A DNA stretch of 64,000 nucleotides from Diaporthe sp. PMI_573 (Eukaryota > Ascomycota > Sordariomycetes > Diaporthales > Diaporthaceae). This document shows, one piece after another, positions 1 through 64,000 of the stretch. The stretch lies in the NCBI GenBank assembly GCA_021399435.1, contig JAJTUP010000029.1:434001-498000 (forward strand), in the 5' to 3' direction. The position numbers and the translations under genes are program-made. The notes under the pieces are model-generated. The model was given only the letters and a program-made list of their open reading frames with translations. It made no database searches and was not told where the DNA came from. How positions within the stretch are numbered: the stretch's first letter is position 1; every line of letters starts with the position of its first letter.

Positions 1-532
1 CACCCCGGCGGCAGAGCTTCCTGTCTTCCTGTTAAGACCCGCCGGCCTTTGTGCATTTGGTCCTTAGCACCTGGAACATGCTCTGGACCCCAGACAGTTA
101 GCTGATCTTACCGTCGGTGCATCGTAGTGTCCAACGGGTTGCATGGATGGGGATGCATCATCTCAGACACATGCCAGTGACGTGCTGGTCCTGTCCTGAT
201 TCGTCTTCTGGGCACCCCCCATCGGACCAATTGACCAAACGATGGCTTGGAATGACAGTAATCAACCTTGATGGAAACCGTTGGTGGACTTTGTTTAGCA
301 ATCCGCTTTCACACAGCCGCTCCCTCATCGAGATTAGGAGAAGTATAAAGCAAACTTTCTCTATCCCCCTCATTCTCCCTCACTCCGGACCGTGACAGCA
401 TATATCCTCACAGTTCTTCACCTCAACGACACCACAATACCGTCATCCCAAACAACATTGAGCGTTGCACTCCCCTCTAAGCACATCACCACATCACCAC
501 ACACATCCACACAACACACATCACCAGCCACC
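1..532. other. Upstream region of the aldo-keto reductase
   Basis: I see no gene here. A TATA-like TATAAAG at 344-350 lies about 185 bp before the chosen start at 533 and is followed by a C/A-rich leader with CACA repeats at 480-525, typical of a fungal 5' UTR. The reading frame is open upstream of 533 but the added residues are low-complexity, so they were left out of the gene. Confidence 0.5.
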
Positions 533-1513
533 ATGTCCGGCTCAGAACTGAAGCTCGCCATCGGCACCGCCGGCTTCCCCGGTGCGGAGAAGCTCCAGCC
601 CGCCCTGGACGCGACCAAGGCGGCGGGCATAAAGGAGATCGACACGGCCGAGATGTACGGCAACAACGAGGCCGACCTAGGCTCCGTAGGCGCGCCCGAG
701 AAATTCATCATCTCGACCAAGAACCCGGGCGGGTGGCAGCCAGGCGCGCTAAAGGACATCACATCCCGGTTCAACGCCTCGCTCGACAAGCTCAAGACCA
801 AGTCCGTGGACATCCTGTATGTTCACGGCCCGGACAGGAACCTGTCCCTGGACGAGTGGGTCCCGCAGGTCAACGCGCTGCACGGCGAGGGGAAATTCAA
901 GCGGTTCGGGGTGAGCAACTTCAGCCCCGAGGAGACGCGGGCGCTGCACGAGTATGCCAAAGCCAAGGGCTACGTGCTCCCCACCGTCTACCAGGGCAAC
1001 TACAACGCGGTGTCGCGGCTCATCGACGACACCTTGTTCCCGGTGCTGCGAGAGCTAGGCATCGCGTTCTACGCGTACTCGCCCGTGGCGGGCGGGTTCC
1101 TGACCAAGACCAAGGCCGCGCTGGAGTCGGGCACGGCGGACGGGCGGTTCAAGAAGGACCACGAGGCGCCCGTCGCCAAGATGTACCACGACTTCTACTA
1201 CAAGCCCAAGCTGCTCGAGGGCCTCGGCCGCTGGGAGGCGCTGGCCGAGCAGCAAGGGGTGCCGAGGGCGGAGCTGGCGTACCGGTGGGTTTACTACCAC
1301 TCGCAGCTGAAGCAGGACCTGGGGGATGTTGTTATTGTGGGCGCCAGCAAGCCGGAGCAGATCACGCAGACCGTCGAGGGCATCAGGAGGGGCCCGCTTA
1401 AGCCTGAGGTTGTCAAGGGTATTGAGGAGGTTTGGCAGCTGGTCAAGGATGAGGCTATTGTTGATAATTTTGAGGCGTCGGGCGGTGTTGCGGCTCCTAT
1501 TCCTACGAAGTGA
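533..1513 (+). CDS. Aldo-keto reductase (AKR7-like)
   Basis: A single exon of 326 codons encodes a cytosolic NADPH-dependent (beta/alpha)8-barrel aldo-keto reductase, which would reduce aldehydes or ketones. The family signature is clear: DTAEMYG near residue 40 supplies the catalytic Asp and Tyr, the Lys lies in ISTKNP, the His in YVHGPD, and RFGVSNF and YSPVAGGFL follow in barrel order. The VIVGASKPEQI stretch near the C-terminus is the usual cofactor-binding end. The start at 533 was chosen because it sits in a good CCACC context and matches the usual family N-terminus. The gene lies 0.7 kb from the P450 on the other strand, so membership of the neighbouring cluster is possible but unproven. 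Substrate unknown. Confidence 0.9.
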   Translation: MSGSELKLAIGTAGFPGAEKLQPALDATKAAGIKEIDTAEMYGNNEADLGSVGAPEKFIISTKNPGGWQPGALKDITSRFNASLDKLKTKSVDILYVHGPDRNLSLDEWVPQVNALHGEGKFKRFGVSNFSPEETRALHEYAKAKGYVLPTVYQGNYNAVSRLIDDTLFPVLRELGIAFYAYSPVAGGFLTKTKAALESGTADGRFKKDHEAPVAKMYHDFYYKPKLLEGLGRWEALAEQQGVPRAELAYRWVYYHSQLKQDLGDVVIVGASKPEQITQTVEGIRRGPLKPEVVKGIEEVWQLVKDEAIVDNFEASGGVAAPIPTK

Positions 1514-2237
1514 TGGGATGGCGGAGGATACATCTTAGTTTGGCTTGGCCAGAGGAGATAGTTGCTGTGCCAATGTTCAAGCGTATCAATTCTAGACTCT
1601 CGATCCATTTTGCTGAGCGTCGTTGTTGAATGTCGTGGAACGCTGGATCCCCTGGTCCACATGTGCCACCCTCTCGTGCAAATGCATTTGCCAGCCAGTG
1701 TTTGTAGATGAGACCTCTCACACGGCGTTCGGGTCAACTCACAAAGACCGTCAATCATGTCAGATGTAAATAAGTCTCCGGGACTGTTGGTCCACGGATC
1801 CGGCAAGGTCGCGGTACGGAGGAATCGGATGGGCCGTTCCTGCAGGCAAGGGTCATGGCCTAGCTGAGCATGCACCCGTCTGCTCTCTTACACTCGCTGT
1901 ATGCGTTACAGTTTGGGTGGAGAACAGGAGATAAAGTTGGAATCATACATGGCGCAGGTCGGAATTACCACCTTCTGTCTCAGCTCCACATTGGTCGCAT
2001 AATCCTTGTTGTCCCGCACGTTGACAGTTCCAGTCGCGACGTTTAAGCCCTCCAGCACCCTCGTGAATATGGTCAGCGCCGCTTCTGGATGGGTGGTAAA
2101 CCAAACAGAATGTTCACTGTCAATAATCCGAGCAAAGGCATACATAAAGCTTCTCCAACCATGGTGTCTTGTTCTATAACATCAATGTCACAAGAATCGA
2201 CTCGGAAAAGTCTGAACCGGCTTTATTGACTTTCCCA
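1514..2237. other. Spacer between convergent AKR and P450 genes
   Basis: No supported gene. On the minus strand 1906-2163 holds an open stretch of about 85 codons (with HSVWFTTHPEAA) ending in a stop, but it has no upstream exon or recognisable family. It may be a decayed fragment or chance. Confidence 0.35.
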
Positions 2238-3971
2238 CTAACTCTGATGTTTGTGGAATCGAACGTTGAAGTTGATATGATCAAGCATCCAATACATTGT
2301 TATCCTGGGTAGTCTACCAGGAGTGTCAAGCTCGATGTCGAAATCCCTCAACACAATGGCAAGGAATGTACGAAGTTCCATCATTGCCAGGTCACGGCCA
2401 ATGCAGGCTCTTGTGCCTTTCCCAAACTATTCAACCTCAGCACTGCCGTACATATACAAAGGCAGCGGAATAGGTACTTACTGTCATGAAGCTCTGATCC
2501 ATACGATCAAGGGTTTGCGTATCCGCTTCGAGCCAACGCTGAGGCTGGAAGTCTTCCGCGTTGGGTCCGTACGTAGTTGTATCGCGATGGACGTAGTAGT
2601 GCGGGACGCTGACTATAGTTTCTGGTGGTAAATAATGCCCATCAATACTGAGACCGCTGGAGGGTACAACACGTTCCATAGGAGTCGGATTGATCGGATG
2701 CAATCGTAAGGATTCTTTGATCACGGCAGTCCTGGATTCAGTGTTAGTCAAGACAGAGAACATCGGGGTTTGGGCGCCTACAGCCGTTCGTTGTTGATGA
2801 GATCACTCATATCCGCATCATTACTGCCAGTAGCGCGAAGCTCGCGGACCAGGCTTTCATGCTCGGTGGGGTTGGCCAAAAGGTGGTAGAACACGGTGAC
2901 AATGGCAATCGCAAGATCTGCTGCTGCCGCAAAGCTGCTGCTGTTAGATGAAATAATGTAGTGGCTTGGGTTTGCCCAACTTACAATGCCTCGAAGAGAA
3001 TGTTGATGATTTCATGGTCATCAAGGTCTGCAATCCCATGCTGACCCCGTTCAGCGAGGAGCTTGCATATGAGAAATTTATCGCAGCCATTAACACGGCA
3101 GTCATGTTTCTTGACCTTTTCTTCGATCATCTAAGTCTTGTTAAGCTGGATCTCTCTGTTTCAATTGGCGAACTCACTTTGACAAGCTCTGAGGTTGGGT
3201 CAAACAGAAATGGCATCTTGTGTAAAAAGCCCATAAACCTGCTGTTTGCTAGAGTCCACGAACATATTTCGGGTACCTGACCCATCAGGACGGCAACGTT
3301 GGTAATCGACTTGAAGCCGGAGATGATCCCGCCGAGATCCTCGCCGCTAGCAATGTATCCGTGGGGACGCCCAAACAAAAGGAGAAACGTGAGGTCAAAG
3401 GACCAATAGAACGCCCAGTAGGAGAGATTGATTGACTGGCCCTCCTTGGCGCTGATCTGTTGGGTGAAGTCCTGTAGAGTGCCATAGACTTCGCTCTTGA
3501 AGGATTGTGCGCATCCCGTGAGGTTCCTAATAAGTAGAACCTTAAGGTGGCGCACTTGTTCTACATTTTCTGCAGTCACGACGCTTTCTAATGGTTGGCC
3601 TTGGTATAAGAGACGGAAAACGTTGTAAAATTTGCTCTATCATGGAATTAGGACCAACATCTTCAGATTCGGCAGTGCCAACTTGCCTTTAAATACTGGT
3701 TCTTTGCATCGTAGATGATTGGTATAGCAATGGGGTCCGCTATGGAGATGTGATTGGGACCGATGCGAAGGACAGAGCCGTATTTGCGATGCAGCTTCGC
3801 ATAACGGGTGGGACCATTCCCGCCAAGTAGAAGCCACACTCTATATAGGCCTGAAATAGGTGCTAACACCGGTCCAGGGACTGAATCAAGAGGAGAGGTG
3901 GATAAATGAGTAACACGATAGACTAGGACAGCAAGACAAATTGCCAGTGGCCAGAGAATCGAATCAATCAT
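2238..3971 (-). CDS. Cytochrome P450 (pisatin-demethylase-like class)
   Basis: Six exons (3971-3687, 3636-3178, 3130-2985, 2940-2782, 2731-2482, 2426-2238) join in frame into about 495 residues. The N-terminus MIDSILWPLAICLAVLVYR is an ER membrane anchor. The K-helix ExxR is ESLR, the PERF-like block is FQPQRW, and the haem loop FGKGTRACIG contains the Cys ligand. The I-helix region reads FFAAAADLA and lacks the usual acid-alcohol pair, which may alter oxygen activation. Intron 1 has a GC donor (GCAAGT). The acceptor of exon 4 lies in a CAG repeat, so two extra residues are uncertain. As a neighbour of the MFS and UstYa genes it is a probable tailoring oxygenase. The family is certain; the substrate is unknown. 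Confidence 0.88.
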
Positions 3972-4502
3972 GGCGGGGCTCGGTGTGGTTTGTGTGATAC
4001 AGAAGATGAGCGGTTCAAGTTGTTCCGTACCTGACCGAGTTGTGATGGATGTCGGATTTTCCTCGTACACTAATGCGTGCGATTGGCAGCGCTGATATTT
4101 CAACTGCTGCTTTCACGTGCCTCCCAGGCACTGCATTTCCTAGATTGCAGGGTGGCATTGCATCCCAGCAGCCGAGTCCTATTTGTGGACGGGTCTAATT
4201 TTAGCCTGGAACAGCGTGTTGGCCGAGTGGCCCCCATAGGTAGCCCGCAGCCTGTTGTCTCCAACAAAACGAGCGTACCTAATAAGTACACACTGTGACA
4301 GCATATATTGAACTTGGGGATTTGCATGCCACGGAATTCGGGATACATGTTCACGATTTTCATGAGTAATTCTAATTTCTTCGTGACTGCTTCTGTAATT
4401 TACCTTCTAATACTTGCTCCATTGCTGCGATATGCCTCAGTTGCAATTTCAACCAACCACATTTTTCATGACTAGAATTGTGTTGGATCGATACAGAGTT
4501 TC
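3972..4502. other. Spacer between P450 promoter and MFS 3' end
   Basis: Contains the promoter side of the P450 and the 3' flank of the MFS gene. An open frame continues upstream of the P450 start to 4103 but lacks family character. No other gene seen. Confidence 0.5.
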
Positions 4503-6256
4503 CTACCCACGCACCCTATCCCGTAACATGAGAAGTGACATGGAAATGCTGAAAGCGCCCGCTGCTACTACTAACCAGTAGATGTCGCTGATAGCACTGA
4601 CGATAGCCACAAGCACATCTTGCCTTTCCCCTTCCGAAATGCCGTCAAGGATTCCGCCACTAGCTCCACTAATATATTGCTGAACCGCTTGCCTGGGTAC
4701 GTTTGGAAAGGCCTCTGCGATTCGCGACGTCGCTCGGTTGAGGAAGACACTCCCGGCAATAGTCAAAGCCAAGGTAATCCCCGAAATCTGACCATAACCT
4801 ATGAAAGCGACCGTTCTAGGGATCTCGGGGACAGATATGGTGAGCTGCGCTACTGCATAGCTTGTCTGGGCAAATAGTCCACATCCTAACCCTGCGAGTA
4901 TAGAATACCCGTAGATTGCGCTTGGACTGGTGTTGATTGTAACCGTATGAAGAAGAACGCCCCCGATTAGTGATAAGATGCTGCCGACCAGATACCAGGG
5001 GAAGTAATATCCAATCTTGTTCAATAACGCTCCGCTCAAGATAACCCCAGTGACTTGGAAGAAAACGAAAGGTAAAAGGCGAACTCCAGCTTCCAAGGGA
5101 CTATCGCCTCGGGCGAACTGGAAATATATGGGAATGTAATATAGCGGGATGTGAACAACACACATAGCGGATGCTATTTGGGCAAAGAGAATGGTCATTT
5201 TCTTGGATCTCAGGTACCTCACAGGAAACAGTCGTTGGTCTTTAGTCGTAAAAGCTGGAATGGCTTGTTGTGTAATGAATAACAGCCACAGGGTGCCAGA
5301 GCAGGCAAAGAGTCCGATGATCGGTCCACTCGACCAAGGGTGGACACCACCACCGAAGGAGACTGCCATGATAAGTGTCGTCAGAGAGCCGGCGCTTAAT
5401 ACAGCACCAACCCAATCAAGGTTTTGTACCCTCACCCAGAGGCTTGTCCCCGCTCCAGGATTGTGCGACGGCACCAGAAGTATGTAAATCGGCGCCATGG
5501 CGGCGCCAACACAGATATTCAGGTAGAATGACCACCGCCAGGTTGCAGAGGACTCCGCAAACGCTCCACCAACGATTGGACCGAGCCTACGTCTGGTTAG
5601 AAAGCGGACCAGATTCGCCGGCCGGATCACTTACACCGTGCCAACTCCCCAGGCCAAGCCAACCATGCTCAAGTATAAAGGACGTTCAGCTTCTGAAGTC
5701 AAAACGGATATAAGATTCATGGCCCCTATGTATAAATTGGCGCCCCCCAGGCCACAGACAATTCTACCCACGATGAGTGCATTCATACTGGGTGCTGCGC
5801 CGCACACCGCCGACCCAATGTCGAAAAGAATGACACCCACGATGAACAGAGTCTTGTTGTCGAAGAACATATATAAGTTGGTCCTGGATCTAGTCAGTGC
5901 CGTTATGCGCACTTGCCGGGGAATCTTACCTACAGAAGAAGATTGAATGAGATCACCCCCAGCGGATAGGACACAGAGACCCAGGGCATCTTTTCTAAGT
6001 CACCCAATGACTCAATGATCTTTGGCTGGACATCAGCTACAATGGTATTGTCGAGAGCAAATAGAAATATAGAGAAGATCAGCGAGCCGAAGACGAGCAT
6101 CCACGACCCTTTGCTCATTCGCCGAGGGGGTGAATGGTGCGGCTCTGATCCCCGCCCGCTGATAGCTTCTTCATCGGTGTCCCTTTCTTTTGTAGGTGCC
6201 CGTGGTGGCAACGTCTCCGTATTCATCTGTGGGATATGATGTGTGGGTGGTGTCAT
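4503..6256 (-). CDS. MFS drug/toxin exporter, 14-TMS type
   Basis: Three exons (6256-5934, 5883-5635, 5586-4503) give 551 residues. A polar N-terminus of about 50 residues precedes the first membrane span. FALDNTIVADVQPKI is the DHA2 signature of helix 1, IVGRIVCGLGG follows, and GVGTVLGPIVGGAF is antiporter motif C, reconstituted exactly across intron 2. WRWSFYLN comes next, and the later half is rich in hydrophobic spans, as in 14-helix exporters such as fungal toxin pumps. It would export the product of the neighbouring cluster from the plasma membrane in exchange for protons (inference from position). Both introns have phase 2 and use GTAGGT and GTAAGT donors. No lesion seen. Confidence 0.9.
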
Positions 6257-6900
6257 AGTGAATAGAGGATGGTTGTTGACCTGCGCCGTATGCTGTGATT
6301 TCCTGGAGGACAGACTCGCACAACTGAGTCTACGTTCGTGACTGGGATGAATTTCTCAAGGTGCTCCCGGAATACCCCCACAACCGCGCGAGGCCACATG
6401 TTTGGGGAAGTGAGAAATGACGGTTGTGCCGCGGGTCACTGGCTCATGCAGTGTAACATCATCGACATGCCAGTGTCATGCCACAGGGCTTGGGGCGGTT
6501 GGCGTTGGGCGGTAAGGCGTTGGGCGGTAAGGCGTTGGGCGGTAAGGCGTTTTACTACAGGTTGGTTCAATTCGAGGCTAACTACAGCGCGATTGTATAC
6601 TGCGCAGTACGCAGCAGTGTCTCCGTCTGCCGCAACACAGGGGTATTACTTCCCGTAGCCCCATCTCACGAAAAATTCTGCTACCAGGACTGCGTTGGGT
6701 GAGGGTTACAATGAGGTATGTATTCATGCAGGATCTACAAGACATGCATTAGGCCAGTTGGCCAAGTGTACTGCCCAGTGGGGGCTGGAATGAGCCTCGC
6801 CCACCCGCATGCCGATCCTTCCAAATTTGTATCTTCGTCATCTTGCGATCCAGCTGCAAACCGATGCCTTGAAAGCCCTCCACATCTCAAACCTCTCCTG
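6257..6900. other. Intergenic region with minisatellite
   Basis: Between the MFS start and the end of the small secreted peptide gene. It holds the 15-bp tandem repeat at 6501-6550 and no supported gene. Confidence 0.5.
6501..6550. repeat. 15-bp tandem repeat, 3.3 copies
   Basis: The unit ggcgttgggcggtaa is repeated exactly at 6501-6515, 6516-6530 and 6531-6545, followed by a partial copy ggcgt to 6550. A further imperfect GGCGGTT lies just upstream. It is in the MFS promoter region. Confidence 0.95.
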
Positions 6901-7195
6901 TTACTTGTCGTTGATTGCGTGGTAGGCGTAGACGACGTCTTCATCGCCATCCGTGTCGGGATATACCACATAATCGTCATTGTCTATGAATCTTTTAGCC
7001 TGGGCCCTACGTGACATAAGAAATGCACTGAATCCCACCTGTAGTCTGCATCCTGTCTGCAAGAGATCCTGTTCTCATGTTAAAGACTGGTACATGGCGC
7101 GACATCCATCCCATGTGGGACTTACCAGCAGGGATTACGGCTGCAGCGAAGGTTACGCTTCCGAACGCAAGCATCAAGATCGCAAACGCTTTCAT
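6901..7195 (-). CDS. Small secreted peptide, candidate RiPP precursor
   Basis: A hand-built two-exon model (7195-7126, 7052-6901) gives 73 residues. Exon 1 has a strong CCACCATG start and encodes a clear signal peptide (MKAFAILMLAFGSVTFAAA). The donor GTAAGT after codon 23 is strong; the acceptor chosen (GACAG) is the one that keeps phase. Exon 2 carries two dibasic sites, SRR and AKR, and after AKR a 29-residue acidic, Tyr-rich tail with YVVYP and VVYAYH surrounded by Asp/Glu, ending in NDK and TAA. Secretion signal, Kex2 sites and acidic Tyr-containing core are the hallmarks of ustiloxin/phomopsin-type precursors, and two UstYa-family genes lie 1 kb away. It has one core rather than many repeats, which is unusual. 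An internal 39-bp stretch could also be removed without shifting frame. It may instead be an effector-like protein. Confidence 0.55.
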
Positions 7196-8167
7196 GGTGG
7201 CTTTTCTGCTGAGTTTCAAGATGTCCGTGTGCAATTTTTGAGAAAACTGACGATCAAGCGAGAAGATAAAGATCGAAGAGTTGGCAATTGTCACAAGGTC
7301 ATGCGTAGGGGGCCAGGGCACCGTTGGAGTTTTATGGCCCCAGAGTCCGGTACAAGGGCCGATCTTCGCCTGCGCCGCTCTAATTAGTGCATAGGACGAA
7401 GCCCAGCGAACGTCTGCCTCCCTCGGTACCCAGCTTCTCGTGTCCGCCCACCCAGTAAAGAAACATAGATGCAAGGGCTTTTACCAAAAAAAATGTATGT
7501 CTCGGACTTGGACTGAAACCAGTACTTCGCCCCCAGGGTTACTTCGCCTTCTGCGGTCTTGGCGCAGTCTGCATGCGCCCCTTAAAGTACCGCTTCAATA
7601 GGAAATTAGATTATCATCATAGTTATAGGGTCAACATGCTGATTAGTTCGAACAGTACTTGAAAATATTAGAGGTTTACTCTCAAACGCAAGTACTGGGT
7701 AGGCGGATGTTGGCTGAGGAGGCCTTGTCGACACGTTGGGTCCAGGGTGGCTGATTGTGACGTGTAAGCGCCGGTCAGACAGCCGACTGTGACCCTACTT
7801 TTGACAAGTGATTGATTGCGACACGGCCAAGGACGAGCGGCAAAGCGCTGAACTCATCATGGCACATCCTGGTCTGACCTCAGATGCGACTGCGACCCTA
7901 CACAGTACCTTGGTAAGACATCGTGACACGAACTTGCCAAGAGCTGAACCCATCATGATGCCGTGTTGGTTGCCTGCTGAGGTAGGACCACACAGTGCGT
8001 GCTCGTCGGTCTCCACAACCCAGCCGCCTCGGGGGCTGCTTTTGCCAGGGCGCCGGGTGAAAAACATGGATGCCCACCCAAAATCATGCCCGCTCAGTGC
8101 GTACATGGTAAAACATCTTCAGCCTTGGTAAGATTGACTGTTGGACTGACGCGAGCACTGGAAAATC
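7196..8167. other. Divergent promoter region between peptide and UstYa-like gene 1
   Basis: About 970 bp shared upstream of the small peptide gene (minus) and the first DUF3328 gene (plus). No coding frame here shows family character. A divergent arrangement would allow co-regulation. I see no certain regulator site. Confidence 0.45.
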
Positions 8168-9101
8168 ATGTCTTCGCACGCGAGGTTGAGCGAAGACAAG
8201 ACACCGGAAGACGAGCCTTTTCTTCCAAATGGCCATCCGCATGACGAATCGGAGTCTTTTTCAGATCGACGGAAAATTCAATTCAGCAGATCATCATTCC
8301 TTGTATTCGTGGTATTGCTGTTGTCTGCAAACACAGCCTTCATATTGGCCACCATCCACTTCATAGGACAACGATGTTCCATTGCCTCGGCGTTACGGCG
8401 TGAGAAGAAGCCCCGTCCCCATCATCACGCGCTCTTCACTGACTCACCATAGCACTGCCAGACTTGAAGTTCAACTACATCCCGAAGAACTATACTGATT
8501 TCGAGATCTCCCCTTTTGCCGGCCCGCCCAGCCCTTCTGTAGATTCAGCATGGCATCAACTGCTGGAACAGACAAGCCTCAGAGCATCCGCATCGGAATT
8601 GGAACTTAGCGATCAAGTATCTGTCGAGCTTCCCGAAGGAGGAGGCTACATGGTCTGGCTTGGAGTCTTCCACCAACTGCATTGCATTGTATGTCTCCGA
8701 TACTAATAATATCTCCTCTCCCAGCTGTTCTGATCCGTTCAACAGAAGATGCTTCGTCAATGGAACTACCGCCATCATTATCACCCCAACGTTACCGAGC
8801 AGGACAGATCGCATTGGGATATCCATGCAGGTATGTGCTTCAGATTATGGACTGTCAAAGCCACTCATTAACTTGCGTAGACCATTGCCTCGACATACTT
8901 CGCAGTGCTGCTATGTGCCATGCAGACACCACATTGACCACGTTTGGTTGGGCAGATCAGCCCAAGCCTATGCTCAACACGAGACCGATAGAGCACCGCT
9001 GTATAGACTGGGAGGTGCTGATGGGCTCTATTGAACACAGAGTGATACCACGAGATGAGTTGGATCGTTTAGTGAATCCCAAGACAAACCAGTCGCAATG
9101 A
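8168..9101 (+). CDS. UstYa-like (DUF3328) oxidase 1
   Basis: Four exons (8168-8399, 8453-8688, 8746-8830, 8881-9101) give 257 residues. A charged N-terminal tail is followed by one membrane span near residues 45-68 (FLVFVVLLLSANTAFILAT). The lumenal part carries both diagnostic HxxHC motifs: HQLHC at the end of exon 2 and HADHC, which is created by the splice between exons 3 and 4. A conserved MCHADTTL block follows. In ustiloxin, phomopsin, asperipin and cyclochlorotine pathways this family performs oxidative cyclisation, hydroxylation or chlorination of peptides. The gene is convergent with a second member 400 bp away. All exon phases fit and no lesion is seen. The reaction here is inferred. 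Confidence 0.92.
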
Positions 9102-9502
9102 AATTTGTAAATAAGCCATGTGGCACAGAGAGTGGATTTGACAATTCCGATAGTGGAGTGATAGAACATGTTATGGACGACTTTGATTTCAACTTTCCCC
9201 TGGATGTTCTTGGGGCATAATACCCTTCTCCAGGCGAGATGGGAATGTTACAGATTGCATCATTGACTCGAAGAAAACCTTGATTCGTGCCAGCTGGAGT
9301 AATGCTCTCTTTTTCCCTCATGATTTGACACGAACGCCACCAAGCCACTGAAATACTTTATTCTAATGTTCTACAGCAATGTATTAAATACGCATCATGG
9401 ACTTGGCCGTGTACGCTTGGGTTCAGGTATCTGCTTGACCTGGAGTAAATAAGTCTGAACATCCGCCCCTTTGCTGCTTCGTTGCTGTAATACTCGCTCC
9501 TC
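9102..9502. other. Terminator region between the convergent UstYa-like genes
   Basis: About 400 bp of 3' flanks of the two convergent DUF3328 genes. No gene seen. Confidence 0.5.
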
Positions 9503-10272
9503 TCAAACAATCTGCTCGACATGCTGCTTGGCCTGTTGTGTACTCGTCCACGTCTTCAGTTGCTCCCAATCGACGCATGTATGAGGTGTTCGAAAGCCAT
9601 GAACACCGTTTATTTCCTCATCCACAACTTCTGGTGTTGTGTCTCCATGGCACATGAGGACCTGTCGGAGAAGATCAATGCAATGGCGCATGTGACTCGT
9701 CTGTATGTCAACTGGCAGATCTTCATCCGATATCTTCTCTCCTGCGGATGCCGCTCGTTGGTTTGCCCAGTACCCTCCACGGAGGCCGTTCTACTTTACA
9801 TCAGATATGAACGGGTAATGTGGGCACTGATCGCAAGACTTACAAGACAATGTAGCTGGTGGAACACAGAGAACGTTGACCGCGTTGGTGCGATGGTGGG
9901 GTGTACAAAGAAACCACCCTCCGCGGGAAAGATCTCACGCCATGCTCGATTGGTGTGTTCGGAAGGAGGATATGAAAAGCTCCTGTTATATTGGAATGTG
10001 TGCGTTTCCAACGCCACTTCAATGCACGTTAGGATTCACTGACAACCCGAGAAGTTGAAATGAGCAAACGTACGAGGAAGCGCCCCTATTTCGGAAGCAC
10101 GAGCAGTTCTAGAAGAACCCAGCAGATAGCCTACAGATCCAGACACGGATATCATGAACGCCCATAGGAAAAGCTGAAGGCAAGAAGGTCCTTTTCGTCT
10201 TGGTGCAATCTCTTGTGGGTCTCCTTCTGAGATAGGGAGTGGAATGTAATGTGAGATCCTTTGCAAATGCAT
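9503..10272 (-). CDS. UstYa-like (DUF3328) oxidase 2
   Basis: Three exons (10272-10074, 10016-9844, 9790-9503) give 219 residues. A short basic N-terminus with PRRK precedes one membrane span near residues 30-50 (LFLWAFMISVSGSVGYLLG). The lumenal part has AWREIFPAEGGF, the first HxxHC (HQLHC), GGYWAN, the second HxxHC (HMRHC), LLRQVLMCHGDTT and a C-terminal CVDWEQL, in the family order. Intron 1 was placed at GTACGT with branch CCTAAC; a nearer apparent donor would leave only a 30-bp intron. The start at 10272 gives the usual short cytosolic tail, but an in-frame ATG 33 bp upstream is possible. It is divergent in sequence from gene 1 and so is probably a partner enzyme, as UstYa/UstYb are. 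Confidence 0.92.
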
Positions 10273-10802
10273 GATGAGAAATGGTATAGCCAAGGTTATC
10301 TGCACCGCTTCAAAAGAGTAGAGACGATGAAGTTATCCGGAAAGAAGCAGGTATTCGTTGAACTGCCCATACCTCGACATCGATCAGCGCCGCCAAGCAC
10401 AGTGCGCCAGTTGAGTTGCGACCTGACGAATGAATACATGTGCTGTCTATCTGACATCGCGGCTGAGCTGCAATGCAACCGTTGGCGGGATGTACAGCCC
10501 ACCCTCCGGCAGTCGGGGATGCAGGATCGGTGCCTGATATTACTACCAACACTCAAGGTGTGATGTACTACAAAAGGAGCGCATACCATCCGCGCCTCGT
10601 TTTATGGGTTCGCACTTATCCTATTAGGGCCACAGTGCGTCTGTCCAAAAACCACACCATACCATGCCCGCTTGCACATTCCGAAATGCCAGGGTGCCTA
10701 GGTAGACTTACAGGAAAAGGTGTCGTACAACCTCTTCAATCCCAGCACATGAGAGGAAACGCATCGCGATATACTGGCAAACCAAACCTTCAAGACGACG
10801 CC
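10273..10802. other. Divergent promoter region, UstYa-like 2 and methyltransferase
   Basis: About 530 bp between divergent starts, likely a shared promoter. The methyltransferase frame is open upstream of 10803 but the added residues look non-coding. No other gene seen. Confidence 0.45.
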
Positions 10803-12184
10803 ATGTCAAACCAAGAAAGCAGATTTGCCGAACTCGGCAACATCATCCAGAACAGAACGAAAGAAATTCAACAATTCCTCTCTTCTCAGGGGTTATCTTC
10901 CCCTTCGTTGGCGGCAGATGCAGGCGCAGATCTCCCCCTTCCGCACACGCTTCAAGGATCTCGCGATGAAATCTTGCAAGCATGTACGGAACTGCAGGCT
11001 TTGGCCGAAGGTCCAAGGATGCATCTCACCAGACTCACAAGCCCTACAGTAAGCAAACCACAACAAGCTCAAGTTATCGTTGCTGACCGCTGGCAGATGA
11101 ACATCATGATGAGCATACAGGCGATATATCGCTATAAGATTGCCAGCGAGTTATCCCTGAGCGAACGGGTATCTTTCAACGAGCTTGCCAAAAGATGCAA
11201 GATTGACGAGCAGGATCTTACTCGGCTCATGCGACTGGCCATCGCAAACCACATCTTCATTGAACCGCAGAAAGGGTTCATTGAACATTCGGCAATGTCC
11301 AAACTCTTAGCGACAGATCCCTTATTGCATTCGTGGATAGGCCTGGTCTGCGAAGAGATGTGGCCACCTCAGCAGCGAGTGGTCGAGGCAATGCAGAAGT
11401 GGCCTGGCTCAGAGGAACCGCAACATACCGCATACTGCCTTGCAAACCCAGGCATGACCTCATACTTCCAAGCAATGGAATCAAGCCCCGAGAGGAATCG
11501 ACGCTTCGCCGAGGGTATGAGATACCTGCAGTCAGCACCCGCCTTCGCCATTGAGAATCTATTCAACGATCTTGGATGGGATGCGGCGCAAACGCCCAAG
11601 GTTATGGTCGACATAGGTGGTTCACTCGGCTCCATTGCTACCCAGCTTCTACGAAGATTCCCCGCGCTGAAATGCGAGGTTCAAGACTTGGCCGAGACGG
11701 TGGCAGAGGCGCAGGTCCCGGACGATCTCGAAGGCCGACTGGAATTTCGAGCGCACAATTTCTTCACGGAGCAGCCACGACGAGACGCTGATGTGTACTT
11801 CATGAGGTCAATTCTCCACGATTGGTCTGACAAGTATGCTCTCCAGATCTTGAGGGGCATTGTGCCTGCTCTGAAGGACGGAGCCACGGTCATCATCAAT
11901 GAGGTTTGCTTGCCGGAGCCAAACAGACTCCCGTTCTACCATGCACAGCTACTCCTGTAAGCAATACAGCAGCAAATAGGCCTCATATGCACCTAGCTAA
12001 CATACTCTTTAGCGGCTACGACATGGCGATGAAGATGAATTTCAACTCTAGAGAGCGCGATGCAGATGGATGGGCAGAGTTGCTGAGATCGGCTGATCCA
12101 CGACTTCAGATCAAGAGGATTGCTTGTTCCCCTGGGTCTATTCTATCTGTCATAGAGGTCTGCCTGGAGGATCTTCCAAAGTGA
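10803..12184 (+). CDS. SAM-dependent O-methyltransferase
   Basis: Two exons (10803-11956, 12013-12184) give 441 residues. A helical N-terminal dimerisation region precedes a winged-helix segment (EQDLTRLMRLAIANHIF). The SAM-binding motif VMVDIGGSLGSIA corresponds to the family DxGGGxG, with Ser in place of one Gly. ADVYFMRSILHDWSD contains the catalytic His-Asp region of plant-type/sterigmatocystin-type O-methyltransferases, and GATVIINEVCLPEP follows. The second exon restores the expected MAMKMNFNSRERDADGW end. It would methylate a hydroxyl, for instance a phenolic Tyr of a peptide, in the cytosol. It is divergently arranged with UstYa-like 2. The start at 10803 was chosen as the first ATG giving a natural N-terminus. 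Confidence 0.9.
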
Positions 12185-13128
12185 GAAGGCGGGCAGTGCT
12201 CGTACAGTGCGCAACGAATGGTCTTGGGTGGGGTCTTACCGCAAAAGTACTAGCTCTTGGATGATATTGATGAGTAAATAATCGAGAGACAGAGAAAGAA
12301 AGAGAGAGAAAAGACTGGATCCTATCCCCACATTGCTGGTGCTACCCGCTTTCTGGGATGGTCGAATGATCAAGGTGTTTTTTTTGGCCCCCAACGTTGT
12401 GTTACCCGCGGGGCACTAGGCAGCGGTATATTGGAATTCCGGTGCGCCTTGCAGGCAGCCCGGAGTGGATATCGCAGATCGTTTGCCAAGTCTGTTCATG
12501 CTTACGGTGTCACATCGGCCCGGTACCACCAACGCCTGCCAAACTCAAATGCGCGCATGTGGCACAGAGCGGTACAGAGCGGCACAGCCCTATCTTCTCG
12601 TCTGCCACAGCTATCCGATTGGATGGGAGCTAAGCGGTCAAGTCCATGCGACAAGGTGACATAGAATCTTCGCGGGCACCAACGGTCACATTGGGCATGC
12701 ATGCAACCCGGCCATCTTTCACAGCCTCGCGGCCTTCCATTTTCAGCACCAAATGACCCGCTCGCAGGTGGGGTTCCGGGCATGCTGACATGCAGACACC
12801 CGTCGACGACTACCGAGATCGAGAGCTTCACTCTCTGAGCTGTCTTAGAGTTGATTGGCTACGCAAGCGAGTACCAACTCACCGGTTGCACCAGCACCTG
12901 CAGGATGCCTGCATCATGTATTATCTTAGAGGACCATGACACGGGCTGGAGGAATCCTTCGGGGACAGTTGCTAGCGTCAACCAGAATTTCCCCTCCTTG
13001 CTGATGGTACGCCGATCAATTGTCAAGGGCACGATGAGTATGAAATTTTGGGATATGAGAGCCTCCCCCGTTCTGGTCTGCCACAATCCGGTCTGCCAAA
13101 CTCTGCGCGTCACACGAGATCATTCGCA
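12185..13128. other. Intergenic region after the methyltransferase
   Basis: No gene seen in 940 bp. A purine-rich GA tract lies at 12285-12317 and an imperfect repeat of ggcacagagcggtacagagc type at 12556-12590. Confidence 0.45.
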
Positions 13129-14499
13129 ATGGCCATATCACCCGTGGATACAGGCAGCCTTGTGGCCAACATCGTTCTTCCAATTCTTGCTACGATCGTC
13201 GTTGTTCTTCGGTTCTACACTCGTAGGACCAAGGGCCAACCTTGGAAGTGGGACGATTACACAATTTTGATTGCTCTGGTTTGTCAACCCCGCCAAGACC
13301 TGTTTCGTTTCCTCCGTTGACGATGAACAGTTTTTCTGCTTTGCACTAGCCGGCTCGGAAATTTATGCTGCCAGTACAGGACTTCTGGTTGCAGCATGGG
13401 AGGACCTCGACGCTTACGTGCGCTTCAGAAAGGTATGCGTCACCAGGAGCATTAGGGAAACGCAATACTAATCCTTGGCCAGCTGGAGTTCGCCGACATC
13501 ATTCTTTGTCATGTTGTTTACGGCATGACAAAAGTCTCGGTGGTTCTCTTCTACAAGAGGATATTCACTGTCGGCCGTACTACCATCGCAACAAACATTC
13601 TCCTTGTGCTCATCAGCCTCTATATTGTGGTGACCTTTTTTGTAAGTACAGTCCGCAAGGGGTTTATGAGTACAAGCTAATGCTTGTTGTTGAGCGTAGA
13701 CCGTCCTCTTCTGCTCTCGAAACATCTCAAGCTATTGGACCACTCCCCCCAATCTCGACGGCACGCAGTATGTCATGGTTCCCGGGACCCTCATCTTGAT
13801 ATACGCCGTTCTAGACATTCTGTTAGATCTGGCTGTTCTCGGTACACCGCTACCGGCAATTCGGAAATTGAAGCTCAGCTTCAAGAGACGAATCGGCGTT
13901 GCCGGCACCTTCCTTCTCGGAGCCTTGTATGTCTGTCCCATTTCCTCCGGCGATACGCGTTGTCTAATGAATGGCAGCTGTTTGGTCTGCTCCTGTGTGA
14001 GACTTTATTATGTGGACAGGTTACTTGACTTCCGAGTGATGACTACGGATGAACAAATTGGTGAGTGCCTATGCCTACCGCTGCAACGTGTTTACGAACA
14101 TTCGCTAAGGCATATAAACCAGAGGTCTCAGCGGACAATATCCTATGGGCACATATAGAAGCCTACGCCTCTACCCTAGCGGCTTGCCTGCCAACCCTGG
14201 CCCCCCTTGCCCAGAACATCCACATTGACGGTGTCTTTGAGAGCATACGATCGATGTTTTCCACTAGGCACTTCAAGTCAACCATCAAGTCAACCAGCCT
14301 GCTTAACGTTCGTGGCAGCGAAGAAGGCGGCAGTGCGGTACCTTCTCAGGAATCAGACAGAGCCGCGTGGCTGACGTACAATTCTGACCGTCTCCCTGCA
14401 AAAATGGCTGTCTACCAGAATAGTGTTCCTCCCTTTGAGCCCGGAAAGGAGTCTGGCGCAGTCATTGCCCACCAAGATGTCGAGATGCAGCGGTACTAG
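13129..14499 (+). CDS. SAT4/rhodopsin-like integral membrane protein 1
   Basis: Six exons (13129-13278, 13331-13432, 13483-13641, 13700-13926, 13978-14060, 14123-14499) give 365 residues. It has about seven hydrophobic spans followed by a polar C-terminal tail of roughly 130 residues. Family features are RFYTRRTKG-PWKWDDY after helix 1, LEFADIILCHVVYGMTKVSV, YKRIF, and VLDILLDLAVLGTPLPAIRKL. Members of this fungal rhodopsin-like domain family are common in mycotoxin clusters (for example SAT4), but their role is not settled: a receptor, transporter aid or membrane scaffold have been suggested. Intron 1 uses the uncommon donor GTTTGT, which is shared with the paralogue at 37 kb. It lies between two probable tailoring genes. 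Confidence 0.85.
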
Positions 14500-15144
14500 T
14501 AATTAGGCTTTCCACGGACAAATTCTGTCTGCACTGAGAAAACGTTCATCCTGTAGCACGAGGTGGATGTTGTTGGGATCAATTCTGAAGCTCACCTCCA
14601 GGATTTGGCCAGGGATCGTGTGAAGCTTCTGCAGTCTCTCACCACAGGCTTGGCAACCTTGGAACCTGCCATGTAAAATATATTCGTGCTTTGCTATAAT
14701 GTCCATCGTTCTATTGGGCTTTGAAATTGGGTCTTTCCCCAAATTTTGTGCCCGGGAAAGTCTGTCACTGCGATCTAATCGCGAGGGCTCTTTCCAGTAA
14801 GCTTTCGTAACCTGGGGAAAGAAGCTCTCTCAGAGCTGTACGACCTGCCTGCTACCGGTGACTTGTTGGGCACGGCCCATCAGATCCCCGCGTCCGAGCC
14901 CCCAACTGCTGGCCTTCTACGCATACCTCCAGTGGGAAGTTATGCACACACCCCTCTGTTCCAGGTTGGTCACCTAACCGTCAGCGCGTTTTAAGAGCAC
15001 GGCCATCCTCCAACTGCAGCGTGCACAGAGCTGCCTCTTCCACCTGGGCACCACAACCTATCGTACCCATTACTGCACTACTGCACTGCTGCACTCGTTC
15101 CCCATAGCTGTCGCCCACCTTTCTGGCCTCCTTTGCGTTTCAAG
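14500..15144. other. Intergenic region before the second P450
   Basis: No gene seen. A short imperfect repeat of actgcact occurs at 15073-15096 just before the P450 start. Confidence 0.45.
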
Positions 15145-16730
15145 ATGGGCTACAAGTTGAATTCAGCTGCTGCCCTACTACTTGTCGTCATTCTCTACTT
15201 CATTCAGCAGCGCCAACGCCGGAACACCGCCCGGCAGCAAAGGGGATGCGCTGCTCCCGTGCAGCACCAACCCGCGGAGCCCTTCTTCGGCCTGGACTTC
15301 ATAATGAAGACACATCAGGATATTCCCTCACTACACCGCTTCCATCAAGATCACGGTCATTCTTTCCAGCTGAATACTCTCATCAGTCTGCCTACCATAT
15401 ACACAGTCGCTCCCGAGAACATCAAAGTTATCCATACTGACGACGACAAGTGGGGGATTGAGCCCCAAAGATTGCCAGGGATGGAGTTTTTCTGTGGCAG
15501 GGGTTTCTTGACCATGGATGGTGACGTCTGGCAGCATGCCCGAAGGGCACTGAGGCCCTCCTTTGCCAAAAGTAACTTGCTAGACCTAAGTGTGCTTTCG
15601 CGGGAAGTAGACAAGGTCGTGGCAAATCTACCGAAGAATGGTGGTCCCGTGGATCTCCAGCCGTTGTTCTATGTCACGGTATGTTTCTCATTCTGGCCTC
15701 TCCTACTTTATTACATCCCACTGATGAGATACAGTTTCTGAACACGTCTTTGAATTTTCTCTTGGGAATTTCCCCTGACGACACAAGTAGTGAGGCTCCG
15801 TGCACCTCTGACGAGTTCGTCGATGCCTTTCACGACGCGCTCTTCCTGACCATGGTCCGGATGATTCTCGGGCCCGTTTGGAAGCTCTTGCCCCAGGGAA
15901 GGTTTCTCCGCGTCTGCAACACCGCTCATTCATTCCTGAACCATTATATCGCCCAGGCCATTGGCCAAACAGGAGGAGCATCGGACTCCGGCCTAGCTCA
16001 GAGTAAAAAGCGCAGCCTGGTGCAAGACTTGTCTCTTCAGTCCGATGATCAGGGGTTCATCAGGAGTCAGGTTCTGCAAGGCATGATGGCATCCCAGGAA
16101 ACGACATCATCCCTACTCGGAAACGCCTTCTTCCTTTTGTCCCGTCATCCATCTTATTGGGACCAAGTACGGAACGAAGTCCTCGATAAAGGCGACATGT
16201 CCGACTTTGACACGCTCCTGAATTCCAAAGTCCTGCAAAACATTCTCCTGGAAAGTAAGTATTTGCAGGTCCCTGAACTGACAGCCACTGACTAAATTTC
16301 AGCTCTCCGTCTCTACCCGGTGTTCCCCCTCATGGGTCGAATCGCCCTCTGCGATACGGTCCTTCCGGTCGGCGGTAAGCCCGATCTCAATGCGCCCGTA
16401 TTTGTACCGAAGGGAACGAAGGTGGAAGTCGGACAGTATTCTCTGCATCGTGACCCGCGCGTCTTTGGAGAGGACACAGAAGCGTTCCGGCCCGAGCGTT
16501 GGGACAGTATCAATCCGAGCCAGTGGGAGTTCATGGCCTTTGGTGGGGGCAGCAGAGCATGCCTCGGGCGCCAGAAAAGCCTGGTCGAGGCCGCCTACGT
16601 TCTTGCGAGGCTGGCGCGTCATTTCCCGAGGCTGGAGAGTCGAGACGACGAGGATTGGAAGGGCGACATGAAATTGACCTGCAAGAGCGCCAATGGATGT
16701 AAGGTTGCGCTGTATGAAGCTAGCAGCTAA
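15145..16730 (+). CDS. Cytochrome P450 (CYP52/CYP63-like class)
   Basis: Three exons (15145-15678, 15735-16254, 16303-16730) give 493 residues. The N-terminus has a short anchor (AAALLLVVILYFI). GVDLQ-type motifs, DGDVWQHARRALRPSF near residue 135, the I-helix MMASQETTSS, the K-helix ETLR followed by LYPVFP, FRPERW and the haem loop FGGGSRACLG follow in family order. The layout, including the WQHHR-like block and MGR after LYP, resembles alkane/fatty-acid omega-hydroxylase families. The I-helix has QETT in place of the usual G-x-D-T-T, with Gln and Glu substitutions. It is the last gene of the candidate cluster. The substrate is unknown and cluster membership is inferred from position. Confidence 0.9.
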
Positions 16731-17150
16731 TATGAAATCATAATAGTAATCTTGCACCGAACATTGACTTCAATACCCTGGCTTTGTTTGCTCTATGTAC
16801 ATCCGATCTCATTATATGACAATCCCAAGCCACTAGAAATACTACGCCTGCTATAGTGAACTTATTATATCTACGGTGAGGTGGTTGAGCTCAGATCAAA
16901 CGACGAGATATGGCCCTAAACCTTTGATTACCCGTCGCTTAGGTGAGTAGCTGCCAGTGTTGCAACATCGAATGAGCGAGCCTAGAATCGTACCACGACG
17001 CTCACAGTCGCCCACTCACCCCTTATTTCTCCTCTACAACAGGTACGTTGACGCAAGCTGATGAAATCTGAGCTCTACGAGATCTGTGGAAGCTCTTTGC
17101 GAGAAACGATGGACACCGGCATGATAACACCGGCACACTATCCCGTACAA
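16731..17150. other. Intergenic region after the second P450
   Basis: About 420 bp, AT-rich in parts, with no gene seen. It marks the right edge of the proposed RiPP-like cluster. Confidence 0.45.
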
Positions 17151-17153
17151 GAG

Positions 17154-17334
17154 TGACTAATGGCGACAAGAACAACTTCTTCCCTAGCGAATCCGATAGC
17201 GCTCTCGATATCACCACAGCTTGTCTTACATATCTCACTCTGAACGATTTCGAGATTGAAACATCGATGGCCTTGTTCAATCAAGACAGTCGTGGCTTTT
17301 TGAATATGCACCCTCTACCAGGGGGGGATTTCTG
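17154..17334 (+). pseudogene. Relic fragment of a NACHT/ankyrin-type protein
   Basis: A short open stretch reads DITTACLTYLTLNDFE near 17206-17253, followed by FNQDSRGFLNMHP. The CLxYLxxxDFE pattern is the conserved block found between the NACHT and ankyrin-repeat regions of large fungal NLR-like proteins. Nothing else of such a protein is present on either side, so this is probably a leftover. The identification rests on one short motif. Confidence 0.4.
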
Positions 17335-17464
17335 AAAGTATAGCGGTAGTATTGCATTTGGGTGTTGAAAGGATATTGACATAGAGTCAAAGTTTTGACA
17401 TACATTTATTTTGTATGAATCATATGACGTGGACAGTAGTTGACATAGTGTCAACCCTGACATG

Positions 17465-17991
17465 GTGTGACATATTCCGCGCGTAGTTTCGGTTCCCTGG
17501 CGATTTGGTGAAGTTGAGGGTGGGCTGCGTGGATCGAATTTCAACCTGTCGTGGCCGACCCTTACCGTGAAGCATCGGGCAGTCCCCGAAACGGGATCGG
17601 GTGAAGCAGGAGGCACGGAGGTGAAGCGGACGTGCAAGGTCATCTTTGTCAACTTTATTTTCCCACCGGTCTATCACCGCATCGACATCGAGGACGAGTT
17701 CGTCATCACTAAGGACACCGGCGAGGAGGTGCGCAGGTATGTCAAAAAGGAGACAAAGAAGGCGTAAAGAAGGCGTACTCGTTCAGGGGGGTGGGCTTCG
17801 ACGAGCCGGGTGAGATCTACTGGCCCACGCATCGATATGAGCTGGAACAGTTTGTGAACCGGGTCCGCGGGCGTGAGGGTAATGGGATGTTTATCTCCCA
17901 GAAAAACAATATGGCGCAGATGAGGGCGTTGGACATGATTTATGAAAAGTCTGGCTTGGGTATGAGACCGACGAGCGAGTATAGGCCGTGA
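17465..17991 (+). pseudogene. Unrecognised ORF broken by an 11-bp tandem duplication
   Basis: An open frame from about 17465 runs through FVNFIFPPVYHRIDIEDEF and ends in a stop at 17765-17767. The same protein evidently continues in another frame from 17777 (YSFRGVGFDEPGEIYWPTHR) to the stop at 17989-17991. Exactly at the break, aaagaaggcgt is duplicated in tandem (17755-17765 and 17766-17776), adding 11 bp and causing the shift. Without that copy the frame is continuous for about 170 codons, though I find no good start codon. I do not recognise the family. It is probably a recently broken gene or an already incomplete fragment. Confidence 0.55.
17755..17776. repeat. 11-bp tandem duplication
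   Basis: Two perfect adjacent copies of aaagaaggcgt. The duplication coincides with a frameshift in the surrounding open frame. Confidence 0.95.
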
Positions 17992-18103
17992 GAGGCATGG
18001 GATGAGTATAACTACTAATTATATCGCTGTCGAATTGTATGTGCATCCGACACAAACTGACTGGCCTCCTCCCCTACTTGGAGTGGGCGTGAGAAGTTCT
18101 TTT

Positions 18104-19126
18104 CTAAAAGGAATGGAGCACCCCAACAATGGGCCCTAACTGTTGCATCACAGGACCACGTCTCAATTGCGCTTCCCATTCTTCTACTGCGGCGTTCCGC
18201 CTGTCCATATACTCTCTGATCGCTTTCAAGCCTTCTTCTTTCCTCCAGTCCTTCCCCGGCCAGCCGAACTTTGTGTATAGACGGCGAACCCATTTCAAAT
18301 CTTGATTGTCCTCCCGCAAGCCGTTCAAGTTGAACAAATGAGGAGGCCAACTGGTACTTGGATCCACCATATCCTCCATCGCCGCTGCGTCCCAGGGCGG
18401 CTCCCCCTCGTTGAATTCGGCGCAATAAGAATCTCCGCCCGGGAGGAAGACCTGCCTGAGTTCCCTGCACTGCATCATCTTCCGTGCGAAGTGTTCTCGC
18501 ACGGGTCGGGTCTTACCCGGGTAGCATTCGATGTATTCCTCATAGATCAGCCCGGTGCTCGTGTCTAGAAGGAGCTCGACGCCGTGGTGATTATGTGCCA
18601 CTGCGATGAGTACCTTGTGCCTGGTCATCGGGCCGCGGAACCTATTATACATCCTCACGCCGCACTTGAGGGTGCTACCTGTGAAGTCCTTGCATGTAGC
18701 TTCGGAGTAGTCCACCACGTTGCACTCGTAGTCGATGTTGTGGATGTTCACGTTAGATGTCTCGCAATCCTCCACGATATACGGCAGGTGCCGCAGGATC
18801 TCGACCGCGAAGTCTGACTTGCCGAACTTTGAGCAGTTCTCCAGTGTGATGTTTGGCCAGCCCCCAGCCGGCGGGTGCTTGATGCCGGACTCCGGAATGT
18901 GTAGTCTGCCGAGGAAGGCATAGTACTCGTAGAACGGTGCCACCATGTTATCTCTGATGGCGGCCTTGATCTGTCCATTGTACGCGACAAAGAGGGCGTT
19001 GAGATCCCGGCAGGTCAGAGCGAGGTCCACGGCCGCCAATGGGCTGGGGAGCGCCTCGAAGACCTTGACCTGGAGCTCAGGAGTGAGGCTCATGAGGTCG
19101 AATTCCCGCTTGTTTTGATTTCCCAT
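18104..19126 (-). CDS. F-box domain protein
   Basis: A single exon of 340 codons. Residues 9-50 (LMSLTPELQVKVFEAL, then AAVDLALTCRDLNALF) fit the F-box, which binds Skp1 in SCF ubiquitin ligases. The rest has no repeat I recognise and is typical of the large, fast-evolving fungal F-box families with 2EXR-like C-terminal regions. It would select targets for ubiquitination in the cytosol or nucleus; the target is unknown. It is intact although flanked by pseudogenes. Confidence 0.75.
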   Translation of the reverse strand: MGNQNKREFDLMSLTPELQVKVFEALPSPLAAVDLALTCRDLNALFVAYNGQIKAAIRDNMVAPFYEYYAFLGRLHIPESGIKHPPAGGWPNITLENCSKFGKSDFAVEILRHLPYIVEDCETSNVNIHNIDYECNVVDYSEATCKDFTGSTLKCGVRMYNRFRGPMTRHKVLIAVAHNHHGVELLLDTSTGLIYEEYIECYPGKTRPVREHFARKMMQCRELRQVFLPGGDSYCAEFNEGEPPWDAAAMEDMVDPSTSWPPHLFNLNGLREDNQDLKWVRRLYTKFGWPGKDWRKEEGLKAIREYMDRRNAAVEEWEAQLRRGPVMQQLGPIVGVLHSF

Positions 19127-19638
19127 ATTTCCTCTTCCTTGTGAGATTTGTTGAATGTTTGATCTGTGGTATATGGATCTAGTTGTGTCGCGTGAAGAGG
19201 GGGTTTAAGAGGTTCGACACGAGGAGACGGAAGACCACCGGAGCTGGCGCCAAGCACTCATCGGAACGCAGTGAGACAAGGATTGATTGGGATATCCCAA
19301 ATCGGGCAGGGATCTGTCTACACGGGACGCACAATATTGCTTCTTTGCCCTGTTTTGCTTCTTCGGCCTCCTCGGGCGTCAGCAGATGGCGGCACTTATC
19401 TAGGTACTTGATCTCACACCAGACACCATATCACGTGCCAATTTAGGCTAGATTGGATAAGCACACATCTAGACACACTATCTCATAGTAGCAAGCCTGT
19501 ATGAGGTTGTCCTATTGTAAACTATTGTATCAGGTCCTCGGCCTCGTAAAAGCACTTCATCTCTAGATTCTAACATGCTTGTTCCATCTATTCCACCACA
19601 ATGGTGCAAGTCGCCTGCAGTTTGTATGATGCAAGCTC
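19127..19638. other. Intergenic region between F-box gene and GH78 relic
   Basis: No gene seen. It contains the F-box promoter and the 3' flank of the GH78 pseudogene. Confidence 0.45.
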
Positions 19639-20920
19639 CTACGTGAAAGTAACCGAGTACTCTCCTCCACGAAGGATTGTCACCGTTGCAACAGACGAAC
19701 CAACAACCTCGAACTCCTGAGAACCCTCCGGTCCCGTGAGAACCAGTTTCTTGGCGCCGTTGGCTAATGGAATACTTAACTCGCCCGTGATAGAGTTGGG
19801 TGTGACGAAAGTACCCAAAAAGCCGGAAGTACTGTTAGCCCAGCTTGTGGTAAAGCTTCCAAGTCGAATTTCGTAGCCTGTCTGCACACTCTTGAGACCG
19901 CCCAATGCTGGGGCGACCTTCCAGGTCTGACCGGCTGCCGAAGTCATCGTCAGACCACCAGCATAGAATGTGAGCATTGATGTCGGGGCCGAAGACCAGC
20001 CGTGGGCGTGGCTGACACGAGGGTCGTAGTTGTAGACGGGATATAGCGTAGTGCCGTCTGTGGCAAACCCTTCGATAAAAGTGCTGTTTGTCTTGTGCGG
20101 GTCGTCCTGCATGTAGTCTGCCCACATGAATTCCATGGGGTCCACAGCGTAGCCTGCATGCCCGGCCGTGTAATGCGCCTGGAGCTCGAACCCGATTTGA
20201 TTCGTGTAAGCACCCGCATACCACACTCAATTCAGCTTGTCACTGTCGCTATGAAAATAGCCAGTGTAGGCTGCTGGATCTTCCATCAGTATACCGTCAC
20301 ATTTGAGAGGTCAATAGTCCCCGTCGTATTGTTATCAGAAAGCTCCTCGTTGGAAATCGTGGCTGGCCTCGTAGTGGCCTGGTGTTGAGTCGTTGAACTA
20401 CTGAGGCAGATGGAAAACCCCGTCGGTCACGGCATCGCAGTACTGAGCGCTGATGTACATTGAGGACTTGCTACATGTAAAGCTAATTGAGTCGCTCGAC
20501 CTCGAAATGGCATCGACGTTGAGAGCAACCCTACCAGCGACGTTTTTACCGAAGTCTAGAGTGACGTAAAAACATTTTCTGCAAATGAAGTTGACTGGTT
20601 GCTCTGGGGTTCAGAGGCACTGGTGGCAACGAGAGCAGCGGCATTCCCAACGTTATCGCCGGCCTGGTAGATCGACACTGGACTGATGACTTGAGGTAGG
20701 GGCCAGTACATATTCATGGAATAGGACTTTTGCGAGAAAGATCGATCGAGGGTAAGAGCCTGGCAGTGTAGATACCGTCCTCGTGGACGTGGGCACTCTC
20801 AGCTGGGCTGAGTGATACTGCTGGGGGACGACCCACAAGGGCGTCAAAGTCGTATCCTGCACCTCCACGTGGTGACGCCTGGATAGTACCAGAGCAGAAA
20901 CGCATTTTCAATCTTGTCAT
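19639..20920 (-). pseudogene. GH78 alpha-L-rhamnosidase pseudogene with internal deletion
   Basis: Pieces of a fungal GH78 enzyme occur in order on the minus strand but in several frames. The N-terminal part (GRPPAVSLSP, EDGIYTARLLPS) lies at 20790-20860, the beta-sandwich piece DFGKNVAGRVALNVDAIS at about 20507-20560, YISAQYCDAVTDGVF at 20415-20460, and VWYAGAYTNQI near 20200-20226. From there the sequence jumps straight to FELQAHYTAG and the C-terminal VSHAHGWSSAPTSMLTFYAG. The catalytic alpha-toroid, normally some 300 residues, is missing. In-frame stops occur after LPQ (TAG, about 20398) and before VWYAGAY (TGA, about 20227), with further frameshifts near 20290 and 20335. The 196-codon 3' part is still open. 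It is non-functional as a rhamnosidase. Confidence 0.8.
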
Positions 20921-21262
20921 TTTTGTATCCTTTTATCCAGTGTCTTCTTCGTGACGACGCCACCAGCCTCATATACTTCGAAATAGTCTTGAAGCTTTCT
21001 CATGATCGTGGGAGGGGCAAGCTGCAGCAGGTGGGAAGCGGCCGTACTAGTTGGAAGCGCCATCTGTGAGTCCTTAGACCATCAGACTTGGGGTTCCCTA
21101 CGTGTCATAAAAAGCCTCTTCAGGGCTCCTTCTGCATCTATATTCTAGCTATAGGTCAAGTCAACTTCGAATACAAACATCGCACATCTTACTCCATCGT
21201 TCCAAGCCACAGTAGAGTATTCTGCCCACAAAAAGTACAGACAAGTGACTTGGTAAACATAC
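20921..21262. other. Spacer between GH78 relic and NRPS-like gene
   Basis: About 340 bp with no gene seen. Confidence 0.45.
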
Positions 21263-24200
21263 TCAAGCCGTGGGTCGATCCCAGCACTCCTCAACCCAAT
21301 ACTTGACACACTTCGCAAACAGTTCTGCCCACTCATGCCGATCTGCCACCCACGGTGATACTCTACATGTCTTAGTGATAGCCAAGGCGGGCTCGCTTAA
21401 TAAGGGGTGACCCTCTACCTCAACTCTTCCATACCGTCTTCGGAAAAAGTCTAGCAACTTTCTTGGCGGGTTGCTTGCAACATCGGGGTCCGAGTCCACC
21501 AAACGCCGCAACCACTCACGCTGCGGTGCCAACTCGCAGGGGATGCCGTACTGAGCAAGGACTTCCTTGACGGCTGGGGCGAAGTCGCTGTTCCACCTCA
21601 TCGGTACCGCGCTGCTTACATTGAAATAAGACACCGGAAGCAAGGGATCGTCTCGCTCGTCGGCGTCGGCATCACACAGCGCCACATCCGCGATGGCAGC
21701 TCCCGCGACATCGGCGGGCAGCCAGAAATGCTCATCATGGACCACGCCGTCGCTTGCGGCCTCGATCAGAGGCAGCACGCCAACCGTCAGCGCGCTCTGT
21801 GCGACGGCGGGGTACGCCTCGCTCGCCTTCCAGCGCCCGAGCCTTGTGTCGCCCACGACCTGGCCGAGGCGCGCCACGCGGACGGACTCCAGGCCGTGGC
21901 CCGGGTGGGCCGCCGCGGCGAGAATCTCCTCCGCCACCCACTTGCTCTGGCCGTAGCCCATGGGACCCACGCTCTCCCACGGGTAAGGCTTTTCCAGTAC
22001 CTCAGGGCCGGCGTTGAGGACGGTGGCGATGCTCGAGACGAAGGTGAAGGCTGGCTTGGGCCGGAGGTTCGACCTCAGGGCGAGGCTGATGAGGTGATGG
22101 GTGGGCCGGATCGCCTGGGCTTCGAAGCTCTGGAAGCTGAGATTAAAATTGACGGGCCAGGCGTTGTGGATGAAGTGAGTTACGGTGTTGATTATCAGCG
22201 AGTAGGAAGGGTTGCTGGACGCAAAGAAACCATTTGGGTCAGATAGGTCTCCTGGGCACGCCACGACCTTCTCGAGCTGCACCGCAGAGAGGTCGGTCAG
22301 AAGTCCGGCGTCACTCAGGGCCACGTGCAGTCGTGCAAGGCCGTCGTGACGAGTTTGCGCGCGGACGAGACATAGGATGCGCTCTACATCTGGGCGTGAC
22401 AGCAAGGAGAATAAGAGGTGGGCGCCAACCTGGCCGGTTGCACCCGTGAGGAGCTACGAAACAACATATCAGCAGGCGTCAGTGGTTGCTTGGTTGGAAT
22501 AAGGTAGGTAAGGAGTTGAGGAGCAAAACAATACTTACCACAGTCTTCGCCTTGGTTGGAGCATTCACGGCTTCTGCACTAGGCTCAGTGGATGCGAAGT
22601 TGCTGTATTTCTTTACCATCGCCCTTGCCAGTTGTTCAAGATCGATTTGCTCTGAGTGCACATTGTTGCCAAGGTGCAAACGCAGCACATGGTCACCGAG
22701 AAGTGCGACCGTTGGATAGTCAAATACGACGTTCGTCGCTAGCGATATGCCGTGGAGATCAATTTCTCTTTGAATCCGGCTGCGAATATTGCTGGCTTGC
22801 AACGAGTCCACGCCGAGATCAAAAAAGTCTGCGTCGATAGATAAGTCGCCCAAGCCTTTCGTCTCATCAACAGCTCTGCCTTCTGATGTTGAGATGTCAT
22901 GTGCATCTTTTGATCGAATTTCGTCCTTAACGATACCTGAAACGATGGCAAGCACCTCATCATGTGACATTGGCACCTCTGTGACAGATTCTTTGAGTTT
23001 TGAGCCTGACCTGCCTGCATATAGCCTCTCGATATCCCCTTCCATCTCCTTGAGGAATGCCGAGCGGATGACGGTGCCTTTATCCGTCGCTGGGAACGGT
23101 GTACCTGCTTCCTTCACAACGATCATGTCCCTTGATATTCGAGCGTATGCCGGGACTCGTGAGTTTCCCAAATCGACACTAGGACTGATGGCCTTCATAA
23201 ACTCTGCGGGAGGGAGAGGGGCAGACGAAAGAGACTTGATTACCACCACACCGAGGGCCTCTTGTCCGGCCCCAAAGACAACAGCGGTGGCAACCTCTGA
23301 ATTGACTTTTAACGCATCCTCAACAGGGATGGGGTCGGCCTTCTCTCCATTGAGCATCACAATAATATCGTCCTTCCGGGCGGCGAACTTCCACAAGTCT
23401 GGTATCGTGGGGTGACGTTGAAACAAATCCTTGGTACCATACGACCCATCAGGTCGGTCCGAGAGAACCTTTTGTTTCAATCCCGGCCTAATCACGAGGT
23501 GATGTAAATCCTGCAAGGCGTGGCTAATCTCAGGTTCAAAATGGAGATACGGCTTGGCATGAGGCAAAGGCGTGACCCAGCTCCACAGCCATCTGTCAGC
23601 CGGCGGCTCCATCAAGGCGCCGCATTCGGTCTGTCCGTACAGATGAAAGATATTCCCGCCGGCCGCGACAATCTTGTCCCCCAAATCGTCCGGTATTGCT
23701 GACCCGGCATTGATGACTTGTCTCAAGACACTGAGTCTCTCCAGGCCACCATCCGCCTCGACCAGGAACTTCAAAGTGTACGGAACGGTAACTAAGGCCT
23801 CAGAACTCGTGGCATCTAGACAGCCGAACACGTTGGCTGCGGTTACGGGCCGAGACGCGTTGAGGAGACTCAGACGGGTGCCACTGACAAGTCCGCGGAG
23901 CAGTGTGGCGAGGCCAAAACTGTGAAAAAGTGGCAGCGTCGAAAGCGTGTCGACTCGTGGAATGCGCCGCACAATATCACTGGCTTGGGTGAGCCAAGCA
24001 GATGCAGGGAGAGGCACAGGCTTGGGAAGGCCTGTCGTGCCGCCGCTGTGAATGATGAAACCCGGCGCCGGGTCGAAGCACAACGGCCTGAAGTCAGGGC
24101 TGTCGATGGTATGACACTCCCGGTCCAAGAACTGAGCGTCGATCATTGGTAGAAGAGTGAAAGACTCTGCGAGCGAGCCGTTCTTCTGCAGTCTTTCGAG

Positions 24201-24641
24201 AGTGGTGGAAGATGGACCACTGGCAATGGCGATATCACACCCTGTCTCTTTGAGTAGGTGTATATACCCGGGATCTGCTAATCGTGGAGAAATAAAAAAG
24301 GTGGTGATTCCCAGCCGTTGAAGAGAAAGAAATGTCAGGTAATACTCGAGGCTCGAGATCCCAACAATTGCCACCACCAGTTTCCTTTGGTCTAGCCGGT
24401 CATCATGCTCCAGGCCCAGTCCACCAAGCGCTTTCGCAGCATAAACTGCTATTCGACGGGTAAGATGGTCCAGCTCGGTACCGGTGTAGTTGACAAGGTC
24501 TGTCTCATCCTTGGGGTAGGAAATGAGTGGTCGATCCGGGTGCGTCAGAGCCCTCGTTTCGAGGACATCGTTCAGAGTTGTGAACAATTTCAAGTCCTCG
24601 TGGTGAGGTTGCTCTACCTGGGGGACGCCAATGCTTCCCAT
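21263..24641 (-). CDS. NRPS-like carboxylate reductase (A-T-R)
   Basis: Two exons (24641-22539, 22453-21263) give 1097 residues with adenylation, thiolation and reductase domains and no condensation domain. The A domain has IIHSGGTTGLPKP near residue 200 (AMP-binding loop), HLYGQTECG, GTKDLF and a C-terminal TDKGTVIR with the conserved Lys. The T domain has DFFDLGVDSLQASN with the Ser for phosphopantetheine. The R domain begins with LLTGATGQVGAHLL for NADPH and has the YGQSKW Tyr-Lys pair of the extended SDR fold. Such enzymes activate an aryl or other carboxylic acid as AMP ester, load it as thioester and release it as aldehyde or alcohol. The single intron falls exactly between the T and R domains. 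It is intact and cytosolic. The substrate cannot be read with confidence. Confidence 0.92.
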
Positions 24642-26473
24642 ATCGTTTAGTCGATGGCAACTGCTTGGGAGGATTTATTGATCAAAGATGGGATTGCTCC
24701 AGCGGAGAGAGGGACGGCCACATGCACGGCGTTGGTCATCCAAGGCAGTGTGGTGATACGAAGGGACGTCCCAGCATCTAAGACGACATGCTGCCGGCTC
24801 CTCGACTTGGATCCAATCTTGACTCGGACGTCGAGTAAGTCTTCCCTGGTTCAAAGATGTCTGCCCTTGCTTACACCATGGTTTGTCAACATTCGTATCA
24901 CCCGCAATTCGCAACGCAGATGCCGCCATACCATCCCGATTTCGCTTCATATTTCTCCTAAAGTTAAGCACTCGGAATACTAATCGGCAGCCGATCATCC
25001 TCCGGTGCGCACGCTCCCCTGCGTGAGCGCTTTCCCGGAGAAGTCGTGTGCACTCCACCTGAATATGCAGTCCCGCAGCGCGCGCAACCTACGAGGATGT
25101 ACACTCCTTTGTGTGAGCTTCATTTGATCACAAAACTGCAGTCTTCATTTCACGGGATGTGATATTCGTATGTCGATCTTCCCTGGTAAAACATGTAGTG
25201 CGCAGGCCAACAACAAAAGTATACTTGCAACAAGGTCCCGCCACTATCTGGACAGGGCGTAATTCTCGCTGCAGGGCCTCCTAGACTTACACGGCATTTC
25301 TCACGGAAGTACGGATATAATTAACCACCTATTAGGTACGAAGGTCCAGACAATCCCAGTCGCGCTACTTAGCGAGGGACCCGCTGTCATCGCAAACAAG
25401 CTTCCCTGTGCACATCAGTGGAATCAGGGACCCATTGACAGATATGCTGTCCATCATGATCCCGGAGAGGAGCATTGGAAGTACGGTGAAGCATTCTTGG
25501 CCTGATTCAGGTTTCCTTGATTACATAGATGGTGATGTCCAACCTCGTGGTGTAAAGGTAATCAAGCCACGAAGCTGTGAGACCACATGTGCCCACATGT
25601 GGCACTCTGCTTGGGTATCGAGAGAGGCCTGCACTGTGTGCTCGAGTCTGCATTCGCTTAAGTACAACGCAAATTGAACGACCATCGGAACCCTGATGCA
25701 AGTTCTACGGACAGCCTGACTTCAAAATCGCGCAAATGCTTTTGCAATGTACATCCCTGACTCGGAACTCCATCTACATGCACCAACAAGCGAGAAGCTT
25801 CTCTCTCGCCGCCCGCCATGAGGATCCCTACAGGTGACACTTCTGCTACAGGTATCGGAGGAAGCTGACGTCGTGTCGGTCCACAATCTTTGCTCATCGG
25901 CATCAACCTTACAGTCCCTACTGTACTGTCGTCGCCAGAATCCGGTTTCGGAACTGCTGCGGGTCAGAAAGTGTAGCATTCCACGTGGGGACAAGATGCA
26001 GATGGATTAGATTAGATAAAACGCACATGCCACCTGCTTGCGGCTAGACGGCACTCCAGTTTTATCTGATGGCATGTCACGTCGGTGAACCAGACCTAAC
26101 ATGAATGCGGCGGGGACCAGGATATGAAATATCCACGATTAAAACTCAATAAGCTTTCGTGAAAATTATAGACATTTATTGTATACCCTTCAAAAACTTC
26201 CTATTTTTTATTCTAATATTAGAAGTTCATATCAGATCTTCATGAAAATCGCGAATTTGTGTGTAAAAAAAAAAAGGGAGTTATTTAAAGTTGTTATGGT
26301 TACAGTCTTCAATGGATTAGGTGGACCGCAACCCTTTCTGTCGCCGTGGGGTCTTTGAACTTATACGTAGTATAAAGACTGACGGGTGGATTGACCCAGG
26401 CTACCGCATTCTGTTGCATAGCATGCCATTACGTGTGATCTCTTTTGACCAAAACTCTACGTCTTTGCCCAAA
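24642..26473. other. Large intergenic region, partly AT-rich
   Basis: About 1.8 kb without a supported gene between the divergently transcribed NRPS-like and dehydrogenase genes. The part at 26130-26310 is strongly AT-rich, with a run of 10 or more A near 26264-26274 and poor coding potential. Short open frames in the rest have no family character. Confidence 0.5.
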
Positions 26474-27718
26474 ATGGAATTTTCGTATACTTGTGAGCCC
26501 GTGGTCCGCGTTTGTTCCCGAAGACCTCGTATTCTCTTGCTGGGTAAGACAGTGCATGACGGCGGAGAGGCTTTGCGCAACTCGGACTTTTTTGAGATAC
26601 ACGTGAGTCCCGCAGCATTGAGGGACGCCGAAATACTGCAGGATAGTTTGCTGACACGGTTGAAGACTCTGGATGCTGAAGACCGAGACCAACTCCTCGC
26701 CAAGATACCCAAACACATCGCGAAATATGGACCTTATCAGGCCCTGGTGACCCGTCTAAGCCCCAAGCCATACGAGCCATTTGATGCAGAACTCCTGTCT
26801 CCGTTTCTGCCAGATCTACGCATCATCGTGTCAGCGCAATGCGGATACAACGACTTTGACGTTGACTGGATGACAAATCAAGGAATATGGTTCTGCAACT
26901 CCAGAAATGCCACCTGTGAAGCGACGGCCGACATGGCCCTGTTTCTGGTGCTTGGCGTCCTCAGAAACACTTCTCTTGCCGAGCAGAACTTGCGAAATGG
27001 GCTCTGGCGCGCAGGCTTGGGACTTGGACAGGATCCATCTGGCATGACGCTCGGGATCGTGGGCATGGGAAAGACTGGCTCTCTGCTGGCTCGGAAAGCC
27101 AGCATGGCTTTCGGAATGCGAGTTGCATATTGGAATCGCAGCGGAAGATCTGTTCCTGCCCCGCCAAATCTTTTCTACAGACGATGCGACACTTTGGACG
27201 ACCTTTTGAAGTGCTCCGACGTTCTGTCCTTGCATTGCCCTTTGACAGAGGATACAAGAGGTCTCATGTCGCGCGACAAGTTCAACAAAATGAGGGATGG
27301 TTCATATTTCATTAACAGCTCGCGCGGCGCACTTGTCGATGACGAGGCCCTAGTAGAGAGTTTGGAAGCGGGAAAGATCCGACGCGCAGGACTTGACGTG
27401 TTTGACAACGAACCTGTTGGAATCCATCCATACTTCCGTTCACGACCAGACAAGGCCGTTGTCCAACCGCACATGGGTGGTTTGACCGAGGCCTCATTTG
27501 CCAAAGCAGCGACCGAATGTTTTGGCAACCTTCGGAGTTATTTTGAGACTGGGCGACCATGGGCTGCTGTCAATGAGGTGTCATGTCTGGATTTGCGGAC
27601 TGTGCCGAGGCGGACGACATTAGGTGTGACCGACGACAGCGTCCCTTTGAACTTGGGAACGGACGTGGAGGACCGGAAGGCCGACCGCTACGAGACAATT
27701 CGCATTGCAATCATATAA
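26474..27718 (+). CDS. D-isomer-specific 2-hydroxyacid dehydrogenase
   Basis: A single exon of 414 residues. The NAD(P)-binding motif is LGIVGMGKTG near residue 195. The catalytic Arg is in INSSRGALVDD, the Glu in LDVFDNEPVG and the His in VQPHMGG, all in the standard order. The enzyme interconverts 2-oxo acids and D-2-hydroxy acids in the cytosol, as glyoxylate/hydroxypyruvate reductases do. The start at 26474 has a good context; an in-frame ATG at 26423 would add 17 residues. The last 50 residues after VNEVS extend beyond the usual family end. It sits between the NRPS-like reductase and an FAD oxidase, so it may serve the same pathway. Confidence 0.88.
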   Translation: MEFSYTCEPVVRVCSRRPRILLLGKTVHDGGEALRNSDFFEIHVSPAALRDAEILQDSLLTRLKTLDAEDRDQLLAKIPKHIAKYGPYQALVTRLSPKPYEPFDAELLSPFLPDLRIIVSAQCGYNDFDVDWMTNQGIWFCNSRNATCEATADMALFLVLGVLRNTSLAEQNLRNGLWRAGLGLGQDPSGMTLGIVGMGKTGSLLARKASMAFGMRVAYWNRSGRSVPAPPNLFYRRCDTLDDLLKCSDVLSLHCPLTEDTRGLMSRDKFNKMRDGSYFINSSRGALVDDEALVESLEAGKIRRAGLDVFDNEPVGIHPYFRSRPDKAVVQPHMGGLTEASFAKAATECFGNLRSYFETGRPWAAVNEVSCLDLRTVPRRTTLGVTDDSVPLNLGTDVEDRKADRYETIRIAII

Positions 27719-28446
27719 TTCCCCTGGATGACGAGCTCATGATCAATTCGCCGCGACATCTCCGAACCCGGATAGAATTTAATCATTATCTAGTTGTGGA
27801 AGGTTAAATAAACCCTTTGAATTAGCATTCAAACTTTTATTACAAGCCCTTCTATAAAACCAATATCAAGTTGAATGCAATTTGGTAAGTACATTCTCCT
27901 AGACTGTAAAGATATTAGAAATTTTACATCAGTTCCTATGTACATGTTTAATCGACTGCCGTGAACACCCGCACATGACGTGATCATTTCCGGGTCATTT
28001 GAACATTCTAATATCCGATACTCCTGATTTTGGAAGGTACTAGGATGCAGCAAAAACTGGGACGACATCAAGGTCGGGTGAATTAGTACCCACATTGTGT
28101 GAGTGGAGAAGCTGTTGCCCGATGCCAAGGATCATGACATGGAACGACGATACTACTCCTTCTCGGGGCATCCACAATTTGGTTCCCCCTGTGCTTTTTC
28201 CATCGGCAGGTATGGACCCACAAGGTACCACTTCGCCCGGTCTCGCAGTCGGAGTGAATTTGATGCCGAGACCAATAAATAACAGCAGGGATACCTAAGG
28301 AGGTATAGAGATGCCGTAAGAGACGTTATAAGAAGCTATAGGCCTGAATGACAGTCTCCATTTTCTCAACGTGGCACTTTGGATCAAGGCCGTGATATTC
28401 TTGACTGGTCATCTGCCCAAGTCTTGCAAGTACAGTCTCTGTCAAG
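27719..28446. other. Intergenic region before the FAD oxidase
   Basis: About 730 bp with no gene seen. Confidence 0.45.
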
Positions 28447-30550
28447 ATGAAGTGGTGCAGCCTCATCAGTGCCTGTCTGGGCTTTGCGGCCACTGCCCAA
28501 GCTGCTACGGCCTGGCAGCAGCGCAATGAAACATTTCCGGTTGCGGACGCTCCTATTGGAGTCTTTTCCAATTTCACAAGCAAGGCCGATGCAGTGGCCA
28601 GTCTCGAGCTGACGCTCAACTCTTCAAAGATCTCTCGCCAAGGAGATTTCCGCTATGGGCAGACCATTGCCAGAATTTGGACTGAGCAGCGCAAGATCTG
28701 GCCTGAGTTGATTCTCTACCCGGAAAATACAGTCGACGTCAGTGTCATCATGCAGTTCTACTCTGTGGCTCACACTTTCTGGGGTGACAATGGATTTGCC
28801 ATTAGTACGTATAGTCCTCAAAACTTTCACGGTCTATCTATTTCACAATCATTCCCAATCTTTGTCTTTGCTAGCATTGATTGACTTTGGCACTTGCAGT
28901 GGGCGGCGGTCATGCAGACTTCGGAGGAGCACAGTCTCCCAGTGTCATAATCGACCTGTTAGTATCCTCTCCTGCCGACCCAGTCAATTCGAACAAGACC
29001 GTAGTCATTAATGCAGAATTCAAGCCACAAATTTGGTCAAACTGAGTTTGCCAGCACAGCCAACGTGAGCGCCACCAGCCCAAGCACTTCTTGGCCGATC
29101 TTGAAGGTAGGCGGCGGTAATGAAGCCGGCGACGTCTACAGCTTCCTCGAGGGAACCGGGTGGGCCTTTCTGGGTCCCCGTGCTGCCTCCATCGGTGTTG
29201 GCGGCTTCCTGCTCGGTGGAGGCATCGCATTCCAGACGAACAAGTACGGTATCGCCAACGACAATCTGGTGGGTCTGGAAGTGGTTCTGCTCGACGGACA
29301 AGTCATCTATGCCAACCCTTACAATGAGTACTCGGACCTCTTCTGGGCCTGCACTGGCGCTGGATGGATGGGCGTTGGCGTTGTCACCCACTTCTACATT
29401 CAAGCGTGAGTTTTGTCATCTTTCACGATTTCTAAATTTCGAGAACTACTTCCAGCTTCCGAATTCTGATTCAAACCACCTCAGGTACCCCGACCCTGGC
29501 GTTGTATACACTGCTACTATCGACTGGGCGGAGGATCAAGCCTCGCATGTGTTCGAGCAGACAACGAACTTCTTCGAGAATAACCAGGACCCTGACGCGT
29601 TCCCGGCACTCTTGTACTATTACAAAGATCCTCAGGAGCCAAACGCCGTGGTGCCGTTGCGCGAGCGCCAGTTCGTCTTCCAGCTCAACGCGGTGTACTT
29701 CGGAGGCAACGAGACCATACTCAACAGCACATTTGGCTCATTCTACGAAGGCGCTTCTTCCATTGCCATTCAAGAATGGACACTAAAGAGCCTGGACCAG
29801 TACCTCCTCACCAACTATCCCTGTCAGTACCACCCTTCTTCTTTTACGGATCCCTATTTTTGATGTCTTGGAATGTTTCAGAACGCATCACTTTAGTATC
29901 CGTAGCAGGTTACTAACACATACTAGACGGCTACCAGCGCATCTTCTACGGCAAGAGCCACACCCACTCAACTGTTGACTTCTACAACCAGACATTTGCT
30001 ATCTACAAGGACACCGTTAATGGATTAATCTCCCGTGGTGAGGACCCTGGTCACACCATCTGGGTGGACGAGTGTAAGTGAACCAAGTCCCCTTATCTGC
30101 TTGTCTGCCTTGTGCACTGGGAGCTGACACAACGTGCGTGAAGACCTCCTGCCGGGCCTTAATGGCCAGCTGCCAGCCAGCGACAGTGATACGGCCTGGC
30201 CCCACTCCACAAGCGCACACATCACCCTCACGTCGGCCGAGTGGACCAACCACACCAACCAGGCCTACGTTTACGACCGCGAGGAAAACCACCTGATGGC
30301 CTACCTGCGCGACTTCGAGAAGACCCAGGGTGAGCCCGCCATCTACGACTATCCCAACTACCTCGCGCCTTTCAGCGTCGCGGGCGAGGTCTGGGGCGAG
30401 GACAACTTTGCACGCCTGCTGGAGATCAAGTCCAAGTATGACCCTGAGTGTCTTTTCAACCGGGGCCGGGTCTTCGCTACGACTGCCTGTGTGGACAAGG
30501 GGCTGGCGACTACGTGGGTCGACAAGTCTGTCGGAGGCTTCGTCCAATAA
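28447..30550 (+). CDS. Secreted FAD-linked oxidoreductase (berberine-bridge/PCMH type)
   Basis: Six exons (28447-28804, 28900-28957, 29025-29405, 29485-29822, 29927-30073, 30144-30550) give 562 residues. A signal peptide (LISACLGFAATAQAA) is followed by the PCMH FAD-binding domain: WPELILYPENTVDV, then MGGGHADFGGAQSP, VIIDLHKFGQTE, VGVGGFLLGGG and FWACTGAGWMGVGVVTHF. The C-terminus has YDPECLFNRG, the usual end of the berberine-bridge domain. Exon 3 was placed after CAAG at 29024 because it is the only nearby acceptor that yields the family-conserved IDL-K-F block. Such enzymes oxidise sugars, alcohols or metabolites with O2. No stop or frameshift was found. It could act in the neighbouring metabolite pathway or on extracellular substrates. 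Confidence 0.9.
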
Positions 30551-31269
30551 CGGTTGTCACTCATAACAACACAGACAGACCTTACTGCACGTTGAAGGGT
30601 GAATATGATCTGGGGAGGCTTGTTCAGGCCTCGATATTCATGCGAACATGCCTCACTGTCGTGTTCACCCGATATAATGGTTGCCATGCTCATCTGAAGA
30701 GCGTGGAATATGACTACAATAATTACCTCTCAATTCTTAAACACCATCCAACAATTATGTACATGGTAGATTTCATGTCGGTTTAAAAACTTGTATCCTA
30801 ATTTTAGTACTAGTATTCGTCATTTCAAAGCTGTGGATTGGATTACAATATACTGCTTAACTAGATATACAAGTGCCTCGTTTCAATTAGTGAGTATTTC
30901 CTATTGAGTGATCTTTTCTATACTCGTCTTCTCCCTCCCTTGATTCCTCTTACTCTGGCCGCACTAATATATTCCAGGATTCTGCCTGGGATCTGTGGAC
31001 TGGATCGCGGAGCGGTGACAAACCTCAATGGGATTGAGTCTACAACGAATGTCGCTTTCTCTATATTTCAAGCTGTCTATTTGAGTGCTATCTACTTTAT
31101 ACGATGTGAAATCCCGGCGCAATTTATTTACTTGATTCCAAGATTGTGTTCTCATCCTTCTGTAAAGTGACTGAACTAGATCTCTTTGTTTGAACTAGCG
31201 GTGACTGCTGCCGGACTGCATGCCCGTACCGTGTCGGGAATCGGGAAATCGCCAGACTCTTCGAGTATG
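30551..31269. other. Convergent intergenic region
   Basis: About 720 bp between the convergent FAD oxidase and MFS genes. It is AT-rich in places (30700-30900) and no gene is seen. Confidence 0.45.
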
Positions 31270-32842
31270 CTATTGTTGAACAGTGGCGACATGGAACTTG
31301 CTCACAGAACGTATACGCGCCCCGTACCTGTAGAAGAAGGGTGGTAACAAGGCCAATGCTAATGCCACAAAACCCAGAACACTAGTCGCCCAGGGCGTAC
31401 CCATTGACTCGTACATGCTTTCTGCAAACACAGCAAATCCAGCGCCAAACAGTGACCGCAACAACGCACAAGCTGCAAGCGCGCTTGTGCTATATTCAGC
31501 ATAGCAATCAGTCAGGTACGCAGTTATTCCCAAGAACAACATGACCAAGCCAAAGCCGAACGGCACACCCGCTACAATGCTCCACTGCCAAGGTGTCGGG
31601 GGCAGGGCGGTCCATCCGAACCAGAAAAGGCCCAGAGGCAAGAGCCACGCCGCGATGATCAGATGGGGCAGTCGTGCCTCTGGCTGGATGGATCCGGGCT
31701 CGCCCAGCTTTCGGACATAGTACGCGTGAATGCGGTTGACCAAAGGAGACAGTGCGGCTGCGAGAACCATACCCAAGCCAATGCCGAGGAAGGAAAGTCC
31801 CGAGATGCTCAGGGACCACCCACGGGTCTTTTGGAACACGATGGGGTAGGCCGTGAAGTCGATAAAGAGAACGCCGTACACGAAGGCCATGTAGAGGGAC
31901 AGTGAAATCAGGATGGGCTCCGTGACCAAGATAATCCAGGGTCGCGTAAGGGTCAAGGCGAAAAGATTCCTCAAGGATTTTCGGCGCTGTCCACTGAATT
32001 CCGCCTTGGCTGTACCATGTCCCTCAAGTTTCTGCTGGAGCAGTCTTGGTGGGTATGTCTCAGGCAACCAAATGACAAGAACGGAATATATCGCAGCAGA
32101 AAACGATCAAGACAATCCAGAAATTCCATCTCCATGATACATATTGTGTCAGGACACCGCCAATAATAGGAGCAAGGACAGGACCACAGAAACTGGCGAC
32201 TGTGTAGAACGCCAAGGGCACGGATCGTTGGGAATCGGGCCACAAGTCGACTATTGAACCTGCAGAATTGGCGACGCCAGGTGAGCCGAAGAAGCCCGCC
32301 ATAAAGCGAAAAATGAGAAAGGCGGCTATGTTCGGCGAGAGAGCGCATCCCAGGTTTGCCAAGCAAAAGGTGAGGAACGTCGAATAGTAAATATGATTTC
32401 TTCCACTGGACAAAGTGTTCTGTGAGCACGGGACGCTGTGTTGATTCTTCTTGTTACTCACAATACCTCAGCCAACGGGGCAAAAATAAATGGCCCAAAA
32501 CCAAAGCCAACCAGGTATGTGGTTGCTCCCAGGGTAGATGCCGTCGTTGATGTGTTGAGGTCCTCTGCAATTGCACGGATTGCAGGTGTGTGTACGCTTG
32601 AGCTGAAACCAACTATGCCAGATATACCGACAACGATACCTGTATAAAACCCTATATCAAGTGTGTCATTATCAGGCAAATTTCACTGGGAAGCCATTTC
32701 TTGGGCACTCACATTTTGACAGGTTGGGCCAATTGACTGGGTTTTCTTCCCCACACAGGCCTTGGCCTTGCACTGCACTCGCCTCCGTGTCATACTCTCC
32801 TCCGGAGGACAATACTTCCTTCGAAGCAGCGCCGTGGCTCAT
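31270..32842 (-). pseudogene. MFS transporter (DHA1 type) with 1-bp frameshift
   Basis: Exons at 32842-32713, 32651-32462 and 32405-31270 encode a 12-span DHA1-type transporter. EENPVNWPNLSK precedes helix 1, VFGRNHIYYSTF is built across intron 2, FRFMAGFFGSPGVANSAGSI and SFCGPVLAPIIGGVL (motif C) follow. After NFWIVLIVF the frame runs into a stop, while the next frame continues at once with IYSVLVIWLPETYPP and stays open to the end. One extra base near 32098 explains this exactly: exon 3 is one base too long for its phases. Read as it stands, the protein would end near the middle, after about six spans. It is either a real null allele or a sequencing error. Otherwise it resembles multidrug or fluconazole-type exporters. 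Confidence 0.8.
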
Positions 32843-33596
32843 CTTTATGGTGAGTTCAGGCTTGTGAATCTGATTCTAGAGGCTCAAGATCTTGCTGCGA
32901 ACTGGCTCACAATTATTGTATGGTGCGCGCAGGTGCAATGGAAACGTCCGAGCAACAGCCCAAAAATGCCGCCAACCAAGCAGACTACGAAGGCATAGGT
33001 CTATAAAAGTCGTCACCCGAGAATGCTAATACAATCCAATGCTTTCGAGACAAAGGAAGGGACCGTAAAGCTGCCAGCTTGATATGATGTCACACACTGA
33101 GTATACGACTCGGCGCGCTGACAAAATTATCATGCAATTAACCTTGGAAGCCCAGTGATTTTCCTAATCTGGCGCGCCAGTCCGGTGGGAATTGAGTGTA
33201 CCTTGAATTTCATGTCGCACAAACGCATCCTTCTGCAGCTTCTTCAAAATATTCCCTATAGTGTACAAGTGGACCGGCCATGGCGATCCAAAATGTCTCA
33301 GCATCATAAAATCTGATTCGATTCCCATTCCCGGACTTCGACCCCGCATACGTCATTTCCTTCCTCATCCAAGCATGTCAAAATCCATGGATGCTGGCGA
33401 TGTATGAATACGTCAGTGGATGAGGACGTAGGCGGTGAAGTCGTAGCATCGCGAGTTTCGGCGGCGTGAGAAACGGGCGTTGACCAAGTATAAAAGGTGG
33501 CAATGCTTCGCGGTGTCCATAATGCTGCGGAGGCTGAAGTAGTCTATCTTCTGTTAAACCATCACTTTCAAAGCGGACTTCTTATTCTATCTCAAG
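32843..33596. other. Divergent promoter region, MFS and flavin oxidase
   Basis: About 750 bp with no gene seen. It is a likely shared regulatory region. Confidence 0.45.
33489..33496 (+). promoter_or_regulatory. TATA-like box of the flavin oxidase gene
   Basis: TATAAAAG lies about 100 bp before the ATG at 33597 and is the best TATA match in this promoter. The assignment is by position only. Confidence 0.5.
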
Positions 33597-35184
33597 ATGA
33601 TGCAGATCGGTATCGTCGGTGGGGGGATTGCCGGACTCTACGCGGCACTTCTTTTGAAGCAACAGGGCCATTCAGTGGCGGTCTTCGAATCCAAGAGCAG
33701 AGTAGGTGGCAGGATTTACACACACCACTTCAAGCCCACAGGCAAGGGACATGACGCTTTCTTTGAGGCAGGTGCAATGCGAATTCCACTGTCACCACTG
33801 CACTCGTGCGTGTTTGACATGGTCCGGTATCTTAATACCCACGACTCCGCCAATGACAAGATTGAGTTCATCCCTTACGTACTGCAACACCCCAATAACA
33901 AGGTTTACCTTCAAGGACGGGTCTGGGATGCTTCAGACAGGTCAATGGCTGCGTCGATGGGGTTGCCTGAGGCATTTCACAACAAAACCGCGCGGGAACT
34001 TTTATTTCAGGTCATGAGCCCTTGGATTGATCTTCTCAACAAAGACATTGAGTGTGGTATGGCGGCAGTTCTTCGTTACGACCAGTTGACGTTTCGGCAA
34101 TACCTCCGAGACGTTGCAGAGTGGCCGGATGAAGTGATCGACTTCGTGGAGCTTATCATGAGCCAGACGAACCAGTACGACCAAGGCTTCACTGACTTGG
34201 TCCTGCAGACCATGCACTTCGCTAATTCTGGTAAGTTATGACGTTTTGCCTTGGTGATGTAATCAAGTGCTAAACTGACTCTTCCCTTGTGCAGAGTGGG
34301 TAACCGTCCGAGGAGGTCTGACAAGTATCACCGACTCGGCGGCAAAGGCTCTGGGGCCGTCCTGCGTATTTCGAAATGCGCAAGTGATGGAAATATACGA
34401 GCTGCCCGATGGAAAGTCGAAGCTTGTGATCGAAGGAATTCCTCCGCGAGAACTTCATTTCGACAAAGTAATCCTGGCACTGCCTCCCGCAGCCATACAC
34501 AACATCCGGGTCCGACCCAAGTGGTCCTACATGAAGGAGAGAGCCATTCAGGCAATCCACGAAGGCCCCCTGTACAAGATGGGATTGCATTTCCAGACCC
34601 GATTTTGGGAACACTCATCATCGCCTTGCTTTGGTGGCCAGACACAGACAGACCTCCGCATCAGATGGATCGTCTACCCTTCCAATGATCTGGGGTCTGC
34701 GGGCAGTGGTTGTCTCATGGTTTATGCAGGCATGACGGACGCTCTCCGCTGGAGCTGGACCCCACGGGAGCAGCGTGTGAAGCTGGTCCTGGAAGATCTA
34801 AACGACTTTTTCCGCCATCAAGGAGTCGATGTGTTTAGCCAGTTCATTGAGTCCTTTGATGTACATTGGCCCAGCGAGATTGGTGGGGGAAATACGATGT
34901 ACCTCCCTGGCCAGTTCTCGAGGTTCCACGAGGCGATGAAGCAGCCGGAAGGAAACTTTTACTTTGCGGGAGAACACATCTCCAGGCATCATACTTGGAT
35001 TGCTGGAGGGATTGAGTCTGCTCATCGAGCTGCGGAATTAACTCTGGGAGGCCTGCCGCTCCCGGTCCTGGGCTCAGTAGGAAGGGATTCGGTGGCCGGT
35101 GTTTCCATGACCGACCTTTCGATCGAAAAGAATCACAATGGAATGTCGGTGAATGCAAAGGAAGCTGTTATGGTCCAAGCGTAG
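33597..35184 (+). CDS. L-amino-acid-oxidase-like flavin amine oxidase
   Basis: Two exons (33597-34230, 34295-35184) give 507 residues. The FAD-binding motif IGIVGGGIAGLYAALLLK starts at residue 3, followed by VAVFESKSRVGGRIYT (the GG motif). FFEAGAMRIPLSP is the conserved substrate-channel Arg block of L-amino-acid oxidases. GNFYFAGEHISRHHTWIAGG near the C-terminus is the second FAD-contact region. The enzyme would deaminate an amino acid to the 2-oxo acid with release of ammonia and hydrogen peroxide. There is no signal peptide. The first of two adjacent Met codons was taken as start. It lies divergent to the MFS gene, within reach of the hydroxyacid dehydrogenase and NRPS-like reductase. 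Confidence 0.88.
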
Positions 35185-35913
35185 TGAGGGACACGGTTGG
35201 ACACCGCTACAGCGGTGGACATCCCGAAGTTGGAAGAACATCCGCATCATGATGTCCATGGGTTACTCGGGGCAACTCGATATCTCGGGATACAACGAGA
35301 GAATGGTGGTGGATTAATCGATGGGCCCTGCCAGTTGTTGGAACTTTCGATTTCAGATTTTTGACGGACATGCGCTCAAAGCGCTATGCTCTCAAGAATG
35401 GAATTAAGAGAGAATGTGTTGTATGCTTGGTTCCAAATCTAACTGAAATTCATGTCTCACTCGTCGTAGAATTACCCAGAAGCAGCAGGGGAACCGCCCT
35501 TTTCGCCTCTTTGGAAATGAATGAAGTCATTGGAAGCTTGTGGCGATTTAGTTCCAACATGGAAAGAAACAAAGGTAGATCAGATCGCCTCACCTGTTAA
35601 ATTATTTCAAATTACTCTCGAAACTATTCCCTCTATGGGCCAAGATGGCCAATCGCCAGATTGAAATCATCCAGTTGGGTTGTCCTGATTTCATTCCGCT
35701 GATTCTGCTAGCATCACACTCACTTGCCCATTTAAATTATCGAATGCTGATCTCGCAACGGTTCCCCGCTGCCACCAAAGTCGTGTGCCTCCAGAGAAGT
35801 GTGCTCATCCACAATAACTTACAATCCGCGATGCACAACCACCGAGTCCTATGCCGTGGTGTACATGATGCATTCGAGAGTCCTCCACCGGTTCTCGCAT
35901 GGCTATATCCAAG
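35185..35913. other. Convergent intergenic region
   Basis: About 730 bp between convergent genes. Short open frames exist but none shows family character. Confidence 0.45.
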
Positions 35914-37221
35914 TCATTCTCGATTGACGGTGTAGCTGCTTGTCACTCGAATTGTCTCAGACAGAGGAGGAACCATTCCGAGTTCCGTTTGGCGATCCGA
36001 TTGAACAGTCGTTGGATTGACAACGCCTCGACTAGAAACGGACCGCGTGTACGGAGCTGCTGCTAGCGAGGCTGTACCCGACGCAGTGGAAGAGCTTCCG
36101 TTGTTCAGAAGTCTACGGGCGTAGTCGGAGTCCAGCTTGTGAGTGACGAAGCGATCCCAGAGGGGCATTAGTGTCGGCACGCAGCCGCAGATTATCAGTA
36201 AGAACGCTTCGGCCCCACTCAATAGCGCGATATCGTAGCCGGTCCCTATTGTCCGGACCCGTCAGCCTCTTGAACTGGACAGCTCGCGCCGAAGTAGATA
36301 TTTATAACTTACAAGTGAAGTCCATGCGCTCTGTGAGCTCGACGAAATAATATTTGATTTTGACTGCGCCACAAATGGCTGCGCTGAATTGAGGTTAGCG
36401 GTATTCTCGCATTTATGAAAACAAAGTTGTCAAAGACAGCACAGAGGAAAATCAGACGCGGGATTTCTCACAGTATGCCAAGACTGAGAAGCGCGCATAT
36501 AGCGATTTTCTTTCTGCGTCGCATGTTGAGAGAGGGAATGAACGTTGCCGGGAGGAGTGCCAGGGCGAGGTCAACGAAGACGTTCCAGCCGCTGGTGATA
36601 TTGAACAAGTAATTGGCTATCTTGGGGTCCCAGCAGTGAGCGCCCTCAATGTCAAGAACCCATACCGCACGTGCCGGAGTGCATTGCGCGAAAAGCAATA
36701 CGATGGTCAATAAGCTGAGAATCAACACGGTTACCGTCATGAAGATCAAAAGCATCCTGCGCCAGAACGTCACACGACCCAGAAATCGTAGTATCAGGAG
36801 GGCCACCGAGGTCTTCGCTGTTGCGAAGCAAAGAACAAATGGGGGCTGCGGCAGAATAGACCACATCCGGGCATTGAGGATTTGCTCTTTTGTAAGGTAC
36901 CACATGTGCCGGCCTCCGCCGTTGCGCACTAAGAAAGTAATAAAAGTGGTTCCAATAATGAATAACGCCTGAGATACCTGTCAGTCTTTTTTGTTTGATT
37001 GATGTGAGTCATGTTTCAACGGTACACAGCCAGTTCGGGGAACAAACCCAGGTGAGAAGCATCATCCAATCGTCCCAGCCAATGCTATTGATTTTGAGGC
37101 GGACATGGAACCGCAGGCTCAGCATCACGGTGGATATCGCCACCATAGTCCAGAACAAGCCCAGCATCTGTGGGCCTCGGTCTTCGTCTGGGGGTAAAGG
37201 GTCCGGAGGCGTTGTCGACAT
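35914..37221 (-). CDS. SAT4/rhodopsin-like integral membrane protein 2
   Basis: Four exons (37221-37048, 36968-36472, 36383-36313, 36245-35914) give 357 residues. Family marks are LKINSIGWDDWMMLL after helix 1, LPQPPFVLCFATAKTSVALLILRFL, AHCWDPKIANYLFNITSGWNVFVDLALALLP split over the next helices, and YDIALLSGAEAFLLIICGCVPTL near the end, then a Ser-rich tail. About seven membrane spans are expected. It is a paralogue of the protein at 13 kb: both have intron 1 directly after the WDD-containing loop with the same GTTTGT donor. Its function is unsettled in this family. Confidence 0.85.
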
Positions 37222-38496
37222 TTTGACACCCGCAGGTCTGCGACAAGGATCCTGGATAGGAGGCCCAGCGTCTTCCAGATCTTGTCCTGGTCACGGGCCT
37301 TGACAGTATAAAGCACAGCACACAGAGAACGGACAGGATCTCGTACCACAAGCATGTATATTGATGGTACAATCCCGTCCTTGCGGCTAAAAATGATTGT
37401 ATGTAAGATATTGAGATTCTGAAACCGCTGGTTGGCTTCGATGTAATAATCGGAGGAATTTGTATTCCACGACGAGCACAATTCCGTGTCTTAGTCTCGG
37501 TAGCCGGCATGAAAAAACACTGGCGAGGCAAGATGCACGGATCCGCTCACCGTGCTGCACAGATTGCAACGCATTGGCGTTGGCGGCATGAAACCTGACC
37601 CTTTAGAGATCCGTCAGCCTTGCCGTTCTTTGTTCAATGCGGAATGGATGGTTCGATGATCAACCACCACATGGACTATTTGCATTCTTTGAGTTCCTCT
37701 ACTAAGCTGGAACGATAATAAGTGTCCTATACTAAGGAGAAGGCGGAATTCATTCCGTAAGACTTACAATGGGATTCGCTATGCCAGGTTTTAGGCAGGA
37801 ACTTTCCAATCTACTGCCGTAAACTAGTGTTCAAGCCACCACTTCGCACCACAAGTCTTAGAATTGGGTCGTGCCCATTCGTGCCGGCGCTGTCGACGAA
37901 CCGTCAACCTTGACATGAACCGGCCCGTCAAGGTCGAAGCTCTCGCGACATATGAATTGATGTCCTCGCCGCGGAGGACTAGATGAGACCAGATATGCCT
38001 GCACAGCCCGCGAGATCGCACATCATGGTCTGCGCAGACTGAGGAAATGAATATCGAGTCTATCTCGAGACTAGAATTCCCTTTAAAGCCCTCACGAGCA
38101 GTAGCGACAAGCGCTACGATTCTATGAACACCGAGCAACGCGAACCGTGGAGGTAGTTGGCTGACCGCTTCTTACGACGAACATGTTCCCTTCTTGCGTC
38201 TCAATACTAGTAGTGAGGTAGACACTGCTTCGAAATGGTTCTTGTCAAGACGTACACCTAACTCCTATTGGAGCTTTGATGTTTGTAACTTGCTGTAAGA
38301 TCAGACCAACGAGCCATTACTACTGCCGGCCCTGGCAGAGTATCTTGGCCACCTCATGATATGTATTGTGTGCCACCTTATACGATGTTTTAGTCTTGGA
38401 TGCCATTAACGATCTATTGTGCCTCGGTATCACAGTATTGATACATATGATCGCCGAAATCTACTCCAATAGGCTACCTAGGGACATACCACCAGG
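37222..38496. other. Large intergenic region
   Basis: About 1.27 kb with no supported gene. It holds the promoter of membrane protein 2 and AT-rich stretches near 37640-37800 and 38200-38460. Confidence 0.45.
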
Positions 38497-38499
38497 TTG

Positions 38500-39060
38500 T
38501 CAACTTCACGAATGGCGCGCTTGATCACGCTTGCCTCTCTCGGGCTGGTGCTTCCCGCCGTCAAGTTTACCTCATCCTCAAACGGCCTTATGGCTAACCT
38601 TCCTGTGGATGATGTCCATTTGTTGCCCAAGATCGTAGTGCTTTTCCCCGATATCGCCCAAATTCGCCAATGCAACGGAACAAATGGAACACTTCGAGGA
38701 GATCTGGAGCCAATTTTGGATCCTTTACCACCACTGTCAACGATGAAGACGTTTCAAAGCTGTCAAGATTGCTCTAGAGAACGACATGTCCTCCATTAGT
38801 CTGACTTAGAGCATAATAAGATGCAAAGCGGTATCGCCATCGACCTGTCACGATTCACGAGTCACGGCGTTCGAAGCGGACATGGATGACAGCACCGCCA
38901 CCGTTAGGTGGTTCGGTGAAAAGCAGCTCTCCGACGCTGGGCAGCTGCTGCCATTGGGGACCTCTCCTGGGGCGTTCGCGGCGCCAACGCCAACTTTGGT
39001 ATTACACTGAACGTGGCGCACCAGAGGGGACAAGCGAATCAGGGCGTGGCATACGTGTGC
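38500..39060 (+). pseudogene. Decayed FAD-linked oxidase
   Basis: Fragments of a berberine-bridge-type oxidase lie in order but in different frames. FGSFTTTVNDEDVSK is at 38715-38759, then VKIALENDMSS at 38762 in another frame, MQSGIAIDLSRF at 38821 in a third, RVTAFEADMDDSTATV at 38858 shifted by one again, and WGVRGANANFGITLNVAHQ from 38968. The region between the last two is far shorter than in intact relatives, so there is an internal deletion as well. A hydrophobic start (LITLASLGLVLPAV) is visible near 38518. It is a clear pseudogene of a different subgroup from the intact oxidase at 28.4-30.6 kb. Confidence 0.7.
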
Positions 39061-40029
39061 TTCCCGGAGTTGGGCCCCGTCTCATTCAGGCGTTGAGACT
39101 GTCATCGGGGTCCTGATATTATGGACATTTGGGCAAAACCGACCGGCTCGGAGGCCAGCCTGTTCTGGGTCAAATGAAGCAGCCACTTGGAAATGGTTCG
39201 CTAAGGGATGGCTGTGCATTGCGGCCATCTGGCAAGTCCAATGACAGGTCAATAAGGCATGGTAGTGATGCGGAGCGGCAGAAGGACAGCAAGGGTCACG
39301 GCTGCTCTGCAGTAGCACATAGAGTACTCTCGATGAATTTCGACAGTTGAAGTGGAGTGCAGTATAAATTATGAAGAGGAGTATGTCACATTGAAACAAG
39401 CAGACTGTTCGTCGGATTATGCCAGAAGCCACTGTCGTCGGACTTACATGCTCAGAGGGAAACCCGGAGCTGCCGCTGCCAAGATGGCTGTCCCCTGGGC
39501 CTGGGTACGCGGCATGAACTTGTATGGCATCGCGGCTATTCCCTGGTTTCCGTCTGAAGTGCTGAAACCCGCGACGTCTGATGTACAGCAACCCCTGGGA
39601 AAGTCACCCGCAGACACTAGCACCGCCGCTGCACAATTAGCAATGACTTTGCTAACAGGCACACCAACCCTGCGCCACGATGCTGGGAATCTTCGGACGA
39701 CACAGGTCGCACTTTGTCAGGAGACAGGCCCGTTGGAGTAAATAACCATGGTCAAAGATAGACGACGCCCCAAACCCTGTCGCACGAGTCAATGCGGATG
39801 GGCTATGAGTTGGAGGGCACCGCCTTTCGGCACGACGTTCAAATAGCAGAGCGCTGCGGGACATCGGACGACAAGTCTCTGATATATCGACCCGACTCGG
39901 CTGCTGCCAACCACAAGACAAGCTTTACCGGACTACCGTATTCCCCTCACTCACCAGGGCCTGCCATGAAGTAGCCCATTCTCTTCAACACATTCTCTCT
40001 TTTTTTGTCTTTCGCTTCAGAACACAAAC
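39061..40029. other. Intergenic region before GH5
   Basis: About 970 bp with no supported gene. The leader just before 40030 is C/T-rich (CTCTCTTTTTTTGTC), typical of a strong fungal promoter. Confidence 0.45.
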
Positions 40030-41621
40030 ATGTTTTTATTTTCACTTTTTCTCGCTGTAACCCTGGTGGCTACCGCGGCCGCACAGGTGCAGTTTCTCGG
40101 AGTCGCTATCGCAGGCGGTGACTTCGGCTGCCAGATAGACGGCACATGCCCGACCGGCTCGACGCAGCTGCCCCTCGGCAGCAACGGCGGAGGTGGCGAT
40201 GGCCCGGGGCAGATGCAGCATTGGACCTCCCTGGACAAGCCTCTGAACATGTTCCGGCTGCCCGTCTCGTGGCAGTTCCTGGTCAACAACCAGCTCGGCG
40301 GCGACCTCGATTCCAACAACATTGGGAAATATGACCAGCTCGTGCAGGCATGCCTCAGCACCGGCGCGCACTGCATGATTGACATACACAACTTTGCGCG
40401 GTGGAACGGCGGCATCATCGGGCAGGGAGGGCCGACCGACGACCAGTTCGTCGCGCTGTGGACACAGCTGGCGACCAAATACGCGGGCCAGGACCGGATT
40501 GTCTTCGAGCTCATGAACGAGCCGCATGATCTGGATATCAACGTCTGGGCTGCAACCTGCCAGAAGGTGGTGACGGGGATCAGGGGCGCTGGAGCGACAA
40601 GCCAAATGATTCTGCTCCCCGGCACGAATTTCGACAGCGCAGCGACTTTGGTATCAAGTGGAAGCGCTGCGGCGCTGATGAACGTCACGAACCCGGATGG
40701 GACGACTGATAATCTTGTGTTGGACATTCACAAGTACCTGGATGAGGATAACTCTGGAACGCACAAGACGTGCACGACGGACAATGTCGATGCGTTCACC
40801 ACTGTCGCGGACTTTTTGAGGTCCACAGGCCGGAAGGGCATTGTCAGTGAGACTGGCGCGTCAAGCGATTCCACAGTAAGTGCCTCCTATCCTGAACAAC
40901 TCCCTATAATTAAGTAGTGCCCACCGCGCACTGCCACGAGTTTGCATTCTGAGAACTGGTATTCTAACTACGCCCCTGAAATCAGTGCTTCACAAACTTC
41001 TGCTCACAAAACAGCTTCATCAACCAAAACTCAGACGTCTTCATGGGCCTCGTCGGCTGGGGCGCCGGCAGCTTCGACACAAGCTACATCCTCAGCCTCA
41101 CGCCGTCGAAGCAGAACAACCAGCTCGTCGACAACCAGCTCATGCAGCAGTGCGTGATAGCCAAGTGGGTCGCCACCGCCGGCAGCCCAACCAGCTCACC
41201 CCCAGCGGCCGCCGCTCCCCCTCCCGCCTCGGCGTCGCAGGTGACGGTAACGAGCAGGCCGATCGTCATGACGACGCTGCGCCCGACCCCGACGAGCGTG
41301 CCGCTGCAGCAGTCCATCGGCGACATGACTTACACCATGACTATGTCGATGGTCACCGAGACGGCGGGCGGGGACGGGGAGGGCGAGGGCTTGCTCACCG
41401 CGTCCGGCAGTCCTACCTTGCCTGTTGTGGCGACTCCGGTGCCCACTGGTAAAGACGCTGGCGGTCTGGAGATGGACACTGGGAGTCCCAACGGGACGGC
41501 TCAAGTCACCTCGCCTTCGGGGGCGGGTATTGTTACGACTTCAGGTGCTCAGGGCAAGGCACGGCTATCCATTTGGGCAACGACAATCTCGATGAGTATT
41601 GGATTGGTATTCCTTTTCTGA
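40030..41621 (+). CDS. GH5 endo-beta-1,4-glucanase, probably GPI-anchored
   Basis: Two exons (40030-40875, 40986-41621) give 493 residues. A signal peptide (FLAVTLVATAAA) precedes a GH5 subfamily 5-like catalytic domain. MFRLPVSWQFL, HCMIDIHNFARWNG, and the acid/base Glu in VFELMNEPHDL are present, VLDIHKYLDEDNSGTH follows, and the nucleophile Glu is in IVSETGAS. After about residue 345 comes a Pro/Ser/Thr-rich linker of 100 residues, then a hydrophobic end (LSIWATTISMSIGLVFLF) with no charged tail, as expected for a GPI signal. The enzyme would cleave cellulose or related glucans at the cell surface. No carbohydrate-binding module seen. Confidence 0.9.
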
Positions 41622-41947
41622 GGGTCTGAAATTAGCGGTTCTTTTCTATGATGCGGGACGAAATTTGTGATACCCCTTTCTTTTTATCTTACGTTCTTCT
41701 CAAGTTGGCCCGAGACTACAGACTTGTCAATCGGCCGTTTATCAAGTACACATGTGGGCTGAGGTGCGATTATGCAATGGTCAAGTTTAATATGCTTTTC
41801 TAGACTCAGAGAGAAGTTGGCCGTGGTGCTGCAATACAATCGGATATATTCTGGGGCATTGACGCTTCAACTACAACTGGCTCTATACCCGCGATAGTCC
41901 AGTTGACCTCAGCCTGCCACTTCCTGTCGTAACCGCGTAATCAGTCA
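41622..41947. other. Convergent spacer
   Basis: About 325 bp of 3' flanks; no gene seen. Confidence 0.5.
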
Positions 41948-43152
41948 TCAGGCCGGGATCTCATACTCACGCTTGCCTTCGGTGCAAAACAGAACGACCG
42001 TAGCGTTCTGATCAAGACCGAATTCCTCTCGCGCGTCGAGACATGCCTTCCGCAGTGCCGACAAAGTGGCAGCACCACACGGACCAGGCTGCAATCCCAT
42101 CGTCGACAGTTCATCAACGGCCGCGTGAGCCTCCCCGTCCATCACGGTGATGTCCGCGTCCACCCCGGATTTGAGTGTAGGCCAGGCCGTGGATGACACT
42201 GTGCCGCAGTTCATGCCGCACATGATGGAGTCGCCGGTGTCGACGGTAGTCATCTGGCCTGATTCTAGTGATGCTCTTAGGCAGGCCGCTGTCGTAGGCT
42301 CGACTGTCATGACGGAAGCCCTGGATTGGTGACCAAGTGGAAATGCCTTGTAGTGCTGAGTGACTGCATGGGCGATTGAGCCCACGCCCACGGGGATGAA
42401 AGCATGCGTGGCTGCCTTTGCCCCTGTGGCCTCTTGAACTTGTAGGTCAGACTCATTCAGCATCGTGCTGTAACCTTCCACGACCCACTTGATGCATGTC
42501 AGTGAATGGAACCCGGAGAGAGATCGAGGATGCAACGTACACCGGGGAATGTTTTGTATCCTTCCCAGCCCATGTCCATAGCTAATATGGCGAGCTCGTT
42601 CCTCTCTGCTTCAGCTCGAGCAACAGCAACGCCATCGTCATAGCTACCATCCACCACCAACAACTCGGCACCCTCAGACCTGATACGCGCCCGCGTGGCC
42701 TCGGGCATGAAGCTCGGGACATAGATAATCGCCGGTATGCCGATATACTTCGCCATGCGGGATACGGCACGGCCCCAGTTACCCTCGGTGCAGCTCACCA
42801 GGCTGAGTCCCTCGGCCCTTGCCATGCTCCCCAGGCGAACCCAGAACTGGCTGCCGCGGTTGTCGTCCATAAAGGCCGCCGGATCTAGGCGTAGCCTCTC
42901 TGCGAGGGCCCTGTATACAGCCCATGATGCACCGAGGATCTTGAAGGATGGCAGGCCGAAGCGGTTCGACTCGTCTTTGACAAAGACATGGCTGAGTTGC
43001 AGCTCCTTGGCCACCTGGGGAAGAGGGTGTAGTGGCGTCTGTTCATAGTGAGGCAGGTTCTGGTGGAAAGTAAGTACTTGGGACGCCGTGTTAGGGTTTT
43101 GGCCATCGACGACGGCTTCCGCCGCTGACTTGTTGATGAAAATGTGACTCAT
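41948..43152 (-). CDS. PLP-dependent ammonia-lyase (diaminopropionate ammonia-lyase-like)
   Basis: Two exons (43152-42541, 42487-41948) give 383 residues. The fold-type II PLP lysine is in FGLPSFKILGASWA near residue 70. SCTEGNWGRAVSRMAKYIG corresponds to the Asn-containing loop of the family, and FIPVGVGSIAHAV to the Gly-rich phosphate-binding loop. The overall order and the MCGMNCGTVS block match DpaL-type diaminopropionate ammonia-lyases, which convert 2,3-diaminopropionate, and often serine or threonine, to 2-oxo acid and ammonia. It is divergently arranged with the Zn2Cys6 gene 1 kb away, which could regulate it. It is cytosolic and no lesion is seen. Confidence 0.88.
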
Positions 43153-44192
43153 TTTGGACGAGGTGGGAGACAGTGATAGACAAGATGTTGGGTGGTACAG
43201 TCTCCGGTTTAGGACTTAGTGTCTTGGTGCTGGTTCAGAACCTGGTGACACAGACGAGGATAGCTGCCGATGGCATACAGTCGCACAAGACGGAGAAATA
43301 TTACTTCTCGTCTTTGGGCCAGGGTGGTTCTTGACGGATGAAGTCAAGGCTGGCCGGCTACGCAGGCCCGAGCACCGAGCACCGAGTAGTGGTGGAGCTT
43401 GAACTGAATGCGTCGTGCAACGAGGACGCAATCTCGCAAGTGGGCATGCTTGGTCAGAGCCGGGCGCAAAGAGGGGTTACGGTTCTACTGGAGGAAAGAA
43501 AAGTAGAAATCAAGGCAAGTTGAGACATGCATCAAGGAAGCAACCAACCGCCGATTCGGTAGTAGCCAAGAGTATAACGCCGGCCCGGCCCAGTGGGGTT
43601 CGGTAGGAGGTCAAGCCGGCAGCCGGAGGTTGCCTGGGGAAGCTAGACAAGCATATAACAAGCATATACATAAGCTTACGGAACGAGTGCTATTGTTATG
43701 GTATTGATCGCAGGGCAGTGTGGTCATGTTGATGTTCTTACGTGCTCATACGAAATGTATCTGGTAAAACGCCGGGTTTAACGGAGTTTGACTGGTTTAT
43801 GTGGGCTACAACTACTAGTATTAGTGGGTAGATATTCATGCTGGTGGTCTGTCCGTGGGCCGCAATGTGTTGCAAATCGAGCGTTCGCTAGTGGATGCGC
43901 GTATCCGTATACAGCACAATGCAGCGGCCCGTGCTATAAATAGGGTATTGCGCGTCTAAAGCACTGTGCCCCCATCGACCACCTATAATGGGTAACCTGC
44001 TAGCAAACTGCGCCCCAGTTCTTGGCGCGACTCTTCCGCCCCCTTGACTGTGATGTGGTTCATATAAAATCTGAACGCCTTCGTATAAGTCATGCTCCCG
44101 GTACGAAGCGCCAATCTTGAACAATATTTGAATTACTCAAGCGCGTTGACATTACCCGCGCTCTTAAACTAGACGCCCCACTCGCTGCTGCG
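43153..44192. other. Divergent promoter region, lyase and Zn2Cys6 factor 1
   Basis: About 1 kb without a supported gene. A plausible shared regulatory region. Confidence 0.45.
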
Positions 44193-45501
44193 ATGTCCGA
44201 GTCTGGGGCAACGGACGCGACGCCCGGGAAGACGGTAATACGCAGACCGCACCGAAAAGCAAGGACCGGCTGCACGCTCTGCAAGCGGCGCCGCATCAAG
44301 GTCAGTCGCGATGCATCAGTGGAGCGTAGACTTCGAGCAGTGGAATCTAATGGATGCATAGTGCGGGGAGGAGAAGCCACAATGCGCAAACTGCCGGGCG
44401 CACGACGCCGAGTGTGTTTATGAGGCCGTCACGTCACGGCGCATGACGTTCAAAGCCGTGGCGCCGGGGCCGTCAACGCCGAGCACTCCGGGCGATCCTC
44501 CAGGGCCGACATTTACCCTGGACCACATGGAATTGCTGCACCACTACACTGCGTCAACTTGCCTAACATTTTCCACGATCGCACCGGTCAGAGAAGTGTG
44601 GCAATATCGTGTCCCTCGCATCGCGTTGAACGCAGACTATGTACTACACGCATTGCTGGCCGTGTCTGCGATGCATCTCTCCCACCTACGACCGCACGCC
44701 AGGAGTTCTTATTGGGCCACGGCAGTGAAGCTTTACCACGAGGCGCTCAGCAAAGTACAAGTTGAGATGGAGAATGTCACGGAAGAGAACTGCACAGCAA
44801 TTTACCTATTCTCGACGCTGACCTGCTTTTATTCCCTGGCCCAGAACGGAGAGCTCGCCTCACGGTCTGACCAGGGAGAAAATGTGGACGACGAGGAGAG
44901 GGACCTCCTCAGCTGGGTCTTCCTGTTCAGGGGTACCAAGACACTGCTCACGCTGCCTCATCAAGCCATCCTGCACGCAGGAGAGCTGGCGCCTATGTTT
45001 GAATACGGTGGAAAACGTGCTCTCAGGCAGCGTGCTTATCCTACATGTGACCTAGCAAGTATCATGGACGAGCTACGCGAGATAATCCCCGACCCGGAAG
45101 AGCAAGTGATCTATAGCGACGCCATCCAGCACCTCCAAAGGTCCTTTCACGCCGTCTTCGGACGGCCAAGAGACGAGCTTGAGACAACAGATATTTTTGT
45201 CTGGCTCTTTGACGTGTCTGAAGAATACATGGACCGTCTCGGGAGACACGAAGGACCCGCGGTGGCCATCTTCATCTGCTTCTCACTCCTTGCCAGCCAG
45301 TTGCAAGGGGTATGGTGGGCGAAGGGATGGGGCGAGTGGATATCAGTCCGTCTGCGCCGCGGATTGCTCGATGGGGAGCGATCCTTTTCCGGCAGGCTTA
45401 TGGAGTTACTTGCTGTAGTCAATGATACCCCGCACGGGCATGATGGAGGTTTCGCAGTAACAAATGAGGTAGGTCACCAGTTGGACTCCATACGATTTTG
45501 A
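44193..45501 (+). CDS. Zn2Cys6 transcription factor 1
   Basis: Two exons (44193-44300, 44362-45501) give 415 residues. The zinc cluster CTLCKRRRIK plus CGEEKPQCANC and the last Cys in DAEC is split by the intron exactly before the third Cys, a common intron place in this family. The spacing is C-x2-C-x6-C-x6-C-x2-C-x6-C. The rest has the helical regulatory region of the fungal-specific factor superfamily (HYTASTCLTFS, ALLAVSAMHLSHLRP). It resembles sterol-uptake-control-type factors in layout. The 3' end is uncertain: a GTAGGT near 45469 might be a donor leading to another short exon. A nuclear DNA-binding regulator; its target may be the adjacent lyase gene. Confidence 0.82.
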
Positions 45502-46177
45502 ACATCAAAGTCATAGTTAGATGTGACTGAGAAGCTGCTTTGGGCCCTCCGGCAAGGGTGAATCACTTAATCTTCGAACAGAACAATCTAGGCTTTTTTG
45601 TTTATGATTGTCCAACAGAACATCGGCTCTTAGTATCTACCAAGTTATCAATCATCGCACCTTTTTATCCTGGTGAAGTTCCCTGCCCATCCGCCACAGC
45701 CCCAGTCCCAGTCAAGGTCCACATCGGGCTCGGAGTCGATCTCGTACCGACTCGTACCGGGCTTACAGGGATCCCTGCCACGTAGGGTAGACAAATCCGG
45801 AAGGGGGGGGGGGAGACAGGAAAAAAGGAAAGGGGCATATAAGCCAGGCAGCTCAGCCACTCTGACAACACTTAGAGGGCCTAAAATGCAAGTACCCTAG
45901 GAAAAGCCCCAGCTAACCATTATTACGTATCAACTTGCTGCATTATCCGAGAACATAAGTTTATTAGATCAAAATCAGAATCGAAATGAAATATTTCGCC
46001 AAGTCAGATAACCATGCGAGCTATTTCTATTTAAACTATTGCTGCAGACACGCATAGTCCCCTAGACACTTTGGCCTTGCCTTGAACAAAAAGTTGAGAA
46101 GCACCAACCCAAAGTGTGAAGCCGAGTTCTCCAATGTGAACATTTGATGTTGATCGTCAAACCGTTATTTCAAGGCC
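45502..46177. other. Convergent intergenic region with repeat module
   Basis: About 680 bp with no gene. It has the tcgtaccgac repeat module (45742-45767) and an 11-G run at 45803-45813. Confidence 0.5.
45742..45767. repeat. tcgtaccgac repeat module, copy 1
   Basis: tcgtaccgac followed by tcgtaccg and gggcttacaggga. A related copy with three units and the same gggcttac tail is at 49811-49853. Confidence 0.7.
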
Positions 46178-47485
46178 TCACGACTTGTTCAAAGCCTTGT
46201 CTAGCCATGCAAACATGACCCTGCCCAACTCTTGCGGAGCACCAGTCTGGCAGTGAAACCCGGCCGTTCCATTGAACATATGGAGGTCTGCTCTCTCGCC
46301 CAAAGCATCCTTGACGAGCTGTGACTGACCCGCCATAAGATCTTCGTACTCTCCATCGGCAATCCAAACTGGCATCTTGATACGGTCCGCGATGCCTCCC
46401 TTCAGCGTGTAGTTCTTGAACGACTGGAAGAAATCATAAGGTGACTTCATCTTGAAAGCCCACAAACCCTGCTGAATGCCCCATTTAATGACCGTGGATG
46501 TTTCCGGGTCACTTTGCAACTCGTCCATTGCCTGATCAAACCCATTTTTATCACCGGACTCGAGAATCTCGAGTAGGTCAGACGGCAGATATGCAGTGTA
46601 TGCTTGATACGCGTCCCAAACCCCACCATTAAGCATGAGTGCAGACAGTCGGGGCTCAAAAGCAGCGGCTCGAGCGCCAAGATAACCCCCAAAAGAGTGG
46701 CCGTATAGAACGAGTCGCTCGGTATCAACGAATGCGGCTTTTTCGGAAAGAAGGTAGTCGACGACGGGGGTTACAGTGCGTTCCCAGTCTGGTATGAAGC
46801 CAACACCCTGTTCTCTGCGTGGGGTCGGCTGACCGGGTCCTTCGAACGAGAACACGTTGTATCCACGAGCCAAAGCCGGGGCAACAATGGTAGAATACAA
46901 GTCCTCCTGGGAAGCATCATAACCTTGGGTAAGGATGATAGTTGAGAGGCGCTCAGTGTGATTGTTCTTAGACAGTTGAGGATACCAGATACCCGAGACA
47001 TTGAAACCATCGCTATGAATCTCCACACGCTCAGCGGGGACAGGCAAGGCAGCTATAGCCTTATCGAAAGCTGCTCGCTGCTCGTCCCAGTAATCGTTGA
47101 TGCGTGGATCGTCCCAGTCAGCTCGGTTGTAGACGTCTGCTCGCCGAAAGTAGTTGGACGCAGAGAACCAAGTAGCCCTAACGTTGACGGAGTCGGAAGC
47201 ATACTCAGGGTCCAACGCCTTGGCCTTGGTCTCACTTGCAAGATCAAACCAAGCCTTTGTGTAGCTGTCGCGGTCGCCGGGCTTGATTTTCTTTGCAACT
47301 TCGAGCACGGGATTGACGTCTGCACCGTCGTTGGCCATCTGCCCCAGACCAGTGAGAATGTCAAAGTTGAAGTTTTCGTCGTCGTTGAGGGTGAGGATGG
47401 GCATCCTATCGTCTTGAGCACTTGCGAACCCTGCGTGAGCAAGTGCAAGTACAGCAAATGTCGTGCTACAAATTGATGATTTCAT
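46178..47485 (-). CDS. Secreted alpha/beta hydrolase (FrsA/Ayg1-like)
   Basis: A single exon of 435 residues. A signal peptide ends near FASAQDD at residue 24. A helical N-terminal region precedes the alpha/beta-hydrolase core. Strand beta-5 leads to the nucleophile elbow VLYGHSFGGYLGA (GxSxG), an acid lies in WIADGEYEDLM, and the His is in GTAGFHCQTGAP. FEGPGQPTPR matches the loop found in Ayg1/FrsA-type and 2,6-dihydropseudooxynicotine-hydrolase-like enzymes, which cleave C-C or ester bonds. The usual length fits. A TATA-like box is 86 bp upstream. The substrate is unknown; Asn-glycosylation sites fit secretion. Confidence 0.85.
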   Translation of the reverse strand: MKSSICSTTFAVLALAHAGFASAQDDRMPILTLNDDENFNFDILTGLGQMANDGADVNPVLEVAKKIKPGDRDSYTKAWFDLASETKAKALDPEYASDSVNVRATWFSASNYFRRADVYNRADWDDPRINDYWDEQRAAFDKAIAALPVPAERVEIHSDGFNVSGIWYPQLSKNNHTERLSTIILTQGYDASQEDLYSTIVAPALARGYNVFSFEGPGQPTPRREQGVGFIPDWERTVTPVVDYLLSEKAAFVDTERLVLYGHSFGGYLGARAAAFEPRLSALMLNGGVWDAYQAYTAYLPSDLLEILESGDKNGFDQAMDELQSDPETSTVIKWGIQQGLWAFKMKSPYDFFQSFKNYTLKGGIADRIKMPVWIADGEYEDLMAGQSQLVKDALGERADLHMFNGTAGFHCQTGAPQELGRVMFAWLDKALNKS

Positions 47486-47992
47486 GGTGAAAGGATAAGA
47501 ACTTGGAGTGTTATAGAGAAGAATGGATAATGTTTGTGATGAGCTTTTGGTTCCAGAGGGATATGTCTGGGTTTATATACATATTGATACCTAATCATTA
47601 TTACGGCAACTTCTGAGAAAGACGCGAACATGGCAATTGCTATGAGATTCAGCAGCCTCTTCGATGTCATGCCAAGGCAATATTTCACAAACATAGAAGC
47701 TGACAAAGTAAGTTGATGGGTAGACATCAGGAAGCGTGACTAACCCGCTGTCGCTGTCGCAAAGCCTAGCCCCATATGGAGATGATTATCAGACACAGCC
47801 GCAACGCCGTCAGCGGCTCCCACGGCTCGCATCTATGATCGAGAGCGGGTACCTTCGTAATCCTGTCAGCTTACCCCCAGTATTGGATATCAGACATAAG
47901 GTCCCTCGGCAGCTTAAAAACCCTCATACATCCGTCGCAAAACTTATCTTGATTTGGATTCTCCCCGATATAAGACGGTGCGCTAGGAAATC
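47486..47992. promoter_or_regulatory. Divergent promoter region, hydrolase and Zn2Cys6 factor 2
   Basis: About 500 bp between divergent starts. TATATAAAC on the minus strand at 47571-47579 is a likely TATA box for the hydrolase, and GATATAAG at 47968-47975 may serve the regulator gene but is very close to its start. Confidence 0.5.
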
Positions 47993-49705
47993 ATGGTCAA
48001 TCGAGGTACTTCACGAGGATGCGTCACATGCAGACAGCGACGTGTCAAGTGTGACGAAACAAAGCCATTCTGCAGGGCATGTCTCCGCCTTGGACTCGAA
48101 TGCGCGGGCTATGAGAGACCTCGACTGAAATTCAAGGACGAGACTGTTCGATACCTGGGAAAAGAGCCCGCTCAAGTAACGCGCGTCAGCAACCGCAATC
48201 AGCAGTTGACAAAGACGATACCAGACACGAACACAATTCTGCTGTCCCCGTCACATTCGCCACAAGACCTAGCGGTTCCGTTCTTCCTCACTTATGTCAC
48301 CGACGTAGGTCGCAGTGTGGAATCGACACGCGGCTTCTTGGAGTTTGTCCGCCCTGTCCTCGCCTCTGAAACCCCCAGTTCAGCTCTCTTCGCCGCAGTC
48401 AACGCCGTCGCAGTCAAGGTGTGGACAACGATGGGACACGACCACATTTCTGACTCACTTTCTACCCAATTACTTGGTCAAGCTCTAGTCCGGCTGCGCC
48501 AAGCAATCAATAATCCTGAAGAACGGGCACGCGACGCGACAGTGCTGGCGGCTCTGGTGCTGCAGATGCATGATACTCTATCAGCTGTATCCGGTCAAGT
48601 CAAAGCCCACGGCGTGCACCGCGATGGCGCATTGGCTTTGCTTTCACAGCGAGATGATAACTGCCATGGCTCAAAATACCACGCATACCTCGTCGGCAAC
48701 CTCTTACACTCTAGAGTATCCCGGTCCGTCAGAACCTGCAACGCGTTATCATCGACTGAGCTGAAATGGCTGAAGACTCAAGTCATACCTGTTTTGCCCA
48801 TGAATCCAAGCTCGCTACTTGATATCATTGGTGTCGACATTGCAGGTCTTCAACATGATTTCTGCAACCCGTCATTGGCTCTACATGCACGCCCATCAAG
48901 ACTGCAAGAGTTGCGCGAGAGAGTTCAAAGGCTAGACGCCGAGCTCCAGAAGTGGCTAGAGAGTATGCCGCCGCTTTGGTACCCGAGAAGAATGCAGAGC
49001 AGGAAAGACATCGACCCATCTATCGAAACGTACCATGGTGCTTGCGACATTTACCCAAGCATCCAGATTGTAAATATCTGGAACACATGGCGCATTTATC
49101 GCCTTATCATCGAACGAGCCAAGTCCCGACTCACAAAACCCCTTACTCCTTCTTGGAATGATCCATCAAACACACGGGTCGACATACATTCCGGAGATGT
49201 GACACGCGAGGTCCAACAACTTGTTGATTCCACATGCTATAGTATTCCTTTCTACCTGGGTAACTGTACTCGCCCCGGAATCTTGGCCAACATGGCAAAT
49301 CCACACAACAAATTCCCAAGCTATCACGACCTGTCTCCAAGCGATGAAGCGTTCCTCAACTACAAAATAAGTGATGAATATGTGTCGAGGATCGACCACT
49401 CTGGCCATGTCAACCTGCACGGTCCATTGCATATCATCAGTATCCTATCCCAGCTTATCGGCCTATTTGCTAGAGGGCGCAATTCGAATGAAGCTTATTC
49501 TTTGCGACAAGATCAGGAACATTGGATAGCGGCGCAGTTTATCCGCTCGTTATACTTGATGAATATGACGTCGGGCTGTTCTTCGAACGCGACCAAGCAC
49601 TTGGGCCATAAATACTGCTTTCAAGAAGCCATTGACAAGGTCTCGTGGGCTGGAATTCTAGCTGACAAGTTCCAAAAAGATTTATGGACAATCACTGTAT
49701 TATAA
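47993..49705 (+). CDS. Zn2Cys6 transcription factor 2
   Basis: A single exon of 570 residues. The zinc cluster is at residues 10-37: CVTCRQRRVKCDETKPFC then RACLRLGLEC, spaced C-x2-C-x6-C-x6-C-x2-C-x6-C. RLKF and a linker follow, then a long helical region (LTYVTDVGRSVESTRGF, LAALVLQMHDTLSAVSG) of the fungal-specific factor type often found in small regulators with DUF3468-like regions. It would act in the nucleus. It is divergent with the secreted hydrolase, its most likely target by position. Confidence 0.87.
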   Translation: MVNRGTSRGCVTCRQRRVKCDETKPFCRACLRLGLECAGYERPRLKFKDETVRYLGKEPAQVTRVSNRNQQLTKTIPDTNTILLSPSHSPQDLAVPFFLTYVTDVGRSVESTRGFLEFVRPVLASETPSSALFAAVNAVAVKVWTTMGHDHISDSLSTQLLGQALVRLRQAINNPEERARDATVLAALVLQMHDTLSAVSGQVKAHGVHRDGALALLSQRDDNCHGSKYHAYLVGNLLHSRVSRSVRTCNALSSTELKWLKTQVIPVLPMNPSSLLDIIGVDIAGLQHDFCNPSLALHARPSRLQELRERVQRLDAELQKWLESMPPLWYPRRMQSRKDIDPSIETYHGACDIYPSIQIVNIWNTWRIYRLIIERAKSRLTKPLTPSWNDPSNTRVDIHSGDVTREVQQLVDSTCYSIPFYLGNCTRPGILANMANPHNKFPSYHDLSPSDEAFLNYKISDEYVSRIDHSGHVNLHGPLHIISILSQLIGLFARGRNSNEAYSLRQDQEHWIAAQFIRSLYLMNMTSGCSSNATKHLGHKYCFQEAIDKVSWAGILADKFQKDLWTITVL

Positions 49706-50212
49706 TGAAGAGCAGCTATAGCACTAGCAGGGAGGTCATTAATACAGACTTCGCAATCTTGGCTGTGGCTCTGCAACTGGGGCGAAGGTGATGGCCCACT
49801 GGCCTGGGCCTCGTACCGACTCGTACCGACTCGTACTGCAGCGGGCTTACGGGGATTTCCCCTTAACGGTCACTACAACTTGAAGGTCCCACTCAAGTTC
49901 AAGTTGCCCTACCCAGCGTCCACTGTCCGATGGAACGACCCCTGCCGGGCTCGTGAAAGGTTCCATATTATATTTATGCTACGCTGTGGGCTTTTCACAG
50001 ATGAAAGAATGTCTCGTTGATCATACCCTGGTATAGCCATCAGCGCCAGTTCCGTATAGCCGGTCCTCGGTGACCCCGGCGCCATAGCGAAGCAGCAGAG
50101 ACCACCATCGTTCAGCAGTGGACGAAGACATAAACCTTGCTCGTCTCCCGTACATATCGCTCTGTCTTACTCTTTTACTGCCAAGATCATTCTCGCCACA
50201 TTTCTTTCAACA
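49706..50212. other. Intergenic region before cutinase
   Basis: About 500 bp with no gene. It contains repeat module copy 2. Confidence 0.5.
49811..49853. repeat. tcgtaccgac repeat module, copy 2
   Basis: Two exact tcgtaccgac units (49811-49820, 49821-49830), a third degenerate unit tcgtactgca, then gcgggcttacgggga. It matches the module near 45.74 kb, about 4 kb away. Confidence 0.75.
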
Positions 50213-51171
50213 ATGTTTCAACTCGCCACCAAGTTCACGTTGGCCCTGGCCCTGGCCCAGATGTCGACCAGCGTACTGGCTGGTGCCATTGTGTCCCCCA
50301 ATGAAACCGATGCAATGAGACTCCAAGCGTTCGAATGCCGATGCGGAGTCAGCCAGTTCCTTTCGATGCCGCATGCCAATATCACGGATCCCTTAGAGAC
50401 TGGGGGATGTCATTCCTACGGTATGTTCCCAATCTACACACGCTGACACTTTGAACGCTGATTGTGATACGATCAACAGTTCTGGTCGACGCCCGTGGCA
50501 CACAGGAGCCGCAAGGGGTCTCTACAATGTTTTATCCGATGATTCACACCATCCTGGATCAATTGCCAGGTGGCGTCAGCCTTCCCGTCCAATACCCAGC
50601 CGGGGTCGCGCAGGATACAGCCTCGGGCGAGGAGTTCGTAATCGACACCATCAATAGAGGTCTTCATGACTGCCCTGAGCAAAAGTATGCTCTCTTTGGG
50701 TATTCTCAAGGTGCAACCCTGATGCTTAGAGCCGTCGGTCGACTGAGCGGCAAGGCTGCAGACGCTATCAAGTCGGTCGTACTGGTCGGTAATCCATACC
50801 GTTTGCCGGGCAAATTGTCCAATGTAAATGGCACTGGACAGCCCGGAAATGACAACAACACGGGGCTGTTCGTCGACGCTGCGGTTGCAAATAACGAAAC
50901 CATCCCACAGCTTTCCAACGAACTTGATAGAAGCGGGAAAGTACTCGATTACTGTCTCGAGGTGAGTTCGTCCTATGCCTGGCAGGTGTTGCCAAGTTCA
51001 AAAAGACGTGTTAACAGTGTTCTTGTTCAGGGCGATGGAGTCTGCGCGCCTAATCCCGCCTGCTCATGCCAACTCCCAGCCGGCCACCTTTCTTACGCAT
51101 CGGTAGCTAGTGTCCAGGACACCGCAGTCAAGCATGTCGTCACGCGACTCTCAGGCCCTCCTGTGTTTTAG
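50213..51171 (+). CDS. Cutinase-family serine esterase
   Basis: Three exons (50213-50420, 50480-50961, 51031-51171) give 276 residues. A signal peptide ends around STSVLAGA. The core has VLVDARGTQEPQG, then the nucleophile elbow YALFGYSQGATLMLRA (GxSxG), KSVVLVGNPY, the catalytic Asp in GDGVC and the His in AGHLSY, in the order of cutinases and acetylxylan esterases. The enzyme would hydrolyse cutin or acetylated polysaccharides outside the cell. An 87-residue stretch before the core, containing Cys-rich ECRCG, is longer than in classic cutinases. Exon phases are consistent and no lesion seen. Confidence 0.9.
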
Positions 51172-51764
51172 GCCCTCGAGAAATGATGCGTTTGTATTCA
51201 CCATGAAAGGCAACCGATCACTCTGAATGCATGTGTTCAATAAGCACAGCCAGGGTGTGGCTGGTTGTGAGAATGGTAATTTCGGTCAGATAGAAGTGAA
51301 AACTAGGGTGGACAGGTGAATGAAAAAGAAATTCCGACATCTTGAATTCGTAGTTCAATACCACAGGTGAAGCCAGTTAGACTATTGTTAAACATCACTT
51401 AGAAACTCTGCGTAGTGATAATTTGCATGAAATGAAAGATGTTAGAAGACAATCACTACGCGTCAGAACGACTCCCATATTCTAGGCAGCACTATAAAGT
51501 GTTATTGAATAGTTCTAAATCTTAATACTGTAGTGCTGACCGCTAAACTGGATAAACACTCGGCTGATGATGAGTGCTAACACATAAGGAGCGGTAAGGA
51601 AGGGGTCCCTGGATGTTTTTCAGGGGCCCCTGCTAGTGGCGTAGAGTAATATTATTGGGGCCCGAATAACAACCTCATATATTCTTGTACAATCTCTCTC
51701 CACAACGGTTGTGTGTCCAGACTGTCTGTACTCACTCCACGAACTACTTTGAGCTCCGATCACG
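51172..51764. other. Intergenic region before the GMC gene
   Basis: About 590 bp with no gene seen. Confidence 0.45.
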
Positions 51765-53717
51765 ATGTTGTCGTGCCTTTTGTGGGCTGCGGTACTCGCA
51801 GCCTCCACGGTCCAGTGCATGCCCCTAACCGGAGAAAATGCAACCTACGATTACATAGGCAAGGCTCCGCTTATCTCGAAAACATCCGCGAAACCGCATT
51901 CTAACCTTCACAGTTGTCGGTGGAGGGACTGCCGGCCTCGCCATCGCGGCTCGACTGGCCCCTCACTTCTCCGTCGCCGTAATCGAAGCGGGGGGCTCAT
52001 ACCAGGCCGACACGGGCAACCAGAGCGTGGTGCCCTACTACGCGCTGAACATGCCGGTCCTCGGGACGGACCCGGCCACGTACCAGCGCGAGCCCCTGGT
52101 CGATTGGGACCTGATCTCTGCTCCGCAACAAGGCGCAGCCGGGCGAGCCGTTCATTACGCCAGGGGCAAGACGCTGGGCGGGAGCTCGGCGCTCAACACT
52201 CTGGCGTACGTCCGCGGGTCCAAGGGCACGCACGACCGGTGGGCTGAGGAGGTCGGCGACGAGAGCTATGTGTGGGACAGCGTCTTGCCGTTCTTCAAGG
52301 CGGGCTGTCAGCTCACGCCTCCTGACTTGGAGAAGCGCAATGCCCCCAACGCGACGCCGAGCTGGGACGCTGATGCATTTGCCGCCGGTGATGATACCAC
52401 CGCCGGGGAGAGGCCGCTGCGTGTGTCCTTTGGCAACTGGGTGGATCCGACGACCTCGTGGCTTGCACGCGCGCTGCAGGGCATTGGGATGGGGCCTGCG
52501 CCGAAGGGCTTGAACAGCGGGTCGATCAGTGGCGTGGGAGGGTGGACCTCGTCCACGATTGACCCTCGAGACGCGACTCGGTCTTCTTCTCAGACGAGCT
52601 ACCTGGAGACGGCAGAGCAGGAGGCCAGCGTGAAAGTGTACTCCCACACGCAGGCAACGAAGATCTTATTTGCGGCACAGAGAGCAACGGGTGTGGCAGT
52701 TGAAACTCAAGGGTCAGCATATACGCTGATCGCTAGGAAGGAAGTCATTCTCTCAGGGGGGGTGTTCCATTCTCCCCAGCTCTTAATGATTTCTGGTAAG
52801 TGAAAGGCAACCAAACAGTACCCATTCTATGGATTCCGTCTAATGCAGAACCGATTCAAGGTATCGGGCCAAGCGCAACGCTCCAGTCTCTCGGCATTCC
52901 AGTGATCAAGGATCTCCCCGGAGTGGGACAGAATCTGTGGGAGCAGATAACCTTCAGCGTTCTCCAAGGAATGAGCACGCCAACAGCAGGCACCTTTGTG
53001 GACTCTCCAGACCCGTCCGTGCGGGAGGCGACCTTGGAGCAGTACCACGACGACCAGGCCGGGCCATACAGCCAGGCAGGCGGATACTTCTCCTTCGAGA
53101 AGATCCCCGAGGACCTGCGCGCCAACTTCTCCCAGGAGACCAAGGACAAGCTCGCAGCCTTCCCGGATGACTGGCCAGAGGTACAGTATATCCCCTTCGG
53201 GTTCGTCATCCCCTCGGGCAACGGGTCCCTGACAGTGGGCGCGGTGAGCGCCACCCTGACGGCGCCCCTGTCCCGCGGAAACGTCACCATAAGCTCGGCG
53301 AGCATCAAAGACGCCCCCGTGTTCGACCTGGCCTGGGTCTCGGACTCAGCGGATGCCGAGGTCGCCGTGGCGGCGCTCAGGCGCTGCCGCGAGGCACTGG
53401 CGGATCCTTCACTCGACCCCGTCCGCGTCGGATCCGAGTTCGCCCCTGGGTCAGGTGTTACGAGCGACGAGAACATCCTGGCGTACATCCGGCAGTCGGC
53501 ATCCACCGTCTGGCACGCCAGCGGTACGTGCAAGATGGGCAAGGTGGGAGACGAGGACCCGATGGCTGTAGTGGACTCGCGGGCGAGGGTGTTTGGCGTG
53601 GAAGGGCTCCGTGTTGTGGATGCGAGCGCGTTCCCGTTTGCTGTGCCCGCGAATCCGCAGGCTACTGTGTATATGCTTGCTGAGAAGATTGCGGACGCGA
53701 TACTTAAGGGGCTTTGA
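51765..53717 (+). CDS. Secreted GMC oxidoreductase
   Basis: Three exons (51765-51858, 51914-52795, 52861-53717) give 610 residues. A signal peptide (LLWAAVLAASTVQCMP) is followed by DYIVVGGGTAGLAIAARLA, the FAD-binding motif, which appears only when intron 1 is spliced at a GC donor (GCAAGG) with branch TCTAAC and acceptor CACAG. GRAVHYARGKTLGGSSALN is GMC signature 1 and GVFHSPQLLMIS-GIGP is signature 2, rebuilt across intron 2. The catalytic His is in STVWHASGTCKMG, and the second catalytic residue in the C-terminal PANPQATVYMLAEKI is Asn. The enzyme would oxidise alcohols or sugars with FAD outside the cell, as aryl-alcohol or glucose oxidases do. Read without the GC intron it looks frameshifted. 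Confidence 0.9.
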
Positions 53718-54105
53718 GATTCTACGTACCATATGAGGAGACTTGTGCAGTTCAAGCTACAAGTGTCCATGGGTCACTGACTCACACCAGGTACCCGGTC
53801 TTTCCCAACCGGGAGTTTTATCCAGAGCAAGAACATACAATAAGTTGACCTTGAACTCATAAAGGTGAACTTAGGTTTGTGATCATCTTGCCCCTACCAA
53901 CTTCCGTAGATCTAAAGAGTGTCTCCTCTTCCTGCTTGTGTTCCATCTTAAGATCCTTTCCTCCACCCCCTCGACTCCGGGACCATTTATCTACGTGACT
54001 TTGACATAAGAAATAATTCTTTAATTTCATCATTACTACCTGTCGACCCCAGCCAAAGCAAGTAGGTATTATATTTCTCAAACCCGAGCAAAATGCATGA
54101 CTAAT
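53718..54105. other. Intergenic region before the tRNA
   Basis: About 390 bp with no gene seen. Confidence 0.45.
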
Positions 54106-54191
54106 GGGCGTTTGGTTTAGGGGTATAATGTTCGCTTCGCACTTATCAAGTAGCATGCGAAAGGTCGCCGGTTCGATTCCGGCATCGTCCA
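54106..54191 (+). tRNA. tRNA-Ala (anticodon CGC), intron-containing
   Basis: An 86-base cloverleaf. The acceptor strands are GGGCGTT and ATCGTCC with discriminator A; they pair except T6:T67 and include G3:U70, the alanine identity pair. The anticodon stem is TTCGC/GCGAA (54131-54135, 54157-54161) with anticodon CGC at 54138-54140 and a 14-base intron at 54142-54155 after position 37. The T arm is GCCGG/CCGGC with loop TTCGATT. Internal pol III boxes A (TGGTTTAGGGG) and B (GGTTCGATTCC) are present. No CCA is encoded, as usual in eukaryotes, and a T run follows at 54194-54199. The Ala identity rests on anticodon plus G3:U70. Confidence 0.85.
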
Positions 54192-54765
54192 TTGTTTTTT
54201 GCTTGGTTTCCATGCACAGGTTAATTATTCTTTTGTTCCATCGATTCCTGGCTACACGCTTTCAAACAATTGTTTTATTACTTGCTGTGGGAGTGAAGTG
54301 ACGAAAATGACCCCAGTCCTATCGGTATAATATCTCAATTTGATGTGTCCCCAAGTATGTTCCACTGAGTTGTCTGAACATGTGTGCGAGTTGACCAAGT
54401 CCAAACGAGATACTGTGCCTCTCTATGCCAACTTTGCGGGAAGCACACTTTTGTTATTGTTGAAAATTCGCCGTGCATCCGTGATGCACACACAGTTCCT
54501 GAAGGATCAATGCCCAGGTGCAGAAAGCGCCCCGTCTAGGGTAAGAAAGGAAGGTAAAGTGTGCACATCAGTTTTATGGACTGACCGATCATTTGTCCCT
54601 ACATGCCATGCCTATTTTCATAGGCTTATATCCAGTACTAAACTCTTGATTGTCTACACTACACCTTTTACCATGTCAACCAAGGCCTTGAATCCGTCTT
54701 GGCAGCTTATCATCAGCCCATTAAGGCTAACAAGTCTGCACTCGTGATACCCTCAGGTGGTGTTC
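54192..54765. other. Intergenic region after the tRNA
   Basis: No supported gene. The TTTTTT run just after the tRNA is a pol III terminator. Upstream exons of the following hypothetical gene could lie here. Confidence 0.4.
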
Positions 54766-55702
54766 ATGGTAAAGCCAATAAATGCTTGCAATCGCTATAA
54801 GTCTCCGGGGAATTCTATGCTCATCCTACCTGCAGCATGTCCGGCAGTTCCTCCACGTAAACTGAGCACATCAGGCCTCACCATGATAACTACGGTGTTC
54901 AAGCCACACTCGGCGTGTTTTGCACCTTCCAATTTGTGGCTCTCCTCCGTGGATTGTTACGTGGAGTATGGCGCATCTTCATCGGAACCAGACGCCACAT
55001 TGACTTCCCTCGCTTGTCCCGTCACATTGCTGGGATCCCCAAAGACCTTCGGTGTCGTGGAGTCCAGCTGTTATCAATGGGTGTATCTTGATCTCCCGGC
55101 AATGGCATTCAGCAACTGCCCCGTAGGCATGACAGCAGCAGTCACGTCAACTCGTGTCTTGCGCAGCGTTGATGGCATTAAAATAGTGGCGACATATTGT
55201 TGTCCTTCGTAAGCGCTTCAGCTAACTTCAACTTTTCTGTCTCATTTTAGTTGCTTATCAGGTTATCAGAGTATATGACTTTGTGTCGAAGTTTGGGCCT
55301 ATTCCACACACTATTGGAGATTCAAGCTACTCCGTGAGGCTGCTGGGCAACCTTATGTGTCGGGCCGAAGCTGTTAGACCTCTTTCCGACCAGACTGTGA
55401 CCCTCACAGTATCGATAGAACCTCTTATTACCACCGAAGTGGTATGGGACTGCGACAGGGACATCATCCACGCACATGCAGAAAGCTTCGACAGATATGT
55501 CTACGAAGGCTCCGGAACTACATCTGAGTGTTTTGGCTATTACTGCCCAACTGATGTCAACCCTCTCGCCGATTCGACTGCTACTTCAACCCCCATGCCG
55601 ATGTATTCTTACACTCCGCCGACTTCACATTCAACCACGACCGCGAGCTCAACGGGGGAGGCTGGTGAAGATACTCAGGCAAATTCTACGCAAGATAGCT
55701 AG
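54766..55702 (+). CDS. Hypothetical fungal protein with CPxGMT and CCPS motifs
   Basis: A tentative two-exon model (about 54766-55208, then from about 55270 to 55702). Exon 1 has ITTVFKPHSACFAP, SNCPVGMTAAVTSTRV and ends in YCCPS; the pairing of CPxGMTxA with a following CCP is a pattern in a group of fungal hypothetical proteins with extracellular Cys-rich parts. A GTAAGC donor at 55209 and a GTTATCAG acceptor keep the frame into VYDFVSKFGPIP. The second exon ends in a Ser/Thr/Pro-rich tail. I saw no clear signal peptide or membrane span, so a 5' exon may be missing or the gene truncated. Function unknown. Confidence 0.4.
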
Positions 55703-56026
55703 GGAAACGCCACACAAACATTGTTCGGAAAGGGCCGCGGAACTGCCGCTCTTTTGGCAACCCTTTTATCAATTTCTTACTGAACTACACTGTCCGAGCG
55801 TGGTAGCCTGTTTGGAACAAACTTTCACGTATAGTGTGATGGTCAAGCAGCGGATACAATCACTACACATGGCCGAAGTCGGTGTCTACATAGTATACTC
55901 GATCGTCTGTTTTTTTTTTTTTTTTTTTTTTTTGAAGCGATATATCGTGGCATTTGAAATATGATGGATGCTGTGACGATTGCCGGACCAGAATATTGTG
56001 ATCAAGAGGGCGTCAGACTATTATTT
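55703..56026. other. Spacer with homopolymer tract
   Basis: No gene seen. A run of 24 T lies at 55910-55933. Confidence 0.6.
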
Positions 56027-56976
56027 TCAGGAAGCATAGGTAGGTATCTTAGTAATAGCTGCCATGGTCTCTTTCGCACCTCTAGCCAGTATCGCCGAGT
56101 CCTGCCCGCCGAGAAGAAAACGAGCATCCAATCTATTGATAGCCCAGTCATGTAAGTCGTGATCATCATAAATACCTGCCAAGCCAAAAATCTTCCCATG
56201 CTTTTTGCAGGCTTTGCTGACCGTCTCCAAGGCCTCCCGGAAGATATTGGTCTTGAACTGGCCTGGAACTCCAAGCTCGATAGCGAGGTCGTTCGAGCCG
56301 ACCAAGATGACATCCGCGCCTTGGACCGATGCTATGTCATCGATATCTTGTACGCTTTCTTTCGTCTCAATCATCAAGAAGACGCTGGAGCCCTCAGCGT
56401 TGGTCTCAGACATTATTGATTCTTGCGGTGTCGCCTTGAGAGAGAAGAGCGGTAGTTGTCCGGTGATGGATCGAGTCCCTTGGGGAGGGTACTTGCAAAT
56501 CGACACAGCCGCTCGTGCGTCCTCTGTTCTCAATTTGTGAGTATTGCATCCCGATCCTGCCGTGGTTTAGGTTCAGCAAATCTTACCTCGACCGCGAATA
56601 TGAGGGAAAATCACTCCCATAGCCCCGCCATCTAATACCTTTTGCACAAAGCCGTTGCCGCACTGGTAAGGAACCCTGACGAATGGTGTGATACCTAGCT
56701 GCAGCGCCACTATGCAATGTTGGCTCGAATCCTCGATTGATAGTGTTGAGTGCTCCAGATCAATGAAAAGAGCGTCAAAACCTGCATTGGCCGCCAAGTG
56801 AACAACCTGCGTGTTTTTTACAAGCCGGATGCCCATGGCCTGGGTCCGTCAGTGATTCATGCGACCCCAGGGAATCAGAAGACTGAGATAAAGAATTGGA
56901 ATTCTGGTTTACTCACTGTACAGAGCTTGCCGGCAGCGCTGAGCCGCATCAAATTGTTCCTAATGACGGAAGCCAT
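56027..56976 (-). CDS. HpcH/HpaI-type aldolase
   Basis: Three exons (56976-56917, 56839-56587, 56523-56027) give 269 residues. GIRLVKNTQVV, DALFIDLEHSTLSIED near residue 50, VRVPYQCGNGFVQKVLDGGAMGVIFPHI and SVFLMIETKESVQDIDDIASVQG, with the metal-binding Glu, then DVILVGSNDLAIELG with the metal-binding Asp, follow the family order. These class II aldolases cleave or form 4-hydroxy-2-oxo acids, giving pyruvate and an aldehyde. The first exon is short (20 codons) and was chosen because its start MASVIRNNL is typical. It is divergent with the aminotransferase 430 bp away, so they are probably co-regulated. Confidence 0.88.
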
Positions 56977-57403
56977 TTTGACGATATCATCAACGCGTTG
57001 TGACCAAGTTGAACAAGTCATCAATTTCCGAATGGGAATCACCAGCAAAATAAACACCAGCTCGAGTGTCCTCGGTTGCCGTTCCCGCGTGATTCGGTAT
57101 TCGTTGCCGAAGCCAGCACGTCGAAAGTGGGGCTCGGGAGCTTGTGCCGTCATCTCGGACACAACTACCGAAGCTAATAATATCTTGGAAGGCAAACAGT
57201 TCTCTCTCTCTCTGTTACATTTGGTAAATATTTTCTTGCCAAAATAGCTGGCTAAGTCTCCATGCTGGTATCGGCATTGTTTTTTTTTATATAATTTTCT
57301 TGACGCTAGGTCTTTGAGTGTTTACCACTTTACAAAGGGACCGCCTATATACTGCTTAAGAAGCGTACGTATACGGTTTCAACACGAAATCACCTAAGTC
57401 GCG
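56977..57403. other. Divergent promoter region, aldolase and aminotransferase
   Basis: About 430 bp with no gene; a probable shared promoter. A TC-rich tract (tctctctctct) is at 57202-57212. Confidence 0.5.
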
Positions 57404-58980
57404 ATGTTTGGACACATTCGACCAGGTCCCCTGGACCCGATGTTCATCCTGAAAAAGGACGCGGACAACGATCTTAACTCCGAGAAAGTAGATTTGGGTG
57501 TTGGCATCTACCGAAATGAGGCCTGCAATTACCAAGAGTTGGAGGTTGTCAAGCTTGTAGGTCAAACTTGCAGTTCATCGCAGCTTATGCTAGTGTTCAA
57601 TACCTAGCTAACCAATTCATAGGCTAAAAGGCAGCTCGAACGCGCCGACTTAGGACACGATGTATGTCGTCTTGTATGCATCTGTTAGTTTCAGGCTATC
57701 AGGCTAAATATTATACAGTATGGACCAACGACAGGAGATGCAGAATTCCTCAAGCTTGCCGCCAGTTTGATATTCGGAGACGATTGCCGGGCATTGAGAT
57801 CCGGCAGGGTGTGTTCGCTCTTCAATCATGTTTCTCTCCATTCAACTCATGAATATTTCCTGACACGATGGTAGATCTCGTCCGTTCAGACCATCTCCGG
57901 CACTGGAGCCAATGCGCTGGGCGCTCTACTGATCGCCAAGACATGGCAATCACAGCCCAAGGTCTACGTCGGCGTTCCCACGTGGGGGAACCACCTCGAC
58001 ATCTTTCAAAACATTGATATGGAGACGATCACGTACCAATACCTCGATTCTTCTAAGCATGCAGTCGACTTTTCTGCGCTTATCACCGCCGTGCGGACAG
58101 CCCCGCCGGCTAGCATCTTTATCCTTCAGGGGTGCTGCCACAATCCCTCTGGCGTCGATCTGAGTACCCAGCAATGGAAAGAGCTGGCTTCCGAGATGAA
58201 GGCGCATGGCCATCTGCCGTTCTTTGATTGTGCTTATCAAGGGCTTGGTGATGGTTTGAACGAGGACGCGGCGGGTGTTCGCATTTTTGTGGAAGCGGGC
58301 ATGGAGATGCTGGTCTGCCAGTCCTTTTCCAAGAACTTCGCGCTGTATGGGGAGAGATGCGGAGCCCTCCACGTGGTGGCAGACTCGAGCGAGGTTGCGT
58401 CAAATGTTCAGGACAGACTGCGGAGTCTGATACGTTACACATATTCCTCACCCCCAGCTTATGGAAGCCGATTGGTCAAGACTGTGCTCGATGACAATGA
58501 CCTACGGAAAGCCTGGTGGGTCCGCATCACCACGAAAGCTCAAAGTGCGAAGCTGATTAACTCATTAGGATCATGGAGCTGGGTGGTATGAGGCGGCGGC
58601 TTGACAGGAACCGCCATGCTCTTCACGACGAATTGGTGAATGTGCTCAAGGTACGCTCTCACTCCGGTTCAAAACGCGCGGAGAAAATGCCTGTCTGACT
58701 TGATGCAGACCCCAGGAGATTGGACTTATCTCCTCAATGAAAGGGGGCTCTTCTCGTAAGTAGCAGTTTCCTTGTCAACGGCAGTGGTTGTCTTCTAATT
58801 AAATGATTCAGATGCTTAGCACTGTCGCCATCCCAATGCAATAGGTTGGTTAGCAAATACCACATTCACTTACCTGGGTCAGGACGCATCAATGTCTCTG
58901 GCTTAAGCGAGGATAACGTGGCACGTACAGCTAAGGCGATCGACGAGGTTGTGAGAATGTCCAGAGAACAGAAAATCTGA
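57404..58980 (+). CDS. Aspartate-type aminotransferase (class I, PLP)
   Basis: Seven exons (57404-57556, 57623-57661, 57719-57808, 57875-58515, 58569-58650, 58709-58755, 58812-58980) give 406 residues. The N-terminus has KVDLGVGIYRNE, then YGPTTGDAEFLKLAA, SSVQTISGTGANALG, CCHNPSGVDLS with the PLP-contacting Asn, LPFFDCAYQGLGDG with the Asp that binds the pyridine N, and SFSKNFALYGERCG with the Schiff-base Lys and phosphate Arg. GSGRINVSGLSEDNV closes the domain with the substrate Arg. It transfers an amino group to or from 2-oxo acids and belongs to the aspartate/aromatic group. Every exon phase fits, although several exons are very short. Confidence 0.9.
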
Positions 58981-59863
58981 GCAACATAGCGGGCAATCCC
59001 TCAATGGAATAGAGAACGTTGTCAATCTTGCACGTCAAACGTCCTATTTTGGGCTCTAAAGTCGCCAATAGGAAATAGAACTAGGAACGAGTCAGTCAAG
59101 GTCAGGAATCTACCAGAAAATTATACATATCCCAGCATCCTCGTGCATGCTTTGCCCTCAGAAATTTTGGAAAGATTGGCGGAGTTTACCCACGGTTTCT
59201 TTGCCTATTTGCCACTCGAGGGTAACACGTGGTCGGAATATGCATTCGTTGTTGTCTCCAGGCCCAAAGATACTGCAAAATAGGCGCCACAAGAAAAATA
59301 ACTAGAAAATTCAAATTTCTGGTTCCGAGGCGAGAGACAGACAATTCAGACACCCCAGACACATCCGGACCATATCCCCTCTCTAAAATCGGGTACAACG
59401 TCTGCATATCCCCCCGCGTACTGTAATCTCTCGGCGACGCCGCGACTCGACCATCCTCAGTCGGGGGCGGGGCCATCAAGCGGAATGTCAAATGACCACA
59501 AGAAACTGGGTTCATGGACACAGCTCATCAAGACGTTCCTTCAATATTACCTGGCAAAATTCGGAAAATTATAACGGTGTGTCTTATGATGCTTTTCATG
59601 GTGGAGTGAAAATGTGTTGGGGATACTGCTCCCTTTTACTTCACTAGTTAAATGTCATTGGAAGGTCACGTGTTGCTGACTCATGTGGTGTGGCCGCTTG
59701 TGGGTTTAGTAGTCCCGAGGTCAACCTTCATCGTCACGGAGATGACGATCGCATCGCCACTCTCGCCGAGGTATCACCAAGTTGGATGTCCGCGTCCTCC
59801 TCGAGGTCATATTCACTATCTCACTCCAAAATACCTGATTCTAGATATCGAGTGACGTTTGAC
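58981..59863. other. Intergenic region before Zn2Cys6 factor 3
   Basis: About 880 bp with no supported gene. Confidence 0.45.
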
Positions 59864-62521
59864 ATGGCCGGAGAAGCAAACAGTCCTGTTATCTCGGCAG
59901 AAATCGAGGCCGACTCGGAACCCTCGATATCGCGGGGCAAGCGATCAAGCAATGCGTGAGTCCCGCCTTTGGGGTTTGACCAATGTGCAGAACATGACCT
60001 TGAATCACAACTTATTGATCCGAATATTGAAGGTGCCTACGATGCCGTGAACGGAAAGTCAAGTGCTCGGGTTCAATGCCTTGCAGCAACTGCCTACGCA
60101 GGTCGACGGAATGCGTATTTGATACGGAAGACAAGAAGGTCATGGTCTCCGAGAGGTATTTGCCCTCAAATTTTTCCGATGTAGAGGTCTTAATGCTGAA
60201 GTGCCAGACTTTTAAATGAGCTCAAGCGTAAATCTCAGCACGCCCCGGATATTGATATTCTGACTCCGCCGACTTCAAAGCGGCCGCGTTTGCGTCGATT
60301 ATCTTCGCCTCGGGACGACAGGTATTATGGTACGCATACCGCTATGATTCTACTGAATATCAGTATTGACAGAGGCTTGTTAGATCAAAGGGACATATCT
60401 TTACAAATCGTTGAAGATTCCGGCGTTCCAGCTTCACCACTTTTATTCGCTGATGACGCCACGACTGTGCCTGTCAGGGACGATGATTTAGTTGAACAAG
60501 ACCATGGCAGGTTGAGCGACCCACGAAACCCCTTAGCGAGTGGCCGTTCAAGGTTCTTGACGGATTCCATGGGAAAGAGGCGTGAGTGTCCAAACTCGAC
60601 CCCAATTTAGCACTTGATCTGACTTTTCTCAGGATGGCTTGGTCCTTCATCAACATGGGCTTACAGCCGGCGAGTTCTGATAATGATTCAGGAGTATCTT
60701 GGTCAACACGAATCGCCGGAAATGCCTTTGAATGTTGATGGACAGGCAATAAAACTAGACTGGCCTTCCTCTCGAGAGGTGATACCTCAGCCCACAGTCG
60801 ACATCCCCTCCCTTGACTACGCTCTTTACCTTACCAATACTGTGAAATTTCATCTAGGCCAGACTTTCCATGTTTTTGATGAAGAGAATTTCATGCGTGG
60901 ACTTCATGACTTTTACAGAAAAGGCCCAAAGCAAGAACCTACCACAGACACCCGATTATGGCACATTCAATTTTTACTCGTTATGGCTTTCGGAAAGGCT
61001 CTTCTCGTTCCAGGAGAGCCAGGAAAAAGTCCGCCTGGAAGTGGACTTGTCAGCAGAGCTCTAGAGCTGTTCCCTGATAATCAAGGGCTTTATCAGGATC
61101 CGGTTCTGTCTATGGAGATACTTTGCTGCCTCGCTCTGTATTTGCAGTCGGTTGACCATCGGAATAGTGCCTTCACCTATGTAAGATAAGTCGCAATGTT
61201 ACCTCTTAGAGACCTTCCAACTTACCTTCATATTCAGATTGGTCAAGCATTTCGCATAGCTCTGACCCAGGGTCTCCATTGTGAGCCTGCTGAAGGCCTG
61301 CTTAATGAGATGGAAGCCAATAGGCTGCGCTGCATCTGGTGGACGATATACATCTTGGATCGAAAACTGTCATCATTGATGGGCGCACCGAGCTCGATCC
61401 AAGATAGCGATATAACTGTTTCTTTTCCTCGATCAGACCCTGTCACCCACTTGCATAAAGCTCTCGGCCTTCACGTAGCTATTTCGCAGCTGCACGCCAA
61501 GGTCTTGAACAGTAAGTCAATCTTCATATTTCTCTTCCATTTTCATCCGCTGACGGTGTTCTAGCTGTTTATGGTGCCGACAGAAAGCTTGAGCCTTCTT
61601 TTCTGAAAAAGGTCCAAGAAGTCTTGAGAGACATGGCTAAACTCGCCCCCCAACTTACGGCAGGGTTCGACTTCAAGGTTGACGGTTACGAGCCAGCTTC
61701 ACGGATTTCCGCAACGCTGAATCTCAGTTATCATCAGGTCCAGCTTTCGATGCCTTTGGTACCCATGAGCTCAGCTGACTGTTTCTAGTGTGTGGTCCTC
61801 GCAACGCGGCCGCTTCTAATGTGGTTGTTGCAAGACGTCCTGGCAAGGCAAGATTACGTTCATAGAGACCTCGCAGGTCCAATCAAAGCTCTTCTGAATA
61901 CATCATCCGAATCAGCGAGCAAGTCCCTTCGTATCTTGTCGACTTTGCAGTCTCAACACCTCCTAGGTGAGCAATACTTCGGCCGGCATTCCAAAGTTGG
62001 GATGAGGACAAAGAATACTCACCGTGTCATCAGAGAAATTTCTCTCATTCGATTTAGAACAAACCTTCTCGTCTGCATTCGTCCTTACGCTTACTACGGC
62101 TATACCCGGACTCCCAGATCATGATAGCAGCTACCTGAAAACCGCCTTCAGCATCTTGAACACGATAATTGCCCATGGCAATGTGGTTGCTCAGTACCGA
62201 AAACAAGAACTAGAGAAGCTACACGAAATCCTACATCTCGTTCAGACCCAGAGGAAAGAACCAGCACCACCAAAGGCAGACGTTCAAATCTCATCGAGCC
62301 TGAATAGAGTGCCCAAGCCCTCTGTCGAGCATCCCGAGCAAGTGACCGCCACCGGTAGCGCGGCCAACGGCCTGGCATCATCCGAAGAGATGCTTTCAGT
62401 CGCGGGACTGCTCGACTGGGAGCCAGACGTGTCTGGCTTCGGGAACGACCAGCTCGCCGGAAGCTGGTTGTGGACAGATGCTATGGCGCAGGATCTCGAC
62501 TTTAGTGAAGACCTGCTGTGA
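59864..62521 (+). CDS. Zn2Cys6 transcription factor 3
   Basis: Nine exons (59864-59955, 60033-60155, 60208-60321, 60373-60581, 60633-61180, 61238-61511, 61565-61737, 61789-61966, 62034-62521) give 732 residues. The zinc cluster is CLRCRERKVKCSG, PCSNC and STEC, spaced C-x2-C-x6-C-x5-C-x2-C-x6-C, encoded in exon 2. KRPRLRRL in exon 3 may be a nuclear localisation signal. The fungal_trans domain follows, with IGQAFRIALTQGLHCEP and RLRCIWWTIYILDRKLSSLMGAP. An acidic end (DWEPDVSGFG, DLDFSEDLL) fits an activation region. It lies between the aminotransferase and the permease, and regulates them perhaps. Confidence 0.88.
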
Positions 62522-63143
62522 CTGGGGACTTATCGCCGTGCGCGAAAACGGCTGAGCACCCTGAAGCCATTCGACTCGGGAATTGGAATGGTTGGGTTCG
62601 CGGGGGGATCCTGCGGGATGTGACGTTTCAAAGTGAATGTTGAGCCACATACGTGGAGTGGAGGCTTCTCCTTAAAGGAGCCCTGCATCCAGGGGGGGGG
62701 GGCATCTTTGTTGCTTCTTATCCTTGTTGTCCTCCTAGGAGGTGGGTCTTACAACCTTCTGCATTTTCCGTATCAAAAAGTTTAGCTATAAGGGTTTGAT
62801 CGAAATAATTGCCTATCTGATACCGAGCTGCGGGATGGTGAGCCGAGGGTGTCCACGGGCTCGGGAATCACACCCGAAGCAACCTTGGACCCAGGGCCCA
62901 GAGATAATCAACAATTTCAGAGTGTCAAATACTTGACTCGACCAGCATTTTAGTTAAACAGCGCTTGGCTCTCCCGCTGTATTTATTACTGTTTCCCCGC
63001 AAGTCTTCTGGTGGTATACCCTCTGCTCCCATCAACGTCACTGTCGATCTCGAGGACGTCGCTTAGCCTCGAATTCATAGGGTCGGCTCGTTGTTGTCCG
63101 AGTCTTGCCGTGAATTATCACAGTCTAGGTCTTTTCAAAAATT
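62522..63143. other. Intergenic region before the permease
   Basis: No gene seen. An 11-G run lies at 62692-62702. Confidence 0.45.
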
Positions 63144-64000
63144 ATGGATCAAGATAAGCTGGAGGCAGTGGGGTCGCAGAGACTTTCGCATCAACGGAGC
63201 GCAAAGCTCGGCGAGGTCCAAGACCTGGCCCACCAGCACGGCCACGAATTGCAGAAACGCCTCGAGACTCGCCATGTCACTATGATTGCTTTGGGAGGCG
63301 CCCTGGGAACGGGACTCATGATTGGGACGTAAGTCTCAAGCTCATTCTTCCAAGTTCAGCTGTTCAACTAATAATGAAACCACTTCTCCAGCGGATCAGC
63401 CCTCGTCAAGACCGGCCCGGCAGGAATATTGTTAGACTACAGCATCGTCGGCTGCATTGTCTTCCTCGTTATGGCCGCCCTTGGCGAGATCATCTCCTAC
63501 ATGCCCCTATCCCACGGCTTCGGTGGCTACGCCACTCGTTTCGTCGACCCGGCTCTCGGTTTTGCGACCGGATACACCTACTTCTTCAAATACCTCCTCG
63601 CAACCCCGAACCAACTCTCGGCCTTCGGCCTCATTATGAAGTTCTGGGTCGGTGACCGCGTCAACCCGGCTGTGTTCATCACAATTACTCTGGTCCTGAT
63701 AATTGTCATCAACAGTATCAGCGTCAAGACTTTCGGAGAGTTCGAGTTTTGGTTATCTTCCCTGAAGGTGCTAATCATGGTCGGCATCATAATTCTCCTG
63801 TTCATACTCGCTGTTGGTGGTGGGCCGACCGGAGACCGTCCTGGATTCCGATACTGGTCTGAACCCGGAGCTTTCGCGGAGTACAAGGTCAGTGGTGCCA
63901 AGGGGCAATTGCTCGGTCTGTGGAGTGCGATGGTTGCCGCAGTATATGCCTTCTCCGGGACAGAACTTGTAGGCGTCACTGTCGGCGAGGCCAAGAACCC
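63144..64000 (+). CDS. Amino-acid permease (partial, cut by window end)
   Basis: Two exons are visible (63144-63328 and 63392 to the window edge). The N-terminus is a cytosolic tail ending in [31 protein letters not shown], in which [16 protein letters not shown] is the signature of fungal amino-acid permeases of the APC superfamily (YAT type); here it is split by the intron. LVMAALGEIISYMPLSHGF follows, then FATGYTYFFKYLLATPNQL and SVKTFGEFEFWLSSLKV, all in the family order, and FSGTELVGVTVGEAKNP near the edge. About 265 codons, five to six membrane spans, are present; the rest lies beyond 64000. Start at the first ATG of the exon, preceded by an A-rich context. It would import amino acids across the plasma membrane. 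Confidence 0.92.

Follow-up and report, generated by a model that had tools for sequence, protein, structure and literature searches.

A candidate RiPP locus with a single-core precursor peptide and a UstYa pair in Diaporthe sp. PMI_573

Introduction

The described systems closest to the locus analyzed here involve UstYa (DUF3328) proteins or peptides encoded near them. For the dikaritins, the ustiloxin and phomopsin cores are given as YAIG, YVIG, and YVIP in a study that also treats Kex2-processed repeat proteins (KEPs), among which the POI2-type peptides are presented as being kept across genera and serving development (PMC7329392). CctR is a copper-dependent DUF3328 enzyme that hydroxylates a non-ribosomal cyclic peptide (PMC12435403). 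In a recent lichen survey, clans R1 and R2 comprised UstYa clusters without a repeat precursor; no precursor could be named for these repeat-free clusters, and its authors left a single core open (PMC12048977). Surveys of UstYa pathways rely on precursors already described or on repeats with Kex2 sites between them; searches for repeats would pass over a precursor that has none.

Here we describe a locus in a 64,000-nucleotide stretch of Diaporthe sp. PMI_573 (the window) that shares features with each of these systems. As in the dikaritins (ustiloxin, phomopsin, and asperipin-2a), the gene for a putatively secreted precursor adjoins UstYa genes in which both HxxHC motifs are present, the cluster also includes genes for a methyltransferase and an MFS transporter, both of putative role, and the Tyr-containing core has a Y-x-branched residue pattern. 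Unlike in the dikaritins, the window peptide has a single core instead of Kex2-separated repeats, its dibasic sites are not conserved, its conserved core spans 27 residues that are almost fixed across classes, and the window has no tyrosinase match. The small, putatively secreted precursor near DUF3328 genes recalls the KEPs with DUF3328 neighbors (PMC7329392), but the window peptide is not a repeat protein and would be undetectable by a KEP search. As in CctR (PMC12435403), the HxxHC(x)nHxxHC motif of the UstYa pair is predicted to be carried by two helices that follow an N-terminal helix, and further conserved cysteines are another shared feature; CctR acts on a non-ribosomal cyclic peptide, whereas the putative substrate of the pair is ribosomal. 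With lichen clans R1 and R2 the locus shares UstYa genes without a repeat precursor, whereas a candidate precursor is named here and none was named for those clans (PMC12048977).

We consider it likely that this is a RiPP locus organized around a single-core precursor, the tail of which would be oxidized by the UstYa pair and exported (Table 1). The peptide probably represents a single-core UstYa peptide family, dikaritin-like in its working but without the repeats and the tyrosinase of that group.

Table 1. Features of the candidate locus, in positions of the window
Feature	Position	Strand	Remarks
Cytochrome P450	2238..3971	-	Cluster membership by position only
MFS transporter	4503..6256	-	Cluster membership by position only
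Precursor peptide gene	6901..7195	-	Relatives of tail, splice options
Precursor exon 1	7195-7126	-	Signal-like peptide
Precursor core exon	6983-6901 favored	-	Tail DNDDYVVYPDTDGDEDVVYAYHAINDK and stop
UstYa1 (DUF3328), 257 aa	8168..9101	+	Exons 8168-8399, 8453-8688, 8746-8830, 8881-9101
UstYa2 (DUF3328), 219 aa	9503..10272	-	Exons 10272-10074, 10016-9844, 9790-9503
O-methyltransferase	10803..12184	+	Pfam Methyltransf_2 E 3.4e-26; membership by position only
Fungal rhodopsin domain (SAT4-like)	13129..14499	+	Pfam Fung_rhodopsin E 6.7e-36; membership by position only
Second cytochrome P450	15145..16730	+	Pfam p450 E 2.6e-48; membership by position only

Precursor gene and conserved tail

Judging from the relatives of its tail, the peptide gene is real, and a genome search for paralogs (E <= 10) returned only this gene's own two exons, indicating a single copy. 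The peptide matched no Pfam family. In the favored splice model (junction 7126/6983), exon 1 supplies the first base of the core exon's first codon, yielding a 50-aa precursor with a spacer shorter than in four spliced relatives; the N-terminus is signal-like, as judged by eye, in the window peptide and in its relatives. Five of six read-through relatives have LT at a position pointing to an exon boundary right before the core, a pattern matched by 1 of 20,000 shuffles for a motif that was picked after looking. The first-pass annotation had described a small secreted peptide with dibasic sites; the gene and its tail stand, but the relatives do not conserve these sites, which probably belong to an intron, as KR does in the model favored by comparison.

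The tail is Tyr-rich and acidic, with its 27 residues in one exon of their own. Among 5.8 billion database proteins it has 12 relatives, in addition to the read-through ORF of the window itself, with E-values down to 5.9e-10, and the named sources of tail sequences represent three Ascomycota classes. Across 12 aligned sequences 21 of the 27 positions are invariant, with differing leaders, and K27 is present in all 11 sequences that extend that far. The most constant stretch is the last 14 residues, DEDVVYAYHAINDK, and not YVVY. Y5 and V7 are invariant, with V or I at position 6, which is the Y-x-branched spacing of the known UstYa cores (PMC7329392). It had been noted earlier that the core does not resemble the Tyr-Ile/Val-Gly type; it is not entirely different, however, since its Y-V-V shares the spacing of YAIG, YVIG, and YVIP. 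Conservation of the tail across fungal classes suggests a common biological role.

Several further candidates were examined and rejected. An apparent tandem repeat inside the tail (DNDDYVVYPDV / DGDEDVVYAYH) was not above chance (1,544 of 20,000 shuffles). Among viral contigs, 35 pattern matches yielded no confirmed relative, and 53 pattern matches in prokaryotes included two confirmed Fictibacillus stretches, with 46% identity over 26 residues, which we took as chance. The tail strings were not found in the literature searched.

The locus had initially been read as dikaritin type, with a Kex2-processed precursor. A canonical dikaritin would derive from a 73-aa precursor carrying RR and KR before the tail, cut to a short ustiloxin/phomopsin-like Tyr cyclic peptide; the alternative core exon for this model (7052-6901) is open and has a good donor, P0006 likewise has KR ahead of its core, Y-V-V resembles YVIP among the cores listed in PMC7329392, and the UstYa pair, methyltransferase, and MFS transporter expected of such a cluster are all present. 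However, the core is not repeated: the KR repeat scan found nothing in the window, though elsewhere in the same genome it did pick up precursors with KR repeats, at two further UstYa stretches (L023 and L024). A dibasic pair before the core is missing from four of the five named relatives (P0006 being the exception), and any dibasic pair at all occurs in 2 of the 12 relatives (P0006 and P0011). Conservation extends over the whole 27-mer and not over a 4-to-6-residue core, and the 57 exon-level tyrosinase matches found genome-wide include none in the window. We regard a canonical dikaritin as unlikely, and this part of the first-pass annotation is not sustained.

UstYa pair and co-location in other fungi

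The two UstYa proteins with both HxxHC motifs, recognized at first pass, were borne out once their exons had been joined by hand splicing. Both are intact and above the Pfam cut-off (UstYa, E 1.4e-43 for UstYa1 and 1.9e-25 for UstYa2), with the motifs FHQLHC and HADHC in UstYa1 and FHQLHC and HMRHC in UstYa2. UstYa2 is identical to the protein F5883DRAFT_129171, and relatives of UstYa1 reach up to 68% identity. AlphaFold2 secondary structure and alignment, with UstYa1 represented by the model of its relative P0014, assign the two HxxHC motifs to two separate helices, both preceded by an N-terminal helix, and further conserved cysteines were found in the UstYa1 family (C195 and C223) and the UstYa2 family (C171 and C196). 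Searches for solved relatives gave unconvincing results, both with single sequences (best E 0.018, a proteasome maturation factor) and with profiles (none and E 0.5), and the fold search had no match at E <= 0.001.

A synteny check of the kind proposed at the outset, made with homologs of the peptide and the two UstYa proteins, was positive: judged by contigs of exactly equal size, the peptide and a relative of UstYa1 or UstYa2 are co-located in four of five other named fungi, from two other classes. In Hymenoscyphus fraxineus the peptide and UstYa1 carry consecutive locus tags, with the listed UstYa2 match (P0098, 46%) on a different contig; M. resinicola has the peptide with no UstYa1 or UstYa2 match on a same-size contig among the matches found. 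UstYa1 and UstYa2 matches occur together, by equal contig size, in eight named isolates and two further contigs. For seven of these eight isolates no peptide match was listed, P. digitata being the only one with the peptide, and the absence may reflect missed small genes or be true. A ribosomal product, as was favored earlier, is well supported by the conservation of the tail and by its association with UstYa relatives in four of the five fungi.

The peptide could instead be active unmodified, as a conserved secreted signal or an effector-like molecule, next to UstYa proteins with another substrate. This would fit the extreme conservation of the whole tail, which is unusual for a toxin core, as well as the protein with a 7-TM-type domain in the cluster; fungal pheromone precursors are likewise secreted peptides, almost all without DUF3328 genes alongside (PMC7329392). 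Against such a peptide stands the same co-location with UstYa relatives in two other classes, and we find it improbable.

Other genes of the cluster and its surroundings

The O-methyltransferase, two P450s, SAT4/rhodopsin-like protein, and putative 14-TMS exporter reported at first pass all have Pfam matches where they had been placed. The exporter gene, for an MFS transporter, matched MFS_1 (E 2.6e-33) with a 499-aa model from 6100, and its open frame reaches 6256. For the first P450, a partial model (3971-2778) matched p450 (E 2.1e-16), and by eye the remaining exons, with GKGTRACIGRDLA, run to the stop at 2238. Among the genes modeled inside 2238-16730 no NRPS or PKS was seen, in agreement with the earlier reading.

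Outside the cluster, about 4.5 kb past its last gene, lies an NRPS-like gene with A-PCP domains and, after them, a reductase domain (21263-24641). A role of the UstYa pair in making a non-ribosomal product, such as one from this gene, with the peptide incidental, is very improbable: DUF3328 proteins are active in NRPS and PKS pathways too (PMC12048977), but other genes separate the cluster from the NRPS-like gene, the peptide tag adjoins the UstYa1 tag in H. fraxineus, and co-location recurs in four of five named relatives.

Proposed pathway and wider occurrence

In the RiPP pathway that we favor, a short precursor consisting of a signal peptide, a variable spacer, and one 27-residue tail would be expressed and enter the secretory pathway, where two membrane-anchored UstYa proteins would oxidize the tail in the organelle lumen. 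The most likely chemistry would be cross-linking or other oxidation of Tyr/Val residues in YVVY and/or VVYAY. Removal of the leader would not depend on any conserved Kex2 site, and the product would be exported, with the transporter, methyltransferase, P450s, and rhodopsin-domain protein in putative supporting roles. Should all 27 residues of the tail serve as substrate, this substrate would far exceed the short UstYa cores known so far in length.

For repeat-free UstYa clusters, a direct sequence handle is provided by a single-core precursor in which the 27 residues of the tail hardly vary. Tentatively, the whole 27-mer or its nearly invariant last 14 residues could be the product itself, a conserved signal or metal ligand in distant Ascomycota and not a variable toxin; the peptide might then found a class of single-core UstYa RiPPs without Kex2 repeats and supply precursors for some of the repeat-free UstYa clusters. 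Relatives of UstYa2 also occur in lichen fungi (P0076 and P0086).

Gene content of the cluster region

The two DUF3328 proteins, UstYa1 and UstYa2, and a candidate single-core RiPP precursor (the peptide) lie in the window, which covers positions 434001-498000 of an 877247-base contig (C140); the genome totals 83.7 Mb over 217 contigs. As the first-pass annotation had claimed, both HxxHC motifs are intact in each member of the UstYa pair in the gene models and Pfam matches. UstYa2 as hand-spliced is identical to F5883DRAFT_129171 of Diaporthe sp. PMI_573 (100% over 219 residues), the isolate from which the window is inferred to come. An aldo/keto reductase is found on the left flank, and an NRPS-like A-PCP-reductase gene lies to the right with other genes between. 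By eye, ORFs immediately beyond the left edge of the window resemble a histone deacetylase, which suggests that housekeeping genes begin next to the cluster. A genome search for tyrosinase gave 57 exon-level matches genome-wide and none in the window.

Features of the window and its left neighbor
Feature	Position	Strand	Basis
P450	2238-3971	-	gene model + Pfam; last exons by eye
MFS_1 transporter	4503-6256	-	gene model from 6100 + Pfam
Peptide	6901-7195	-	gene model; no Pfam family found
UstYa1	8168-9101	+	hand-spliced model + Pfam
UstYa2	9503-10272	-	hand-spliced model + Pfam
Methyltransf_2	10803-12184	+	gene model + Pfam
Fungal rhodopsin domain	13129-14499	+	gene model + Pfam
P450	15145-16730	+	gene model + Pfam
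NRPS-like gene	21263-24641	-	AMP-binding, phosphopantetheine site, NAD_binding_4 reductase; two open frames
Putative histone deacetylase ORFs	about 7598-9247 of L013 (G000:C140:424001-434000), just left of window		by eye

Conservation of the peptide and co-location with UstYa

Judged by its sequence relatives, the peptide is real and conserved. The 73-aa model returned 13 database matches, of which P0013 is a read-through ORF from the window itself; the 12 relatives comprise five from isolates with species names (Ophiobolus disseminans, Periconia macrospinosa, Hymenoscyphus fraxineus, Periconia digitata, and Mytilinidion resinicola) and seven further sequences. In an alignment of the query and 11 relatives (omitting P0013 and P0007, a shorter version of P0005), 21 of the 27 positions of the C-terminal tail were invariant across all 12 sequences, with pairwise identities of 81 to 100% (mean 92%). 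K27 was present in all 11 sequences that reach it; P0001, marked partial, stops at D26. Among five leaders (that of the window and those of four relatives), identity was limited to 6 to 14 of the 32 to 37 columns. Hymenoscyphus belongs to the Leotiomycetes, P. macrospinosa, O. disseminans, and M. resinicola to the Dothideomycetes, and Diaporthe to the Sordariomycetes.

Peptide matches were compared with those of UstYa1 (60 matches) and UstYa2 (74 matches) for contigs in common, the same contig being assumed from equal contig size within a species, which says nothing on the distance between genes. On this basis, peptide and UstYa are apparently on the same contig in four of the five species-named relatives: H. 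fraxineus (UstYa1 relative, 1287859 bases; tags HYFRA_00006120 and HYFRA_00006119), P. macrospinosa (UstYa1 relative, 771562 bases), P. digitata (both UstYa relatives, 3687698 bases), and O. disseminans (UstYa2 relative, 1578855 bases). The same match tables held no UstYa1 or UstYa2 match on the peptide's contig in M. resinicola, and the UstYa2 relative listed for H. fraxineus (46%) lies on a different contig from the peptide, which counts against co-location.

UstYa1 and UstYa2 relatives shared a contig in eight isolates (Lachnellula cervina, L. suecica, Paraphaeosphaeria sporulosa, P. digitata, Botrytis aclada, Xylaria sp. FL1042, Xylariaceae sp. FL0594, and Xylaria longipes) and on two contigs of 1710 and 25800 bases; the search of annotated proteins listed no peptide match in seven of the eight, which also counts against co-location. 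The peptide and UstYa1 searches cover only proteins 0.55 to 1.75 times the query length, and the missing matches may reflect real absence or small genes, which annotation often misses, as indicated by Diaporthe sp. PMI_573, whose peptide and near-identical UstYa1 were not among the annotated proteins matched, though its UstYa2 was. Of these two genes (window 6901-9101), the more valuable one may be missing from public annotation.

Splicing and precursor type

The donor GTAAGT at 7125 can be joined to three acceptors that preserve both the reading frame and the complete tail: 7073 (80 aa), 7052 (73 aa, including RR and KR), and 6983 (50 aa, VIPA running directly into the tail). Six relatives (P0002, P0003, P0004, P0005, P0009, and P0011) look like ORFs running through an intron into the core exon, and five of them carry LT, the in-phase translation of a CTRAC branch site, at most 9 residues before the core. 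Shuffling gave an average of 0.74 and reached five in 1 of 20000, figures that are a guide only because motif and span were picked after viewing the sequences. LT precedes the core in none of the four spliced-looking species-named relatives, and GCTAAA lies directly upstream of the 6983 acceptor. The LT pattern points to a family-wide exon boundary just before the core and to the 6983 acceptor in the window; the spacer of the 50-aa model, shorter by eye than in the four spliced-looking relatives, argues against it.

The dibasic sites noted in the first-pass annotation did not hold up as a conserved feature, since a dibasic pair precedes the core in only one of the five species-named relatives (P0006, KR; single Arg residues stand there in some others) and KR falls in the intron on the 6983 model. 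A scan for KR-separated repeats covered the window and 20 other genome stretches, 19 of them picked for their UstYa matches and one lying upstream of the window. It detected repeat precursors in L023 (unit SAEEPGPGYGLKR) and in L024 (unit YEGDTEDDIKR), whereas the window gave none; this is a lower bound because unspliced frames were read.

On the minus strand of L023 (G000:C113:275000-284900), from about 8159, a canonical precursor with six KR-separated copies ending GPGYGL lies near UstYa genes; this second locus is likely a dikaritin-type cluster of the usual kind. L024 (G000:C142:58000-67900) has seven YEGDTEDxxK copies near several UstYa matches (minus strand, from about 2921), with a tyrosinase match on the same contig at C142:79386. 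Several UstYa matches at G000:C112:889126-921579 enclose tyrosinase matches (892689-893529 and 894882-895602), an arrangement resembling ustiloxin/phomopsin clusters.

Dikaritin membership was judged by the five-gene cluster definition as quoted in PMC12048977, an excerpt of which leaves "a single core peptide" possible for two lichen clans, repeated cores being typical. Five tail strings had no occurrence in the open-access literature searched, and among the open-access UstYa, DUF3328, dikaritin, and single-core papers listed, the titles and abstract openings name no such precursor; subscription papers, including the phomopsin paper, were mostly outside this search, so an earlier description is possible.

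Putative chemistry and enzymes

In ustiloxin and phomopsin cores (YAIG, YVIG, and YVIP), Tyr is cyclised to the Ile two residues on, according to an excerpt of PMC7329392. The tail holds Y5-V6-V7-Y8-P9, with Y5, V7, Y8, and P9 invariant and V or I at position 6, as a Y5-V7 linkage would predict. Conservation is highest, however, over the final 14 residues, which makes a VVYAY link, or a role of this stretch in recognition, equally likely. The modification may be either a cross-link or a hydroxylation.

AlphaFold2 models of UstYa2 (P0074, mean pLDDT 75) and a UstYa1 relative (P0014, mean pLDDT 84) both have an N-terminal helix of ~30 residues and two helices with one HxxHC on each; Foldseek gave no solved relative at E<=0.001. 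An excerpt of PMC12435403 reports the same layout for CctR, which it describes as a dioxygen-dependent, disulfide-containing dimer with a two-copper center and a domain facing the lumen (a topology that the paper proposes). By analogy, UstYa1 and UstYa2 may be oxidases or cyclases that act in the secretory pathway, the route that a precursor carrying a signal peptide would take. The UstYa2 C-terminal VEQIV (window about 9503-9526, minus strand) is kept in seven of nine other UstYa2 relatives read, among which P0082 is partial and P0089 ends earlier; this hints at a conserved contact at the C-terminus.
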